Assembly (NCBI RefSeq): GCF_020144665.1
Contig: NZ_JAAHBQ010000032.1
Location: forward strand, 1-59,990
Direction of reading: 5' to 3'
Source of the DNA: Oscillatoria salina IIICB1
GTDB lineage: Bacteria; Cyanobacteriota; Cyanobacteriia; Cyanobacteriales; SIO1D9
Length of the DNA stretch: 59,990 nt
The position numbers and the translations under genes are program-made. Below are positions 1 through 59,990 of the stretch, piece after piece. A model generated the notes under the pieces. It was not told where the DNA came from, did not search any database, and worked only from the letters and a program-made list of their open reading frames with translations. The number at the start of each line of letters is the position of its first letter. Within the stretch, counting starts at the first letter, position 1.

Positions 1-19
1 CAGACAGGGCAGCAACACC

Positions 20-2323
20 TTATTTCCCATTGCTAATACAGTCTTTTGAAGATTGAGGCAGGATGTCGAAGATGAGATGAATTCGCCAGTCGTCGGACTC
101 GTTATACGCTTCGTGGGGGGCTTTGTTGTCAAACCACCAGCATTCGCCGGGCTGCATACGCACCCATTCGTCCCCCGCGCCCAAGAGGCTGCCCGCTGTA
201 CTCTGTAAAACCAGGTGATAGCGATCGCGAATCCGATAGTACTCCCCTTTGTCAATGTGGCGATAAACGCGGCCCTTCGGAGCTAATCGCACAATCGTAG
301 CCCGCCCTAGCTCGCCGCCAATCTTGCGAGCAAAGCTTTCCAGCCACTCCATCGTTCTGGGGAAATGCTGGGCCAGTTGGGTGCGGCGGCTGGGGTGAAC
401 ATCGTTGCCACTCACGCCGGGGGGGAAGGGTTTGACAGCGCTGCGGAGATAAATCGTGTGGGTTTCGCGCTGAACTTTTACCTTGGTTTGTCGGCTGGTG
501 TCGTGGAGCCACAAATCGCTATGGGCGGCAATTTCGTCCACCAAGGGCTGAATGTTGACTTCTGTATCCAGCAAGCGAAAGTGCTGTAACGAGTCAACTT
601 CAGAGGCAGTCGCAATTGGCAGCGGGACAGAAAAGGTCTCGGTAGACGGAGTGGTTACCGGGGGGTGTCCCTGCCAAAACTCGGGCAGAGCGGTCAGCTT
701 CAGCAAGGCCATGAGGCAGTGCTGCACGTTGTCTACTCGGATGACGTTGTTATAGACCGTGGTGCGGATGGCTCCATAAACGGGCGATCGTTGGGACACA
801 TAATACATCTCTGCCGCTTCGTAAAACTGGAGTTGCCGGACACTGCGTAACCCGCGCCAGATCGCCGACTGGTAACACTGGGCGCGATCGCGATCGTCGG
901 TTTGTACAGCAAGCTGATAGGCATCAACCAGTCCTTCCAGATAGACCCCGGTTGAGGAGGCATGGGGAGGGCCATATTTAGGACGATCGGGATTGTAGAA
1001 ACGCCCTCGCAGATCGTCATAGCGGGCACTGTCCCACTGCTGCATGGCCAGCAGCCAATCATTCATTTCAAAAATCAGGTCGAGCAAGTCGCGATCGCCT
1101 GTCGCTTGATACAGCAGTGCATAGGCTTGGGTGTGCCAGGGCACAAACGCCGGATTACGCTGTTGCTGATGCCAGGTGCGGTAATAGGCGATGCTTAGAC
1201 GACAGCGTTCGAGCAGTTGAGGATCTGGTGTGCGCTTATACATAGCCGCCCAGAAAAGTAGGGCTTCACCGGGATAGAAGTTTTGGTTGTCGTTGCGATC
1301 GCTCGGCTGCAAAAAGGTACGGAAGGAACCATCCGGTTGCCAAAGATGTTCGACAGTGCGGCAGAGTCCGGCAAATTGTGAGGCAAAAGGGGAATGGTTG
1401 AGGCTGACTTCAGTTAGGTCAGCATGTTCCAAAATGGTCAGAGCGGCGAGGGCGATCGCCCCCAGTTTCACTTTGCCGTTGTACGCTACAAAGCCCAGTT
1501 CACCCTCGGTGCGGTAGAACTGCGCCAGATTGTAAGTCAGATTATGGGTGGCTAGAACCTGTCGATCCGAACGTCCGGTCTGTCGGGCGTAGCGCACCAT
1601 TGCCAGGGTCGCCATGAACTGTCGAATCAAGTTATTGCTGCCAGATTCTGTGCCGCGACTGGGAAAATATTTGTAAGTGAGTCGCCCATCCGCTTGCACT
1701 TGCCGCAATAGCCACTCGCCCATCAGGGTGGTCATCTGTTGCAGAACGTCTCCGGACAGCGCTGCCAAGGGCACGAGACAACTGCCTCGGTGGAGGGTTT
1801 CCGCCTTGACGATAGGGTGCAAGGTCATCACGACCTGCCGAGCGTCAAACGCTTGCACAACACCCTGTTTGAAAAAGGTTCGCTCAGTCAGATTCAGGTC
1901 TTGCAAAAAGTTGGCCAGCACCTTTTGAAAGGTTAAATTGCGAGCGACCAGCGTTGTAGGGGCGTAACGCACCATGCGATCGCGGTACTGCAACTCGATG
2001 CCGCGAATGCCCCGATGAACGTTCGCGAAGACTTGCTGAAACTGCTGCGCGGTCACCCGCCGATAGCGGTGAGTAAAGCACACCTCCAAAGTGTCGGGTG
2101 CTGGGCGGGAAGCTGAGGGTGCGATCGCCTCGACGACTGCCGATAATGTCGCCCCTAAATCCAGACCGTAGCACCACTGCGCCTGCTGATATTGCCCCCC
2201 TCGCCGTTGGGCCACATAGGTCGGCCCCAGACAGGCTATGGGCGGCAGGTCGGCGGCATTACTATGCAAAGCTGCCTGGAGATACTGGGTCAGAAGGTTG
2301 TCATCAAGGGTAAGGATGGTCAT
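20..2323 (-). CDS. Alpha/alpha-toroid protein fused to aspartyl/asparaginyl beta-hydroxylase
   Basis: A 767-residue protein with two parts. The C-terminal ~170 residues match the aspartyl/asparaginyl beta-hydroxylase family, which are Fe(II)/2-oxoglutarate enzymes that hydroxylate the beta-carbon of Asp or Asn in peptides. The likely metal ligands are His689 (in YRHID) and His737 (in APHEAYN), with Arg747 (DWRIHLIF) as the probable 2-oxoglutarate anchor. The N-terminal ~570 residues look like a soluble helical barrel with repeated aromatic motifs (YKYFPSRG, NFYPGEALLFW, FVPWHTQAYALLY), as in six-hairpin proteins. I cannot assign an activity to that part. No signal peptide is visible, so it should act in the cytoplasm. 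It lies 160 bp downstream of the Gly-Asp repeat peptide on the same strand, which suggests that peptide as substrate (inference). The gene is visibly richer in G+C than the giant gene upstream. The start is ATG at 2323 with no clear ribosome-binding site. Confidence 0.8.
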   Translation of the reverse strand: MTILTLDDNLLTQYLQAALHSNAADLPPIACLGPTYVAQRRGGQYQQAQWCYGLDLGATLSAVVEAIAPSASRPAPDTLEVCFTHRYRRVTAQQFQQVFANVHRGIRGIELQYRDRMVRYAPTTLVARNLTFQKVLANFLQDLNLTERTFFKQGVVQAFDARQVVMTLHPIVKAETLHRGSCLVPLAALSGDVLQQMTTLMGEWLLRQVQADGRLTYKYFPSRGTESGSNNLIRQFMATLAMVRYARQTGRSDRQVLATHNLTYNLAQFYRTEGELGFVAYNGKVKLGAIALAALTILEHADLTEVSLNHSPFASQFAGLCRTVEHLWQPDGSFRTFLQPSDRNDNQNFYPGEALLFWAAMYKRTPDPQLLERCRLSIAYYRTWHQQQRNPAFVPWHTQAYALLYQATGDRDLLDLIFEMNDWLLAMQQWDSARYDDLRGRFYNPDRPKYGPPHASSTGVYLEGLVDAYQLAVQTDDRDRAQCYQSAIWRGLRSVRQLQFYEAAEMYYVSQRSPVYGAIRTTVYNNVIRVDNVQHCLMALLKLTALPEFWQGHPPVTTPSTETFSVPLPIATASEVDSLQHFRLLDTEVNIQPLVDEIAAHSDLWLHDTSRQTKVKVQRETHTIYLRSAVKPFPPGVSGNDVHPSRRTQLAQHFPRTMEWLESFARKIGGELGRATIVRLAPKGRVYRHIDKGEYYRIRDRYHLVLQSTAGSLLGAGDEWVRMQPGECWWFDNKAPHEAYNESDDWRIHLIFDILPQSSKDCISNGK

Positions 2324-2483
2324 GCGATCGCGCTGTGAGGGGCTGTCAATATTGGGATTGATGCTCAGTTTCCCCTCAGTTGGCGTTTACTCAACCTCAG
2401 AAAGCAACCGAACACCGGCAAGGTCAATTAGTTACCAGCAAATATGGCAGGGGGCATCGCTATTGCCAGTCCCAATTGCCATC

Positions 2484-2804
2484 TCAGTCCCAATCACCAT
2501 CACCATCACCATCACCATCACCATCGCCATCACCATCACCATCCCCATCGCCATCACCATCACCATCGCCATCACCATCGCCATCACCGTAGCTAGCGAT
2601 GAAAATCTCATCGGTTTGAGCAAACACGCTCGAAGCATTCTCACTATCAGCGTCGGCAGTCACTTCAGATAATTGCTCGCCAGAGGTAAGCAAGGTTTGT
2701 TGAGAGTTTTCAAATGCTATCCAGGACTGTTGAGCGATCGCCCGCGAAGCCGCAACCCCCAGCAGAGAAGCGATCGCGCTGAGCATGATGAGTTTTTGCA
2801 GCAT
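2484..2804 (-). CDS. Secreted Gly-Asp repeat peptide, candidate hydroxylase substrate
   Basis: A 106-residue protein. Residues 1-24 form a Sec-type signal peptide (MLQKL, hydrophobic core, then AIA before QQ). Residues 25-72 are a polar linker rich in Ser, Glu and Asp. Residues 73-104 are sixteen perfect Gly-Asp dipeptides, and the protein ends in Trp-Asp. The start is ATG at 2804, because GGAGGA lies 8 nt upstream; a TTG at 2819 would put that ribosome-binding site inside the gene. All sixteen Asp codons are GAT, while the Gly third base varies (11 GGT, 4 GGC, 1 GGG). The opposite strand reads as a Pro-Ser repeat but has no signal peptide or ribosome-binding site. Such a tail would be highly acidic and could bind Ca2+ or, if hydroxylated, Fe3+ (inference). 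I know no named family for it. The flanking genes are a giant RTX protein and an Asp hydroxylase on the same strand. Confidence 0.8.
   Translation of the reverse strand: MLQKLIMLSAIASLLGVAASRAIAQQSWIAFENSQQTLLTSGEQLSEVTADADSENASSVFAQTDEIFIASYGDGDGDGDGDGDGDGDGDGDGDGDGDGDGDGDWD
2493..2588 (-). repeat. Hexanucleotide tandem array, 16 copies of GGNGAT
   Basis: Sixteen contiguous 6-bp units encode the Gly-Asp tail. Variation is confined to one base per unit, the glycine wobble position on the coding strand. An array like this should gain or lose units by slippage, always in multiples of two residues and so without a frameshift. Confidence 0.95.
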
Positions 2805-2903
2805 GATAAATTCCTCCAAAAATTGAGAACTAATTGTGCTTTAGCCGTGTTCAAGCGGTCATTACGTTCGTGCTTCTTTTGATGATAACGGGCAAACATG
2901 ACC

Positions 2904-2928
2904 AAAAAATGACACGGGGGAAGTCCCG
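2904..2928 (-). terminator. Weak terminator-like hairpin after the giant RTX gene
   Basis: On the minus strand, just after the TAG of the giant gene, CGGG pairs with CCCG across a 6-nt loop, and a run of six T follows 5 nt later. The 4-bp stem is short, so this may only attenuate read-through into the Gly-Asp peptide gene. Confidence 0.3.
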
Positions 2929-5900
2929 CTAAAATGGAGTTGCTCCAGCAAAAGTGAAGTCATTTTCAGTTAAGGTATTAGCTTCAACTCCGAGTAACTC
3001 AGCAAGTTGAGTATTTTCCTCAAGGGAGGAGATATCTGCGCCAAGAGTAATTAATGTATCAGACTCCTGTTGGATTAGGCTGAGATCGGCAAACGTGAGG
3101 TCTGGAAAACCACCTAAGCCAATTACATCTTCTCCCGATGTGAAGTCAGTAATAATATTGGCACTGGTTGGGATTTCAGCGTTTGCAATCCAGAACTGGT
3201 CAGCACCAGAGCCACCTGTCATCACATTGTCGCCACCAACCAGAGCAAAGAAGCGATCGCTGCCGTCACCGCCAATTAAACGGTCATTCCTGCCAAGGAG
3301 AAAGTCATCATTGCCATCTCCGCCATAGAGCCGATTATTACCATTGCCTTCAGTTGCGTCCAGGGTATCATTGCCCGTCCCACCAAAGAGGCGATCGCCA
3401 CTTCCCGCCAACAGTTCATCATTGCCATCTCCACCATAGAGCCGATTATTGCCATTGCCTTCAGTTGCGTCCAGGGTATCATTGCCAATCCCACCGAAGA
3501 GGCGATCGCCACTTCCCGCCAACAGTTCATCGCGATCGCTGCCAGCATAAATCCGATTTCCCCCAGTCGCGACGGAAGCAAAGACTTGATCCTCTCCAGC
3601 CCCCGTAAAGACGAGATTCTTTTCACCGTCAAAGTTCAAACCCGCTTTGAGGATATCTGGCTCTGGACTACCAAAAATGAGTTTATCCAAAAAGGAGTTT
3701 TGATTGATAGAAATCGACAACTCAGTGGTGAAGATTTCTCCAGTAGAGTCAGTAGCTGTGAGGATGACTTCATAATTTCCACCCGTATTCTCTGCGGGAA
3801 TTCCTGATAAGATTCCAGACTGAGTGACGATAAGCCCCTCTGGTAAATTTTCTGCTGAGTAAGTAATTTCATCACTGATAGAAATATCGACAAAGTTAGC
3901 ACTTAAATCTTGAGTAATATTTTGGTTTTGAAGGATAACAATATCTTCAATCTCTTGCGTTTGAATAATTGTTTTTTCGCCGTCTCCGATTTGGTCGATA
4001 ATTGCTGGAAAATCGACATAATATTTTTCTTTGAAGTTGCCAATCGTTGTCAGCAAATCATCAGGAGGTGTGTTATTGGCAAGTTCTTCTAATTGCTGAT
4101 TTGCTTGAGCAAATAATTGGGAAGCTGCTTCAAAAACAGTAGTAATATCTATTTGATTTTCTAAATGTTCTAGCAAGGGTAATGTTTCTAACCGATCGAG
4201 AATCTTATCTTGGACTTCTAGGGGATTCGTTAAATCGAGTGCAGATAATTCCCCAATTAAATTACTAACTGTTTCAACCACTCGCTGACTACTTTCTGAG
4301 TCAGTTGTAAGATTATCGATTAAATCAACAGAGAGTTTTAATAACCCTGCCACCTTAACATGATTGAGATAAACCTCTTTGGCGACTTCATCACCAGTCG
4401 CTATTGTTAATAATGGGTCATAATTAAATAAATCAATATCTTCAGGTAAGTTGAAAACTTGTTTGATTTGATTTTGGGCAGCTTCAATCGAGATTCCCTT
4501 TTCGACTAAAATCGTAGCTAAAGTGGTCAAAGGAGTCGCAACAGAAGCATCACTAAGGGTAAAGAACGGAATTTCAATCGGTAAACCGCTAGAAGTATCT
4601 ATCCCGTCAGTAAAGACTAAACGCCCTTCTTCGCTATCAATTTCACCATTATCGTTGCTATCAAAAATATTAAAGGGAATCTCTAAGTTATAACTCCCAT
4701 CTTCATTGGTAATAGTATTAGGTTCGTTGCTATCAAGGATGCCGTTAAAATTAGCGTCTAAATAAACTGTAGCATTGTCCAAATAACCTTGAGAGGCTTT
4801 ACCACCAATATCAATATTGCCACCAACATTCCATATCGGAAAAGTGGCTAAGTCAATATCAAGAATCGTCTCCATCACCTCGTAAAAGCCAACATCCACA
4901 CCGACTTTCACTTCAGCATTTAAAAATGCTTCTATTTCTCCACTAACTTCAACACCAACTTCTGAATTTTCCTGAAACCCACCAAAGTCATTTTCAATCA
5001 CTTCTAAGAAGCGAATTACACCATCATTCGTCCCACTGTTTTCGCCATTATCAATAAAATCAACTTTGATATCACCATCGCTTTGTACACCTCCAGTCAT
5101 CTTCGCCTTAGCGACAACAAGATTATTTTCAAAACCAATTCCCACCCCAAAGCTACCGCCTAATTCGTTAACATCTTCTCCATCTTCATTAAAATCTCTG
5201 AGATAGAATCCATCTAAAGTTCTGATTGAGTTATCGTCTGAAAATCCTAGTTCTTTCCATTGCGCTAATCCAGCAGTATCATAACCAAAATAGAGGTTAG
5301 AATTTAAGCCCAAATCAAATTCTAAAACCGCATTTAATCCCCAATCTGGTAATAAAGCGTCTAAACCGATTTCAGTGACATCAAAATTGACATCAAAATC
5401 AGCATCAGGAAAATCATAAATTAATAAGTCTGTGTTTTTTCCTAATAATAAATCTTGGGCAACAATTTCTGGGGTTTGTAATATAGGAATCGATAAACCT
5501 GGAGTATTATAGACAGCATTAATGAAGTCAACAGTGGGTTGTAGATTCTCTTCTTCAGTTTGGTCAACTTGGTCAATTACTGCATCGGGTTCACGGATAA
5601 AATTAGCAACAGCATCATCGTCTTCTAAACTAGCCGCATTGATTGTAATTTCATAGCTTCCTAAATCTATGGCGTAAGTTTCGACAACTTTGCCATCATC
5701 TTCTGTATCTTCATCTATTTTTTTACTGTCGTAATAGTTGAGACTATAACTATCAACGGCTTCTCCACCTAATCTAACTAAATTAATTAAATACTCAAGG
5801 TTATCCAAAAACTCAAATAAGTTATCTGCTTCTCCACTTCCCCCTGCCAATTTGAAAGCTAATTCTGCTAAAGAAACTTCGCCATCATCATTATAGTCAT

Positions 5901-8900
5901 AGAGTGAGTCTAACTCTAAATAACTGAGGAATTTTGTATCAGTATTGAAAGTATCGATGATGGGGTATATGGGCTGTAGTTGATTGTCAATTTGGTCTAA
6001 GTATTTAACAAAGTAGTTAGAAACATAAGTTCCTAAATCTAACTCTAAGTCATTAATCTCAACAATAAACTCACTTTCATCAGCAGCAGAAACAGTTTCA
6101 TCGGCATAATTAAAGAGAGGGAAATCAACATATAAATCAAAATTGAATGTCGGGAAATAAATACTTCTATCTAAACTCCCGATGGCTGATAGTCCTAACG
6201 CTGCATCTCCGATTAAGTCATAATTGGTATATTCTTCAAAGAAGGTCTGAGTATCAGTTTCCGCCGTCACAGAAATTAAGGCTAATTCTTCTTGACTGAG
6301 TTGTCCATCATTATCAAAGTTTTCATCAGTAAGCGTAACTGTACCGTCTAGATTTAAGACACTCTCAGTATCAGGATCATCTTCAAAATCAACTTTAACA
6401 AAACCGAGACTACCGCTTCCTTCTAACTCTTCTAATTCGAGATCGACATCGAGATCATAAATCGTGTTTTCAGTATCAAGATAAAACGTACCATCTTTAC
6501 CCAAGCTAAAGACTAAAGTGCCATCATAACTAATATCACCGACGACAGTTCCCTCATAACTCATCCCTAATGCAGACATTCCCAAATCATCAGCAACATC
6601 AAAGGTAACGTCTTCATAAGATTCGCTAACGGTAACGGTGAAAGTGGTGTCTATATCGGTTACTTCTATATCAAGCGATACACCATACTCAGCGAGTATA
6701 TCTAATAAGATTTGTTGTAATTCCCAAGCGGTTAATTGACTGGTGGTTTGTATTCTTTCAATTAAATCATCGTTAAATAATTCGATAAAGTCTGGTACAA
6801 CCCCTTCTAATTGACCTAATATGGGGATGCTAAATTTATCTTGAGCTTTTTGGATGGCATTTAAGGCAGATTCTAAACCTTTATAGGTATTTTCTGTATC
6901 TAACAGTCTGTCTTGAACGTAGATAATTTGAGGGTCAATGGTTAACTCATTATAGTCATCATCATTACTACTCAATTGATATTCAAGGGTACTCAGATGA
7001 AAATCATTGGCTTCGATAATGTTTTCATCAATTGCTGTTATCTCGATTGACTGTAATTGATACCAATTATCTGGGGTGAAATTTAAACTAGAAACGCCTT
7101 CGATTTCGCTATCTGTCGTAAAGTCAAGGGTAACATCATCAGTGGGTTGACTCAGTAAAGAAATTTCGATCGTTGCAGCTTCCCCTTCAGTTACTTGAGT
7201 ACGATCGCCTTTTTGGACTATTCTTAATCCAGGGGTATCATTGTCAATGATTTCTAAAATTGCTTCACTACCCCGATCCTCAATATCGTAAGTTTCCCCT
7301 GTGGAGAGTTGAATAACGATATTTTCACCAGCGACTCTTGTCGTGTCAGTGGTGGAAATATTATTCCCATTTTCTAAAGTAACGGCTACGGCTGTAGAAT
7401 CAGAATTACTGAGATTTGTCTCTGCGGTTAAGGTGGCAACAACACCATTACTAAATGTTAACTCACTTGCTGCGGGTATAGTATAACTGCTAATATCTTC
7501 ATCATCAATAATTAAACTGATTTCACTTGTATCAGAATCATAAGCAGTAGTAACAAGAAGATCAAATCCTTCTACTAAGTAATCATCAATCGGTTGAATA
7601 AATAAATTACTGGTGTCACTTCCGGCGGGAATATAAATTAAACCTGTTTCAAGGATTTCTTGATAGTCATCACCGTTACCTGCGGTACTTCTATCCGTTG
7701 CAATTTGATAACCGATTGCCAAACCGCGATCGCCATCATTATTATTGGGAGTGGGTTCACTTAAGGTAATCGTAAAATAGCCAGGGGAGGCTTCTTCTTC
7801 CACCCCATCACCCACAGCAATATTAACGGTAGGTTTGTCATTATCGAGGATTGAAACTTCTAGATTTTCCGGCGGGGTAACTTCATCGTAAGTTGCATCT
7901 TCCTCGCTATTCACCGTAAATTCTATTGCGGCGGTATGATTATATTCGATGTCATAATCATCTTCGGCATTAACAACAACTCTTTGCGGATCGTTCCAAT
8001 TATTTTCATCAAAGGTAAGCTTGAGAAAGATACCCGCTTCTCGATCATTTAAAGCAATTTGACTCTCAGGAGTCATCATCACCGCTACTTCTCCAAGGGG
8101 TTGAGTTGCTAATTCAACGGAGTAAGTAAATTCATCAATAGAATTAACGATGACTTGCGCCGTATCGCTATCATCTTGATTGGTTATATTAATGACTTGA
8201 GTTGAAATATCATCATAAAAGTCATCTTCACTGACGACATTGGTGACGATTTGGTAATTGATATCCCCATCTTCTATAACATCATCGACTGAAGCTAAAA
8301 TGACTTCCTGAGTTTGATTCCAATTATCTTGTGTAAAGTAAAGCGTATCGAGATTTAAAATTCCTTCGCTTTCATCGTTACTGTTGATATAGACAATAAT
8401 TGTGTCAGTGGGTTGAGTGGCTAAAGAGAGAAAGAAACTTTGGGTAGAAGCGTTATTTTCAGCAGTGGTGAAATTATCAGTATCAGTGATTTGGTTGCCG
8501 TCTGAGTCAGTAATAATTATCTGTGGCGTGTCATTATCTAATAGGGTGATTGTAGCGCTAATATTTTCTTCGCCATCTAAATAATAGCCACTATTGGTAT
8601 TTAAAGTGACTGTGATGGTTTCATCATTTTCAGCGATGTTATCTGCAATGGGATAAACTTCTATAATTGCACTGTCGCTTCCTTCTTGGATCGTAATTTC
8701 GTTATTCGTGAAGTTTTGATAGTATAAAACTCTTCCGCGAACTTCGCCAAAAAAGGCATCCAAATCGCCATCATCATCAATATCCCCAAATGCTGGCATC
8801 GCATTTTTGCCGATGTCTGTGACTGTTTCGCCTTCCGTATCGACAAATAAATTGGCAATGCCTGTTTGTTCAACATAATTCGCTTCAACAGAATTACCAG

Positions 8901-11900
8901 TATTGTTGTAATAGGCGATCGCGCCTTCGGCATTGCCAATGAAAGCATCAAAGTCATTATCTTCGTCGATGTCGATAAAACCGAGGGAAGCGCGATCGCC
9001 TACATCCAAGCCGTCAAAGGGATTATTGCTACCTGTGGTTAGGGTAAAGCTAGGGGATGATTCATCGCCTGTATTTTGATAGAAAATGATTTCTCCGTCT
9101 TCGTTACCGATGAAGAGATCGCGATCGCCATCGCTATCAATGTCAACGAAACTGGGGACATTATACCCCCCAACATCAACTCCATCGAGAGGATTATTAG
9201 TTGCCAAAGTAAAGGTAGCGGAGGCGTTATCTCCTGTATTTTGGTAGTAAACAATCTCTCCTTCCGCATTCCCAACGAAAGCATCAAAGTCACCATCATT
9301 ATCAATGTCAGTCAACGCGATCGCGCTGTAACTTCCCACATCAAATTCACTGAGGGGATTATCATCACCGATTTCTTCTTCAAAATTAGCGACACCTGCT
9401 AACCCAGTATCTTCTATCGAATAGTTCTTAAAATATTCAATTGTCCCAGAAGAACTACCGATAAAAGCATCTAAATCACCGTCGTTATCAATATCAACTA
9501 AAGATAAATTACTAAAAGTACCAACATCGACACTATTGAAGGGATTTTCTGATCCCACTTGTTCTACAAACCACTCCAAAGGTTGATAATCAACTCCCGA
9601 TGTCGCAGTAGAGTTCAAAACAGAATATCGAACTGTTAACCCTCCTTCTGGGGCAACTTCTCCATCTTCAAGACTAACTAATAATTGGGCTGGTGTATCT
9701 TCATCATCTTCTGCGATTTCACGTTCACCCACCACACTAAGGGTTACTAATAAACTATCTTCATCTTCAGTGGGTGAGTCGTCAGTCACTTGATTATCGT
9801 TGATATCTTCATTCGTAATGGTCAGAGATTGACTCAAATCTTGGTAATTTGGATCGTCACTGCTTGCGGTGAAGTTGATGCTATAAGTAATATTTCCATC
9901 GCTTCTTTCGTCATCAAGACCCGTAATATTTATCTCTTGATCTACATTCCAATTATCTGGAGTGAACGTCAAACTGGTAGGAGAAAATTCGTTTTCACTA
10001 TCATCAATTGTGGATTCTAATAAACTAATAGTGACATCATTTGTTGGTTGGCTATTGAGTCTCAAGCGAATTGTTTCACCTGCTTGACCTTCAACCGTCA
10101 CAATCGAATCAATTTCTTGAGTATAAACACTTGTCGCGATCGGAACTTCTATCGTTTGATTATCATAATTGCTGTCATCACTAGCCGTTGCAATATCAAC
10201 TTGATAATTAAATTCACTGCTATCGGAATTTTGCGTCAGAGTTTCTAAGATTGGATTTTGAGACGTATCCCAATCATCGACAGTGAAAGTTAAAGAAACG
10301 GAATCAGTATCTTCATTTAAGCTATCAGTTAAATTGACAGTAACCGGATCGCTCGGCTGACTCGCTAATTTAACATCAAATACAGCGTTGCCATTTTCGT
10401 CAATTGAAAGTAACTGAATGTCTAATAATGATCGATCGTCAGGATTAATACTACTAAGAAAAGATTGAGTAAAGATATTAATTTCAGCAGTGTCATTATC
10501 AATAATAGTTAACGTTGAACTTTGCGAGTCACTATCTAATTCATAATTGTCACCCGCATTAAGCGTAACCGTAATTGTTTCATCCTCTTCGACCGTATTA
10601 TCCTCAATTTGATTAACACCAATAATACCTGATGTTGCCCCTGCTTTGATGATTATTTCTCCGCTTAATGTTTCATAATCATAGTTATCTTCATTCTCAT
10701 CTTGAGACGTAGCAGTACCAGAAACTTGATAAGTTATCGTTAAGTCAACCTCGGCAGGATCGTCTAAAGTAAGGCGAAATCCCTCAACTTGATTATCATT
10801 TTCTTGTACTTCCCCTAATGACGATACGCTAACAACAGGATTAAAAGTTGGTGATTGATTATCTTCTCCTTCCTTTACCTTTAATTCAGTGATGGTATTA
10901 TCCGCAAGGGTAATATTTGTATCTAAACTTAAACCATCATAGTCGTCATCATCGCTACTCAAATTAGCAGTAATTACAGAATTTTGTTTAATATTCGTGA
11001 CTTCTACAACATAAGAATTTGACCATTCTTCAGGAGAAATTGTCAAAGTATCAGAGGATAATACTCCATTTCCATCTAAGGATAAATTAATCGTAACGGT
11101 ATCCGTCGGTTGGCTAGTTAGTTTATAAGTCAGTGACGCTTTTTGATCCTTTAATGATGAGTCAGGTTTAACGGCGTAATCGTATAGAGAAACATCATCA
11201 ATAATGCCCTGAAAATAAAATCCTTCATCATTACGACTATCATCATTACTGAATCTCGTATCGTCATTCATTTGGGCAATACCAATATCCGCAGCATGAC
11301 GCTCAATCCTGTCAAAATCTAAGTTGATACTCCCAATATTTTCCCCATTCACATAACCGTTGAGAATTCCATTATCGAAAGTGAGAATAGGATGATAAAT
11401 CTCTCCTTCTTCCACAGAAAAGTTGAGCCATTCTCCCTCGTCGTTGACCCAAACACCTAAATTTAATTGACTCTCATCCAAAAAGATGTTGATGCCATTA
11501 AGTGTACCGCCCTCCTCATAAATAACTTGTTTTCCGTCTAAGTTATTTGCCTGGAACCATAATTCAATTGTCCGTTCAGAATAAGAATTTCCTGTGTTAA
11601 TTGCATCATTATCAGGAATAAAAATACCATCGTCAACGCCATCAAATTCGACGGCAGTATCACTATTATTGGCTAAACCAGAAACGCCTAAAGTGGGATT
11701 ATTTTGATAAGTTCCATCTACATCACTCCCTAGACTGCCTTCATTAACTGCGACATCTCCTGATGTTTCTCCTAAACTCCAAAAGGCAATTGGATCGTTT
11801 ATTTCTACTGCGTAATCGTATAGATATACATCATCAATAATGCCCTGAAAATAAAATCCTTCACCATTACGACTATCATCATTACTGAATCTCGTATCGT

Positions 11901-14658
11901 CATTCATTTGGGCAATACCAATATCAGCAGCATGACGCTCAATACTGTCAAAATCTAAGTTGATACTCCCAATATTTTCCCCATTTACATAACCGTTGAG
12001 AATCCCATTATCGAAAGTGAGAATAGTATGATATATTTCTCCTTCTTCCACAGAAAAGTTGAGCCATTCTCCCTCATCGTTGACCCAAACACCTAAATTT
12101 AATTGACTCTCATCCAAAAAGATGTTGATGCCATTAAGTGTACCGCCTTCCTCATAAATAACTTGTTTTCCACCGAAGTTATTTGGCTGAAACCATAATT
12201 CAATTGTTCGTTCAGGATAAGAGTCACCCGTATTAATTGCGTCATTATCAGGAATAAAAATACCATCGTCAACGCCATCAAATTCGACGGCAGTATCACT
12301 ATTATTGGCTAAACCAGAAACACCTAAAGTGGGATTATTTTGATAAGTTCCATCTACATTATTCCCCAGACTGCCCTGATTAACGGCGACATCTCCTGAT
12401 GTTTCTCCTAAACTCCAAAAAGTGATAAAGCCATTTTCGGTTGTAATTACTCCTTCATCTAAATAAATATTATCTGCATCAAAGATAGCTAAACCTGTCG
12501 TATAATTTTCACTATCGCTGATTTCTACAGTTGCATTCAAAGTTGAATTTCCATCCGTTAAGCCATAGGCAAAATCGTCGATAAATTCATCTTCAAAGGT
12601 ATAAAATTCTATTTCAATATTTTCTGTCTCTTCGACAATAGCATCAGGTAAAGCAGTAATGTAGAGTTGCGCTGTGGTGGCATTTTGAGGAATAAAGACA
12701 GAATTTTCCGCGTCTGATTCGGCAGTCAAGCGAGATTGAGAACTATAATAGTCTTGATTGAAAGTAGCGGTAGAATTATCTAAAATTCTGTATTTAACTC
12801 TGATACCTGCTTCATTCTCGACAGGGTTATCTAATTCTAATTCGAGATAACCAATGTCATTTTCTGTGGGATTAACAATCTCGCCGATGCTAACAATTGG
12901 TTCATTATCTTCTAGAGTCAGAGTGGCAGAAGCAGAACTATCGCTAACATTATAATCATCACCACTTTCAAGGTTGATGATAACCGTTTCCTCAGATTCA
13001 AAAAGGGTATCGTTGAGAGGTTCAACGTATAAAGCTAACGATTCAGCATCATCAGTAATCGGGAAATTAGTGTCATTATCATCTAAATACTGTTTTTCAC
13101 CATTAGCTAAATAGTAAAGTTGATAATCAATACCTCTTTCTGCTGTACCCTCAGCACTAAAATTTAATTCAATTGTGTCTTGAGGTGTATCTGTAATGAT
13201 TTCAAACTGACCATCAATTCCTGTTTCTGAGGGGTTTGTAATTGCGCTAATGCCGATATAATCTTTAATGGTAAAATCAACCGTATCTCCATTATGAATG
13301 TAACCGTCATTATCTGTTAGAGTAATGGTTAAAGTTTCTTGTTGTTCGTAAATATCATCATTTTCAATATTAAAAGAAATGGTCTGACTATCCTGACCTT
13401 GACTAAAGTCAATTTCCCCAGATAAACCGCTATAGTCTGAGCTACTGACTCCACTAATACTATAGGTAACTGTGATATCTTCTGGGGCTTCTCTGTCTAA
13501 ACTGACGGTAAAACTTTTGCTTGTGCCTTCTAGATCGGAAGTGGAGGAAATACCAGAAATTTCTGCGGTCACTAAGTTGTTTGACCACCAAGAAATATTG
13601 TCATCATCGAAAGATGCTGAGGCAATATCTAAATAACCATCGTTGTTAAAGTCTTGGACAAAGACGCTAATACCATCAAAATTACTGGCAATTGTGTTTC
13701 TACTGCTGAAATTGCCACTGCCGTCATTCTGCCACCAGGCAACTTGATTTGCATCTCGTGCAGCACCAATAATATCTAAATCGCCATCTTTGTCTAAATC
13801 TGCTGCGGTGATTTCCCAAACGCCATTGAAGTTACTGTCAATATTGCTTTGACGACTAAAATTACCACTACCGTTATTTTTCCACCAGGCGATATCATCA
13901 AGAGAGCCACTAGCACTAGCAACAAGATCATTATCGCCATCGTTATCGAGATCGACAGCAATTACATCTGTCGCATCATCAAAGTCACTAACAATGTTGC
14001 GATCGCCCCAACTACTGCCATTCCCTTCATTTTCCCACCAAGAAATATGTGCATTATTTTCCTCTTGGGCAGCCGCAACAACATCCTTATCACCATCACC
14101 GTCTAAATCAGCAGCATATACCGCGATCGCTTCTTCCATGCTGCCATCAATGGTTATTTCCCCCTGAAAATTATTGCGAGAAGTTTGTCTCCAAACGGCA
14201 ATATCTTGGTCGTCTTCTGAAGCACCAATAATATCAACAAAACCATCACTGCCTAAATCGGTAACGAAAAGACCAGACGCGCCTCTAAATCCGCCAGAGA
14301 TTCTCTCATCATCCCAAGATGTTCCTGACCCGTTGTTATAGAAAACAAAGACATTATCATCATCATTAGAAGTGCTAACGATATCTTCGTCACCATCATT
14401 ATCGAGATCGGCAACATAAACACTTCCTACCGGAAAATCTTGATCGACCTGTAAATCACCATAGACTAATGAATAGCTCCAATTATTGCCATTATTGCTA
14501 TTTTTCAAAATAAAGACATCATCTTGACCAAAAGCCGAAGTAATTCCAACGAGATCGATGTCTCCATCTCCGTCAAAGTCTCCTCCGTAAATATCTGCGA
14601 GATCATCAAGACCTGAATTCGTAATACTGGTTTGGTAAGAGAAATTGAAATTAGTCAT
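2929..14658 (-). CDS. Giant multidomain calcium-binding RTX protein (FG-GAP, Calx-beta, LamG)
   Basis: About 3,909 residues, probably an exported surface or matrix protein. Domains in order: about seven FG-GAP/VCBS repeats (residues ~10-370, motifs such as DFDGDGDIDLVG); Calx-beta domains; two near-identical LamG/concanavalin-type modules (~747-950 and ~959-1162); more Calx-beta domains; a second block of five FG-GAP repeats (~1700-1985); further Calx-beta units; a ~1,000-residue non-repetitive region from ~2580 with Asp-rich EF-hand-like loops; a putative Ig/cadherin-like domain (~3570-3650); and C-terminal RTX repeats (GGxGNDxLD type) with an acidic tail. There is no Sec signal. RTX proteins with such C-termini normally leave by type I secretion, but no transporter gene is in this window. 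I chose ATG 14658 (MTNFNFSY), where the first FG-GAP repeat begins; ATG 14721 would add 21 unrelated residues. It may be transcribed with the two genes downstream. Confidence 0.88.
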   Translation of the reverse strand: MTNFNFSYQTSITNSGLDDLADIYGGDFDGDGDIDLVGITSAFGQDDVFILKNSNNGNNWSYSLVYGDLQVDQDFPVGSVYVADLDNDGDEDIVSTSNDDDNVFVFYNNGSGTSWDDERISGGFRGASGLFVTDLGSDGFVDIIGASEDDQDIAVWRQTSRNNFQGEITIDGSMEEAIAVYAADLDGDGDKDVVAAAQEENNAHISWWENEGNGSSWGDRNIVSDFDDATDVIAVDLDNDGDNDLVASASGSLDDIAWWKNNGSGNFSRQSNIDSNFNGVWEITAADLDKDGDLDIIGAARDANQVAWWQNDGSGNFSSRNTIASNFDGISVFVQDFNNDGYLDIASASFDDDNISWWSNNLVTAEISGISSTSDLEGTSKSFTVSLDREAPEDITVTYSISGVSSSDYSGLSGEIDFSQGQDSQTISFNIENDDIYEQQETLTITLTDNDGYIHNGDTVDFTIKDYIGISAITNPSETGIDGQFEIITDTPQDTIELNFSAEGTAERGIDYQLYYLANGEKQYLDDNDTNFPITDDAESLALYVEPLNDTLFESEETVIINLESGDDYNVSDSSASATLTLEDNEPIVSIGEIVNPTENDIGYLELELDNPVENEAGIRVKYRILDNSTATFNQDYYSSQSRLTAESDAENSVFIPQNATTAQLYITALPDAIVEETENIEIEFYTFEDEFIDDFAYGLTDGNSTLNATVEISDSENYTTGLAIFDADNIYLDEGVITTENGFITFWSLGETSGDVAVNQGSLGNNVDGTYQNNPTLGVSGLANNSDTAVEFDGVDDGIFIPDNDAINTGDSYPERTIELWFQPNNFGGKQVIYEEGGTLNGINIFLDESQLNLGVWVNDEGEWLNFSVEEGEIYHTILTFDNGILNGYVNGENIGSINLDFDSIERHAADIGIAQMNDDTRFSNDDSRNGEGFYFQGIIDDVYLYDYAVEINDPIAFWSLGETSGDVAVNEGSLGSDVDGTYQNNPTLGVSGLANNSDTAVEFDGVDDGIFIPDNDAINTGNSYSERTIELWFQANNLDGKQVIYEEGGTLNGINIFLDESQLNLGVWVNDEGEWLNFSVEEGEIYHPILTFDNGILNGYVNGENIGSINLDFDRIERHAADIGIAQMNDDTRFSNDDSRNDEGFYFQGIIDDVSLYDYAVKPDSSLKDQKASLTYKLTSQPTDTVTINLSLDGNGVLSSDTLTISPEEWSNSYVVEVTNIKQNSVITANLSSDDDDYDGLSLDTNITLADNTITELKVKEGEDNQSPTFNPVVSVSSLGEVQENDNQVEGFRLTLDDPAEVDLTITYQVSGTATSQDENEDNYDYETLSGEIIIKAGATSGIIGVNQIEDNTVEEDETITVTLNAGDNYELDSDSQSSTLTIIDNDTAEINIFTQSFLSSINPDDRSLLDIQLLSIDENGNAVFDVKLASQPSDPVTVNLTDSLNEDTDSVSLTFTVDDWDTSQNPILETLTQNSDSSEFNYQVDIATASDDSNYDNQTIEVPIATSVYTQEIDSIVTVEGQAGETIRLRLNSQPTNDVTISLLESTIDDSENEFSPTSLTFTPDNWNVDQEINITGLDDERSDGNITYSINFTASSDDPNYQDLSQSLTITNEDINDNQVTDDSPTEDEDSLLVTLSVVGEREIAEDDEDTPAQLLVSLEDGEVAPEGGLTVRYSVLNSTATSGVDYQPLEWFVEQVGSENPFNSVDVGTFSNLSLVDIDNDGDLDAFIGSSSGTIEYFKNYSIEDTGLAGVANFEEEIGDDNPLSEFDVGSYSAIALTDIDNDGDFDAFVGNAEGEIVYYQNTGDNASATFTLATNNPLDGVDVGGYNVPSFVDIDSDGDRDLFIGNEDGEIIFYQNTGDESSPSFTLTTGSNNPFDGLDVGDRASLGFIDIDEDNDFDAFIGNAEGAIAYYNNTGNSVEANYVEQTGIANLFVDTEGETVTDIGKNAMPAFGDIDDDGDLDAFFGEVRGRVLYYQNFTNNEITIQEGSDSAIIEVYPIADNIAENDETITVTLNTNSGYYLDGEENISATITLLDNDTPQIIITDSDGNQITDTDNFTTAENNASTQSFFLSLATQPTDTIIVYINSNDESEGILNLDTLYFTQDNWNQTQEVILASVDDVIEDGDINYQIVTNVVSEDDFYDDISTQVINITNQDDSDTAQVIVNSIDEFTYSVELATQPLGEVAVMMTPESQIALNDREAGIFLKLTFDENNWNDPQRVVVNAEDDYDIEYNHTAAIEFTVNSEEDATYDEVTPPENLEVSILDNDKPTVNIAVGDGVEEEASPGYFTITLSEPTPNNNDGDRGLAIGYQIATDRSTAGNGDDYQEILETGLIYIPAGSDTSNLFIQPIDDYLVEGFDLLVTTAYDSDTSEISLIIDDEDISSYTIPAASELTFSNGVVATLTAETNLSNSDSTAVAVTLENGNNISTTDTTRVAGENIVIQLSTGETYDIEDRGSEAILEIIDNDTPGLRIVQKGDRTQVTEGEAATIEISLLSQPTDDVTLDFTTDSEIEGVSSLNFTPDNWYQLQSIEITAIDENIIEANDFHLSTLEYQLSSNDDDYNELTIDPQIIYVQDRLLDTENTYKGLESALNAIQKAQDKFSIPILGQLEGVVPDFIELFNDDLIERIQTTSQLTAWELQQILLDILAEYGVSLDIEVTDIDTTFTVTVSESYEDVTFDVADDLGMSALGMSYEGTVVGDISYDGTLVFSLGKDGTFYLDTENTIYDLDVDLELEELEGSGSLGFVKVDFEDDPDTESVLNLDGTVTLTDENFDNDGQLSQEELALISVTAETDTQTFFEEYTNYDLIGDAALGLSAIGSLDRSIYFPTFNFDLYVDFPLFNYADETVSAADESEFIVEINDLELDLGTYVSNYFVKYLDQIDNQLQPIYPIIDTFNTDTKFLSYLELDSLYDYNDDGEVSLAELAFKLAGGSGEADNLFEFLDNLEYLINLVRLGGEAVDSYSLNYYDSKKIDEDTEDDGKVVETYAIDLGSYEITINAASLEDDDAVANFIREPDAVIDQVDQTEEENLQPTVDFINAVYNTPGLSIPILQTPEIVAQDLLLGKNTDLLIYDFPDADFDVNFDVTEIGLDALLPDWGLNAVLEFDLGLNSNLYFGYDTAGLAQWKELGFSDDNSIRTLDGFYLRDFNEDGEDVNELGGSFGVGIGFENNLVVAKAKMTGGVQSDGDIKVDFIDNGENSGTNDGVIRFLEVIENDFGGFQENSEVGVEVSGEIEAFLNAEVKVGVDVGFYEVMETILDIDLATFPIWNVGGNIDIGGKASQGYLDNATVYLDANFNGILDSNEPNTITNEDGSYNLEIPFNIFDSNDNGEIDSEEGRLVFTDGIDTSSGLPIEIPFFTLSDASVATPLTTLATILVEKGISIEAAQNQIKQVFNLPEDIDLFNYDPLLTIATGDEVAKEVYLNHVKVAGLLKLSVDLIDNLTTDSESSQRVVETVSNLIGELSALDLTNPLEVQDKILDRLETLPLLEHLENQIDITTVFEAASQLFAQANQQLEELANNTPPDDLLTTIGNFKEKYYVDFPAIIDQIGDGEKTIIQTQEIEDIVILQNQNITQDLSANFVDISISDEITYSAENLPEGLIVTQSGILSGIPAENTGGNYEVILTATDSTGEIFTTELSISINQNSFLDKLIFGSPEPDILKAGLNFDGEKNLVFTGAGEDQVFASVATGGNRIYAGSDRDELLAGSGDRLFGGIGNDTLDATEGNGNNRLYGGDGNDELLAGSGDRLFGGTGNDTLDATEGNGNNRLYGGDGNDDFLLGRNDRLIGGDGSDRFFALVGGDNVMTGGSGADQFWIANAEIPTSANIITDFTSGEDVIGLGGFPDLTFADLSLIQQESDTLITLGADISSLEENTQLAELLGVEANTLTENDFTFAGATPF
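11170..12420 (-). repeat. In-frame 636-bp tandem duplication of the LamG module
   Basis: The segment encoding the LamG-type module occurs twice, offset by exactly 636 bp (212 codons), inside the giant gene. Copy one begins at the FWSLGETSGDVAVN motif near 12420 and copy two at the same motif near 11784. They differ at only a small number of codons (for example Ser/Arg in FDSIERH versus FDRIERH), which points to a recent duplication or ongoing gene conversion. Confidence 0.93.
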
Positions 14659-14916
14659 TTCTTTGTGGGGAAGATCTGATTGCAGTATTGCAATTATCGT
14701 CAGTTTCCGAGTGCCTGTCATTACCGGAATAGGAAATTTGACCGTAAACTTTTGTCAAGAAAAGGGCTGTTGTAGAGGCTTAGATCGCTCTTTAGGTCAG
14801 GATTACAGCGTCAATTATTTAATAGTAATCAGAGAAATTAAAGGGTTTAACTTTCTTCTGTCAGACTGGGGTTAAACCTTGATTTTTCGTAGGCTATAAT
14901 GGCGCAAATTCGTAAA

Positions 14917-16188
14917 TCAATCGACATCAAGAGACCAACGTAACTGACAGAGGACTCCCCCCTGAGCTAAATTTTCTCGCCTAAATGTACCGCCCAATTT
15001 TTTGGCTAAGGATTGACTTTGTTTTGTTCCCTGTCCTGCGCGGTTGAACTGAATTCCCTGTCCATTATCCTGCACCCTCAAGATGTATTCTCCGTCTTGA
15101 ATACAACCCATCACTTTAAGCTGAGTTGCGCCTTCGGCGTGTTTACCCACGTTACAGAGAGCTTCTTCGAGCCAAAAGCCGATTTCTCGTTTCAAGTCAG
15201 GGGAAAGGCGGTCTGCTTCAATTTCTTCAAAGCTGCGAACCTTGATCTTGAGGGATGGGAAATAGGGAAACTTTCGCGCTAAGGTTGCCCGATAGACTTC
15301 ATAGGCTAAAGTATGCAGAGGGAGGTCTAGGTCAAGATTAACCCCCGCAGCTAGTCGCAGTTTAGTGATGGCGAAGGAGTCTACTGGGGTATCCGTTTCT
15401 AGATCGGCAATGGAGCGAATTTGCTGGTTTAATGTTTCTAAACGAGAGGTAATTTCTGCTGAGGAGATGTCATGCTGTTGCAGTTCTCGGCTGAGTAGAG
15501 CTAACGTTTGTAAGGCTCCGTTATGGAGTTGAGTAAACATATCCGCGATCGCGCTTTGACGAATATCCTGAGCTTCAATGATTTTGGTGTAATCAGTCAA
15601 CCGTTCTTGCAATAGCCTCTGAAAGTTGACTTGCAGCCGAGCATAAAAAAGTCCCAAGGTTGCGTACACGATGGTTGCCAATCCATAGGAGACAAATAGA
15701 TCAATTCCCCGTGCGGTTTGGAGTTCTTCTAGATGAGTTAACAAATACCAAAGCACAGGGACAGACATGGGAACACAACTAATCGTCAAAAACCACAGCA
15801 AATGTTGATAAGGAATATAAATCACAACGAGCGTCATCCAAAGAAACGCCGTCACGGTGAAGGGTGGATAGGATTCTACTAGGGTTAGACGCTCTGAGGT
15901 AGTGGCAACATAGATCGTAGAAAGACTAGCAAGAACCATGACAAGCCTCAACAAAGCCAAATGAACGAACGCGATCGCCTTAAGTTGATTGGGTTTGAGG
16001 TAAAGCCAAATTAGACAAATTAGGCTCAGTAAACAAGTGAAGCTTGAGCCAATTCTGTGAATGCCAAAGCGATCGTCTTGATACCAGTGGGTAACATGGG
16101 CAATTGAGGAGGCGATGATTGATGCAATAAGATAGCAGAGAGCCAGACGATATTTTGACTGTTGATAAATTGATTTTACTGACAACAT
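14917..16188 (-). CDS. Membrane sensor histidine kinase, HisKA_3/NarX-like
   Basis: A 423-residue kinase. About six transmembrane segments fill residues ~12-185, with no obvious large extracytoplasmic sensor domain, so the signal may be sensed within the membrane. The dimerisation segment holds a LHNGALQTLALL H-box (residues ~219-230) of the kind paired with NarL-type regulators. The ATPase domain follows, with an N-box around EALCNVGKHAEGA and a G-box VQDNGQGIQF. It is translated 56 bp after the response regulator gene and is very likely its partner. Both lie upstream of, and on the same strand as, the giant RTX gene, so control of that block is possible but unproven. Confidence 0.88.
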   Translation of the reverse strand: MLSVKSIYQQSKYRLALCYLIASIIASSIAHVTHWYQDDRFGIHRIGSSFTCLLSLICLIWLYLKPNQLKAIAFVHLALLRLVMVLASLSTIYVATTSERLTLVESYPPFTVTAFLWMTLVVIYIPYQHLLWFLTISCVPMSVPVLWYLLTHLEELQTARGIDLFVSYGLATIVYATLGLFYARLQVNFQRLLQERLTDYTKIIEAQDIRQSAIADMFTQLHNGALQTLALLSRELQQHDISSAEITSRLETLNQQIRSIADLETDTPVDSFAITKLRLAAGVNLDLDLPLHTLAYEVYRATLARKFPYFPSLKIKVRSFEEIEADRLSPDLKREIGFWLEEALCNVGKHAEGATQLKVMGCIQDGEYILRVQDNGQGIQFNRAGQGTKQSQSLAKKLGGTFRRENLAQGGVLCQLRWSLDVD

Positions 16189-16244
16189 CTTTCATTGTTT
16201 TAAATACTACCGCGTGAAAGCAACTTTGTCTGAGAATCTGTCAA

Positions 16245-16907
16245 TTAGTCAACTAATCCTACTTTTTTTGCCTGAATATAGGTGAGGGAACGAACATTAT
16301 CTTTCGCTTCTGGGTAAACCCCCAAGACATCTCGAATTTTAGACCAATAGTGACGGATCATGCGTTCAGATTTGTGCATCTTCTCTGCAATTGCTTTGTC
16401 CTGTAAACCTGCTTCAAAAGCTAGTTCCAAGACTTCTAACCACTCCGGCTTAATTTCGAGATCCCGTTGTAGATCTTGAGTATAGTTGATCCCTTGAACT
16501 GCCCACTCCATCCGTTTCAGCAAAGTTTCAACGGGTAACAACTTGTCCGCAATGGTAAACCCGCCCTGGTGGTTGTCAATCTCAGGAATCAACCGCATCA
16601 AAGCCTTAATGTTACTACTTTGTACCGTTATGTTGAGTTCTGGATATTCCTTCATTAAATCCTTGAGAAGTTGCAAACCATGACGAGGCAAAACTGTTGT
16701 TCCTAGAGATTCAGGTAGTGAGAGATCGAGCAAGACTAAATCAGGTTGCTTCTGTTGCACCAAAGCAAACCCGGTTGTCGCATCAGTAGCACAATGAACG
16801 TCTACCCTAGGAAAGTAGCCTTTAATCGCTGATACCACGCCTCTGAGAATTAGCGCATGGTCGTCTATGACAACAATTTTGAGGTGTTGAGTGAGATTGC
16901 TAGTCAC
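16245..16907 (-). CDS. NarL/LuxR-type response regulator
   Basis: A 220-residue protein. The N-terminal receiver domain has the acidic pair in VVIDDHALI and the phosphoacceptor Asp in LVLLDLSLPES. The C-terminal ~65 residues form a LuxR/NarL-like helix-turn-helix (LEVLELAFEAGLQDKAIAEK, then SERMIRHYWSKIRDVLGVY). The HTH is more divergent than classical NarL, which is common among cyanobacterial regulators. It is the first gene of a two-gene unit with the kinase downstream. Confidence 0.87.
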   Translation of the reverse strand: MTSNLTQHLKIVVIDDHALILRGVVSAIKGYFPRVDVHCATDATTGFALVQQKQPDLVLLDLSLPESLGTTVLPRHGLQLLKDLMKEYPELNITVQSSNIKALMRLIPEIDNHQGGFTIADKLLPVETLLKRMEWAVQGINYTQDLQRDLEIKPEWLEVLELAFEAGLQDKAIAEKMHKSERMIRHYWSKIRDVLGVYPEAKDNVRSLTYIQAKKVGLVD

Positions 16908-17021
16908 GAGTCTTAAACTAACTGATCGGCGCTCTTATCAGCGATCGAGGAAAGAAGATGATGCACCGGTACAATTTAACATATTTTGAAACATCGCCTG
17001 CCTTGAGGTAAACGGTAATTA

Positions 17022-17099
17022 TTAGGTTCGCCATTCCTGAGCATTCAAAAATTCAATTCCTGCATTTTTAGCAGCTTGTTCGTCTTCCGGGCGATCGCG
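17022..17099 (-). pseudogene. C-terminal remnant of a HAD-type phosphatase
   Basis: One open stretch of 25 codons ends in TAA and reads RDRPEDEQAAKNAGIEFL followed by NAQEWRT. This matches the end of HAD-family polynucleotide phosphatases, whose motif IV has the form GDRPEDEQAAxNAGI. A TAG in the same frame lies immediately upstream and nothing homologous continues beyond it. The rest of the 336-bp spacer (16908-17243) shows no other feature I can support. Confidence 0.6.
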
Positions 17100-17243
17100 C
17101 TAAGCACACCTGTTTTAGATAGAGCCAGCTAACGGTTAGGCGAGGCTATCAAAAACCGATCCAGACTCCGAAGTCTCCACCTCTGTGGGCCAGAATATAG
17201 TCCGCTATTCCACCGTATTCGGTCTACTTGTTCGGCATATCTG

Positions 17244-18407
17244 TTACCACATCATGACCGCTGTCTCTCCTGGACGATCGCTATAGTAAAGACGTATTCT
17301 CAGCACGTATCTTCGTCCCTTAATCAATTTAATGCGGAAGAAGGCGTTAATGTCCTGGCCACTGTCGTCGTCTCCGGTTCGGTAGCGGAGTTGTCCATTG
17401 TCATCCTCAAACAGAACCATAACTGTGTCTGAGGTTCCAAAGGTTTGGAACTGGTAGTATCGTGTCTCTTCTGGCGTAACCGTAAAATGCCGTTGTCCCC
17501 CTGCAGAAATATTGAGGAGTACAGACTGAGACGGTTTTAACTTCTCCTCCGTCTCTTTGACAAGTGGGTACAGGGACTTGACCCAAGCCTTGTCTTTGGC
17601 AGAGAGACCGCCTGCTGGTTGCAACCCACCCGCATACGTCTCCGGCTTCTTGATGAGACCTCTCCCGAACGGATAGTGCATCACTGAGTCTGGATCCCAA
17701 GTAGTTCCCTCCACCTCACTGGGAGAAAGTTTCCGGATGATGTTCCAGAATGTTCTTTCACGGGGCCAGTTGTTTGGGGGCTGTGCTAAAGCGGCGTAGA
17801 CGGCCTCTTCGTCCCATTCGATTCCTGCTTTGGGATTCTGGTGTTCGTGCGGAAAGCCTAAAGTATGTCCTATCTCGTGAATAGCTGTGTCGAGTTCTCC
17901 CGGTCGCGTCAGATCCCAGCCGAAGTTCATTGTCCGCTGATTAGGACCATGCTCTAGGATTTCTCGCCCGAGCCAAGACCACGCACCGTCTCCCCGCATG
18001 AAACCGATGCGGATTTCAGCCTCCTCGCGGTCATTGACTTCCTGGAAGTTGATGCCAATCCCCACATTCTTCCAGGCTTCAAATCCGCGCTGAACCACCG
18101 CCCTCTGTGCCTCATTACCAACCCAAGTGTGCCATTGAGTAGTTCCGTCAGAAAGCAGGACGCTTTGTCCATCTGTGTCCCGGTCGAAGAAGTAGTACCG
18201 GAGAACAGTTCCACTGACCCACTTGTTGCCTAAGAGGTTAATAAGTCGCTCCCGTTCGCTGGTCACGCCAGGTGCGAAGACCCGAGTGGGCCTTTCATGC
18301 AAAGCACAATAGAAACGGCCTGTTTCTTTCTCTACAGCTTCACCTGGGTCGCCAGGTCTCTCGACTGGTACTTCTTGCGTTGGTAAATACTGCTGCTGTT
18401 CTGGCAT
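17244..18407 (-). CDS. Astacin/M12-like zinc metallopeptidase with C-terminal beta-domain
   Basis: A 387-residue protein. The catalytic domain (residues ~45-280) carries the zinc motif HEIGHTLGFPHEH, with three His ligands and the catalytic Glu, and a Met-turn SVMHYPF about 50 residues later. This is the arrangement of astacin/metzincin peptidases. The C-terminal ~100 residues (QSVLLNISAGGQRHFTVTP onward) resemble a PPC-type beta-sandwich found on secreted peptidases. I see no signal peptide: the N-terminus is polar and Pro/Glu-rich, so the export route is unclear. The gene is G+C-rich next to its neighbours and I find no full HIP1 octamer in it. With a decayed gene on each side, this fits a horizontally acquired gene. 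The start is ATG 18407. Confidence 0.85.
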   Translation of the reverse strand: MPEQQQYLPTQEVPVERPGDPGEAVEKETGRFYCALHERPTRVFAPGVTSERERLINLLGNKWVSGTVLRYYFFDRDTDGQSVLLSDGTTQWHTWVGNEAQRAVVQRGFEAWKNVGIGINFQEVNDREEAEIRIGFMRGDGAWSWLGREILEHGPNQRTMNFGWDLTRPGELDTAIHEIGHTLGFPHEHQNPKAGIEWDEEAVYAALAQPPNNWPRERTFWNIIRKLSPSEVEGTTWDPDSVMHYPFGRGLIKKPETYAGGLQPAGGLSAKDKAWVKSLYPLVKETEEKLKPSQSVLLNISAGGQRHFTVTPEETRYYQFQTFGTSDTVMVLFEDDNGQLRYRTGDDDSGQDINAFFRIKLIKGRRYVLRIRLYYSDRPGETAVMMW

Positions 18408-18807
18408 GTTGCATCTCCCTTGGTCGCATAACCCTTACGTTGATTATTCTAGCGGATGTATTACTAGCCGTATGACTGATGATCCCGGTCGGTTGCGGTG
18501 AATGTTATAACCTGCAAAAACGTTCAACCGACTTTCCGCACGACAAACTGTAGTATTGATTTACCGGAGTTTCTGGGTAGAAATGCTTATTACTTTATCA
18601 GAGTTGGCGATCGCACAATTCGATTTCTTCCGAGCTTTCTAATAATTGATGGTAAGCGAAGCGGGAGCCGGAGGCTTATCGCCCACTAATTGATCTGTAA
18701 ATTGAAGCACTTTCGCGTCATCTTATAGCAATATACTACAATTTGTCGTGCATAATTTGGGTTTCAACTCCTGCAACGCACTCGAAGCCACCTCAAAAGT
18801 TAACCCA
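18408..18807. other. Intergenic, 400 bp, no gene seen
   Basis: This spacer lies between the peptidase and a decayed ORF. The open frames here are short, without ribosome-binding sites or recognisable motifs. I can support no feature in it. Confidence 0.5.
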
Positions 18808-19125
18808 ATGGACAACCAGTAAGCCATCACAGCTAATTCTAACAATTGCGATCGCGCTCAAGCAATCCTCTCTCAACTAGAAGGCGATCGCGCCAAACAA
18901 CTGTTTCAACAGTACGATCGAGCCAAAGACCCCGAAAAATTCGCCCAACATCGCCGCAAAGTCGAAATTAAAATTGAACGCCTCAGCGACCAACTCGAAA
19001 GTCGCATTCCCAAGGGACAGGATATCGCAGGAGAAGTTTGGCTCAACACCTTACTCACTGCCGCCAATACTGTTCCCCAAAATGCCCACGAAACCAAAAT
19101 CTGGTTTTGTACATTCACAAATTAA
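18808..19125 (+). pseudogene. Decayed ORF with in-frame stop, unknown family
   Basis: From ATG 18808 the frame reads MDNQ, then TAA at 18820, and then stays open for 100 codons to a TAA at 19123. The open part looks like real protein: helical and charged (AQAILSQLEGDRAKQLFQQY, then IERLSDQLESRIP), with two HIP1 sites in frame. A single CAA-to-TAA or equivalent change could have broken it. No homologous family comes to mind. It ends 5 bp before the tRNA-Pro gene on the opposite strand. Confidence 0.5.
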
Positions 19126-19129
19126 AAAG

Positions 19130-19203
19130 TCGGGATGACTGGATTTGAACCAGCGGCCCCTTCGTCCCGAACGAAGTGCGCTACCAAGCTGCGCTACATC
19201 CCG
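19130..19203 (-). tRNA. tRNA-Pro (CGG)
   Basis: This 74-nt sequence folds as a cloverleaf: acceptor stem CGGGATG/CATCCCG, anticodon stem CTTCG/CGAAG enclosing TTCGGGA (anticodon CGG), and T-arm containing GGTTCAAATCC. CCA is not encoded. The discriminator base is A. Confidence 0.95.
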
Positions 19204-19297
19204 AAATTAATAGCAAACCCATCTTATCATACTTTCTCGGCAATTGCGATTTTCCTTGGTAGGATCGATAAGTATTTCAGTTGGGAGTTGGAAAACT

Positions 19298-20167
19298 TTG
19301 GCGGTAAAACCAGATTGGTTGCGGGTTAAAGCCCCTCAATGGCAGCGTGTTGGTAGCGTTAAAGAAATTTTACGCGATTTGGGGCTGAATACGGTTTGTG
19401 AGGAGGCTTCTTGTCCGAATATTGGCGAATGCTTCCATGCTGGTACAGCTACCTTTTTAATTATGGGACCTGCTTGTACTCGCGCTTGTCCTTATTGTGA
19501 TATCGATTTTGAGAAAAAACCTCAAGCTCTCGATCCTAGCGAACCATTACGTTTAGCTGAAGCCGTAGCACGTTTAAAATTAAATCATGTGGTGATTACT
19601 TCAGTAAATCGAGACGATCTTAGCGACGGTGGAGCATCTCAATTTCAACGCTGCATTGCCGAAATTCGCGCTGTTTCACCCAAAACTACAATCGAGGTGT
19701 TAATTCCCGACCTTTGTGGTAACTGGGAAGCACTAGAATTAATTATCTCTGCCGAACCAGAAGTATTAAACCACAATACTGAAACCGTACCTCGATTGTA
19801 TCGTCGGGTACGTCCCCAAGGAAATTATCAGCGATCGCTCGAACTTCTTCAACGCACTCGTGAAATAGCTCCTGGGATTTACACTAAATCAGGTATCATG
19901 GTAGGATTAGGAGAAACTGATGCTGAAGTTATCTCGGTAATACGAGATTTACGCCAGGTTGACTGCGATATCCTCACAATCGGACAGTATCTCCAACCTT
20001 CAGCAAAACATCTCGGCGTACAAAATTTCGTTACCCCAACTCAATTTGACTCCTGGCGACAATTTGGCGAATCTCTCGGCTTCTTGCAAATCGTCTCCTC
20101 ACCCCTCACGCGCAGTTCCTATCACGCCGAACAGGTAAGAGAATTAATGGAACGCTATCCTCGCTAA
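19298..20167 (+). CDS. lipA: Lipoyl synthase
   Basis: A 289-residue radical-SAM enzyme that inserts two sulfurs into protein-bound octanoyl groups to form lipoyl cofactor, used by 2-oxoacid dehydrogenases and the glycine cleavage system. The auxiliary cluster motif [12 protein letters not shown] and the radical-SAM motif CTRACPYC are both present. The C-terminal Ser conserved for auxiliary-cluster ligation is plausible in [12 protein letters not shown]. No ATG precedes the conserved region. TTG at 19298 gives [13 protein letters not shown], the usual family N-terminus, and a purine-rich GGGAG lies upstream. It runs divergently from tRNA-Pro. Confidence 0.95.
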
Positions 20168-20579
20168 AAAGGTGTAACTGTTTGTTTAATTGTCTCCCCA
20201 CGCTGAATTATCTTTAGTCAAGGCAAAATACATAAAGCCTCAAAATTGTCAAGGAGTAAAGCTAATTTTTTAAAATTAATTAATATTAGGGGATTTCAGG
20301 AACTAAAGAAACAAAAATCTCTTCTTTAATCTAGGAGAAATGTCAGGAAACACGATTTGATGTGACGTAGATTATATAGTTCCTTTGATCGAAGTCAATC
20401 CACAAGGAGTGACTCACTGCTTATACTAAAAGCGCTGGGAGCAAATCTCGGCTCAGATACCAAATTAAAGAATCGATAAGCAAAGTTGTTTTGTCCTAGA
20501 GTTTGGGAATCCTAGCAGTAAGAAGAGAAAGTGACGATCGCCAAATTCGATTATCACTGGTTGTAATTGAGAAACCACT
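20168..20579. other. Long leader upstream of the sigma factor gene
   Basis: This is 412 bp of AT-rich sequence without an ORF. A TATACT hexamer at 20422-20427 could be a -10 element, but I find no convincing -35 at the right distance. A long promoter region is normal for cyanobacterial group 2 sigma genes. Confidence 0.4.
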
Positions 20580-21824
20580 ATGCCAGCTACTCCTTTCTAT
20601 ATCAGCACAGAAGACAACGATCCTGCATACAGCTTTGAGCTGAACGATAACAGCGAAAATCTCGAACCAACGGGAGATGACCTGGTAGAACTCGATCTCG
20701 AAGCTACAGATGCAGCTAGCTCGGCTAAACGAGCCAGTCGTAGCACTACAGACTTAGTGCGGTTGTACCTTCAAGAAATCGGTCGGGTTCCATTACTAAA
20801 GCGCGATGAGGAAGTCTCCGAAGCGCAAAAAATTCAGCGTCACATGAGTTTGTTGGAGTTGCGCGCTAATCTTGCTGAAGATGGCGACAAACTTATGGAG
20901 CATTTTGTTCAGTTAATCGAAGCTCACGATCGCCTTGTCTCTCAACTCGGTCATCGTCCTTCTTGGCAAAAATGGGCGACGACTGTGGGAATAGAAGTTT
21001 CAGAGTTGAAGGAAGCTTTAGCCGCCGGAAAACAGCGTTGGGCTGAGGTTGCTGGCTTAAGTGTCTCAGAACTGGAAAAAGTTCAAAAAGCAGGTGTTCG
21101 CGCCAAAGAACACATGATCAAAGCCAACCTACGCTTAGTCGTCTCAGTAGCGAAAAAATATCAAAATCGGGGATTAGAGCTACTAGACTTAATTCAAGAA
21201 GGAACATTAGGTATAGAGCGAGCAGTAGAAAAATTCGATCCGACCAAAGGATATCGCTTCAGCACCTACGCTTATTGGTGGATTCGTCAAGGAATCACTC
21301 GCGCGATCGCTACTCAAAGCCGCACAATCCGCTTACCAGTTCACATTACAGAAAAACTCAACAAAATTAAAAAAGCCCAGCGTAAAATTTCTCAAGAAAA
21401 AGGGCGCACTGCCACCATTGAAGACATTGGTAAAGAACTCGAAATGACAGCCGGACAAGTACGGGAAGTTTTGATGCGAGTTCCTCGTTCGGTTTCTTTA
21501 GAAATTAAAGTCGGTAAAGAAAAAGATACCGAACTAGGTGACTTACTCGAAACCGATGACATTTCGCCCGAAGAAGCTCTAATGCGAGAAGCATTGCAAC
21601 GAGACTTACAGCATCTCCTCGCCGATCTTACCACCCGCGAACGAGAAGTAATTCAGATGCGTTTCGGTTTGGGAGACGGTCATCCTTACTCTTTAGCAGA
21701 AATCGGTCGTGCATTAGAATTATCTCGCGAACGAGTACGTCAAATTGAAGCTAAAGCTTTGCAAAAGTTACGCCAACCGAAACGACGCAATCGAGTACGA
21801 GATTATCTCGAATCTCTCAGCTAA
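20580..21824 (+). CDS. sigC: Group 2 RNA polymerase sigma factor, SigC-like
   Basis: A 414-residue sigma-70 family protein. It has region 1.2 (DLVRLYLQEIGRVPLLKRDE), region 2 with the -10 recognition helix ([17 protein letters not shown]), region 3, and region 4 with a C-terminal HTH ([20 protein letters not shown]). The core is close to housekeeping SigA, but it lacks the long acidic N-terminal region 1.1, as non-essential group 2 sigma factors do. The ~60-residue N-terminal extension starting MPATPFY and the long insert between regions 1.2 and 2 resemble SigC, which in cyanobacteria acts in heat, carbon and nitrogen responses. The subgroup assignment is by eye and less certain than the family. 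The start is ATG 20580. Confidence 0.88.
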   Translation: MPATPFYISTEDNDPAYSFELNDNSENLEPTGDDLVELDLEATDAASSAKRASRSTTDLVRLYLQEIGRVPLLKRDEEVSEAQKIQRHMSLLELRANLAEDGDKLMEHFVQLIEAHDRLVSQLGHRPSWQKWATTVGIEVSELKEALAAGKQRWAEVAGLSVSELEKVQKAGVRAKEHMIKANLRLVVSVAKKYQNRGLELLDLIQEGTLGIERAVEKFDPTKGYRFSTYAYWWIRQGITRAIATQSRTIRLPVHITEKLNKIKKAQRKISQEKGRTATIEDIGKELEMTAGQVREVLMRVPRSVSLEIKVGKEKDTELGDLLETDDISPEEALMREALQRDLQHLLADLTTREREVIQMRFGLGDGHPYSLAEIGRALELSRERVRQIEAKALQKLRQPKRRNRVRDYLESLS

Positions 21825-22139
21825 TTAACGTAAGTTTGGGATAAAAAACAGGGAGAGAGTAAACTTGATTGGGCTCAAATCCATTCAGGCAATCTCTCCC
21901 TATCTCCAGTGGAAACTGAAGTATCTTATTGAGATCGGCTAAGCGTGGCTTAAAGCAATAGAAGATCGGACATACAGAGATTAATCCTCAAAAATATCTA
22001 TTCGCGTAAGCACTGAACAGTGTAGCGATCGCTTAATCATCAAAACATAGATGCGCTCGGCATTTGACAAAGGTATCAATCTTTTCGGTTTGTCCAAAGT
22101 CCAATTAAATCTGAGTCTCTCTCCTCCTGTGGAGATGCT
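21825..22139. other. Intergenic with an 8-bp inverted repeat
   Basis: GGGAGAGA at 21851-21858 is complementary to TCTCTCCC at 21893-21900, across a 34-nt loop and without a following T-run. It may be a structured 3' end of the sigma mRNA. The remainder is the upstream region of rppA and shows no ORF. Confidence 0.4.
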
Positions 22140-22817
22140 ATGAAAATTTTACTCGTTGAAGATGACAAGCATCTCGTACAAGCCCTTGTAGAAGTTTTAA
22201 CTGATAAGCAACACTATACAGTTGATGCTGTTAACGATGGCGGAGTAGGTTGGGAATTTATTGAAGCGACTGTCTATGATTTAATTATCCTCGATCTGAT
22301 GTTACCGACATTAGATGGCATTAGCTTATGTCAAAGATTGCGTCGAAAGGGTTGCCAAACTCCAGTTTTAATGTTAACTGCTAGGGATTTCAGTGGCGAT
22401 CGCGTCCTGGGATTAGATGCGGGAGCAGATGATTATGTGGTCAAACCCTTTGATTTACCAGAATTATTGGCTAGGATTCGCGCCCTTTTAAGACGGGGTA
22501 AGATTAATTTATTACCTGTGTTGACTTGGGGAGCATTATGCCTCGATCCGAGTAATTGTCAGGTCACTTATCAAGGAGAGTTATTATATTTAACCCCTAA
22601 AGAATATAGCTTACTAGAACTATTGTTACGTCAACAGGGAAGATTAATCAGTCGTGAAACCATCATCGATCGCCTGTGGTCATTTGACGATCCTCCTTCA
22701 GAGGCAACAGTAAAAGTTCATCTCAAAGCCTTACGGAGAAAGTTAAAGGCGGTTGGTGCGCCAGCAGATTTTGTGGAGACAGTGTATGGTATGGGGTATC
22801 GGCTTAAACAACTTTAA
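22140..22817 (+). CDS. rppA: OmpR-type response regulator RppA/NrsR-like
   Basis: A 225-residue protein. The receiver domain has the acidic pair in LLVEDDKHL, phosphoacceptor Asp in LIILDLMLP, and the conserved Lys in DDYVVKPFD. The C-terminal OmpR winged helix includes LTPKEYSLLELLLRQ and the wing VETVYGMGYRL. Sequence and gene order match the RppA-RppB (NrsR-NrsS) pair of cyanobacteria, linked to redox signalling of photosystem genes and to nickel response. The ATG follows an upstream TCCTGTGGAGATG context with GGAG close to the start. Confidence 0.88.
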   Translation: MKILLVEDDKHLVQALVEVLTDKQHYTVDAVNDGGVGWEFIEATVYDLIILDLMLPTLDGISLCQRLRRKGCQTPVLMLTARDFSGDRVLGLDAGADDYVVKPFDLPELLARIRALLRRGKINLLPVLTWGALCLDPSNCQVTYQGELLYLTPKEYSLLELLLRQQGRLISRETIIDRLWSFDDPPSEATVKVHLKALRRKLKAVGAPADFVETVYGMGYRLKQL

Positions 22818-24132
22818 AAAAAAGCAACACCTACGATGGCGACTTTTCCTATCTTATTTAACTGTCATGATGGCAATTTTAGGAGGTTCAGCATTAGGAG
22901 TTTATCACTACACTCGTCACAGTCTTTACAAGCAACTAGATCGACGCTTAGAAATCTTAGCTCAAGCTGCTTCTCATAATTTGTTAGCAATTAAAGCAGA
23001 CTATGGAAAACGTCAACAAAATGAAGCCATCGATCGTTCAACCTCTTCCCAGACCCGATGTTATCTCGATCGTGATGGGGATTTAGATATTCCCTGGCAG
23101 CAATTACGTCAGCCCGATCAAGGCGTAGAATGGTTTAATGGTCAAAAACAATTAGTCGGTTATGCGGGGACATTATCAAGTGTATTACCGCCCCAAGCCG
23201 GATGGCAATTTTGGCAACAGGGTGAGGTGAGAGCCTTAACCTTACCTGTTTATAGTTATGGTAATGGGAAAGAGCATCTAGAAGGTTATATTCGTACCAG
23301 TCAAGTCACCCAAGAAATCGAGGCAGTTTTGAATCGTTTGCGTTGGGGATTGGGAATCGGGGGGATTGGCGTTTTAAGTTTAACGGGGTTAGGAGGAATT
23401 TGGTTGACTAGGCAATCCCTACGTCCCATTGAGCAAAGTTTTCAGCAACTTCAACAGTTTACAGCCGATGCTGCCCATGAGTTGCGTAGTCCCTTAGCAG
23501 CCATGAAAACCTCGGTGCAGGTGATGGATTATTATCCTGAGCGAATTCATCCCCAAGATCGTAAAAAGATTAACGCGATCGCGGTGACAACAGATCGCAT
23601 GATTCGCTTAGTGGAAGATTTACTATTATTGGCACGAATGGACACCGTTACCCTTGCCGATCTCCATCAAAGGAAAGTCCTTTCCTTAAGCGAGATTTTA
23701 GAGGATTTGCTGGGACTCTTTCAATCTCAAGCCCAAGACAAAGGAATTAGGCTACAATCATCCTTGCTAGCTAACGTGAAGGTAAAAGGCGATCGCACGC
23801 AATTGACGCAAATTTTTAGAAATTTGCTCGACAATGCCTTACAATACACACCTTCAGGGGGACAAGTCACGCTTACCCTGACAGTTGAACGAGAGAGTGT
23901 CATCGTTACGGTAGAGGATACAGGAATTGGCATTGCTCGAGAACATCTTCCCTTAATTTTCAATCGCCTCTGGAGAGCCGATAAAGCGCGATCTCGACAA
24001 TCAGGGGGGATGGGACTAGGACTTGCCATTACTCAAGCTTTAGTCGAGCATCATCAAGGAGACATTTCAGTCAGGAGTCAACTAGCGGTTGGGACTTGCT
24101 TTCGAGTCCGCTTACCCCTCGCTGAAAAATAA
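22786..24132 (+). CDS. rppB: Sensor histidine kinase RppB/NrsS-like
   Basis: A 448-residue kinase. One transmembrane helix (~residues 18-38) and a second (~185-205) bracket a ~145-residue periplasmic sensor region. A HisKA domain follows with the phosphoacceptor His in DAAHELRSPLAAM, then an ATPase domain with N-box (NLLDNALQYTPSGG), G1 (VEDTGIGIA) and G2 (GGMGLGLAI). The start is ATG 22786, overlapping rppA by 32 bp, with GGAG 9 nt upstream. This overlap suggests translational coupling. It is the cognate kinase of rppA; the signal is unknown here, but the redox-type lipoproteins downstream suggest metal or redox stress. Confidence 0.87.
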   Translation: MVWGIGLNNFKKKQHLRWRLFLSYLTVMMAILGGSALGVYHYTRHSLYKQLDRRLEILAQAASHNLLAIKADYGKRQQNEAIDRSTSSQTRCYLDRDGDLDIPWQQLRQPDQGVEWFNGQKQLVGYAGTLSSVLPPQAGWQFWQQGEVRALTLPVYSYGNGKEHLEGYIRTSQVTQEIEAVLNRLRWGLGIGGIGVLSLTGLGGIWLTRQSLRPIEQSFQQLQQFTADAAHELRSPLAAMKTSVQVMDYYPERIHPQDRKKINAIAVTTDRMIRLVEDLLLLARMDTVTLADLHQRKVLSLSEILEDLLGLFQSQAQDKGIRLQSSLLANVKVKGDRTQLTQIFRNLLDNALQYTPSGGQVTLTLTVERESVIVTVEDTGIGIAREHLPLIFNRLWRADKARSRQSGGMGLGLAITQALVEHHQGDISVRSQLAVGTCFRVRLPLAEK

Positions 24133-24230
24133 TTTCTCCATCTACCCCAATTTCTACCTCAATCTTGTTTTAACCTATCAAATAGCTTGACTGAGGTCTT
24201 GCATTAATCAACTCTCAAAATATTTAGCAG

Positions 24231-24503
24231 ATGAGTCGTCTTTTTCGCAAATATCATCGTCTTTTGGGGATTATCATCAGCCTTCCCCTTTTGCTCACCA
24301 TTATCACTGGCATAAGTTACAGCATCTTTGATGAACTGTTAGGACAAGGAGAAATTGGTCATTTAATGCTGGAAATTCACACAATGGAAATTATCCATTT
24401 AGAAATCATCTATCCCTTGCTCAATGGGTTAGGACTCTTGGGGTTATTGGTAACGGGTTTAAGCATGACAAACTTCTTCAAAAAGCCACTATCAAAGAGT
24501 TAA
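24231..24503 (+). CDS. Small PepSY-associated-like membrane protein
   Basis: A 90-residue protein with two hydrophobic helices (~residues 11-32 and ~60-80) and an N-terminal RKYHRLLGIIISLPLLLT motif like the first helix of PepSY-associated TM proteins. It lacks the rest of that family, so it is either a mini-version or a shortened relative. It lies 98 bp after rppB on the same strand, and small genes of this kind are found beside rppAB/nrs-type clusters. A regulatory or accessory role for the kinase is inference. Confidence 0.7.
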   Translation: MSRLFRKYHRLLGIIISLPLLLTIITGISYSIFDELLGQGEIGHLMLEIHTMEIIHLEIIYPLLNGLGLLGLLVTGLSMTNFFKKPLSKS

Positions 24504-24580
24504 AAAAACTAAGTTTACTTTTAATCAGTAATCTCTACTCTGCTTGGTAATAAAAGTTTAATTAGGAGGAGATGAATAGT

Positions 24581-25285
24581 ATGATGAGTTCTTTAAAGCT
24601 ATATTCAACAATTAAAAAGACAGGAACTTGGACAATTTTGGCGAGTTTAGCTACCTTGTCTGTTGTTAGTTGTCGGCAGCCTGAAACTCCCCAAGCTAAC
24701 ATTGAATCTTCACCCCTAGAAACTCAAGAAGTTTCCACTCAACCCGATTCTCCAACCTTAGACAATCTTCAAAAAGCTTATAACGGTGAATCTAATGCTC
24801 ATGTGATGTATTTAGCTTTTGCGAACAAAGCTGATGAAGAAGGATACCAGAAACTGGCTAGTCTTTTCCGGGCTGCTGCTAAAGCTGAAGAAATTCATCG
24901 CGATAATCACGCCAAAGTTATCGAAACAATGGGGGCTCTTCCGAAAAACACCATCACCGATCCTCAAGTTAAGTCTACTCCAGAAAACCTAAAAGCAGCT
25001 ATCAAGGGTGAGTCCTACGAGCGGGATACTATGTACCCTGAATTTATTAGTCAAGCTAAGATTGAAAACAATCAAGCTGCGCTACAAACCTTAACCTATG
25101 CTCAGAAAGCTGAAGCCCAACACGCTCAACTTTATACTGAAGCTAAAAATAATCTTGACTCTTGGCGTACCCAGACTGGCCCTTTCTATGTTTGCACAAT
25201 ATCTGGAGAAACTACGATTCAAAAAACTGCTACGGCAGAATGTCCTGCTGTCGAGGAGGGAGAATCTTATTTAGAAGTCAATTAG
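24581..25285 (+). CDS. Lipoprotein rubrerythrin with degenerate rubredoxin tail
   Basis: A 234-residue protein. The signal peptide ends in a lipobox (LSVVSC), so the protein is probably anchored outside the cytoplasm. The four-helix ferritin-like domain keeps diiron ligand motifs GESNAHVMY, AEEIHRDNH, GESYERDTMYPEF and AEAQHAQLY. Rubrerythrins reduce peroxide at this centre. The C-terminal rubredoxin module is damaged: normal CxxC knuckles are replaced by VCTISG and ECPAVEEG, leaving one Cys in each, so a mononuclear iron site is unlikely. I chose the start at 24581: AGGAGG at 24564-24569 is only 2 nt from the ATG at 24572 but 11 nt from this one. It is followed by a Rieske lipoprotein that could supply electrons instead (inference). 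Confidence 0.86.
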   Translation: MMSSLKLYSTIKKTGTWTILASLATLSVVSCRQPETPQANIESSPLETQEVSTQPDSPTLDNLQKAYNGESNAHVMYLAFANKADEEGYQKLASLFRAAAKAEEIHRDNHAKVIETMGALPKNTITDPQVKSTPENLKAAIKGESYERDTMYPEFISQAKIENNQAALQTLTYAQKAEAQHAQLYTEAKNNLDSWRTQTGPFYVCTISGETTIQKTATAECPAVEEGESYLEVN

Positions 25286-25332
25286 AGACTTCTGTGAAAT
25301 TTCAATTGTTAACTCATCAGTTAAATACTTTG

Positions 25333-25764
25333 ATGAAACGCCGTAAATTTATTGGTTTGATTGGGTTAGGAAGTGCTATCTCGTCGATCGTTTCCTCTTG
25401 TCTGCCAAAACAGTCCCAACCTCTTACAAATTCTGTCCGTGCTGATGGTTTTCAGGAAGTAGGGACACTAACCGAGTTGGCAAAGAATGAACAACTTTTC
25501 AAGCAAAACTTAGGAGAAGGAGACACAAAAGCTCTAGTTATTCGCAATCCCAAGAATAATAATCAACTCATTGCCGTGAATCCGACTTGTCCCCATGCAG
25601 GTTGTACGGTGGCGTGGGAGTCAGAGGAAGGGGTGTTTGTCTGTCCTTGTCATCATTCTCAATTTAGCAGTGATGGCGAAGTCTTAGAAGGACCCGCTAC
25701 AGAATCTTTGATTAGTTATCCGATAAGACAGGAAGGGAACTTAATTTTAGTTAAAATTAGCTAG
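25333..25764 (+). CDS. Rieske [2Fe-2S] lipoprotein
   Basis: A 143-residue protein. The N-terminus has a twin-arginine-like RRKFIGLIG followed by a lipobox (IVSSC), which suggests export in folded form by Tat and lipid anchoring. The Rieske motifs CPHAGC and CPCHHSQF supply two Cys and two His for a [2Fe-2S] cluster, and the second Cys of each motif could form the usual disulfide. It is shorter than PetC of the b6f complex and has no transmembrane anchor. The gene starts 47 bp after the rubrerythrin gene, on the same strand, and is followed by a terminator, so the two are probably co-transcribed and co-functional. Confidence 0.87.
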   Translation: MKRRKFIGLIGLGSAISSIVSSCLPKQSQPLTNSVRADGFQEVGTLTELAKNEQLFKQNLGEGDTKALVIRNPKNNNQLIAVNPTCPHAGCTVAWESEEGVFVCPCHHSQFSSDGEVLEGPATESLISYPIRQEGNLILVKIS

Positions 25765-25864
25765 GTTTAGCGACTGGAAATCATCCCCATTTTTAGCCCA
25801 GATTAAAAGAAACTATTCGATGAGCTATTTTCGGTTTAACCCGAACTCAGGTTAACTAGCTAGA

Positions 25865-25891
25865 AAACTGGGTGGTTTGCCCAGTTTTTTT
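25865..25891 (+). terminator. Rho-independent terminator after the Rieske gene
   Basis: The stem AAACTGGG/CCCAGTTT spans a 7-nt loop and runs into a T-tract of seven. It closes the rppAB-rubrerythrin-Rieske cluster and separates it from the convergent peptidoglycan-binding gene. Confidence 0.9.
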
Positions 25892-25898
25892 GCTTTTT

Positions 25899-26969
25899 TC
25901 AGTAATTACCATTTACTAAATCTTGGGAACTAATGCCATAAGCTTTCTGTGCTTTCTCAATTGCTTGCTGAGTTTGCGGTCCCCAAAGTCCATCAATTTG
26001 ACCTTGATAAAAACCCGCAGTTTTAAGCCGAGTCTGTAACTCTTGTACCTTAGTTTGAGGAAAAGGATTTCGTAAAGCCTGGAAAGTATTATTCCCAACA
26101 ACACCATCCGGACGCAAACCTCGATCTTGCTGAAATCTCGTGACAGCTTCTTCGGTATCTATGTCGAAGTTACCACTAATCTGACCGCGAAAATAACCTA
26201 AACTTTGCAAATTGCGTTGTACTTCTGCCACCATCGTTCCTTGGGTACCCGCACGCAGAAGGGAAAGTTGAGAAGGTTGAGAAGGTTGAGAAGGTTGAGA
26301 AGGTCGTTCGTTTCCGCCACCAACGGCTAATGGGGGTAAAGCACCAATAGTAAGTGGTCCGACTAAACCATCAACGGTTAATCCTTTTGCTTGCTGAAAA
26401 CGGCGCACCGCAGCGTCAGTTTGAGCATCGAAAACACCGTTAATCTCTCCATTGTAAAATCCTGCTTGAGCTAATCTTGTTTGGAGAGTTTGGATTTGTG
26501 CGCCGCGATCGCCTATTTTGATAATTTGTACTGCATTAGGAGGACTAGGTGCGACTGCTTGAGTTGTCGCACTACCGAGAGCAAGTTCGGTTTGCGGTCC
26601 GACAATACCATCGGGTGTTAATCCCCGATCTTTTTGAAAGCGAATCACTGCATCTTTGGTGATTTCGCCAAAATAACCCGTAGCGCGAGCTTTGAAATAA
26701 CCTAACTCTTGTAAGCGTACTTGCACTGCCGTAACTTCTGGTCCGCGATTCCCTTGTCTGAGTAGTGCTAGCGCCTCGCTTGCTGTTCCTAAGATTCCCA
26801 AAGCTACAATCAAGGATAGCAAATATATTTTACCTTGACAAAAGATTCTTGAGTCAATGATTTCCTGAAAAGATTTTTCTAGCGAGTAGGTATTAACTAC
26901 GCTATTTGGAAGGCTTTTGGTTTCTGTTTCGTAAACTAAAGCAAGATGAAGATAAGCAAGAGTTTCCAT
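25899..26969 (-). CDS. Secreted protein with four peptidoglycan-binding domains
   Basis: A 356-residue protein. After a long N-terminal region and one hydrophobic segment (~residues 48-66, signal anchor or signal peptide), there are four PG_binding_1 repeats at about residues 70-130, 150-212, 238-298 and 305-350. Each has the LQxxLxxLGYFxGxIxGxFD...AVxxFQxxxGLxxDGxVG pattern. A Ser-Gln-Pro linker encoded by 9-bp tandem repeats (about 26266-26305) sits between domains 2 and 3. No catalytic domain is present, so it likely anchors to or bridges the cell wall. The true start could be internal, because the first 45 residues are atypical for a signal peptide. Confidence 0.83.
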   Translation of the reverse strand: METLAYLHLALVYETETKSLPNSVVNTYSLEKSFQEIIDSRIFCQGKIYLLSLIVALGILGTASEALALLRQGNRGPEVTAVQVRLQELGYFKARATGYFGEITKDAVIRFQKDRGLTPDGIVGPQTELALGSATTQAVAPSPPNAVQIIKIGDRGAQIQTLQTRLAQAGFYNGEINGVFDAQTDAAVRRFQQAKGLTVDGLVGPLTIGALPPLAVGGGNERPSQPSQPSQPSQLSLLRAGTQGTMVAEVQRNLQSLGYFRGQISGNFDIDTEEAVTRFQQDRGLRPDGVVGNNTFQALRNPFPQTKVQELQTRLKTAGFYQGQIDGLWGPQTQQAIEKAQKAYGISSQDLVNGNY

Positions 26970-27158
26970 AATTTCCGGAGGTTATCTTAATCAATAAATG
27001 GGCAGGTTATCTTTCTCTTGTTAGGAAAGTAAAATTTAACGAATTGACCAAAGAGCTATTTGGGGAATTTTCCGCGCAGAGCATTAACATTACCCCTTCT
27101 CTTCGTCAATTGGACTTGGTTTCAGTCTCCTATCTTAAGCCAAAATTTCCTTTTACGG

Positions 27159-27191
27159 AAAAAACCAAAGCTAAATTAAATCTAGCTTTGG
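27159..27191 (-). terminator. Rho-independent terminator of the 58-residue membrane protein gene
   Basis: On the minus strand the perfect 9-bp stem CCAAAGCTA/TAGCTTTGG with a 9-nt loop is followed by six T. It lies about 55 bp after the stop at 27246. It supports real minus-strand transcription of that small gene. Confidence 0.85.
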
Positions 27192-27245
27192 CTGAGAAAA
27201 CTGCGGCTATTGCCTTTTTACGGAATTTTTCGGCAAATTATGCCT

Positions 27246-27422
27246 TTAAACTACTCCTGACTTGTAGCAAATCACTGCAAATAAAGTGGCTATACCTGTA
27301 ATTGCCAATGCTATTAATGGATGTTGACCTTGACTAACAGCAAAGGAAGTGACGATTCCAGCACCCACCGAAGCCGTAAGAGCAGCACCCAAAAGGTCTT
27401 TATCTGTCTTTTTGTTGTACAT
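27246..27422 (-). CDS. Small two-helix membrane protein, unknown function
   Basis: A 58-residue ORF that starts MYNKKTDKDLLGAALTASV. Two hydrophobic helices (~residues 11-30 and ~36-52) are separated by a short SQGQHP turn. The charged N-terminus and Lys near the C-terminus fit a hairpin with both ends in the cytoplasm. No ribosome-binding site is obvious upstream. Coding status is supported by composition and by a strong terminator just downstream on the same strand. I do not recognise a named family. The opposite-strand frames here overlap it and look unlike protein. Confidence 0.68.
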   Translation of the reverse strand: MYNKKTDKDLLGAALTASVGAGIVTSFAVSQGQHPLIALAITGIATLFAVICYKSGVV

Positions 27423-27835
27423 AATTTGATTATTTGCTCGACTAAATTCTTAAATTTGCATCTAAAAAACAATGTTTATTCAAGTTATCACTCTGTTTTC
27501 CTGGCGATGCAGTCTGAGCTTGGTATTGCAATCAAGATTTAGATTTAGCTAAATTTCTTTACATAATTTACTGCTTAAGTATGGGTAAGAAAAGAAATTA
27601 TCTTTAGTTTGTAAAACTTTAAGATTTAGATATTGACAGAAAATATAAAGTGTGTATGGTGTCATCCTGAGCGAAGCGAAGGATCTCCACTCAGGATGCA
27701 GTAACTTGGAAATAAAGACGCGATCGCACTCCAACTCGAAAACGACGAAACGCGATCGCTCTGGGAAAAGTTACTCTTCGTGACATCTCCCACTCGGAAT
27801 TAAAAATTACAGAGTGGGCTTCTCACACAATCAAG
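27423..27835. other. Intergenic with REP-like repeat and HIP1 sites
   Basis: This 413-bp spacer holds no supported gene. It carries a REP-like palindrome (27663-27698), HIP1 octamers around 27720 and 27752, and a hairpin at 27789-27818. That hairpin is CCCACTC paired with GAGTGGG, downstream of the SH3 gene, and could act as a weak 3' end. Confidence 0.5.
27663..27698. repeat. REP-like palindromic repeat
   Basis: CATCCTGAG at 27663-27671 is the exact reverse complement of CTCAGGATG at 27690-27698. The interior contains GCGAAGCGAAGGATCT. The phrase CCTGAGCGAAGCGAAGGATC is a widespread bacterial intergenic repeat. Only one copy is in this window. Confidence 0.6.
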
Positions 27836-28288
27836 CTAAATTTTTTCTACATTTCCTCCCTTCACCCAACCTTCTTCATCAGTATCGGGAATGCGGACTT
27901 TTTGCCAATTTTGATCGTCACTTTCTTCGAGGATAATAATTTCTTTATTAAAAGCGATACCGCCGATACGGTTAGCATCTTCTGAAGGTGTATCGCGCAA
28001 GCTTAATCCTTGGGGCCAAGTTACCCTAGCTTGATAAGCTCCTGGTGGTAGTTTTTCTTTTTTTGGTTGTGCTTCTTTTTCTGTCTCGGTAGCTGAGTCA
28101 GCAGGATTAGCCGCAGTTGTTTTGTTCGCCTTTTCTTCAGCAAAGACAGGTTTAGCTGGGGGAGCAGATAATTTAGTCAAAAAGTAATAACCTACACCAC
28201 CCGCAGTTGCTCCGAGCAGGAGAATGCCAATAATAACGCCGAGGAACAATTGTAATAAACTTGATAAACCCTTAATTATTGCGTTCAT
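27836..28288 (-). CDS. Membrane-anchored SH3b domain protein
   Basis: A 150-residue protein. One transmembrane helix (~residues 11-36, Gly/Leu-rich) is followed by a Lys/Glu/Ala-rich linker (~45-80) and a bacterial SH3 domain (~85-147: ARVTWPQGLSLRDTPSED, then WQKVRIP and GWVKGGNV). Such domains bind peptidoglycan or peptides outside the membrane. It follows ycf46 by 30 bp on the same strand and ends the yidC-khpB-DUF177-ycf46 run. The function is unknown. Confidence 0.8.
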   Translation of the reverse strand: MNAIIKGLSSLLQLFLGVIIGILLLGATAGGVGYYFLTKLSAPPAKPVFAEEKANKTTAANPADSATETEKEAQPKKEKLPPGAYQARVTWPQGLSLRDTPSEDANRIGGIAFNKEIIILEESDDQNWQKVRIPDTDEEGWVKGGNVEKI

Positions 28289-28318
28289 ATCTATTAGCCA
28301 CCAGAGGAAACGAGAAAA

Positions 28319-29833
28319 TTACTGAAGTTGACGTTGAATGCGATCGCTTAACACGCTGTCTCTCGAAGCAAGACGTGCTTTACCTGCGGCTGCCCAATTT
28401 TGCAAAAATTGAATTTGTTCTTGTGCTGTGCGGGCGAGGGGGACAATTTGGCTAGCGGCTTCTAAAATATCATCGGTGGTAAAGTCTCGGTTTTGGCTAA
28501 AACCGATGTGCATTGCTTCGATCAGTGTTTGTTCAATTTCTGCACCGGAAAAGTCAGGAGTTTCGTAAGCAAGGCGCTCTAGATCGTAACTTTTCAAGTT
28601 ATGGGGGCGCAGTCGAGTTAAGTGTACCGCAAAAATTTCTTGACGTTCTTCTTGGGAGGGCAAACCTACGAAGAAAATTTCGTCAAACCTGCCTTTGCGG
28701 AGCATTTCCGGAGGCAAAGCTTGAATATTATTCGCTGTGGCGACGACAAATACCGGAGATTTTTTTTCGGCGAGCCAATTAATAAATGTACCAAAGACTC
28801 TGGAAGTAGTTCCAGCATCGCCCTTACTTTCTACTCCCGAAAAAGCTTTGTCAATTTCATCAATCCAGAGAATACAGGGAGCTAAGGCTTCGGCTAAACT
28901 AATCATTTGGCGAGTACGCGATTCAGATTCACCGACGAGTCCCCCAAAGAGTCTCCCGACATCCAAGCGTAGTAAAGGTAAATGCCAATGGTGGGCGATC
29001 GCTTTTGCGGTAAGGGATTTTCCGGTTCCCTGAATACCTACTAAGAGTAAACCTCTAGGATGAGGTAAACCATAAGCACGAGCGCGATCGCTAAAAGCAC
29101 CACCTCGCCGCAAGAGCCAATCTTTTAAGTTATCTAAGCCGCCAATATCGGAAATTTGCTCAGTTGTGGGATAAAAATCGAGAATTTGGGTTTGGCGAAT
29201 TGATTGACGTTTTTCTTCAAGAACTAATTCTACATCTTCAGGTTGTAATTCCCCACGTGCGGCGATCGCTCTTGTCAAAACTCGCCGAATTCGCTCTAAA
29301 GAAAGCCCTTGAGCAGAGCGAACTAATTCAGCTAAAATTTTCTCTGGAAGTGAGTGCTGAGTCGCACTAAGCAAACGCTCAACTTCCGCTTTAATTTCTC
29401 CGGCTGTAGGTAAGGGAAAATCCAACACTGTCAGCACTTCTGTCAACTCCGGGGGAATAGCCAGTGTTGGTGAGACGATCGCAATATTTTTCGCCTGAGA
29501 CTTTAAACTCCGAGCCAAATTGCGGAGTTTGCGAGAAATCGAAATATCTTCTAAAAAACGATGAAAATCTCGCAAGACAAACACTCCCGCCGAATTCGCC
29601 GGGATTTTTTCGACAAATTCTAGTGCTTGCAAAGGATTGCGCTTACCAAAGCCAGCATTATTGGGGTTATCTTGATAGCCATCAACAAAATCCCAAATAT
29701 ACACGGCTCGATTACCCAAAGCTTTGGCAGATTGCGCGATCGCTGCTTCGACTCGTTCTTCTTCGGGAGTCGGAATATAAATCAAAGGATAGCAAGCACG
29801 CAGAAGTAGTTCAAACTCTTCGTAGAAGCTCAT
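28319..29833 (-). CDS. ycf46: Ycf46-type AAA ATPase
   Basis: A 504-residue AAA protein of the Ycf46 family, conserved in cyanobacteria and some plastid genomes. The N-terminal domain (to ~residue 220) begins with the family signature FELLLRACYPLIYIPTPEE. The AAA module has Walker A GIQGTGKS, Walker B CILWIDEID, and a sensor/arginine region around RKGRFDEIFFVGLP. The function is poorly defined; links to photosynthesis and CO2 acclimation have been reported for the family. It lies 56 bp downstream of the DUF177 gene and 30 bp upstream of the SH3 gene, on the same strand. Confidence 0.93.
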   Translation of the reverse strand: MSFYEEFELLLRACYPLIYIPTPEEERVEAAIAQSAKALGNRAVYIWDFVDGYQDNPNNAGFGKRNPLQALEFVEKIPANSAGVFVLRDFHRFLEDISISRKLRNLARSLKSQAKNIAIVSPTLAIPPELTEVLTVLDFPLPTAGEIKAEVERLLSATQHSLPEKILAELVRSAQGLSLERIRRVLTRAIAARGELQPEDVELVLEEKRQSIRQTQILDFYPTTEQISDIGGLDNLKDWLLRRGGAFSDRARAYGLPHPRGLLLVGIQGTGKSLTAKAIAHHWHLPLLRLDVGRLFGGLVGESESRTRQMISLAEALAPCILWIDEIDKAFSGVESKGDAGTTSRVFGTFINWLAEKKSPVFVVATANNIQALPPEMLRKGRFDEIFFVGLPSQEERQEIFAVHLTRLRPHNLKSYDLERLAYETPDFSGAEIEQTLIEAMHIGFSQNRDFTTDDILEAASQIVPLARTAQEQIQFLQNWAAAGKARLASRDSVLSDRIQRQLQ

Positions 29834-29889
29834 TTTTACATTTATTTAGATATCACTATTAGCTAATTGCCGCTCTTTTCCGTCTCCTA

Positions 29890-30381
29890 CTAGGAAAGCT
29901 GTTTTTTCAGCGCTTCCAAAGCCGCCCAACGGCGATCGATTTGTGATTCTTCTTGGTAGTTGAGCACTTCACCTTCTTCATCAGACAACTGACGTAAAGG
30001 CAAAGCCAGACACAATTGTTCGTATAACCACTCCTGAACTTGAAAATAACCTTGAGGAGACAAACTTTCCGATAAATCTTCTGATTTTACTTCTCTTTCC
30101 AGAGGCAAATTTTCTGTAGAATTAGCATTTTCATCTAACCAAATCAACTCAGTTGTATCCACAACCAAGCGATGATTGTATTGTCGCAAAGTGCGATCGC
30201 AAGTCAAAGTAACGATCGTTTCTGCTTTCCCAGCTACTTCCAAATAAGTACCTCGATGAGTAACCACAACAGTTCCTCGCACAGGTGTAAGCGTTTCCAA
30301 ACCGGGAATAAATTCCTGAACCTGAATCACCTCTGTTTTTTCTGGTGCTTTCAGTAGTTGAGGAATATAAATGGCTGACAT
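29890..30381 (-). CDS. DUF177/YceD family protein
   Basis: A 163-residue protein of the YceD/DUF177 family, implicated in 23S rRNA and large-subunit biogenesis (the plant homologue works in plastid 23S rRNA processing). It has the conserved GTVVVTHRGTYLEVAGKAE segment with TLTCDRTL following. The start is ATG 30381, since GGAGGAG lies 6 nt upstream; a longer frame to 30453 would precede that site. In many bacteria the gene sits next to rpmF. Here it follows khpB and precedes ycf46. Confidence 0.87.
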   Translation of the reverse strand: MSAIYIPQLLKAPEKTEVIQVQEFIPGLETLTPVRGTVVVTHRGTYLEVAGKAETIVTLTCDRTLRQYNHRLVVDTTELIWLDENANSTENLPLEREVKSEDLSESLSPQGYFQVQEWLYEQLCLALPLRQLSDEEGEVLNYQEESQIDRRWAALEALKKQLS

Positions 30382-30524
30382 TTTTTCTCCTCCTGCGTAC
30401 CAACCACGGGAACGGCGGAAGCAATGCTTGCTGTCAATAATTACAGCAAGCAAAACTTACTTATCCTTACTGATTTTCTAGACACATCTTACAACCAGCT
30501 TAGTCTGAAACCTAATTCACAACC

Positions 30525-31010
30525 TTACTCACGCAAGCGTACCACCAAACGGCGATCGGGTTCCTGACCCCGACTGTAAGTGGACAAATCTTCAACCGAC
30601 TTAAAAAAGTGATGTACTTGACGGCGTTCCGCCGCCGATAAAGAGGAAATTTCTGCTTCTTTACCTGTTTCTCGAACTTTTTGGGCAACAATTTCCACTC
30701 TTGCCTTTAATTCTGCTTCCCGTTGGAGGCGATAGCCATCGAGTTCAATTGTAAACGCCTTTTGCTCTTCTCGTTCGAGACCGATATTCAGTAAGGTATT
30801 AGCCAGATATTGCATAGCATCAATCGTTTCCCCTTGCGAGCCAATCGCGATCGCAATTTGTTCTGGGGTAAGGTCAGTTTCGTCAATAGTCAACCAACCT
30901 GATGTTGATTCGCCCCAACCCGTTCGCTCTGATGCTTTTACTTTAGCAGGTAAATTCATCAAAGCTAGTAGTTCTTCCAACCATAAAAGGCCTTGCTCGA
31001 TTCGATCCAT
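30525..31010 (-). CDS. khpB: KH/R3H RNA-binding protein KhpB (Jag)
   Basis: A 161-residue protein. The KH-like middle domain contains IAIGSQGETIDAMQYLAN (GxxG-type loop), and the C-terminal R3H domain has the RRQVHHFF motif. It lacks the N-terminal Jag_N domain of Firmicute versions, as usual in cyanobacteria. The family binds RNA and, in Gram-positives, affects cell division. It follows yidC by 20 bp, the classic rpmH-rnpA-yidC-jag order. Confidence 0.92.
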   Translation of the reverse strand: MDRIEQGLLWLEELLALMNLPAKVKASERTGWGESTSGWLTIDETDLTPEQIAIAIGSQGETIDAMQYLANTLLNIGLEREEQKAFTIELDGYRLQREAELKARVEIVAQKVRETGKEAEISSLSAAERRQVHHFFKSVEDLSTYSRGQEPDRRLVVRLRE

Positions 31011-31030
31011 AATCGCCTTATTGCTAATAT

Positions 31031-32182
31031 CTAACCTGAAGTTTTCTCTTTTTTCTTAGAACGTTTCCGTTCAAAAGGAAGTGCTTCCCGTTCTCCCTGT
31101 TCTGCTTTTTCTTGCGCTTCCACCAATTTTTGCAGATTTTCTGGCAATGGTTCGCGCATCAAAATAAACGTCTGGAGAGTTTGGAAAACATTAGCAATGA
31201 CGATGTACATCAACACCCCAGCAGGTAAGGGAAAGAAGAGAAACATACCCGATAGCAAAATCGGCATTAGTTTATTAACTGTCTGCTGCTGTTGAGCGTT
31301 ACCGCCTCCTCCTTGTTGCCCAGAAAGTAACTGGTTAATGTATAAACTAACTCCGAAGAACATGACCATCCCAAGAATATCCCAATGGATTTTGCCATCT
31401 TCTCCGGTAGCCCCAATTCTGCCGAGAGCTTGAATAAAGAGGAATCCTTCATTAGCTGCAATTCCGGGAACTGTCAACTGAATCGTTGCATCTCCCGGTT
31501 CGAGAGCCACAATTGTTCCATCTTCGTTAATCTGGAGGCGTTCTTCTCCTTTAGTGACTTTCCATCTCGGTTGGAGATTGCCTTTACCTTTTTCAGCAAC
31601 TAACTTGTTAAGTTCTTTCCCTTCGGAAGTTTGAAACTCAACTTCTGTTTTCTCCCCAACAACTAATTTATTTCCCGCAGGTAAAACAGCAGTAATGGGG
31701 TAATGAATCCCATCATTGATGTAAATATTTTGCGGTTTAGTCGTATAGGTTTGGGGAGCAAGACGCTCGATTTGCTCTTGAGGAAAGATTTGTAAGTTTA
31801 CATTGTAGTTAACATCAGCAAAGGGCGATCCCCGCAAAGTCGCAAATAAAGCAAACAAAATCGGCATTTGCAACAGCAGGGGCAAACAACCCGCCAGAGG
31901 ATTACCAAACTCTTGCATGAGTTTGCCCATTTCCTCGCGCTGTTTTTCTGGATTATCCTTGTAGCGTTTTTGTATTTCTTCTTGCCGCTCCTTCATGAGC
32001 GGTTGTGCGATCCGCATTTTCCTCATATTGCGAATTTGATTCGCACTGAGGGGAAACACAGCAAAGCGAATTACCAGTGTTAAGGCAATAATCGCAAAGC
32101 CATAACTAGGCACAATCCCGTAGAAAAAATCCAGGATTGGTAGCATGACATTATTGGTGAGAAACCCGATACCAAAATCCAT
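31031..32182 (-). CDS. yidC: Membrane protein insertase YidC/Alb3
   Basis: A 383-residue Oxa1/YidC/Alb3 protein that inserts proteins into the plasma and thylakoid membranes. The first helix pair and coiled cytoplasmic loop ([20 protein letters not shown]) are standard. A ~130-residue extracytoplasmic insert (about residues 130-250) is of the cyanobacterial kind. The last helices contain [20 protein letters not shown], and the tail is Lys/Arg-rich (KRSKKKEK), which can bind ribosomes. The conserved membrane Arg is in [10 protein letters not shown]. Confidence 0.96.
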
Positions 32183-32246
32183 TCGTCTGAACTCAAGCCT
32201 TGGTGCTGTAAAGTTTTTTCAAGTTTAACTTATGTGACGTTCTCCA

Positions 32247-32274
32247 CACGCCAAATCAAAGAGATTATGGCGTG
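32247..32274 (-). terminator. Hairpin at the 3' end of the TnpB remnant
   Basis: CACGCCA and TGGCGTG form a 7-bp stem with a 14-nt loop. It overlaps the stop codon of the transposase fragment. There is no T-run, so termination is unlikely. It may be a leftover end structure of an IS200/IS605-type element, or an RNA processing signal upstream of yidC. Confidence 0.35.
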
Positions 32275-32582
32275 AGCTTCTCGATCTCGCGATCGAGATT
32301 TTCTGCGTTGCACTTACCTAGACGCAAAATCCCTGGCAGTACGCATTCAGCAGACAGTTTCCTTTCGGACTCGTCCAGCCCTACTTCAATGCTATTCAAC
32401 CCTCGTCGATCGATAATCATTGCAGAAGCTTTGTCCCTTTTTACTTCAAATCCACATTCAGAACAAGAATTAATCCTGACACAAAAGTCTTTTTTGCCTG
32501 TATAGGTTTGAAAATTAGGGCAAATTTGTGAAGTGCATCTACGAGCTACTTCAGCAACATAAACATCATTTTTCCATCCTAC
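32265..32582 (-). pseudogene. C-terminal fragment of IS200/IS605 TnpB (OrfB)
   Basis: A 105-codon open stretch without a start codon at its beginning; a TGA precedes it in frame. It reads VAEVARRCTSQICPNF, then TGKKDFCVRINSCSECGFEV and KRDKASAMII. This is the zinc-ribbon and RuvC-III end of TnpB, where intact proteins have CPNC, CSECG and RDxxAS. The second zinc Cys is now Phe, and about three-quarters of the gene is missing. It is a dead IS605-family remnant, inserted in the same orientation as, and inside, the rpmH-rnpA-PH-yidC gene run. Confidence 0.8.
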
Positions 32583-32703
32583 TCACTTAAGAATATCTCG
32601 GATTACTCTGCTGAAGTTGGCACTTTTTATGGTATATTATCTATCTTTGTTTTTTTCTAATTCAGAATCTCGTTGCCGAGTAATTTTTGCCGATCGCCAG
32701 TTA

Positions 32704-33096
32704 CTAAACTTTAATTGATTCGAGGGATTTACCTGTTTTCGCTGCTGCTTTTTCGGCAATGTATTCATAAATTTCTCTGTGTCTGGGAACTGCTCGTATT
32801 TCTAGGCGACTTTTATCTTTGAGGGTAACAACGATATCGCCCCAAAGTCCAATTCCGCGTGCGATTTTAGCTACTTTGACGATTTCCGCATAGACAATAT
32901 CGGTGCGATCGCGTCCCATCCAACCCCCGGTAATCGAAATCCGACGGTTGGTGATGCGATAGCGCAACCACAACGCCCGCACTACTGCCCCTACAGTGAG
33001 CGGTAAACAGATTACTGTAAATCCCAACAAAATATTAATAATCAAATCTCCGATGTGGGGACCGCCTTCATAAAAGGTTTCTTCCTTTATGCCCAT
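32704..33096 (-). CDS. PH-domain (bPH) membrane protein
   Basis: A 130-residue protein. One or two hydrophobic segments lie near residues 16-46. A bacterial PH domain follows (YRITNRRISITGGWMGRDRT, then IVYAEIVKVAKIARGIGLWG). The gene overlaps the end of rnpA by 29 bp and is regularly found between rnpA and yidC in cyanobacteria. The role is unknown; the position suggests a link to membrane protein biogenesis. Confidence 0.88.
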   Translation of the reverse strand: MGIKEETFYEGGPHIGDLIINILLGFTVICLPLTVGAVVRALWLRYRITNRRISITGGWMGRDRTDIVYAEIVKVAKIARGIGLWGDIVVTLKDKSRLEIRAVPRHREIYEYIAEKAAAKTGKSLESIKV

Positions 33097-33442
33097 CTAA
33101 TACCTCGGCTTGTACCAACAACTTCTCTAATTCTCGCAAAAAATGTTCATATTTGCACTCTTGCGCTCCCGATCGCACCACGATTACTATTTTCCATCCT
33201 GCTGAGATTTGAGGTAACAAGACTTGGCAAGCTGCCCTAATTTGGCGCTTGATGCGATTGCGTACTACTGCTTTTTTACTAACTTTTTGGCTGATGGAGA
33301 TGCCGATGCGGGCAGGTTGAGTTTCGCTATCTGAGTACAACGCCCGCAATTTCAAATAGCGCCCCGAACGGCGAATTCCTTGCTGATAAACTGCTTGGAA
33401 ATCTCGCCGATGTCGGAGTCTATTGGCGAAAGGCAATGCCAC
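33068..33442 (-). CDS. rnpA: Ribonuclease P protein component
   Basis: A 124-residue basic protein that assists the RNase P RNA in tRNA 5' maturation. The family signature is KAVVRNRIKRQIRAA, and the N-terminus (LPFANRLRHRRDFQAVYQQG) is typical. It starts 62 bp after the rpmH stop and overlaps the PH gene. Confidence 0.95.
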   Translation of the reverse strand: MALPFANRLRHRRDFQAVYQQGIRRSGRYLKLRALYSDSETQPARIGISISQKVSKKAVVRNRIKRQIRAACQVLLPQISAGWKIVIVVRSGAQECKYEHFLRELEKLLVQAEVLDGHKGRNLL

Positions 33443-33504
33443 ACTATTTTTTTTCTCCCACCAGCTTTTTTTCTCTGTTTGGATTTTTTAAGCTTTTTTT
33501 GTCC

Positions 33505-33642
33505 TTAGACACTCAAACGTTGCCTTCCTTTTTTTCTTCTGGCGTTAATCACACGACGACCGTCTTTGGTACGCATTCTCGCGCGAAAGCCAGATTTCCT
33601 TTTTTGTCTGCGAGTTGTACCTGCTAAGGTCCGCTTAGTCAC
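33505..33642 (-). CDS. rpmH: Ribosomal protein bL34
   Basis: A 45-residue, strongly basic protein that starts at GTG (33642). GGAGG is located 8 nt upstream. The sequence [20 protein letters not shown], then [19 protein letters not shown], is the standard bL34 pattern. It is first in the rpmH-rnpA-PH-yidC-khpB order. Confidence 0.97.
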
Positions 33643-33765
33643 AATTTATTTCCTCCGTATGTTTTTTGTAGCTAAAAAATGCCACAATCCCTAATTATAC
33701 CAGGAGAATAACTTCGCCAAAAGAGCGATGGCTGTGCCGACCTGGCGCTACGCTACTACTGTTAG

Positions 33766-34308
33766 TTAATTTCTGCCAATACTTAAAATCCACGTCCCTA
33801 AATAACGAGGTAAAGGTATGTCTCCCGGTGCTTGAGCTAAAGCGTGAAAATAGTAAGTACCGCCAAAAGGTGGATTTTTCACGTTAGAAAAGACTAACTC
33901 TACCTGAGTACGTGCTTCAATCGGCTCATCCAGATAAAGATGAATTCGATGATTGTCTTTATCCCAAACGATTTCTGACAAAGGAACGGGATCGCCTTTC
34001 ACCCGCACTTCAATATCATCGGTGTCAAACTTACCGTCGTAGTAATCTGGATAATTAATTGTAAACTGAGCTACACCTAACTCTAACTTTTTAGCCGGAA
34101 TCCGCAGCCGATAGCGATCCCAACCATTCGGTCGTCCGCCAAAATCTAAGTAGTAGTTGAGAATATCAGAGCGATTTTCTACACCACTAAAGATTGTTAA
34201 ACCAGGGTTGCTCTGAGCAAGAGCGATACTGCTCGCGCCGGTAACTAAACAACCAGTTGCGATTAAAGTAGAAAGAAAACGTGGTAAAGGTGTCTTGGTC
34301 GAGAACAT
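33766..34308 (-). CDS. Secreted DUF2808 protein
   Basis: A 180-residue protein. The signal peptide runs from MFSTK to an ALA cleavage site before QSNPGLTIFSG (~residue 32). The mature part matches cyanobacterial DUF2808 (YRLRIPAKKLELGVAQFTIN, then FDTDDIEVRVKG). It is likely an all-beta periplasmic or surface protein of unknown function. The ATG at 34308 is preferred over the upstream TTG at 34329, because it gives a normal signal peptide length. Confidence 0.85.
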   Translation of the reverse strand: MFSTKTPLPRFLSTLIATGCLVTGASSIALAQSNPGLTIFSGVENRSDILNYYLDFGGRPNGWDRYRLRIPAKKLELGVAQFTINYPDYYDGKFDTDDIEVRVKGDPVPLSEIVWDKDNHRIHLYLDEPIEARTQVELVFSNVKNPPFGGTYYFHALAQAPGDIPLPRYLGTWILSIGRN

Positions 34309-34595
34309 AGAGAAAAAACTTAATGTCAAGGTAATTGGATATTAGTTAAGTTTACTCATTTTAGAGTTTAGCAGAATCAATTAAAATTAATGCTCTACAC
34401 TCAAAGTTACTACCGATCCCCAGTAAATGTATAAGACAAGCTAAAAATTATTGCTGGATTTGGGGGATCGACATAGGATGCAAGAAGAAAGGATTGATAG
34501 CTTCCCCAAACACTTTTAGCTCTAGGTAAAGATTACTACAACCAGATTATTTCATCCTTTGCAAGTTTTCCTGTCCATACAAAGAAGGAGAGTTC

Positions 34596-35732
34596 ATGAA
34601 AATAGCGATCGCTAAAGAAATTGAAGTCGGCGAACGTCGAGTTGCTTTGATCCCGGATACTGTCGCCAAGTTAGTCAAGCAAGGCTGGGAAATTTTAGTT
34701 GAGTCTGGCGCTGGCGAAGGGTCTTTTTTTGCTGATGAGGCTTATGAAGCTGCTGGTGCTAAAATTGTTGCCGATACAGGGACTCTTTGGTACGAGGCAG
34801 ATGTTTTACTCAAAGTTGGTGTCCCGAAAGAGCAGGAAATCGAACGATTACGTGAAGGTGCTAATCTGATCTCTTTGCTCAATCCTCTGGGTAAGCCAGA
34901 ATTAGCGGAAAAATTAGCTCACAGAAAAGTAACGGCTTTCGGGATGGAGTTGATCCCGCGTACCAGTCGCGCTCAAAGTATGGATGCGCTGTCTTCTCAA
35001 GCTGGAGTTGCTGGTTATAAAGCGGTGTTACTGGCTGCTGCTGCTTTACCGAAATTTTTCCCGATGCTGACAACCGCAGCCGGAACAATTCGCCCTGCGA
35101 AAGTGTTTGTGATTGGTGCAGGGGTAGCTGGTTTACAGGCGATCGCGACTGCGCGTCGTTTGGGTGCAGTGGTGGAAGCTTTTGATATTCGTCCTGCGGT
35201 GAAGGAAGAGGTTCAAAGTCTCGGTGCTAAGTTTGTTGAGGTAACACTCGATGAAGATACGGTGGCTGATGGTGGTTATGCAAAGGAAGTTTCTGAGGAT
35301 TCTAAAAAACGTTCTCAGGAATTAATCGCCGATCGCGTAGCTGTTTCTGATGTCGTGATTACTACGGCTCAAGTTCCTGGGAAAAAGGCTCCTGTGTTGG
35401 TTACTGATGCAATGATTTCACAAATGCAACCAGGGGCGGTAATTGTTGATTTGGCTGGCGAACAAGGTGGTAACTGCGAAGGAACCGAGGCTGGTAAGGA
35501 TATCCAGCGTCACGGGGTGACGATTATTGGACCGATTAATTTACCATCTTCAATGCCCGTACACGCTAGTCAGATGTACTCGAAAAATATCTCGACTTTC
35601 TTGCAATATATGCTGAAAGATGGCGAGTTAAAGTTGGATTTTGAAGATGATATTATTGCTAGCACTTGCATTACTTATGCTGGCGAAATTCGCAATCAAC
35701 GAGTTAAAGATGCTCTCGGTGTTCGAGTCTAA
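34596..35732 (+). CDS. pntAA: NAD(P) transhydrogenase alpha subunit, part 1 (NAD-binding)
   Basis: A 378-residue soluble domain I of the proton-translocating transhydrogenase, which uses the proton gradient to drive hydride transfer from NADH to NADP+. The dinucleotide fold is marked by VIGAGVAGLQAIATARRLGA. The N-terminal alanine-dehydrogenase-like half starts KIAIAKEIEVGERRVALIPD. AAGGAG precedes the ATG. The alpha subunit is split into two genes, as in other cyanobacteria. The downstream pntAB begins 146 bp later. Confidence 0.95.
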   Translation: MKIAIAKEIEVGERRVALIPDTVAKLVKQGWEILVESGAGEGSFFADEAYEAAGAKIVADTGTLWYEADVLLKVGVPKEQEIERLREGANLISLLNPLGKPELAEKLAHRKVTAFGMELIPRTSRAQSMDALSSQAGVAGYKAVLLAAAALPKFFPMLTTAAGTIRPAKVFVIGAGVAGLQAIATARRLGAVVEAFDIRPAVKEEVQSLGAKFVEVTLDEDTVADGGYAKEVSEDSKKRSQELIADRVAVSDVVITTAQVPGKKAPVLVTDAMISQMQPGAVIVDLAGEQGGNCEGTEAGKDIQRHGVTIIGPINLPSSMPVHASQMYSKNISTFLQYMLKDGELKLDFEDDIIASTCITYAGEIRNQRVKDALGVRV

Positions 35733-35878
35733 ATCGAATTTGGTTTTTGCTAGCGATCGCCCGATAGGGCGCTGGCGCTACTGCGCCAATCGCCAGCAAA
35801 TCTAGACAAATGAGAGCTGAAAATTTCGCTCCTCAATCCTCTAATTTCTGACCTCGAAAACAAGGAGAATTTTCATTT

Positions 35879-36172
35879 ATGGCAGCAATAGTAGCAAGTT
35901 TGTTTGTGTTTGTTTTAGCTTCTTTTGTGGGTTTTGAAGTCATTAATAAAGTACCACCAACGCTTCATACTCCTTTGATGTCCGGCGCAAATGCTATTTC
36001 TGGGATTGCGGTAATTGGTGCTTTGCTGATTTCTAGTTCTACGGAGTCCCAATTAACAACAATTTTAGGTTTAGTTGCTGTGGTACTAGCCACAATTAAC
36101 GTTGTGGGTGGGTTCCTCGTCACCGATCGAATGTTGCAAATGTTCAAGAAAAAGGAAGCCAAACCTTCTTAA
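35879..36172 (+). CDS. pntAB: NAD(P) transhydrogenase alpha subunit, part 2 (membrane)
   Basis: A 97-residue membrane domain with three hydrophobic helices (residues ~2-20, ~38-55, ~60-82) and the PLMSGANAISGI signature. It forms half of the proton channel with PntB. AAGGAG lies upstream of the ATG. It is separated from pntB by a 364-bp spacer mostly made of tandem repeats. Confidence 0.95.
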   Translation: MAAIVASLFVFVLASFVGFEVINKVPPTLHTPLMSGANAISGIAVIGALLISSSTESQLTTILGLVAVVLATINVVGGFLVTDRMLQMFKKKEAKPS

Positions 36173-36178
36173 GAGTTT

Positions 36179-36482
36179 GTTCGTAGTAAGCGCTTCAGCA
36201 CAAAAAAAACAGCGCCACTCACCAAAACTAAGTTCGTAGTAAGCGCTTAGCACAAAAAAAACCAGCGCCACTCACCAAAACTAAGTTCGTAGTAAGCGCT
36301 TCAGCACAAAAAAAACCAGCGCCACTCACCAAAACTAAGTTCGTAGTAAGCGCTTTAGCGCTAAAAAAAACAGCGCCACTCACCAAAACTAAGTTCGTAG
36401 TAAGCGCTTTAGCGCTAAAAAAAACAGCGCCACTCACCAAAACTAAGTTCGTAGTAAGCGCTTTAGCGCTAAAAAAAACAGC
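36179..36482 (+). repeat. Tandem repeat, ~5.6 copies of a 53-54-bp unit in the pntAB-pntB spacer
   Basis: Units start at 36179, 36232, 36285, 36339, 36393 and 36447. Each contains GTTCGTAGTAAGCGCTT, AGCACA or AGCGCT, a run of A, and CAGCGCCACTCACCAAAACT. The last three copies hold AGCGCTTTAGCGCT, a perfect hairpin followed by eight A. Read on the minus strand, each such unit ends in a T-run after the hairpin. There are no unique spacers, so this is not CRISPR. Confidence 0.93.
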
Positions 36483-36536
36483 CGAGAAATTCAAGGCAAA
36501 AAGTTACTAACTAACCCTCAAAAACTAACAACAAAT

Positions 36537-37946
36537 ATGAGCGAATTTTTGCTAACTGGAATTCAACTAAGCTATTTAGTTGCCGCATCTTTATTCATTT
36601 TCGGACTGAAAAAATTAGGTTCGCCAGCAACCGCCCGTAATGGTAACTTACTCGCAGCGATTGGGATGCTAATTGCTGTCGTGGCTACCCTACTCGATCG
36701 CCAGGTACTCAACTACCAAATGATTTTACTCGGTATTGCGATCGGTTCGGCGATCGGCGCGATCGCTGCACGCGCAGTCGCAATGACGGCAATGCCGCAA
36801 ATGGTTGGTTTTCTCAATGGTTTGGGTGGCGCTGCTTCAGCCCTAGTCGCTATTGGCGAGTTTTGGCGCTTGTTACAGTCGGGGCAAGGTGTTCCCCTCG
36901 ATGCTACTGTTACTGTAATCCTCGGTATCTTAATCGGTGGTGTAACCCTTACTGGTAGCTTGATTGCTGTCGGTAAGTTACAAGGAATTATCGACGGTAA
37001 ACCAATTCAATTTCCCTTGCAACAACTGGTTAATGCTTTACTTTTAATCGGTTTTGTGGTATTGAGCGGTTATTTGTTCGTCGAACCAGGGAATCAATTA
37101 GTCTTCTTGGGCGCGATCGCCGTTTCCGCCATCTTAGGAGTCTTATTCGTCCTGCCCATTGGCGGTGGCGATATGCCAGTTGTCATCTCCCTGCTCAACT
37201 CCTTCTCCGGATTAGCAGCAAGCGCGGCTGGCTTCGTCGTCATGAACAATATGCTCATCATTGCAGGAGCATTAGTCGGCGCATCCGGTTTAATTCTCAC
37301 CGACATCATGTGTAAAGGCATGAACCGCACCTTGACAAATGTCATCTTTGGTGCATTCGGAGGCGGTAGCACAACTGGCGGCGCAGGTGGTGGTAGCGGA
37401 ACAGCAACCGACCAAGTTGTTCGTACCGTCGGCGCAGAAGAAGCCGCCATGATGCTCGGTTACGCTCGTAACGTCGTCATCGTCCCCGGTTACGGTATGG
37501 CTGTAGCCCAGGCACAACACGCCGTCAAAGAACTCTCAGACCAATTAGAGAAGCTCGGCGTAGAAGTTAAATACGCCATCCACCCCGTAGCCGGACGGAT
37601 GCCAGGACACATGAACGTCCTACTCGCCGAAGCAAACGTACCCTATCCCCAGTTATACGACATGGACGACATCAACCCTCAATTCGAGCAAACCGATGTC
37701 GCCCTAGTAATTGGAGCCAACGACGTAGTAAACCCCTCCGCCCGTCACGACTCAGCCAGCCCCATTTACGGGATGCCCATCCTCGAAGTAGACAAAGCCA
37801 AAAACGCGATCGTCATCAAACGCGGCATGGGCGCAGGCTTCTCCGGCGTACAAAACGAACTCTTCTTCAAAGACAAAACCATGATGCTCTTCGGCAGCGC
37901 CAAAGACGCAGTAGCACAACTTGCCTCCGAAGTCAAGCAATTGTAA
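36537..37946 (+). CDS. pntB: NAD(P) transhydrogenase beta subunit
   Basis: A 469-residue protein. About nine transmembrane helices occupy residues 1-265. The NADP-binding domain III follows, with VVIVPGYGMAVAQAQHAVKE (GxGxxxA/V fold) and VIGANDVVNP. It completes the transhydrogenase with PntAA and PntAB. It is the last gene of the pnt cluster; the palindromic repeats just downstream may form its 3' end. Confidence 0.96.
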   Translation: MSEFLLTGIQLSYLVAASLFIFGLKKLGSPATARNGNLLAAIGMLIAVVATLLDRQVLNYQMILLGIAIGSAIGAIAARAVAMTAMPQMVGFLNGLGGAASALVAIGEFWRLLQSGQGVPLDATVTVILGILIGGVTLTGSLIAVGKLQGIIDGKPIQFPLQQLVNALLLIGFVVLSGYLFVEPGNQLVFLGAIAVSAILGVLFVLPIGGGDMPVVISLLNSFSGLAASAAGFVVMNNMLIIAGALVGASGLILTDIMCKGMNRTLTNVIFGAFGGGSTTGGAGGGSGTATDQVVRTVGAEEAAMMLGYARNVVIVPGYGMAVAQAQHAVKELSDQLEKLGVEVKYAIHPVAGRMPGHMNVLLAEANVPYPQLYDMDDINPQFEQTDVALVIGANDVVNPSARHDSASPIYGMPILEVDKAKNAIVIKRGMGAGFSGVQNELFFKDKTMMLFGSAKDAVAQLASEVKQL

Positions 37947-37950
37947 CACT

Positions 37951-38082
37951 CTCGTTACTCGGCTCTGCCGGGTAACGCCCCCCGGAGGCTCCGCCTCCAT
38001 CCCCAACCACACACCCCCTCTTCTCGTTACTCGGCTCCGCCGGGTAACGCCTCCCGGAGGCTCCGCCTCCATCCCCAACCAC
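37951..38082. repeat. Two direct copies of a 60-bp palindrome-rich repeat
   Basis: Copies at 37951-38010 and 38023-38082 (period 72 bp) differ at two or three bases. Each holds two hairpins: TTACTCGGC...CCGGGTAA and GGAGGCTCCGCCTCC. The first may terminate pntB mRNA structurally, although no T-run follows. Confidence 0.88.
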
Positions 38083-38496
38083 CCGTAGGGAACCCTCCCC
38101 CCGTGGTTGCCCCTACCCTGCCCGCAGAGCCAGCACATCCCCAAAAAAATAAATACGCCTCCACCGCCAGAAAAAATGAGCGATGGAAGCGCCAGTTACC
38201 AGTTACTAAAAAATATACTAACACAATCAACCAACCTTGTCCGAACACCAGCAAAAATTTTCTCACCACAAAACAACCTAACCCCCCAACCGGAGTAATT
38301 AATCATTTTGGTGCATAATTAGCTAAATTATCCCCTCTCCTCGCAGGAGAGGGGCTGGGGGAGAGGTTTGTTTCTTCAGGCTAAAGGGGCAACCTACACC
38401 CCTACCCACAAGGCAGAGCCGGGGAACCAGAATTTTCTCTTAGCCCGCAAACGCGGGCTTCATCCGTATAGCCCCACCCTGACCGGGTGAGGGCTT
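38083..38496. other. Intergenic, hairpins only
   Basis: This stretch carries AGCCCGC/GCGGGCT around a 4-nt loop at 38442-38459, and an imperfect GC stem (CCCACCCTGACCGGGTGAGGG) at 38473-38493 just after the 89-residue gene. Frames open here are low-complexity and Pro-rich, without start signals, and I reject them. Confidence 0.5.
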
Positions 38497-38766
38497 TTAA
38501 AACAGAGGTCTCGCTCCCGAAAGAATCTGTTTAATGTCATAGTCAGATAAGTTCTCTAACTTACCTTGGTCGTCTCTAAACGTAGTACCTTGAGCAGTTT
38601 CACCAACTCGGTAAATATGAATGTGGTCGTTATCAGCTTCTTTATCACTTAAACCTGAACGAGCCATAAGGATATCAGTACACTTACCGTTACTATCAAG
38701 TTTATATTTGACTTTATAAGAGCCTTTATTTTCCCAACGATTTGCACCAGGATACCAGTTACTCAT
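38497..38766 (-). CDS. Hypothetical 89-residue protein
   Basis: A soluble, charged protein that I do not recognise. It starts SNWYPGANRWENKGSYKVKY and continues with KLDSNGKCTDILMARSG, HIHIYRVGETAQGTTFRDD and a C-terminal LSDYDIKQILSG. The alternating polar/aromatic N-half suggests beta-strands. It is divergent from the NB-ARC gene with about 270 bp between start codons, so they might share a control region. GGAG lies upstream but 17 nt from the ATG, so the start is not firmly supported. Confidence 0.6.
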   Translation of the reverse strand: MSNWYPGANRWENKGSYKVKYKLDSNGKCTDILMARSGLSDKEADNDHIHIYRVGETAQGTTFRDDQGKLENLSDYDIKQILSGARPLF

Positions 38767-38938
38767 TTTACTTTTTTTCTGACTCCATTGAACAATATTG
38801 ACTTAACAAACTATCAAACGTTTAAAACGCTAAACCTTGAGCATCTAAACTCTTTCTTTACCTTCTTCTATAGTCAAAAAAAATTTCTGGCTTTGCCTAG
38901 GTCAAAAATATTCAATTTTGCTCGCACTTTTCACCGAC

Positions 38939-38968
38939 TTGACTCTTTCTAGTCTAGTTTTGTACAAA
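38939..38968 (+). promoter_or_regulatory. Candidate sigma-70 promoter of the NB-ARC gene
   Basis: TTGACT (38939-38944), an 18-nt spacer and TACAAA (38963-38968). Transcription would start near 38975, which favours the ATG at 39037 over the one at 38974 as translation start. Confidence 0.45.
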
Positions 38969-39036
38969 AATGTATGAAAAGGTTAGCAGACGTAAGTTAT
39001 AATGCACAAAATGCGTCCATTAGCCAGAGCATATCG

Positions 39037-40413
39037 ATGAATCTTGAACAAATGTTGAAACTTGCTGATGAGATAGTATTTACCAAAACAGGTCAGCACC
39101 TTAGCACTTTACAAGATGCGGTAGTGCGAGGAACGATACAACGCAAAACATTTAAGCAAATAGCTACGGATTTTGATTGTTCTGAAAGTCATGTTAGACA
39201 AATTGGTTCTCAATTATGGGAAATATTTTCGGAAGAGTTAGGAGAAGAAGTTAACAAATCTAATTTTCTATCTGCAATAAAAAGGTCGCAAATTTCTAAT
39301 CTTTTAAACTTTGCACAAAATGTGAGCGGTAGTTTTAACATTTGTGGAGAAGGAAGACATCCACCCGAAACAAACAACACTGATTCATCTAACAAAGAAA
39401 CATCTCCGGTAAAACACGCTCCAAATTTATTTCAAGATTTAAGCGAGATGCCAGAATTAGGAACTTTCTACGATCGCGTTTCTGAACTGGAAACTCTCAC
39501 AACCTGGATTTTACAACAAAACTGTCGCCTAATAGCGCTGACTGGCATCATCGGTATTGGGAAAACAACACTAGCGGTGAAACTCGTACAACAAATAAAA
39601 TACGAGTTTGAGTATGTAATTTGGTGCAGTCTAGAATTACTACCCACTTTAACGAAATTTCAAGCGCAACTAATACAATTTATTTCTCAGTCAGAAAAAT
39701 TAGATCCACCTATTAATAATCAACAAAGTTTATCTCTAATTAAATATTTACAGGAATATCGTTGTTTAGTTGTTCTGGATGATTTTCAAAATCTCTTGAT
39801 GAGTGGTGAACTAGCAGGAAAATATAAGCCTGAACATGAAGATTATCGAGCTTTCTTTAAACGAATAGAAAAATTATCTCACCAAAGCTGTTTTCTCTTA
39901 ATCGGTTGGGAACAACCAAGAGAAATTTCTCAAACTGAAAGCACAACTAAACCAATTCGTAGTTTACAAATCACAGGTTTAAGTATGGCAGCCGGACAAG
40001 AAATATTGCGAGAGTATGGTTTAGCAGAAATTGAACACTGGGAAACAATCGTTAATCTCTACCAAGGTAATCCATCATGGTTAAAAAGTGTCGCTACTCT
40101 GCTTCAAGAGTTAGGAGAATGCGTAAGTGAGTTATTAACAGAGAATACCCTGTTTCTACCAGAAGATGTCAAAGATAGTTTACACCAACAGTATACTCGC
40201 TTATCCGAAATTGAGAAAAAAGTTTTATCTTTGTTGGCGAAAGAAAATGAACCTATGAACTTAGCAAGATTGCTAGAAAATAGCGAAATGCTATCATCTG
40301 ATTTACTAAATGCACTACAATCTTTATTACGGCGCTGTTGGCTAGAACAAGAAGGAAATTTTTACACTCTATCACCCGTACTAAAAGCTTTTTCTAGGGA
40401 AATTTATATTTGA
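39037..40413 (+). CDS. NB-ARC STAND NTPase with N-terminal vMAP-type HTH, no C-terminal sensor
   Basis: A 458-residue protein. Residues ~1-75 form an HTH-like domain (MNLEQMLKLADEIVFTKTG, then TFKQIATDFDCSESHVRQIG) of the kind found at the N-terminus of cyanobacterial vMAP/NB-ARC proteins. The NB-ARC ATPase follows with Walker A LTGIIGIGKTTLA and Walker B CLVVLDDFQNLL, then a winged-helix part (~residues 380-455). Such STAND proteins usually continue into WD40 or TPR repeats that sense a target. This one stops after the winged helix, with a normal TGA. Family knowledge links STAND NTPases to signalling and phage defence; the role here is unknown. I preferred ATG 39037 to 38974 because homologous domains start there and the likely promoter overlaps the longer version. 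Confidence 0.8.
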   Translation: MNLEQMLKLADEIVFTKTGQHLSTLQDAVVRGTIQRKTFKQIATDFDCSESHVRQIGSQLWEIFSEELGEEVNKSNFLSAIKRSQISNLLNFAQNVSGSFNICGEGRHPPETNNTDSSNKETSPVKHAPNLFQDLSEMPELGTFYDRVSELETLTTWILQQNCRLIALTGIIGIGKTTLAVKLVQQIKYEFEYVIWCSLELLPTLTKFQAQLIQFISQSEKLDPPINNQQSLSLIKYLQEYRCLVVLDDFQNLLMSGELAGKYKPEHEDYRAFFKRIEKLSHQSCFLLIGWEQPREISQTESTTKPIRSLQITGLSMAAGQEILREYGLAEIEHWETIVNLYQGNPSWLKSVATLLQELGECVSELLTENTLFLPEDVKDSLHQQYTRLSEIEKKVLSLLAKENEPMNLARLLENSEMLSSDLLNALQSLLRRCWLEQEGNFYTLSPVLKAFSREIYI

Positions 40414-40600
40414 TCGTTTACTCTAAAGTAACCGAACCCGTAAACGGGCGGCTACACGAACAAACTTACTCCTTCGCGGGCTATTTTATTTGTCTTTTTC
40501 AGTTAAAATTATTTGCCAAAAATCAATTAATTCTTTGCGCCTACTCTGCGAGAACGGCTCCGCCGAATGCGCCTTTGCGCGATAAAAATAAGCAGTAAAT

Positions 40601-41035
40601 TTACTTGAATAACGCTAAACATTTATCTCGGAGGATACCTTTAACAATATTAATTTCACTAAATCCTTTGGCAATAATTTCATCGCAAGAAATATCAATT
40701 TGGGGCTTATCAAGAGAAATTAAGTCTTTAATTGAAGCGCCATAAACTATTTCCGAAATTCCAGCCCAAACACAAGCAGCCGCGCACATGGGACAAGGTT
40801 CGCAGGTGGTATAAAGTGTATAGCCTTCTAAGACATCTAAGGAATATTTTTGTAGCTTTTTTGTTAAGCTACGCAAGATTTTTGTTTCGGCATGGGCGGA
40901 AACATCTTTGTCGATTTGGGTGGTATTATGTCCTTGGATAATTACGCGATTATCTTTAACTATTACTGCACCAAAGGGCGTATCTCCTTTTTTAGCTTCG
41001 GCTAATGCTATTTTCATAAATTCTTCGTGTTTCAT
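40601..41035 (-). CDS. CMP/dCMP-type nucleoside deaminase (guanine deaminase-like)
   Basis: A 144-residue zinc deaminase. The active site is SAHAETKIL (His ligand, catalytic Glu) and CEPCPMCAAAC (two Cys ligands). The length and the TPFGAVIVKD segment resemble guanine deaminase or tRNA-specific adenosine deaminase relatives acting on free bases or nucleosides; the exact substrate cannot be told by eye. There is no clear ribosome-binding site. It is flanked by spacers of ~190 and ~220-255 bp that show nothing. Confidence 0.85.
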   Translation of the reverse strand: MKHEEFMKIALAEAKKGDTPFGAVIVKDNRVIIQGHNTTQIDKDVSAHAETKILRSLTKKLQKYSLDVLEGYTLYTTCEPCPMCAAACVWAGISEIVYGASIKDLISLDKPQIDISCDEIIAKGFSEINIVKGILRDKCLALFK

Positions 41036-41290
41036 GTTGTTTGAGTTCGTATTTTTGGGCTAATTTAAGTAGGAAATATTGAGCTTTTCTAGGCTAGGGG
41101 AGATATTTAATTATTTAATTAATGAGGTGAGTTTCTGGCTAATTTATTCTCTGGCAATTAGAAAATTAAACTTTAATACACATTTAGAATAATTTGTCAA
41201 GGAAATAACTGGAATAATAAAGAAAAAATAAGTATAAATTAACCTCTATCTGGTGTGAGATATGATGAGAATGCGGGTTCTGGATTGTGT

Positions 41291-42424
41291 ATGCGCCTTA
41301 TCTCACTGGATGTATTTCGCGGTCTGGCGATCGCCGGAATGATTTTAGTTAACAACCCTGGTAGTTGGGCTGCTGTCTATCCACCGCTACTCCACGCGGA
41401 ATGGCATGGTTTTACACCGACGGATTTAGTCTTTCCTGCTTTTCTATTTATTGTCGGGACGGCTATGGCTTTTTCCCTGGCAAAATATACAATGGGTAAA
41501 AAGCCGAAGTCTGACGCATATAAGCAAATTATTCGCCGCAGTTTAATTTTATTTGCTTTGGGCTTATTACTCAACGGTTCTTCAATTGTGATGGATTGGT
41601 TGCTAAATGATACGCCTATTTCGGAATTATCTAATATTCGGATTATGGGTGTTTTGCAACGCATTAGTGTTGCTTACTTTTTGGCTGGATTAGCAATCTT
41701 AAATTTACGAAAAAAATGGCTTTTGCTACTCGCAGCCGCAATTTTATTATTATACTGGCTAGCAATGATTTTTATCCCAGTTCCGGGTTATGGCGCAGGT
41801 AATTTAACTCCGGAAGCTAATTTAGCAGGTTATCTCGATCGCGTAATTTTAGGAAGCAACCATCTCTACAAAGGGGGACCTTTCGATCCCGAAGGCTTAT
41901 TTAGCAGTTTACCAGCCGTGGTGACAGTTTTGTTAGGCTATTTCGCTGGTGACTGGATACGCAACCAACCTATTCAATCTCGCACGAGCATGGGTTTGCT
42001 ATTATTGGGAATTGGTAGCTTAATTTTAGGTTGGCTGTGGGGTTTTGTCTTCCCGATTAATAAACAACTTTGGACAAGTTCCTATGTACTATTTAGCGCA
42101 GGTTGGGCTTTACTTATTTTCGCAGCTTGTTACGAATTAATCGAAGTCCGTCGCATTCGTCGTTGGGGTTTTCCGTTTCAGGTGATGGGTTTGAATGCGA
42201 TTTTTGTCTTTGTGGTTTCCGGTTTAGTTGTGCGTTTGCTGTACAAAACTAAAATCGGTCTTGGGGAGGATGCACCAAGCATGTATACTTGGATTTACGA
42301 AACATTTTTCCGACCTTGGGCAGGAGATTTCAATGGTTCGTTGTTATTTGCGATCGCCAGTGTTCTCTTTTGGTGGTCGATCCTTTACCTACTATATCGC
42401 AAAGGTTGGTTTTTCAAAGTTTAA
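41291..42424 (+). CDS. Heparan-alpha-glucosaminide acetyltransferase-like membrane protein (DUF5009)
   Basis: A 377-residue protein with about ten transmembrane helices. The N-terminus RLISLDVFRGLAIAGMILVN and the loop LLHAEWHGFTPTDLVFPAFL match the HGSNAT/NagX family, which transfers acetyl groups across a membrane to amino sugars. The conserved His sits in AEWHGFTPTD. A role in cell-wall or surface sugar acetylation is plausible. ATG 41291 begins at the conserved start; an upstream in-frame start at 41255 would add 12 residues. Confidence 0.86.
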   Translation: MRLISLDVFRGLAIAGMILVNNPGSWAAVYPPLLHAEWHGFTPTDLVFPAFLFIVGTAMAFSLAKYTMGKKPKSDAYKQIIRRSLILFALGLLLNGSSIVMDWLLNDTPISELSNIRIMGVLQRISVAYFLAGLAILNLRKKWLLLLAAAILLLYWLAMIFIPVPGYGAGNLTPEANLAGYLDRVILGSNHLYKGGPFDPEGLFSSLPAVVTVLLGYFAGDWIRNQPIQSRTSMGLLLLGIGSLILGWLWGFVFPINKQLWTSSYVLFSAGWALLIFAACYELIEVRRIRRWGFPFQVMGLNAIFVFVVSGLVVRLLYKTKIGLGEDAPSMYTWIYETFFRPWAGDFNGSLLFAIASVLFWWSILYLLYRKGWFFKV

Positions 42425-42617
42425 TCTCCCAAAATTGCCGAAAAAATGTCCTCAAAACATAATATTTTCAGGATAGCAGTGACCTAGATCGCACAAGATA
42501 GCCTTTATTGTCACCTAAGAAAATGGTACGCGATCGCACGGGGCGATGGGAAAGCAGTTCATATTAAACATATAAGTTTTTTTTGAGATCCCCAAGATAA
42601 TAAAGGTTTTAGGTCAG

Positions 42618-42797
42618 ATGAATAATACTATTGAAGAACTCGCCGCTCAAGTCTTATCCTCTCGTCGCATTTCTCCTTGGGAGCAACAATTAATGACAAG
42701 GATGTTGGTTAACGGAGATTTGGATGAGGAGGATCGTACTTTAATCAAGCGAGTATTTTACGGGTTGCGACACGGTTTAGTCACTGTAGTCAAATAG
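42618..42797 (+). CDS. Small 59-residue conserved-looking protein
   Basis: It starts MNNTIEELAAQVLSSRRISP and ends RVFYGLRHGLVTVVK. It is helical and charged, with no membrane segment. It is preceded by GCGATCGC-containing spacer and followed by a terminator 55 bp downstream, which supports a real transcription unit. Short proteins with an RRISPWEQ-type core are common in cyanobacteria, but I cannot name a function. AGG lies 6 nt before the ATG. Confidence 0.72.
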   Translation: MNNTIEELAAQVLSSRRISPWEQQLMTRMLVNGDLDEEDRTLIKRVFYGLRHGLVTVVK

Positions 42798-42852
42798 ATT
42801 TTTTCTGTGAGAAACCTAGCAATATCCTAGAACCAATAGTATGAGTGAAATT

Positions 42853-42881
42853 TAGGCTAGTAAATACCAGCCTATTTTTTT
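42853..42881 (+). terminator. Rho-independent terminator after the 59-residue gene
   Basis: TAGGCT/AGCCTA with an inner GTA/TAC extension (one mismatch) is followed by seven T. Confidence 0.85.
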
Positions 42882-42985
42882 GTTTTTCTTAATTATCCAG
42901 AAAAATTTGCCTAAATAGCAGCAGCGATCGCCTCAGAAGCGCTAAAGTGGCAGTGTTAAGTTTTACAAAGACGAGGAGAAACTCA

Positions 42986-43780
42986 ATGCTGGAGTTGTAC
43001 CAATTTGAGATGTCTCATTATTCAGAAAAGGTACGTTTGATTCTCGATTATAAAGGTCTTTCTTACCGTAAAATTGAGGTAACGCCTGGAGTTGGACAAG
43101 TCGAAGTCTTCCAAAAATCCGGTCAGCGTCAGGTTCCGGTTTTAAAGGATGGAGAGACAATTATCGCCGATTCTACCGAAATTGCTTTCTATCTCGACCG
43201 TCAATATCCAGAACGTCCGATTATACCTGCCGATCCGAAGCAACGAGGGCTATGCTTATTAATGGAAGAGTGGGCGGATGAATCTCTCGGAACTAAAGGT
43301 CGCAAGGCTTTATTTGGCGCATTAAACCAAAATCCTAACTTCCGTACTTCGATTTTACCTAGCAATACACCCGATATCCTGAAAACCCTGGTTAGCGCTG
43401 TACCTGGGGAACTTTTAGAAGTTTTAGGGACTGGAGTTGGTTTGGGTGCAGATGCAGTCAAAAAAGCCAAAGATGGTCTTAAACAAGATTTAGAAGCACT
43501 TTGCTTGCTATTAGAAGACAGTCCTTACTTAATCGCCGACTATCCCACCTTGGCAGATTTTACCGTCGCAGGGCTAACTATGGTAATTAAGTTTCCTGAC
43601 GGACCTTATCTCGATATTCCCGAACCACTAAAAGGTAAAGGAATTCCCACTTTAGCAGATAATAGTCTCTACGAAACCTTTTTCAACTGGCGCGATCGCC
43701 TTTACGCTGAATTCCGCAAACCCCTAGCTGCGACTGCAACTACCACTGGTTCCGCACCAACTTCGATTGAAATTGATTAG
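42986..43780 (+). CDS. Glutathione S-transferase family protein
   Basis: A 264-residue protein. The N-terminal thioredoxin-like domain has LYQFEMSHYSEKVRLILDYK (Ser/Tyr region of the active site), the cis-Pro segment QRQVPVLKDG and the glutathione-binding DSTEIAFYLD. The C-terminal helical domain holds YPTLADFTVAGL, the usual N-capping motif. The start is ATG 42986 with GAGGAG 7 nt upstream; the frame is open for 13 more codons without support. Substrate unknown. Confidence 0.9.
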   Translation: MLELYQFEMSHYSEKVRLILDYKGLSYRKIEVTPGVGQVEVFQKSGQRQVPVLKDGETIIADSTEIAFYLDRQYPERPIIPADPKQRGLCLLMEEWADESLGTKGRKALFGALNQNPNFRTSILPSNTPDILKTLVSAVPGELLEVLGTGVGLGADAVKKAKDGLKQDLEALCLLLEDSPYLIADYPTLADFTVAGLTMVIKFPDGPYLDIPEPLKGKGIPTLADNSLYETFFNWRDRLYAEFRKPLAATATTTGSAPTSIEID

Positions 43781-43812
43781 TCATCTGTCGGTTGCCTTTC
43801 GACAATAAGCTG

Positions 43813-44022
43813 TAGGCTAGAAGTAACTGGGGATTGGGGATTGGGGACTGGGGACTGGGGACTGGGGACTAGGGACTGGGGACTGGGGACTGGGTTCAGT
43901 TATCAGTGAACAGTTACCAGGGAACAGTGAACAGTTTATCCTCCCCCTCTCCCCCCTCTTACCCCTCTCCCTTGTCTCCCCTCCTCCCCCCTCTCCCCAG
44001 TCACCAATCCCCTAAGCTTATT
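43813..44022 (+). repeat. Modular palindromic element, copy 1 (forward)
   Basis: Order of modules: array of GGGGAYT heptamers; CAGTTATCAGTGAACAGTTACC-type repeats; core AGTTTATCCTCC; CCCTCTCCC-rich tract; short array of CCCCAGTCACC and CCAATCCCC. The two ends are inverted repeats of each other. It lies between the GST and HerA genes. Confidence 0.85.
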
Positions 44023-44044
44023 CGTTTCTTACTTAGAGTTACCA

Positions 44045-45772
44045 ATGACTAATCCAGACACTCCCCTAGGCTTTGTAATTGAAGGTTCTCTTTCCCAAGG
44101 ATTACAAATAAGGTTACACGAAAATGTCTCAGTAGAAGATATGCGAGTGGGCAAATTTCTGGTAGTAGAAGGTAGGCGATCGCGTTTTTTCTGTTTGATT
44201 ACCGATGTCGAACTCGGAACTTCTAATCTCAGAATTTTAGCTAATCCTCCGAACCCAGAAGACGATCTCCTCCAAGAAATTCTCGCAGGTAGCGGCACCT
44301 TCGGCACGGTCGAACTCTCGCCCATGTTAATGTTAACTCCAGAAACGCCTTACTTTAAAAAGCAGGCCCCAGAAGCACTGTCAACAAACTCCCAAGACAC
44401 CTCCCTCGGTTCTTTTCAAGCCCAAGGTGGGGGAGAACTCAAGCTACAACCAGTTAAAACAATTCCCTCTCACTTTAGTCAAGTATACGATGCCAGCGAA
44501 CGAGACTTTCGCATTGTTTTCGGCTGGGAAGACGATCCTCACAAACGTAACTTTTCTGTCGGTAAACCCCTCGATATGGAAGTTCCCGTCTGCATCGACT
44601 TAGATCGCTTTGTCGAACGCAGTAACGGCGTTTTCGGGAAATCTGGTACAGGTAAATCCTTTCTCACACGCTTACTAATTTCTGGGATTATCCGCAAGCA
44701 AGCCGCAGTTAACCTAATGTTTGATATGCACTCCGAATATGGTTGGGAAGCTGTCAGCGAAGGGAAACAATTTAGTACAGTTAAAGGCTTACGTCAGTTA
44801 TTTCCTGGACAAGTAGAAATCTATACCCTCGATCCCGATTCTACCAAACGTCGTGGTGTCGGAGATGCCCAAGAACTTTATCTTAGTTATGACCAAATCG
44901 ACATCGAAGATTTGAGACTCGTTTCTGGAGAATTAGGACTTTCCGATGCTAGCCTGGATAACGCCAATATCCTTGCAGGTGAATTTGGCAATTCCTGGAT
45001 TATCCAGTTAATTAACATGACTAACGAGGAAATTAACGACTTTTGTAACGAAAAACAAGGTCACAAAGGCTCGATCATGGCATTACAGCGCAAACTGATG
45101 CGTCTCAATAATCTCAAATATATGCGTTCTGTTTGCCGCCACAACTACATCAAGCAGATTTTACAGTGTCTCGATGCAGGTAAGCACGTGGTAATCGAGT
45201 TTGGTTCCCAGTCGAATATGCTTTCTTATATGCTGGTAACGAATATGATTACCCGCCGCATTCACAAAGAATATGTTCGCAAAGCGGAAGTATTTTTACA
45301 ATCGAAAAATCCCCTCGATCGCCCGCGTCAATTGGTGATTACTATTGAAGAAGCCCATCGCTTCCTTGACTCGAAGATTGTTAATCAAACGATTTTCGGC
45401 ACGATCGCCCGTGAAATGCGAAAATACTTCGTTACTTTATTAATTGTCGATCAGCGTCCTTCAGGTATCGATTCGGAAGTGATGTCTCAAGTAGGGACTC
45501 GCGTTACTTGCTTGCTGAATGACGATAAAGATATTGATGCTATTTTTACAGGCGTTTCCGGAGGAATGAGTTTGCGATCGGTTTTGGCGAAACTAGATTC
45601 TAAACAACAAGCTTTAATTTTGGGTCATGCTGTACCGATGCCAGTGGTAGTAAGAACTCGCCCCTACGATCAAACATTCTACGACGAAATCGGCGATCCA
45701 GCTTGGGAAGATATGCCTAGCGATCGCCTTTTCGTCGCCGCCGAGTCAGCAAAGGCTGATTTGGGATTTTAG
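44045..45772 (+). CDS. HerA/DUF87-type ATPase
   Basis: A 575-residue protein. The N-terminal ~150 residues look like a HAS-barrel (GFVIEGSLSQGLQIRLHENV). The ATPase core has Walker A VFGKSGTGKSFL, Walker B QLVITIEEAHRF, and the sensor region VDQRPSGIDSEVMSQVGTRV. HerA family members are hexameric DNA translocases, paired with NurA nucleases in archaea and with effector proteins in some bacterial defence loci. No NurA or other nuclease is adjacent here, and the protein is widely conserved in cyanobacteria, so a housekeeping role is as likely. Inverted copies of a modular repeat flank the gene. Confidence 0.9.
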   Translation: MTNPDTPLGFVIEGSLSQGLQIRLHENVSVEDMRVGKFLVVEGRRSRFFCLITDVELGTSNLRILANPPNPEDDLLQEILAGSGTFGTVELSPMLMLTPETPYFKKQAPEALSTNSQDTSLGSFQAQGGGELKLQPVKTIPSHFSQVYDASERDFRIVFGWEDDPHKRNFSVGKPLDMEVPVCIDLDRFVERSNGVFGKSGTGKSFLTRLLISGIIRKQAAVNLMFDMHSEYGWEAVSEGKQFSTVKGLRQLFPGQVEIYTLDPDSTKRRGVGDAQELYLSYDQIDIEDLRLVSGELGLSDASLDNANILAGEFGNSWIIQLINMTNEEINDFCNEKQGHKGSIMALQRKLMRLNNLKYMRSVCRHNYIKQILQCLDAGKHVVIEFGSQSNMLSYMLVTNMITRRIHKEYVRKAEVFLQSKNPLDRPRQLVITIEEAHRFLDSKIVNQTIFGTIAREMRKYFVTLLIVDQRPSGIDSEVMSQVGTRVTCLLNDDKDIDAIFTGVSGGMSLRSVLAKLDSKQQALILGHAVPMPVVVRTRPYDQTFYDEIGDPAWEDMPSDRLFVAAESAKADLGF

Positions 45773-45775
45773 GGT

Positions 45776-45953
45776 ATTGGGGACTGGGGACTGGTGATTG
45801 GGGATTAGGTATTGGGAAGAGGGGGAGACTTGGAAGAGGGGGAAGAGGGGGAAGAGAGGGAAGAGGGGGAGGATAAACTGTTCCCTGTTCCCTGTTCACT
45901 GATAACTGAACCCAGTCCCCAGTCCCCAGTCCCTAATCACCAATCCCCAATTT
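45776..45953 (-). repeat. Modular palindromic element, copy 2 (reverse)
   Basis: This has the same modules as copy 1 but reverse-complemented: GGGGACT array, GAAGAGGGGGA tract, GGAGGATAAACT core, TGTTCACTGATAACTG, then AGTCCCC array. It begins 4 bp after the HerA stop codon, so with copy 1 it brackets that gene as inverted repeats. Confidence 0.85.
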
Positions 45954-46465
45954 ACGGTTGACTCACCATTATAACTCGAAATTAGTTCGGCGATCCGCCT
46001 CAGCTAACCCTACTCTTTTAAGGAATGCTAAGTCATTATGGTAATAGGAGAGTGTTGGAGTTGGGCTGTGGTCAGATTTTGAGTCATCAAATGCTTGTCT
46101 GCTAGTAGTTACAAAAGTTAATGAACTTTTTTACCTTTACGACCGTCTAATTTTGTAATAGGATAGGAAATAAAGTAAACTCATACTGACTTCAAGTTAA
46201 TCGTTTCCTTTTCAACCATCAGTAGTGGAAGTGGAGGAAGCAAATTAATAAACGTTAAAGGGAGTAATTTAAACGCATTTAACTCAACATCGATAAACAC
46301 CTTGCTGCCTGCGCCAACGCAAGAGAGCAGGCAGTGTTTACCTCTTTTGCGGGATGTTCTACCAAGACAACGATAACTATCGTCAAAGGTGAGAACGAGC
46401 AATTCCCGACCTGGTCAACCCCAGCGACTATCCTTGTTGCTTGTTTAGGAGTCACTACTGTACAA
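45954..46465. other. Leader region of the second sigma gene, with a hairpin
   Basis: No ORF is supported in these 512 bp. CTGCCTGC at 46305-46312 pairs with GCAGGCAG at 46327-46334 (8 bp, 14-nt loop), and flanking AAACA/TGTTT can extend the stem past a bulge. It lies about 130 bp before the start codon and may be a 5' UTR structure. Confidence 0.5.
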
Positions 46466-47452
46466 ATGCCCACTGCCAAAATTGACAAAGAAACCAAACA
46501 ACCTATGTTCTCGGCGGATATGGTACGGACTTATTTGCATGAGATAGGTAAAGTACCTCTGCTTACCCACGAACAAGAAATTGTCTTTGGTAAGCAAGTA
46601 CAGAAAATGATGTCCTTGTTAGAGAAGAAAGAAGAATTGGCGCAAAAGCTCGATCGCGAACCCACTGACAAAGAGTGGGCAGAATTTGTTCAGATGAGCG
46701 AATCCGAACTAGAGAAAGCCGTGCGACAAGGTAATCGGGCGAAGCGTAAGATGATCGAAGCCAACTTGCGTTTAGTAGTAGCGATCGCCAAAAAATACCA
46801 AAAGCGCAACATGGAATTTCTGGATCTGATTCAGGAAGGGACATTAGGATTAGAGCGAGGTGTCGAGAAATTCGATCCGATGCGGGGCTATAAGTTTTCC
46901 ACCTATGCTTACTGGTGGATACGCCAAGCGATCACCAGAGCGATCGCCCAACAAGCTCGCGCCATTCGCCTACCCATACACATTACTGAAAAACTGAATA
47001 AAATCAAAAAAGTTCAGCGAGAACTCTCCCAACAACTGGGACGTAGCGCTACTCCCAGCGAAATTGGCAAGGAGTTAGACTTAGAACCATCGCAAATCCG
47101 AGAGTATTTGAGCATTGCGCGTCAACCTATTTCTCTTGACGTACGCGTTGGAGACAACCAAGATACCGAACTCTCCGAGTTACTCGAAGACAGTGGTCCA
47201 TCTCCAGAGCATTATATTACTCAGGAATCAATGCGCCAAGACCTAGAAAATATGCTCGCCGAGTTAACACCTCAACAACGAGCAGTATTGTCTCTACGTT
47301 TTGGTTTAGAAGATGGAAAAGAGTTATCTCTGGCGAAAGTTGGCAAGAAACTCAACCTCTCTCGCGAGCGCGTGCGTCAACTCGAACATCAAGCACTAGC
47401 TCAACTGCGTAGACGTAGAGGAAATGTGCGCGAGTACATTGCAGCCAGTTAG
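46466..47452 (+). CDS. Group 2 RNA polymerase sigma factor, SigB/SigD-like
   Basis: A 328-residue sigma factor. It has region 1.2 ([21 protein letters not shown]), region 2 ([20 protein letters not shown]), region 3 and region 4 HTH ([20 protein letters not shown]). It has no acidic region 1.1 and is therefore non-housekeeping. The compact form and [20 protein letters not shown] start resemble SigB and SigD, which respond to heat, dark/light and redox changes; I cannot separate the two by eye. ATG 46466 is preceded by AGGAG 14 nt upstream; the upstream extension of the frame to 46334 is not protein-like. A terminator follows. Confidence 0.9.
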
Positions 47453-47476
47453 CTGTAAATAACTCAAAAAATTTGA

Positions 47477-47509
47477 AGCGGTAGCGGTTTTTCCCTACCG
47501 CTTTTTTTC
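47477..47509 (+). terminator. Rho-independent terminator after the sigma gene
   Basis: AGCGGTAG/CTACCGCT forms an 8-bp stem with a 10-nt loop and is followed by seven T. Confidence 0.92.
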
Positions 47510-47511
47510 TA

Positions 47512-47808
47512 GGGGGACTGGGGACTGGGGACTCAGTTATCAGTGAACAGCGAACAGTAAGCAGTTATCAGTGAGCAGTTACCAGTAAGCAGTGAACAGT
47601 AAACACTGAACAGTTACCAGTAAACAGTGAACAGTAAACACTGAACAGTTACCAATAAACAGTTTATCCTCCACCTCTCCCAAGTCTTCCCCCTCTTCCT
47701 TGTCTCCAATTTCTACTGATAACTGATAACTGGTAAGGTAAAACCCCCTCTCCCAAGTCCCCAATCCCCAGTCCCCAGTCCCTAATCCCCAATCCCCATT
47801 TACGAAAT
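47512..47808 (+). repeat. Modular palindromic element, copy 3 (forward, expanded)
   Basis: The same layout as copy 1, but the CAGT-rich block is expanded into ~10 imperfect copies of CAGTKANCAGTGAACAGTAA. The AGTTTATCCTCC core and the closing array of AGTCCCC and AATCCCC are present. The remaining 244 bp up to the next gene (47809-48052) are AT-rich, with no ORF. Confidence 0.85.
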
Positions 47809-48052
47809 TCACTGAGAGCAAACTGAAGCTAGCTAATAGTTCAGAAATTAAACTGTCACAGAGCCTTATTTTATTGAACACAAGCCGTGAGAACTTAAAA
47901 ATAGGAAAAAATACTTAATAAAAGAAACTTTTTTCTAATCAACAATCGAGCTTCAGGAGCAAGACAATTCACCCTTTTGGGGGAAAAAATAAGACTCAAA
48001 ATCAAGTAAATTAATAGTATACGGGTAGGCTATCAACAGATCGGGGGGAAAA

Positions 48053-48634
48053 ATGTCTTTACAGAAGAATTTGGCAGCAATTACACCAAAAAACTTGCTA
48101 TTAAATCTAGGCATTGTGCTAAGTGTTGGGCTAGTAAATACTGGTACCTTTCCCCTAAATTCGTGGGCGACAGAAACACCGAAAACCGAACAGAAAAGTT
48201 TGCTTGCGAACTCAGGAATTTTGCCATTAAGTAATACAAAACAAGATAATTCTTTAGGCAGTATACCTGATGGAGTATATCTTTACGGAAATACTTCAGA
48301 AGCAGACCAAATCGGTAACGAATATTTGGTATTTGAGGTAAGAGATGGTAAAACCATCGGTGCTTTTTATCAGCCTCGGTCAGAATATGCTTGTTTTTAT
48401 GGCGCGATCGCACCAGAACAAATGAATTTGAGTGTGGTCGATCCTTACGAAGAGGCTGTCTATTCCCACTCAATTGCACTACAAGAAGTACCTTCAACCA
48501 TAGCTACAGCAAACGGTCAAGCTCCTCGGACAGTAGCATTAGAAGGCTACAAACGCATTAGCAATATCAGCGATAATGACGAGCGGATGCTCAACACTTG
48601 TATTAACAATTATCAAGAAGTAGTTTGGGAATAA
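48053..48634 (+). CDS. Secreted hypothetical protein
   Basis: A 193-residue protein. A signal peptide is likely (hydrophobic NLGIVLSVGLVNTGTF, then cleavage near SWA-TE, ~residue 40). The mature part contains IPDGVYLYGNTSEADQIGNE and VFEVRDGKTIGAFYQPRSEY, followed by two Cys that could form a disulfide (ACFYG and NTCINN). This pattern occurs in uncharacterised cyanobacterial exported proteins. GGGGGG at 48042-48047 precedes the start by 5 nt. It converges on cobO. Confidence 0.75.
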   Translation: MSLQKNLAAITPKNLLLNLGIVLSVGLVNTGTFPLNSWATETPKTEQKSLLANSGILPLSNTKQDNSLGSIPDGVYLYGNTSEADQIGNEYLVFEVRDGKTIGAFYQPRSEYACFYGAIAPEQMNLSVVDPYEEAVYSHSIALQEVPSTIATANGQAPRTVALEGYKRISNISDNDERMLNTCINNYQEVVWE

Positions 48635-48643
48635 ACATAACAA

Positions 48644-48667
48644 GTCCCCAGAGTCAAGTCTGGGGAC
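48644..48667. terminator. Strong hairpin between convergent genes
   Basis: GTCCCCAGA/TCTGGGGAC is a perfect 9-bp stem with a 6-nt loop, placed between the stop codons of the secreted protein and cobO. The T-rich sequence after it is weak on both sides, so it may act as a shared 3' end in either direction. Confidence 0.65.
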
Positions 48668-48677
48668 GTTAAGAATT

Positions 48678-49286
48678 TTAAAACTCAATACCCGGTTGTG
48701 CTTTTACTCCTTGTTCGCGAAAAGGATGTTTTACTAAAGTCATTTCAGTAACCAAATCCGCTTGAGCAATTAATTCTGAAGGTGCGCCTCTACCAGTAAG
48801 AATAACGTGAGTATCAGTGGGTTTTTCTTCTAGTCCAGCGAGAACAGTTTGCACATCAAGGTAATTGTGTTTGAGAGCAACATTAATCTCATCTAAAAGG
48901 ATCAATTTGAAGTCTGGATTGCAGATATATTCTAACGCCGTTGACCAGGCTTCAATTGCTTTTTGGGTATCTCGTTCGCGGTCTTGAGTTTCCCAAGTAA
49001 AGCCTTCTCCCATCGCGTGAAAAACGAGTTGTTCTTTCCACTGAGAGAGGACAGCTTTTTCTGCGGGTTCCCAAGCACCTTTAATAAATTGGACGATCGC
49101 CACTCGGAAACCGTGACCGAGGGAACGCATTACCATACCCAACGCAGCAGTAGTTTTTCCCTTACCATTACCAGTGTGAACGATAATCAAACCCTTTTCA
49201 ACAGAGCGTTCCGCTACGCGCTGCTGTTGTACTTCCTTGCGTCGCTGCATCTTGCGCTTATATTGTTCTGAAGTCTCTATAGTCAT
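48678..49286 (-). CDS. cobO: Cob(I)yrinic acid a,c-diamide adenosyltransferase
   Basis: A 202-residue enzyme that transfers the 5'-deoxyadenosyl group of ATP to corrinoid cobalt, in B12 or pseudocobalamin synthesis. The P-loop is VHTGNGKGKTTAALG. Other family motifs are FIKGAWEPAEKAVL, LILLDEINVALKHNYL and VILTGRGAP. The basic N-terminus (KRKMQRRKEVQQQR) is normal for CobO. It stands alone, with no other cobalamin gene in the window. Confidence 0.95.
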   Translation of the reverse strand: MTIETSEQYKRKMQRRKEVQQQRVAERSVEKGLIIVHTGNGKGKTTAALGMVMRSLGHGFRVAIVQFIKGAWEPAEKAVLSQWKEQLVFHAMGEGFTWETQDRERDTQKAIEAWSTALEYICNPDFKLILLDEINVALKHNYLDVQTVLAGLEEKPTDTHVILTGRGAPSELIAQADLVTEMTLVKHPFREQGVKAQPGIEF

Positions 49287-49845
49287 AGAAATGGATAAAT
49301 TCAGCGATCGCTATTATCCAACATCAACTAGTATTGCTAGCGATCGGGCTTTTATCTCTTACCAAAAAATTGGGTTTAAAGCCTCGCCGTTCTACGGCGA
49401 CTTTGATTGAGAAGAAACTAGAACATTAGTACAATAGTTGATAGCGAGTAGAACTAAAGTCTACGCGATGAATCGCTCTAGTAGGTCGAAATCCCGGTAA
49501 GTAAGTCCGCCGGCTAAACCACTGCAAGCTTTCTTCAGAGCGAGGAGCGTACTAAATTAGCTTTTGTGATGGATGTTTGAAAGCATAAAACTAAAAAAAA
49601 GTAAGCGCAATATATGCGGCTATATGCCAACATATTGAGCGACTAGAGGCAACTTGACTATGCCTGCAAGAGTTCGATTGAGTACTTGTAAATCTCCGTC
49701 TCTTTAGAGCCCAGAGAAGTCAAAAGCAACAAATTTTGCATAAATCTTTCCATTTCAGCGAATAAAATATTGAGGTTATCTGTCTTCGTATCCTAATTTG
49801 TGGTAATACTGAAACAATTTCCTTAAGTTTCCAGTAAATAGCCCG
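49287..49845. other. Intergenic with possible structured RNA
   Basis: This 559-bp spacer has no ORF. It holds three hairpins: TCGCCGT/ACGGCGA (49384-49400), GTAGA/TCTAC (49448-49464) and GCGAT/ATCGC (49465-49476). The last two abut and could stack. The first resembles end hairpins of IS200/IS605 elements. It is either a transposon scar or an unannotated RNA. Confidence 0.4.
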
Positions 49846-50580
49846 ATGGACGAACAGCTACGTCAACTCATTCAAGAGGTAGTTCTGAATACCGATGGAA
49901 GTCCACAACAAAAAGCAGCTATGAACCGCTTGTTAAAGCTTATCCCCCAATTACCCAGCGTCTACATTTCTCCCAACTCTGAGATTAATACACGAGATGC
50001 CTTTAATCGAGCTTTAGAGGGTGTTTCCACCTTTCGGGGCAATATTAGCGGAGAAAACATTCGTAAATTTGTTCAGAAAAGAAATTTGAATCTCGAAAAT
50101 GTAGATCCAGAATTTCTGAGGAAATGCTTTATTCAGTGGTTTAAGATAATTCTGAAGTTCAAAAAAATAGATGTGTATCGCGAACAAGGCGAAGCATTGA
50201 GTTTAGATGTCTGTTTGGGAGACGAGCAAAGAAGCACTTTTCTTGATATTCTCCCCGCTCCCAATCCTAGTGGAATTGAGCAACTCGCTCGTCAAGAAGA
50301 AATAGAAAAAACTGAGAATTTTCAAAGAAGACTGAGGCGTTATTTGGAAGTAGATCCAGAGCAAAAGCTACGGAACTGTTTTCCTCACCAATATCCTCAA
50401 GCTAATTGTCAGGAAATCACCAAAAGGCGTTTCTTTAAAGAGCCGCCTGAAAAATGGAAAAAGCTAGCCCAAGAGTTAAATATTCCCTTGGGAACTGTGA
50501 CTTCTCATTGGCAAAGAAAGTGTCAGTCTCTTTTACAAGAAATTGCTAAAAGTATTCAAGAACAAATGGAGAAAGAATAA
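49846..50580 (+). CDS. Sigma-70-like protein paired with DUF1822
   Basis: A 244-residue protein. The C-terminal ~40 residues form a region-4-like HTH (PEKWKKLAQELNIPLGTVTSHWQRKCQ), while the middle is a poorly conserved region-2-like segment (FLRKCFIQWFKIILKFKKID). It is the type called sigma-70 family in cyanobacteria, found immediately upstream of DUF1822 genes. True sigma activity is unproven. The stop overlaps the next start (TAATG), so the two are translationally coupled. Confidence 0.72.
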   Translation: MDEQLRQLIQEVVLNTDGSPQQKAAMNRLLKLIPQLPSVYISPNSEINTRDAFNRALEGVSTFRGNISGENIRKFVQKRNLNLENVDPEFLRKCFIQWFKIILKFKKIDVYREQGEALSLDVCLGDEQRSTFLDILPAPNPSGIEQLARQEEIEKTENFQRRLRRYLEVDPEQKLRNCFPHQYPQANCQEITKRRFFKEPPEKWKKLAQELNIPLGTVTSHWQRKCQSLLQEIAKSIQEQMEKE

Positions 50581-51578
50581 TGAATAACGCGGAAACTCCT
50601 TTTTTTATCCCACTCAAAATTAGTCAAGAATCTCGTCACTATGCCCAGCAATTTGCTCGCGAACAAGTAACCTCAGAAAAGTCCCAAGAAGTATTTTATA
50701 ACACCTTGGCTGTCTGTGCTGTTTATAGTTTTTTAGAATGGATGGAATTACCCTCAAATCTTAACCAGAGTGAAAGTTGGAATTCTGTAGTCAGACGCTT
50801 TCATAATGTAGCTGATTTAGTGATATCAGGTATTGGTAAAATTGAGTGTCGTCCGGTGCTATCTGAGCAAAAACATTTTTCTTTACCACCAGAGGTGACA
50901 GAAGACAGAATCGGCTGTGTATTAGTTAAATTTGAGCCAGATTTAGAGCAAGTAAAACTATTAGGATTCATTCCCGCTACTGCTGCTAAAACTTTGCCAG
51001 AACAAATAAAAATTGAAGATTTACAACCTCTAGAAGATTTAACAGAATATTTGGATGAGTTGCAAGTAAAGCAAAATATTGTCTTTGCTCAATCAACAAT
51101 AAACTTGAGTAAATGGCTAGCAAATGACTTTGGAGAAATAATTAAAGCAGGTTGGCAAACTGTACAAGAACTTTTAGATCTTGAAGAAGCAGATTTAGTT
51201 CCAGTTACTCGTTTTCGTAGTAGAGGAATTCCTCAAAATCCAGTTATTCGCTGCAAACAAATTAACTTAGGAAGACAATCAGCGAATGAGGCTGCGATCT
51301 TAATTGTTTTTGTTTGGGAACAAGACTCAGAAAACAAAGGTATACGTCTACAGTTACGTCCTTCAAAAGGACAAATGCGTTTACCCACTAATTTATTATT
51401 TAGTTTACTTGATGAATCAGGAAATCTTGTAGAAGATACAGCAGGAAAACCTGTGGAATTTAAAGCTAAAACTAACGAACCTCGCTTTGACATTTGGTTT
51501 CCTGCTAAATTAGGTGAAGGTTTTCTGGTAAAACTTGCTTTGAATAATACTACTTTTACAGAAAGTTTTTCGATTTAA
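50580..51578 (+). CDS. DUF1822 family protein
   Basis: A 332-residue protein with the DUF1822 N-terminus (IPLKISQESRHYAQQFAREQ, then YNTLAVCAVYSFLEWMELP) and C-terminal beta-rich region (RLQLRPSKGQMRLPTNLLFS). The function is unknown. In cyanobacteria DUF1822 genes commonly sit between a sigma-like gene and a CHASE2/CHAT-type protease or signalling gene. Here the next gene is a phosphate permease 170 bp away, so the usual third member is absent. Confidence 0.85.
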   Translation: MNNAETPFFIPLKISQESRHYAQQFAREQVTSEKSQEVFYNTLAVCAVYSFLEWMELPSNLNQSESWNSVVRRFHNVADLVISGIGKIECRPVLSEQKHFSLPPEVTEDRIGCVLVKFEPDLEQVKLLGFIPATAAKTLPEQIKIEDLQPLEDLTEYLDELQVKQNIVFAQSTINLSKWLANDFGEIIKAGWQTVQELLDLEEADLVPVTRFRSRGIPQNPVIRCKQINLGRQSANEAAILIVFVWEQDSENKGIRLQLRPSKGQMRLPTNLLFSLLDESGNLVEDTAGKPVEFKAKTNEPRFDIWFPAKLGEGFLVKLALNNTTFTESFSI

Positions 51579-51748
51579 ACAATGGTTGTAGGTGTGGGAA
51601 GTGGAGCAATATTTAGAATCATTAACAGACAAGAACAATTTATTCACCGATCTTTAAAGATCAAAGCGAGTTAAATATTTAACTTCAGACAGATGAAGGA
51701 TAAAATAAAACAAGTAATTATCGAATTTAGTCCTTTTTTGCTGTATAA

Positions 51749-53020
51749 ATGTCATCTTCTTTTCTCCAACTTGGGCTGACGGCACTGTTAGCATTTTATG
51801 TCGCTTGGAATCTCGGAGCGAATGATGTTGCTAACTCAATGGGAACTTCGGTTGGTTCTAAAGCTTTGACGCTGCGGCAGGCGATAATTGTTGCTGGAGT
51901 GTTAGAGTTTTCTGGGGCGGTTATTTTTGGTCAAAATGTTTCTGCGACTTTAGCGACGGAAATTGTCGAACCGGAACTTTTTGCTAATACTCCGAAACTG
52001 TTATTATTGGGAATGATTGCTGTTTTGTTAGCTGCGGGTTTGTGGTTACAAATTGCGACGAGTTTCGGTTTACCAGTAGCATCATCTCATGCAGTGGTGG
52101 GCGCGATCGCCGGATTTAGTTGGGTAGCGGCTGGCTTTAATTCGGTAGACTGGAGCAATATTGGCAGTATTACCTCGGCTTGGCTGATTACTCCATTGAT
52201 CAGTGGCGCGATCGCTGCTTTATTTTACAGCCAAATTCAACGTTGGATTCTCAATCAACCCGATCCTCTCGCTCAGTTACAGGAATGGATTCCTTGGCTG
52301 AGTGCTATACTTCTCAGTGTCTTCGGCGTAATTGTCTTACCAACAATTTTCGCTACACCCTTTTTCAACTCCTTTGCGCTACCAAATCACGACTTTTCTA
52401 TCGCAGTAGGTGCTATCGCTACTGTAAGTCTTACCATTGCTAGCTGGCGCGGGCTAGAAGCAATCAAAAGCCGAGGAAATGATTCCGAAGCCAAGAAAGA
52501 ACAATTACAGGCTGTAGAGAAGCAATTAGGAAGATTCCAGGTTATCAGTGCTTGCTTCGTCGCCTTCGCCCACGGTTCCAACGATGTCGGTAACGCGATC
52601 GCCCCCCTCGCCGCGATCGCCTATATTCTCCGCACGGGTACAGTACCCATCGTAAATTTTGTCGTCCCCCTGTGGATTTTAATTCTCGGCGGTGCAGGAA
52701 TCGTCGCTGGATTGGCAGCCTTTGGTAAAAACGTCATTACCACCGTCGGCGAAGAAATCATTACCCTGCAACCCAGTAGCGGCTTTTGCGCCGAAATCGC
52801 CACCGCTACGACAGTTTTAGTCGCCTCTCGCTTAGGCTTACCAGTTTCCACCTCCCAAGCTTTAGTGGGCGGTGTAGTGGGGATTGGCTTATTTGAGCAA
52901 AGCCAAAAAATCAAATTCCAAACCGTCCGAGCGGTAGTTCTCGCCTGGGTAATAACCTTACCAGCCACAGCTATTTTAAGCGCGATTGGCTTTACCGTAC
53001 TGCGATCGCTGTTTTACTAG
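51749..53020 (+). CDS. Inorganic phosphate transporter, PiT family
   Basis: A 423-residue membrane protein with ~10-12 transmembrane helices. It has the duplicated PiT signatures GANDVANSMGTSVGSKAL in the N-half and GSNDVGNAIAPLAAI in the C-half, plus paired GLPVASSHAVVG and GLPVSTSQALVG motifs. It is a low-affinity phosphate or metal-phosphate symporter in the plasma membrane. It appears to be a single-gene unit. Confidence 0.94.
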   Translation: MSSSFLQLGLTALLAFYVAWNLGANDVANSMGTSVGSKALTLRQAIIVAGVLEFSGAVIFGQNVSATLATEIVEPELFANTPKLLLLGMIAVLLAAGLWLQIATSFGLPVASSHAVVGAIAGFSWVAAGFNSVDWSNIGSITSAWLITPLISGAIAALFYSQIQRWILNQPDPLAQLQEWIPWLSAILLSVFGVIVLPTIFATPFFNSFALPNHDFSIAVGAIATVSLTIASWRGLEAIKSRGNDSEAKKEQLQAVEKQLGRFQVISACFVAFAHGSNDVGNAIAPLAAIAYILRTGTVPIVNFVVPLWILILGGAGIVAGLAAFGKNVITTVGEEIITLQPSSGFCAEIATATTVLVASRLGLPVSTSQALVGGVVGIGLFEQSQKIKFQTVRAVVLAWVITLPATAILSAIGFTVLRSLFY

Positions 53021-53322
53021 ATAACCAGCAATCCGCGATGGGGCAAAGTCCAGCGCCCGATTAAGCGATCGCGAGTAACAAATTTAAGGTTATCCTGTTA
53101 CCCAAGACTGAGAAGCTAACTTGGCAAATTTCTGGCTATTGGGAGATGTCCTCTAATACAATGTCAGCAATAACGACCAAGCAAAATCATCTCTTGAATT
53201 GGTAAAAAAATAAATTTCTGCCAGAGAAATTGGCGATTCGCTCCCGAAGTCGAAAGCGTAATTAGCGCCTTCAGCCTCGTGGAGATTCCTTCTCGGTCTA
53301 ATGGTATTGAGGATAAAAGCAA
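53021..53322. other. Intergenic, 302 bp
   Basis: It holds one HIP1-like GCGATCGC and AT-rich sequence before the EamA gene. Nothing else is visible. Confidence 0.5.
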
Positions 53323-55080
53323 ATGGGGCAACTGGACAATCAACCAGAAAACTATCAAAACGTCGATCCTGGGGCAGCAGAAACGCGTCTGCGAGAAATA
53401 ACTGATGAGTTGGAAAATCTGAAACAAAACTTTATTTTCCAGTTGTCTCAAGAAATTGAGCAACTCCAAATTAGAAAAAATCGCTTACAACAAGAAGTTG
53501 AGCAACTGGAATTAAACCGTCAGCAGCAACTCAATCGACAGCAAGAGTTAATACAGCAAATTGCCCCAGCCTTAGTTAATCAACTAGAAGATTTACTCAG
53601 ACAGGGCTTAACTCTCTCAGCAAGAGATCGAGGAGCAAGCCCCACATCGGCTGGCGAAGTAGACTATAACGAAAACGCTCGTCAACTAATTCTCTCCTTG
53701 GATTCTACTCTGAGAACCACTTTCAGAACCTTACAGCAAGACCTGAGCAGCTATCAAAGTTCGCTATCCCAGCAGCTAGGTCAGATGTATAATCTCGAAC
53801 AGCAAGGAGAAGCAATTTTAGAAGCATTAGTGAGTCGGTTAAAAGCCGAACTGCAAACAGAAGCGATCGCTTCTCCTCCACCAACATCACCACCACCGAG
53901 GAGGACTTCCCCTCGCTATCAATCTCCGGAAGTATATCAAACCGGAGCAATTCCCGAACCACCACCGCCAACACCAACCGTTACTTCCTCTTCCAGAACT
54001 AAAATTCCCAAAGCCCAACCTCCATCGGCAGAACATCCTGCACCTACTAAGCCTCAACCCAAAAAACAATCCAAACTTCAGCTGGGAATCACCCTAGCCT
54101 TACTTTCCTCCTTAGCACTGTCACTGTATAACGTCGTTGTCGCGATCGTACTCAAACCTGCCTCAGTTTTGGGCTTATTCGAGTTGGGAGGATATATTTC
54201 TCCCAGCGTGGGCAATTCGCTACTCATTTTGTGGCTGCGGATGGTAGTCGTAGTACCAATGATGGCAATTCTGGCAGGATTTCTTTACTCGCGGACTTGG
54301 CAGGATATTATGAATTCTTTCCAGTCGAAAGACTGGCGACTTTGGCTAAAAGTAATCGGTAGTGGTTTTTTCCTCTTTATCTCCCAAGTGCTAATTTATA
54401 TCTCCTTCGGTTCGGCACTTTCTCCAGGAGTAGTAATTACAATTTTCTTCATCTTCCCGATCGTTACCGTGCTACTTTCATGGTTACTGTTTGGAGAACG
54501 TCCAACTTTAATTCGCAGTATTGCCACAGCCGTAGTCTTTTTAGGGGTAGTGCTGATTTCTTTGGCTGGAGGAGGAGCAGTTGAAAGTTTTCCTTTACGC
54601 GGTTTTAGTACCGCAGTTGGTTCTGGTGTCACTTTTGCTTTTTACGTGTTACTTACTCAAGCTTCCGCCAAAAAACTACATCCTGTTCCCTTCAGCGTAG
54701 TTAATTTTGTCACAATTCTGATTTTTTCGGGTTTGAGCTTATTTATCTTTCCCTTTCTGCCCCTACCGCCTACCTGGGATGTCAGTGTAGATCCTCTAAT
54801 GTGGTCTAACTTGATTGTTAGCGGTTTAATTTTGGGCGGATTAACGTTACTTTCTTATCTACTCAACAATATCGGGATCGGCTTAATTGGTGCCGCCCGC
54901 GCCTCAATTTTCGGTGCTACAGGTCCAGTTTTAACGACCATTCTGGCTTGGTTGATTATCGGACGACCTTTAATCGGTATTCAATGGGTAGGAATGTTAA
55001 TCGTTACTCTGGGAGTATTAGGACTGAGTTTAGAACGGATGTGGAAAAAGCCCAAACCAGCCAAAAACACTAATCGCTGA
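53323..55080 (+). CDS. EamA/DMT transporter with N-terminal coiled-coil and Pro-rich linker
   Basis: A 585-residue protein with three parts. Residues ~15-175 are a Gln/Glu-rich coiled coil (LSQEIEQLQIRKNRLQQEVE). Residues ~185-250 are a Pro/Ser-rich linker (SPPPTSPPPRRTSP). Residues ~255-575 form ten transmembrane helices with two EamA repeats (for example FIFPIVTVLLSWLLFGERPT and GPVLTTILAWLIIGRPL). EamA proteins move small metabolites such as amino acids. The extra cytoplasmic coil is far longer than in the family and suggests a partner-binding role. Substrate unknown. Confidence 0.88.
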   Translation: MGQLDNQPENYQNVDPGAAETRLREITDELENLKQNFIFQLSQEIEQLQIRKNRLQQEVEQLELNRQQQLNRQQELIQQIAPALVNQLEDLLRQGLTLSARDRGASPTSAGEVDYNENARQLILSLDSTLRTTFRTLQQDLSSYQSSLSQQLGQMYNLEQQGEAILEALVSRLKAELQTEAIASPPPTSPPPRRTSPRYQSPEVYQTGAIPEPPPPTPTVTSSSRTKIPKAQPPSAEHPAPTKPQPKKQSKLQLGITLALLSSLALSLYNVVVAIVLKPASVLGLFELGGYISPSVGNSLLILWLRMVVVVPMMAILAGFLYSRTWQDIMNSFQSKDWRLWLKVIGSGFFLFISQVLIYISFGSALSPGVVITIFFIFPIVTVLLSWLLFGERPTLIRSIATAVVFLGVVLISLAGGGAVESFPLRGFSTAVGSGVTFAFYVLLTQASAKKLHPVPFSVVNFVTILIFSGLSLFIFPFLPLPPTWDVSVDPLMWSNLIVSGLILGGLTLLSYLLNNIGIGLIGAARASIFGATGPVLTTILAWLIIGRPLIGIQWVGMLIVTLGVLGLSLERMWKKPKPAKNTNR

Positions 55081-55094
55081 TTAAAAAAAAGTAG

Positions 55095-55119
55095 TCGGGT
55101 GCGTCGATCGCGCACCCGA
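55095..55119 (-). terminator. Hairpin downstream of the EamA gene
   Basis: TCGGGTGCG/CGCACCCGA forms a 9-bp stem with a 7-nt loop. A run of eight A precedes it on the plus strand, so on the minus strand the stem is followed, after CTAC, by a T-run. It may end transcripts coming from the tRNA-Ser side, and stabilise the EamA mRNA 3' end. Confidence 0.6.
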
Positions 55120-55144
55120 TAAATTTGATATTACTTCATTAGCA

Positions 55145-55231
55145 CGGAGAGGGAGGGATTCGAACCCTCGTTAGAGTTGCCCCTAAACAGCATTTCCAGT
55201 GCTGCGCCTTCAACCACTCGGCCACCTCTCC
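55145..55231 (-). tRNA. tRNA-Ser (GGA)
   Basis: An 87-nt class II tRNA with a long variable arm (around TTTAGGGGCAACTCTAAC). The acceptor stem is GGAGAGG/CCTCTCC, the anticodon stem CAGCA/TGCTG encloses CTGGAAA (anticodon GGA), and the T-arm is GGGTTCGAATCCC. The discriminator is G, as expected for serine. Confidence 0.96.
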
Positions 55232-55330
55232 AAAAGGCGGGTCAGTTATCTATGATAACAAGCAATTTGCCATTTTGGTAATATTTGGGGGAAATTTAAA
55301 ACAAATGGCGCTCGCTAACTGCATTACAAT

Positions 55331-55705
55331 ATGGTCATGAAACGTTTTTATCGCATTCAAATTCACGATCGCAACACGGGAGCTTTCTACAACCTACAAG
55401 TTCCCGAAGATGAATATATCCTCGCTAGTGCCGAAGCTCAGGGAATACAACTACCTTTTTCTTGTCGTAACGGAGCTTGTACTACTTGTGCTGTGAGAGT
55501 CAACTCAGGTGAAATCTATCAACCAGAAGCAATGGGACTCTCGCCAAATTTACGGGAGAGAGGATACGCTCTTTTGTGTGTGAGTTATCCCCGCTCCGAC
55601 TTGGAAGTGGAGACACAAGATGAAGATGAAGTTTACGAACTTCAATTTGGTCGTTACTTTGGTAAGGGGAAAGTCCGTTTTGGACTACCTTTGGACGAAG
55701 ATTAG
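55331..55705 (+). CDS. [2Fe-2S] plant-type ferredoxin
   Basis: A 124-residue protein. The cluster motif CRNGACTTC plus a fourth Cys in LLCVSYP gives the plant-type [2Fe-2S] site. It carries a ~20-residue C-terminal extension beyond PetF, like FdC-type ferredoxins of cyanobacteria and plants. It would act as a soluble electron carrier with a specialised partner. ATG 55331 or 55337 could start it. The end overlaps the nuclease gene. Confidence 0.9.
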   Translation: MVMKRFYRIQIHDRNTGAFYNLQVPEDEYILASAEAQGIQLPFSCRNGACTTCAVRVNSGEIYQPEAMGLSPNLRERGYALLCVSYPRSDLEVETQDEDEVYELQFGRYFGKGKVRFGLPLDED

Positions 55706-56228
55706 CCGAAAACTAATTTTTGGGTGCTTGCTACTGTTAGCAGCTTGCCAAACTCTCCCCTCGGAAACAACTCCCACGGGATTAACGGCTCAAGTCCAAC
55801 GGGTAGTGAGCGGACAAACCCTGGAAGTCGTGGTAACATCCCAACAACCAGCCTTAATCGAGCGAGTCCGACTAATTGGGATTAAAGCACCAGATTTAGC
55901 ACAGGAACCTTGGGGAAGCGATGCCAAAAAACAGCTAGAAAGCTTAGTCAGCGAAGATAGGGACACAGCAAACCCCAACTTAGGATCTATAATCGTCGAG
56001 TCAGATGTTCAAGAAAAAGACCGTTTTGACCGTCGTTTAGCATATGTTTGGCACCAGGGAAAACTACTGAATGAAGAATTAGTTAAACAAGGTTACGCGA
56101 TCGCCATTCCCTCATCGCCAAACATTAAATACAGCGAACGCTTGCGTCGCGCCCAAGAATATGCTCGCATCATGGGTTTAGGAATTTGGAACCCCGAACA
56201 ACCTTTGCGATCGCTAGCATCAGAGTAA
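55620..56228 (+). CDS. Thermonuclease-like (SNase) lipoprotein
   Basis: A 202-residue protein. A lipobox in FGCLLLLAAC makes a lipid-anchored exported protein. The mature part is an SNase fold: VQRVVSGQTLEVVV, RVRLIGIKAPDLAQ (active-site Arg), DRFDRRLAYVW and LVKQGYAIAI. The first catalytic Asp position reads SGQTLEV rather than DGDT, so a calcium-binding acid may be missing. ATG 55620 is supported by GGAG 7 nt upstream. It overlaps the ferredoxin gene by 86 bp in another frame, which is unusually long; a TTG at 55680 would shorten the overlap. Confidence 0.8.
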   Translation: MKMKFTNFNLVVTLVRGKSVLDYLWTKISRKLIFGCLLLLAACQTLPSETTPTGLTAQVQRVVSGQTLEVVVTSQQPALIERVRLIGIKAPDLAQEPWGSDAKKQLESLVSEDRDTANPNLGSIIVESDVQEKDRFDRRLAYVWHQGKLLNEELVKQGYAIAIPSSPNIKYSERLRRAQEYARIMGLGIWNPEQPLRSLASE

Positions 56229-56246
56229 TCGATCTGCTCGAAATTT

Positions 56247-57083
56247 ATGTTAGAACCTTCAGCCAAACAACTACAAATTTTTCTGGACATTGCTAGTGAA
56301 GCTGTCCTCTCTGCTGGCGCGATTTTACAAGACTACTGGGGTAACGTCCAGGCGATCGAAGAAAAAGGACGTTCCGGAGATTTAGTTACCGAAGCAGATA
56401 AAAAAGCTGAAGCTGTCTTAATTCATGTTCTTCAAACTCACTTCAGCGAACACGGGATTTTAGCCGAAGAATCTGGGAAATTAGGAGATACTCAAAGTCC
56501 TTATTTGTGGGCTATCGATCCTCTTGATGGTACGACTAACTTCGCTCACGCTTATCCTTTATCCACAGTTTCCGTAGGTTTACTAATTGAAAAAGTACCC
56601 GTAGTTGGTGTAGTCTACGATCCCTTTCGGAATGAGTTATTTCGCGCCGCTAAAGGATTAGGCGCAACTTGTAACCGTCGCCCGATTCAAGTTTCTCAAA
56701 CTAGCGAACTCAGTAAAAGTTTATTGGTAACAGGTTTTGCATACGACAGACGCGAAACCACCGATAATAATTATGCTGAGTTTTGTTATCTTACTCACCT
56801 CACTCAAGGAGTTCGCCGCAGTGGTTCGGCAGCACTAGATTTAGTTAATGTCGCTTGCGGGCGTTTAGATGGCTACTGGGAAAGGGGAATCAAACCTTGG
56901 GATATGGCGGCAGGTATCGTCTTAGTTGAGGAGGCTGGAGGCAAAGTTAGCGCTTATGATGGCAGTTCCTTTATCTTAGAATCTGGGAGAATTTTGGCAA
57001 CTAACGGCAAGCTTCATAACTCTCTGAGCGAAGCTTTGCAGAAAACTCCCTCTTTGGCCTCCTGGGACAAAGAAATTAGCTAA
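56247..57083 (+). CDS. suhB: Inositol monophosphatase family protein
   Basis: A 278-residue Mg2+-dependent phosphatase. Metal motifs are AEESGKLG (Glu), WAIDPLDGTTNFAH (Asp-Pro-Leu-Asp-Gly-Thr) and IKPWDMAAGIVLVEEAGG. It may act on inositol-1-phosphate, or on related sugar or nucleotide phosphates; cyanobacterial members are often annotated as inositol or histidinol phosphatases. The start is 18 bp after the nuclease stop. Confidence 0.92.
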   Translation: MLEPSAKQLQIFLDIASEAVLSAGAILQDYWGNVQAIEEKGRSGDLVTEADKKAEAVLIHVLQTHFSEHGILAEESGKLGDTQSPYLWAIDPLDGTTNFAHAYPLSTVSVGLLIEKVPVVGVVYDPFRNELFRAAKGLGATCNRRPIQVSQTSELSKSLLVTGFAYDRRETTDNNYAEFCYLTHLTQGVRRSGSAALDLVNVACGRLDGYWERGIKPWDMAAGIVLVEEAGGKVSAYDGSSFILESGRILATNGKLHNSLSEALQKTPSLASWDKEIS

Positions 57084-57185
57084 ACTACTTCTAGAGAAAA
57101 ATTAAAATTTGGGCGTAAAACCAGGAAGCCAGTTTGTAGTTATTCAATAAAACCTTACTTCCGTACACAGAAATTATCCAATCCT

Positions 57186-58103
57186 ATGTCTTTTAATATT
57201 GAACGCGGACTTTTTAAATTTGAGATCGCTGACTACCACGCCGTATTAGGTATTCCGCTAAATGCCGATCCGAAAGTGGTACGGAAACAATATCTCAAAA
57301 TAGCTCGTAGCTTGCATCCAGATAGTTTTAAGGGTGAAGATCGAGGACATAAACGTCAAGCGAGTGAAATGTTATCTAAATTGGTCAATCCCGCATACGA
57401 ACAATTATCTAAAGATAAATCTCGGGCAGAATATCAGTTGGTACTTGCTCAAATGGGTCAGCGTCTTGCTCGTGAAGGTGGAAAACCATCGGTGATTGGA
57501 AAATCGGCTCAAGAGTTATTGCAAGCAGGTGCTAATGTAGACCTAGCTTACAGCAAATTACTACAAAAACTTGCAACAGAGCAGTATAAATATATAGACC
57601 AAGTTCTAGATACAGTTGCGGAAATTAGCGAACTGAACCTGGTTTATTTAATGCGCAAACAAGGTCAAGGAATTAAGCAACCAGTTAAAGTTCAAGCTAA
57701 TGAAGATCGAGATAGCAAGAAGGTCGTAGAGAAGGAAGAAAAACCACTCAAACCTAAATCCCAAGCAGAACCTTATCTCAACCGCGCTCAAGAGTATATG
57801 GGTAAAAACAATTATTCCCAAGCAATTTTAGAATTGCGCGATGCTCTGAAATTAGAACCAAATAATGCTATTGGTCATGCTTTGCTTGGTACAGCTTATT
57901 TGAAGCAAAAACAAGGAACGATGGCGAAGGTTCACATCAACAAAGCTTATCAATTAAGCCCCCAAGAACCAATAGTAATACAAGCTAAACAAGCACTAGA
58001 TAAAGTGAGTAAAGGAACAAATGGCACTAAGAGCGATCGCTCGAAAGCTTCAGCCAAGTCTAATAATAGCGGTATGTTTGGTGGTTTGTTTGGCAAAAAA
58101 TGA
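57186..58103 (+). CDS. J-domain protein with TPR repeats
   Basis: A 305-residue protein. The N-terminal J domain (~residues 16-80) keeps the HPD motif (SLHPDSF), so it should stimulate an Hsp70. A linker of ~90 residues is followed by two or three TPR repeats (~198-270: AEPYLNRAQEYMGKNNYSQA, then NAIGHALLGTAYLKQKQG) and a Ser/Gly-rich C-terminus ending FGGLFGKK. It is typical of cyanobacterial type III J proteins. It stands alone. Confidence 0.9.
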   Translation: MSFNIERGLFKFEIADYHAVLGIPLNADPKVVRKQYLKIARSLHPDSFKGEDRGHKRQASEMLSKLVNPAYEQLSKDKSRAEYQLVLAQMGQRLAREGGKPSVIGKSAQELLQAGANVDLAYSKLLQKLATEQYKYIDQVLDTVAEISELNLVYLMRKQGQGIKQPVKVQANEDRDSKKVVEKEEKPLKPKSQAEPYLNRAQEYMGKNNYSQAILELRDALKLEPNNAIGHALLGTAYLKQKQGTMAKVHINKAYQLSPQEPIVIQAKQALDKVSKGTNGTKSDRSKASAKSNNSGMFGGLFGKK

Positions 58104-58248
58104 TCTGGTCAATTCTTGACTCTTGGTGTACCTCAGAGGCGATATAGTGAAACAAGTTAGGGAGAAAACTAATTCAGTTGTTGTCTGTTAGTTCGCTCCA
58201 CGCTAAACTTTCCTAGGCAAATAACTAAGTTCACCAACATTGTCACCG

Positions 58249-59469
58249 ATGATCCATCAACCACCAGCAGGTGCTAAAGATTTATTACCCCTCGAAGTTG
58301 CCCAAAAACAACACCTTCGCGAACGTTTGCAGGAAGTGTTTCACAGGTGGGGCTACCAGCGCATTATTACTTCAACTCTCGAATGGCTGGATACTCTGAT
58401 GGCTGGTGGTGCGATCGAGCGTTCCACTGTGATTCAATTACAAGAAGGGGATGAAGGTAGTTTGGGATTACGCCCCGAATTAACTGCTTCGATCGCTCGC
58501 GCTGCGGTGACGCGAATGTCGTCTGACAGCTATCCTCAACGCCTTTGTTATGTAGCTAATGTCTTTCGTCGTGCTTCGGCAACTTATCCCGGTCGTCAGT
58601 TGGAATTTTATCAGGCTGGGGTAGAGTTGTTGGGTAAAGGAGGTGTGTTAGCAGATGCAGAAATTATTCTCTTACTGGCAGATTGTTTAGATGAATTTAA
58701 GCTTCAGGATTGGTCTTTAATTTTAGGAGAAGCAGGATTAACTCGCAGTTTACTTGCTCCTTTTCCGGAATCTTTACGATCGCGAGTACGCTACTGTATT
58801 TCTCACCTCGATCGCGTTAGATTAGAAAATTTATCTCTTTCCCAAGAATTGCGCGATCGCGCTTTGTTTATTTTTGATTTGCGGGGAAAACCAGCCGATG
58901 TCTTGCAAAAAGTGGCAAGCTTGGATCTGGATGAGTCAGGAAAAGCTACGGTTAATAACCTTAAGTCTTTGGTGGAATTGCTTAACGAAAGTTCTCCCTT
59001 TCCTTTACCTCTGATTCTTGACCTTAGCTTATTACAAACGATTGATTATTACACCGGGATTGTTTTTGAAGTAGTTAGTTTTAGTAAGAATCAATCGCGG
59101 ATCTTGGGAAAAGGTGGACGTTACGATCGACTTCTCGGACTTTATCATCCTCAAGGAGAAACAGCCCCTGGTATCGGCTTTGCAGTGAATTTGGAAGAAT
59201 TACATCATTTGCTTTTAGGAACGTCAGAGTTACCTCAAGAAATGCCACCTAGCGATTGGTTGATCGTACCCGATCGCTCCTCCGCAGAAGCAGCCGCTTT
59301 TGTTTACGCACAAAAATTGCGTCAGTCAGAACATTTAGTTCGGGTGGAAATAGATTTAGGGGGACGAAACCGAGAAGAAATTCGCGAGTATGCGCGATCG
59401 CGCGATATCAGTCGTGTTGTTTGGGTAAAAGCTGATGGTACGCCGGAAATAGAGGCGATCGGGTGTTAG
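58249..59469 (+). CDS. hisZ: ATP phosphoribosyltransferase regulatory subunit
   Basis: A 406-residue HisRS-like protein lacking aminoacylation function. It partners with short-form HisG in the first step of histidine synthesis. It has HisRS-like motif 2 (FYQAGVELLGKGG) and YYTGIVFEVVS, and starts with MIHQPPAGAKDLLPLEVAQK. ATG 58249 is chosen over the TTG at 58240. hisG is not nearby, as is common in cyanobacteria. Confidence 0.94.
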   Translation: MIHQPPAGAKDLLPLEVAQKQHLRERLQEVFHRWGYQRIITSTLEWLDTLMAGGAIERSTVIQLQEGDEGSLGLRPELTASIARAAVTRMSSDSYPQRLCYVANVFRRASATYPGRQLEFYQAGVELLGKGGVLADAEIILLLADCLDEFKLQDWSLILGEAGLTRSLLAPFPESLRSRVRYCISHLDRVRLENLSLSQELRDRALFIFDLRGKPADVLQKVASLDLDESGKATVNNLKSLVELLNESSPFPLPLILDLSLLQTIDYYTGIVFEVVSFSKNQSRILGKGGRYDRLLGLYHPQGETAPGIGFAVNLEELHHLLLGTSELPQEMPPSDWLIVPDRSSAEAAAFVYAQKLRQSEHLVRVEIDLGGRNREEIREYARSRDISRVVWVKADGTPEIEAIGC

Positions 59470-59612
59470 AGATTGGGGATTGGGTTCAGTGAACAGTGAA
59501 CAGTTAGCAGTGAACAGTTAGCAGTTAGCAGTTTATCCTCCTTGTCCTCCCCCTCCCCCTCTTCCCCAATCCCCAGTCCCCAATCCCCAGTCCCCAATCC
59601 CCTTCACTGACC
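59470..59612 (+). repeat. Modular palindromic element, copy 4 (forward, short)
   Basis: GGGGATTGGG opens the element. CAGTGAACAGTGAACAGTTAGC-type repeats follow, then the AGTTTATCCTCC core, a CCTCCCCCT tract and an array of CCCCAGT and CCCCAAT. It starts right after the hisZ stop. Confidence 0.85.
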
Positions 59613-59681
59613 TAAGCTTGCTAGGGTATAAATAGATCGCTCATCAAAGAAAAATACCGAATCACTAAACGAGAGAACACC

Positions 59682-59909
59682 GTGGCACATACAATTGTTA
59701 CCAATATTTGTGAAGGAGTAGCTGATTGCGTCAATGCCTGTCCTGTAGCCTGTATTCATCCAGGTCCCGGTAAAAATAGCAAGGGGACTGATTGGTATTG
59801 GATTGATTTTGATACTTGTATCGACTGTGGGATTTGTCTACAAGTATGTCCTGTAGAAGGCGCGATCGTTCCTGAAGAAAGACCCGATTTGCAAAAAACT
59901 CCTGAGTAA
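59682..59909 (+). CDS. Ferredoxin with two iron-sulfur clusters (7Fe-type)
   Basis: A 75-residue protein. Cys motifs CEGVADCVNACPVAC and CIDCGICLQVCP are spaced as in 7Fe [3Fe-4S][4Fe-4S] ferredoxins, not the symmetric 2[4Fe-4S] type. The start is GTG 59682, giving MAHTIVTNICEG. It is a small soluble electron carrier present in most cyanobacteria. A strong terminator follows. Confidence 0.92.
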   Translation: MAHTIVTNICEGVADCVNACPVACIHPGPGKNSKGTDWYWIDFDTCIDCGICLQVCPVEGAIVPEERPDLQKTPE

Positions 59910-59936
59910 GTTTGAGGGAGATTGAAGAAGTATGCC

Positions 59937-59975
59937 AAAGATAGACAGAAAGATTTTCTCTGTCTATCTTTTGTT
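59937..59975 (+). terminator. Rho-independent terminator after the ferredoxin gene
   Basis: AAGATAGACAGA/TCTGTCTATCTT is a perfect 12-bp stem with a 9-nt loop, followed by a T-rich tail. Confidence 0.9.
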
Positions 59976-59990
59976 CTTTCGGAAGAGGTC

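Follow-up and report, generated by a model that had tools for sequence, protein, structure and literature searches.

A lipobox-bearing cyanobacterial rubrerythrin with two of the four rubredoxin cysteines and its Rieske lipoprotein neighbour

Gene content of the locus

The DNA analysed here (hereafter the window, 59,990 nt of Oscillatoria salina IIICB1) belongs to a genome of about 6 Mb in 163 contigs. Five genes follow each other on its + strand and encode, in this order, a response regulator, a histidine kinase, a 90-aa membrane protein, a rubrerythrin and a Rieske protein. The regulator (22140..22817) is of the OmpR type and RppA-like, its best NCBIfam match being NF041734 (223.7 bits, below the cut-off of 250). 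The RppB-like sensor kinase (22753..24132) is best matched by NF041735 (288.3 bits, below the cut-off of 400), and its real start is probably a little 3' of the TTG at 22753. The next ORF (24231..24503), which the preliminary description of the cluster had overlooked, encodes a PepSY_TM-like membrane protein of 90 aa (PF03929, 18.1 bits, below the cut-off of 28.8). Then come the rubrerythrin, as a 237-aa ORF (24572..25285), and the Rieske lipoprotein (ATG at 25333, stop at 25764). For the rubrerythrin, the start proposed earlier, at 24581, is kept as the likely one: on inspection AGGAGGAG (24564..24571, + strand), the likely ribosome-binding sequence, fits the ATG at 24581 better than the one at 24572. 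A terminator-like stem of 13 pairs with a T run (25862..25890, + strand) is a possible end of the cluster. The promoter and terminator scans gave chance-level results (3 terminator-like sites in the region versus a mean of 3.1 in shuffled sequences), so the terminator scan is not evidence by itself. Elsewhere in the window, the - strand carries a 3930-aa ORF (2929-14721) with repeats that resemble those of the FG-GAP, Calx-beta and RTX types.

The window rubrerythrin scores 87.1 bits against Pfam Rubrerythrin (PF02915, cut-off 22.8) and misses the NCBIfam cut-offs for both nigerythrin (118.1 bits versus 340) and rubrerythrin (88.8 bits versus 200). One match to it was found in its own genome at E<=0.001. 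Nigerythrin is its closest relative of known structure, by sequence (E 4.9e-26); comparison of the fold of its model (49 sequences, mean pLDDT 86.6) likewise put nigerythrin (1yux_B) first, with Z 24.6, an rmsd of 2.0 and 174 aligned positions from residue 59 to residue 236. With the rubrerythrin/nigerythrin group (1yux, 1b71) it shares the diiron ferritin-like domain, all of its ligands and a C-terminal rubredoxin-like fold; it differs from them by an export signal and a lipobox, by the absence of two of the four rubredoxin cysteines and by its scores below the NCBIfam cut-offs. All seven diiron ligands are present, in agreement with what had been noticed at the outset. Among the 104 aligned rows (window included), E73, E106, H109, E147, E150 and H184 are identical throughout, and E181 is kept in 99. 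The other five (L010, L012, L016, L020 and L030) have a longer spacing and, on inspection, a Glu one residue before the E181 position; they match the window query at 33-36% and are taken to be RbrA-like. In the alignment made for structure (A2), a few rows begin inside the domain (such as L122 and L105).

The C-terminal tail of the window protein, YVCTISGETT...ECPAVEEG, contains exactly two cysteines, C208 (codon 25193..25195) and C224 (codon 25241..25243), both on the + strand, and the ferritin domain has none. Each is the sole Cys of its rubredoxin knuckle, as the preliminary description had it, and Ser211 (25202-25204) occupies the second position of the first knuckle. The four-Cys FeS4 site of classical rubrerythrin is therefore incomplete. 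The rubredoxin-like domain itself is still there in the model, where two strands and a helix are retained and the alignment with nigerythrin extends up to residue 236, in contrast to the 'aerobic-type' rubrerythrins discussed below, which lack it.

The identification of the following gene as encoding a Tat-like Rieske lipoprotein was borne out. Its product scores 50.8 bits against Pfam Rieske (PF00355, cut-off 20.3) and displays a Tat-like KRRKFIG motif, a VSSC lipobox and the two-loop ligands CPHAGC...CPCHHS. Its best relative in the PDB is 5cxm (E 5.3e-21), which is the PetC3 protein of Synechocystis according to the available part of PMC10071563; 5cxm scored 78.4 bits versus 52.2 for the best b6f PetC. 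In a tree, 6 PetC rows separate from this Rieske family with a support of 100, on what may be a long branch. The genome contains 13 Rieske-domain matches. It encodes one more Rieske lipoprotein of this family (L141, G000:C75), around which 3.2 kb of sequence showed no rubrerythrin.

Linkage across genomes

In a search for rubrerythrins in 386 genomes of the phylum, 8 close matches (E<=2.2e-60) were separated by a gap from all others (E>=7.1e-20). A Rieske gene was found within flanks of about 1.5 kb at 8/8 of the close loci versus 0/22 of the other rubrerythrin loci examined. The set was widened with a search of the order (388 genomes, 31 with a rubrerythrin match at E<=1e-25) and a scan of named genomes (best 80 of 171 relatives), which gave a total of 37 loci from some 35 cyanobacterial genomes plus 58 other loci. 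The latter belong to Acidobacteria, Verrucomicrobia, Lentisphaerae, Hydrogenedentes, Deltaproteobacteria, Flavobacteria and others; they are non-cyanobacterial in the sense of not being so titled, and several records say only 'bacterium'. A cyanobacterial locus was considered scorable when its rubrerythrin was intact and was followed by 350 bp or more of sequence, which left 32. Five loci were set aside: L032 and L038 because their contigs end, L076 because its rubrerythrin is truncated (a Rieske gene is present), L132 because it has just the second-copy rubrerythrin, with a stop, and what remains of a Rieske gene, and L159 because its rubrerythrin is frameshifted (the search gave no Rieske gene there).

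A Rieske gene lies directly downstream on the same strand at 31 of the 32 scorable loci, i.e. 19/20 with a 2-Cys tail, 11/11 with a 4-Cys tail and 1/1 without tail cysteine; the spacing between the rubrerythrin match and the Rieske frame, taken from stop to stop, is -6 to 336 bp. A match to this Rieske at E<=1e-5 was absent from all 58 other loci in the flanks examined (at least 350 bp downstream for 55 of them, at least 2 kb for 50). The conserved pairing of rubrerythrin and Rieske is real, which bears out the observation made in the first description of the pair.

The exception among the scorable loci is L043 (Nostoc sp. KVJ20), where an intact 2-Cys rubrerythrin is kept and only the stretch of about 590 bp that carries the Rieske gene in the near relative L045 is missing. 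Another Rieske gene of the same family is present elsewhere in that genome. Outside the cyanobacterial set, L090, a deltaproteobacterial MAG (rubrerythrin at 6001-6534), has the same 1+1 Cys pattern (C..GG, CPGG) and no Rieske of the family in the 6 kb upstream and 0.8 kb downstream that were examined. The same Cys loss without a Rieske neighbour, which the preliminary description had named as the finding that would speak against a replacement, was thus encountered once inside the 2-Cys clade (L043) and once outside it (L090, with 0.8 kb of downstream sequence).

A few particular arrangements were seen. At L039 (7508-8134), L040 (7499-8131), L146 (5848-5213) and L156 (3478-2843; here with a Rieske remnant) a second, diverged rubrerythrin comes after the Rieske gene. 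These second copies have a membrane-like N-terminus and no lipobox by eye, and in L146 and L156 a stop codon precedes the tail. In L006/L059 and L008/L158 the rubrerythrin gene is flanked by two Rieske genes in the same orientation, one on each side. L048 has a regex-matched 176-aa Rieske-like ORF 4 kb away from its rubrerythrin on the other strand, which is outside the family at E<=1e-5.

N-termini were judged by eye throughout, without a signal-peptide program, and the lipobox regular expressions are crude. By eye, the lipobox announced in the preliminary description reads VVSC in the window rubrerythrin, with C34 (codon 24671-24673) as its Cys. Signal sequences, judged by inspection, are consistent with the location on the outer face that had been put forward. 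N-termini were visible for 45 of the 58 non-cyanobacterial relatives and most look like signal peptides, so export is apparently old in this rubrerythrin branch and no cyanobacterial invention. An RR motif located after the likely start was seen in a single one of the 37 cyanobacterial rubrerythrins, that of L130 (4 Cys); in L126 the motif precedes the Met. On the Rieske side, every one of the 34 linked rows has a Tat-like RR motif. We considered, and rejected, the idea that membrane anchoring co-varies fully between the two proteins: by eye, the rubrerythrins of L071 and L078 have a lipobox that is missing from their Rieske proteins, and in L126 the lipobox is in the Rieske protein and missing from the rubrerythrin. 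Both proteins of L007 and of L130 apparently lack one; in L130 a regex match in the Rieske protein was discounted because its Cys precedes an AET cleavage-like site by a good distance.

The Rieske family extends beyond the rubrerythrin branch. It was found in 69 of 373 genomes of the phylum (E<=1e-20), and among 30 of its loci examined there, 7 had this rubrerythrin nearby and 23 had no match to it within about 1.5 kb, which means that the family has other jobs as well. The rubrerythrin-linked Rieske proteins are clustered in the tree and do not form one clade (9 changes versus a shuffled mean of 22.7); L162 is labelled there as stand-alone, yet it probably represents what lies beyond the contig end of L032. 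The stand-alone genes of L163, L177, L182, L183, L195 and L196 adjoin ORFs of one type, presumably ferredoxin-nitrite/sulfite reductases, and those of L178, L188, L190, L193, L197 and L201 adjoin ORFs of another type, presumably LysR-type regulators.

Kinase homologues are found at most 3 kb upstream and on the same strand at 24 of the 37 cyanobacterial loci (window counted), a linkage which makes shared control plausible. In Synechocystis, RppA reportedly answers to the redox state of plastoquinone via Hik2 and to heavy metals via RppB, and a motif has been published for it (PMC13421787, in the part available). With up to 3 mismatches, this motif is absent from the upstream gaps 21825-22139 and 24133-24571; over the whole window it has 45 matches versus 29.2 expected, a number that 0/100 shuffles reached. 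Control by RppAB in the strict sense, as suggested at the outset, is only a possibility: the two genes each have an RppAB-type best NCBIfam match, with scores below the cut-offs, and the motif is lacking in both upstream gaps.

Shared control is at the core of one alternative to a redox couple, namely that the two proteins simply belong to one regulon answering envelope or metal stress. The Rieske protein would then serve another acceptor, as its stand-alone paralogues must, and the rubrerythrin would be fed elsewhere or act as a ferroxidase or metal scavenger. The 23 of 30 Rieske loci without rubrerythrin match, the kinase linkage, the retention of the rubrerythrin without adjacent Rieske in L043 and the involvement of a PetC3 homologue in cell envelope homeostasis, reported in the accessible part of PMC12341915, all fit with it. 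The Rieske gene is nevertheless linked more tightly (31/32) than the regulators are, and is present even where no regulator or PepSY-like match was seen in the stretch examined (such as L006, L008, L037, L068, L125, L127 and L128). On balance, we hold a mere regulon to be somewhat unlikely.

Loss of cysteines from the rubredoxin-like tail

The tails of the cyanobacterial rubrerythrins fall into three types: 11 have four cysteines, L007 has none, and the 2-Cys type comprises 19 loci with Rieske, L043 without and the two contig-end loci L032 and L038. In the scoring of all rows, L108 appears as 3-Cys only because its contig ends there. The 23 rows used to describe the 2-Cys type include the diverged second copies L039_2 and L040_2, and exclude L038 (2 Cys) and L146_2 (3 Cys). 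In all 23, the invariant tail columns are C208, G212 and C224 only, and the ferritin domain is devoid of Cys. In L007/L050 the rubrerythrin stops short of the rubredoxin domain; by eye, a lipobox Cys is absent from this protein as well as from its Rieske partner.

The rubrerythrin tree was built without the tail, from 137 columns and 101 rows (L038, L055 and L146_2 were left out; L076, L132 and L159 are also absent), and its bootstrap had not settled. The 2-Cys form has a single origin there (23 rows, support 99/95, present in 100% of 200 bootstrap trees). Its sister group is made of L125 and L126 (4 Cys) and L007 (none); this group has a support of 100/93 and is joined to the 2-Cys clade with 96/84. 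The topology indicates that L007 lost its rubredoxin domain separately. The cyanobacterial rows as a whole are not resolved as one clade (2-3 changes over the bootstrap trees, with a weak backbone), which makes more than one recruitment of the Rieske gene possible.

The order of events can be approached from the 4-Cys members. All 11 cyanobacterial 4-Cys loci already have the Rieske gene, so that, most simply, the pairing came before the Cys loss; the simplest history would be Rieske first, followed by at least two losses of the FeS4 site. The preliminary description had the Rieske protein replace the rubredoxin domain. As worded, this part of it is not supported: an order in which Rieske came to replace a lost site was rejected, since the 4-Cys cyanobacterial members are paired in 11/11 cases and the 2-Cys form is one nested origin.

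Reduced tails are also found elsewhere. The fourth Cys is absent from Holophagaceae-type and Flavobacteria-type rows, and the second and fourth from L090, with no Rieske in the flanks examined; Cys loss is therefore not unique to Rieske-linked lineages. These three groups without Rieske are what one would expect if the loss were plain decay of an unneeded site, unrelated to the neighbouring gene. Decay would not, however, spare exactly the first and third Cys in 23/23 2-Cys rows and in separate reduced lineages: outside the 2-Cys clade it is again the fourth, or the second and fourth, that are gone. A rough arithmetic puts the chance of the same pattern at about 1 in 144, if the four lineages are independent and the losses random. 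Plain decay thus appears very unlikely.

The two remaining cysteines could have a role of their own. A FeS4 site cannot be made from two Cys in one chain. Since the compartment would be oxidising, the natural reading is that C208 and C224 are probably joined in a disulfide, by which the former metal site would be stapled into a structural cap. Another proposal is that the remnant binds metal or acts as a two-thiol relay through C208 and C224, with no donor replaced. The invariance of both cysteines and of G212 in 23/23 rows and a domain block predicted with a pLDDT of 80-96 would suit it. It is weakened by the insufficiency of two Cys for an FeS4 site in one chain, by a remaining tail that varies in sequence and length, and by an oxidising compartment that would favour a disulfide; we regard such a metal or thiol function as unlikely.

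A variation on the Rieske side may be related to the loss. The Ser of the CPCHxS motif is present in 19/19 Rieske proteins whose neighbour is a 2-Cys rubrerythrin (counted by eye, for the downstream copy only). Beside 4-Cys or tail-less rubrerythrins (n=12) the position is occupied by Ala in 7 cases and by Ser in 5 (all close relatives). A Ser at this position raises the potential of a Rieske protein, and the switch may therefore be connected to the Cys loss, with few independent events to go by. PetC3 (5cxm) differs from the window Rieske here, with Ala in place of Ser.

A possible external donor for an exported rubrerythrin

The reading we favour, with a probability of about 0.5, is that the cassette encodes an extracytoplasmic peroxide-reducing pair, made of a diiron rubrerythrin and a PetC3-type Rieske donor, in which the FeS4 site was given up and its remnant became a cap stapled by a C208-C224 disulfide. 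The membrane whose outer face carries the pair would probably be the plasma membrane. The Rieske protein would be exported by Tat in the folded state, cluster included, and would supply electrons to the diiron site, which would reduce H2O2 to water. In the window lineage the FeS4 site of the rubrerythrin would have become dispensable, allowing the loss of the second and fourth cysteines, and C208 and C224 would probably form the disulfide that holds the former rubredoxin domain. A possible rationale is that an FeS4 protein exported by Sec needs iron outside the cytoplasm, when a Tat-exported Rieske protein carries its own cluster. Such a pair is supported by the conserved gene order, the retained diiron ligands, the Tat-like motifs of the linked Rieske rows, the three invariant tail columns of the 2-Cys clade, and FeS4 losses that, judged from the tails and the tree, occurred separately at least twice within the Rieske-linked set (the 2-Cys clade and L007). 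Counting against it are L043, which keeps its rubrerythrin without an adjacent Rieske, and L090, with Cys loss and no Rieske in the flank examined, as well as the presence of Rieske beside 4-Cys members though their own relay looks intact, and a Rieske family that is wider than the rubrerythrin and whose linked members do not form one clade.

The 90-aa PepSY_TM-like protein is a candidate reductant for the Rieske protein. It lies less than 300 bp upstream at 14/37 loci and less than 2 kb downstream at 6/37. In 22 rows of its family 14 positions are invariant, among them two His (H9 and H50, 22/22). A PepSY_TM match at E<=0.1 was obtained for 19/22 rows (best 5.2e-07; the window protein is below the cut-off) and a weak cytochrome b561 match for 8/22 (best 0.0022). 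The model has helices at 3-16, 18-36, 40-50 and 60-79. Searched by structure, it had no relative in the PDB at E<=0.001, and the highest Z in VIA was 5.2, with a chain that is unrelated; a profile search of the PDB gave weak matches only (best E 0.054). PepSY_TM heme reductases such as FoxB are characterised by four or more helices with periplasmic PepSY domains, and a chain of 90 aa is too short to accommodate such a domain; H9 and H50 are conserved His that could hold heme, as in those reductases. A dimer of the small protein could, speculatively, mimic the arrangement described in the available part of PMC11334425. This idea is supported by the Nostoc loci L043 and L045, where two PepSY-like units with four His are fused in one chain (2.5 kb upstream, on the opposite strand). 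At L184:997-1944, a PepSY-like ORF is divergent from a Rieske gene, with no rubrerythrin match in the surrounding 3.4 kb. Such proteins are present in 261 of the 388 genomes of the order (E<=1e-8), so that genome-level co-occurrence says little; as heme binding is in addition only putative, the notion of a heme wire stays speculative.

Taken to its end, this notion would make the cluster a minimal transmembrane quinol:peroxide oxidoreductase. A PepSY-like homodimer, each chain of which has two invariant His and so resembles one half of FoxB, would hold two hemes b. Through it, electrons of the quinol pool would cross the membrane and reach the PetC3-type Rieske, and from there the exported, disulfide-stapled rubrerythrin. 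We consider so complete a chain doubtful.

The favoured pair is most likely a variant of a known theme, in which a rubrerythrin receives its electrons from a separate redox protein. In the accessible text of PMC5114695, a neighbouring Fe-S gene (RFO) is proposed to compensate for the missing rubredoxin domain of 'aerobic-type' rubrerythrins. These, with their RFO and DUF3501 genes, likewise have no working rubredoxin site and a separate Fe-S gene adjoining, but they lack the domain, whereas the window protein keeps a Cys-pair remnant and has a Tat-type Rieske as partner; the word 'rieske' is absent from the main text of that paper. The heterocyst rubrerythrin RbrA, as far as PMC6616624 is accessible, is a cyanobacterial peroxidase whose diiron site is reduced by FNR without its FeS4; there too an external donor bypasses the FeS4, in an NADPH/FNR-dependent way that is unlike the Rieske route proposed here.

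Bacterial multicomponent monooxygenases contain Rieske-to-diiron couples. As a precedent, they show that a diiron carboxylate site can take electrons from a Rieske protein, although they are cytosolic oxygenases in an unrelated gene context.

The role of PetC3 is variously described in the partly accessible literature: apparently unrelated to photosynthetic electron transport (PMC9958174), part of photosynthetic and respiratory electron transport (PMC10071563), or within alternative b6f complexes (PMC2190772). The portions of this literature examined name no rubrerythrin partner for PetC3. Among the papers listed in our literature search, which covered few subscription papers, we saw no report of a rubrerythrin-Rieske pairing, none that mentions rubrerythrin and PetC3 together, and none that speaks of an exported rubrerythrin.

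The conserved gene partner makes the job of PetC3 directly testable for one branch of the family, and that branch would gain a physiological partner if the quinol:peroxide chain were true. As for the rubrerythrins, the series of four cysteines, two and none, nearly all beside a Rieske gene, amounts to a natural experiment in which a built-in relay may have been given up for an external one.
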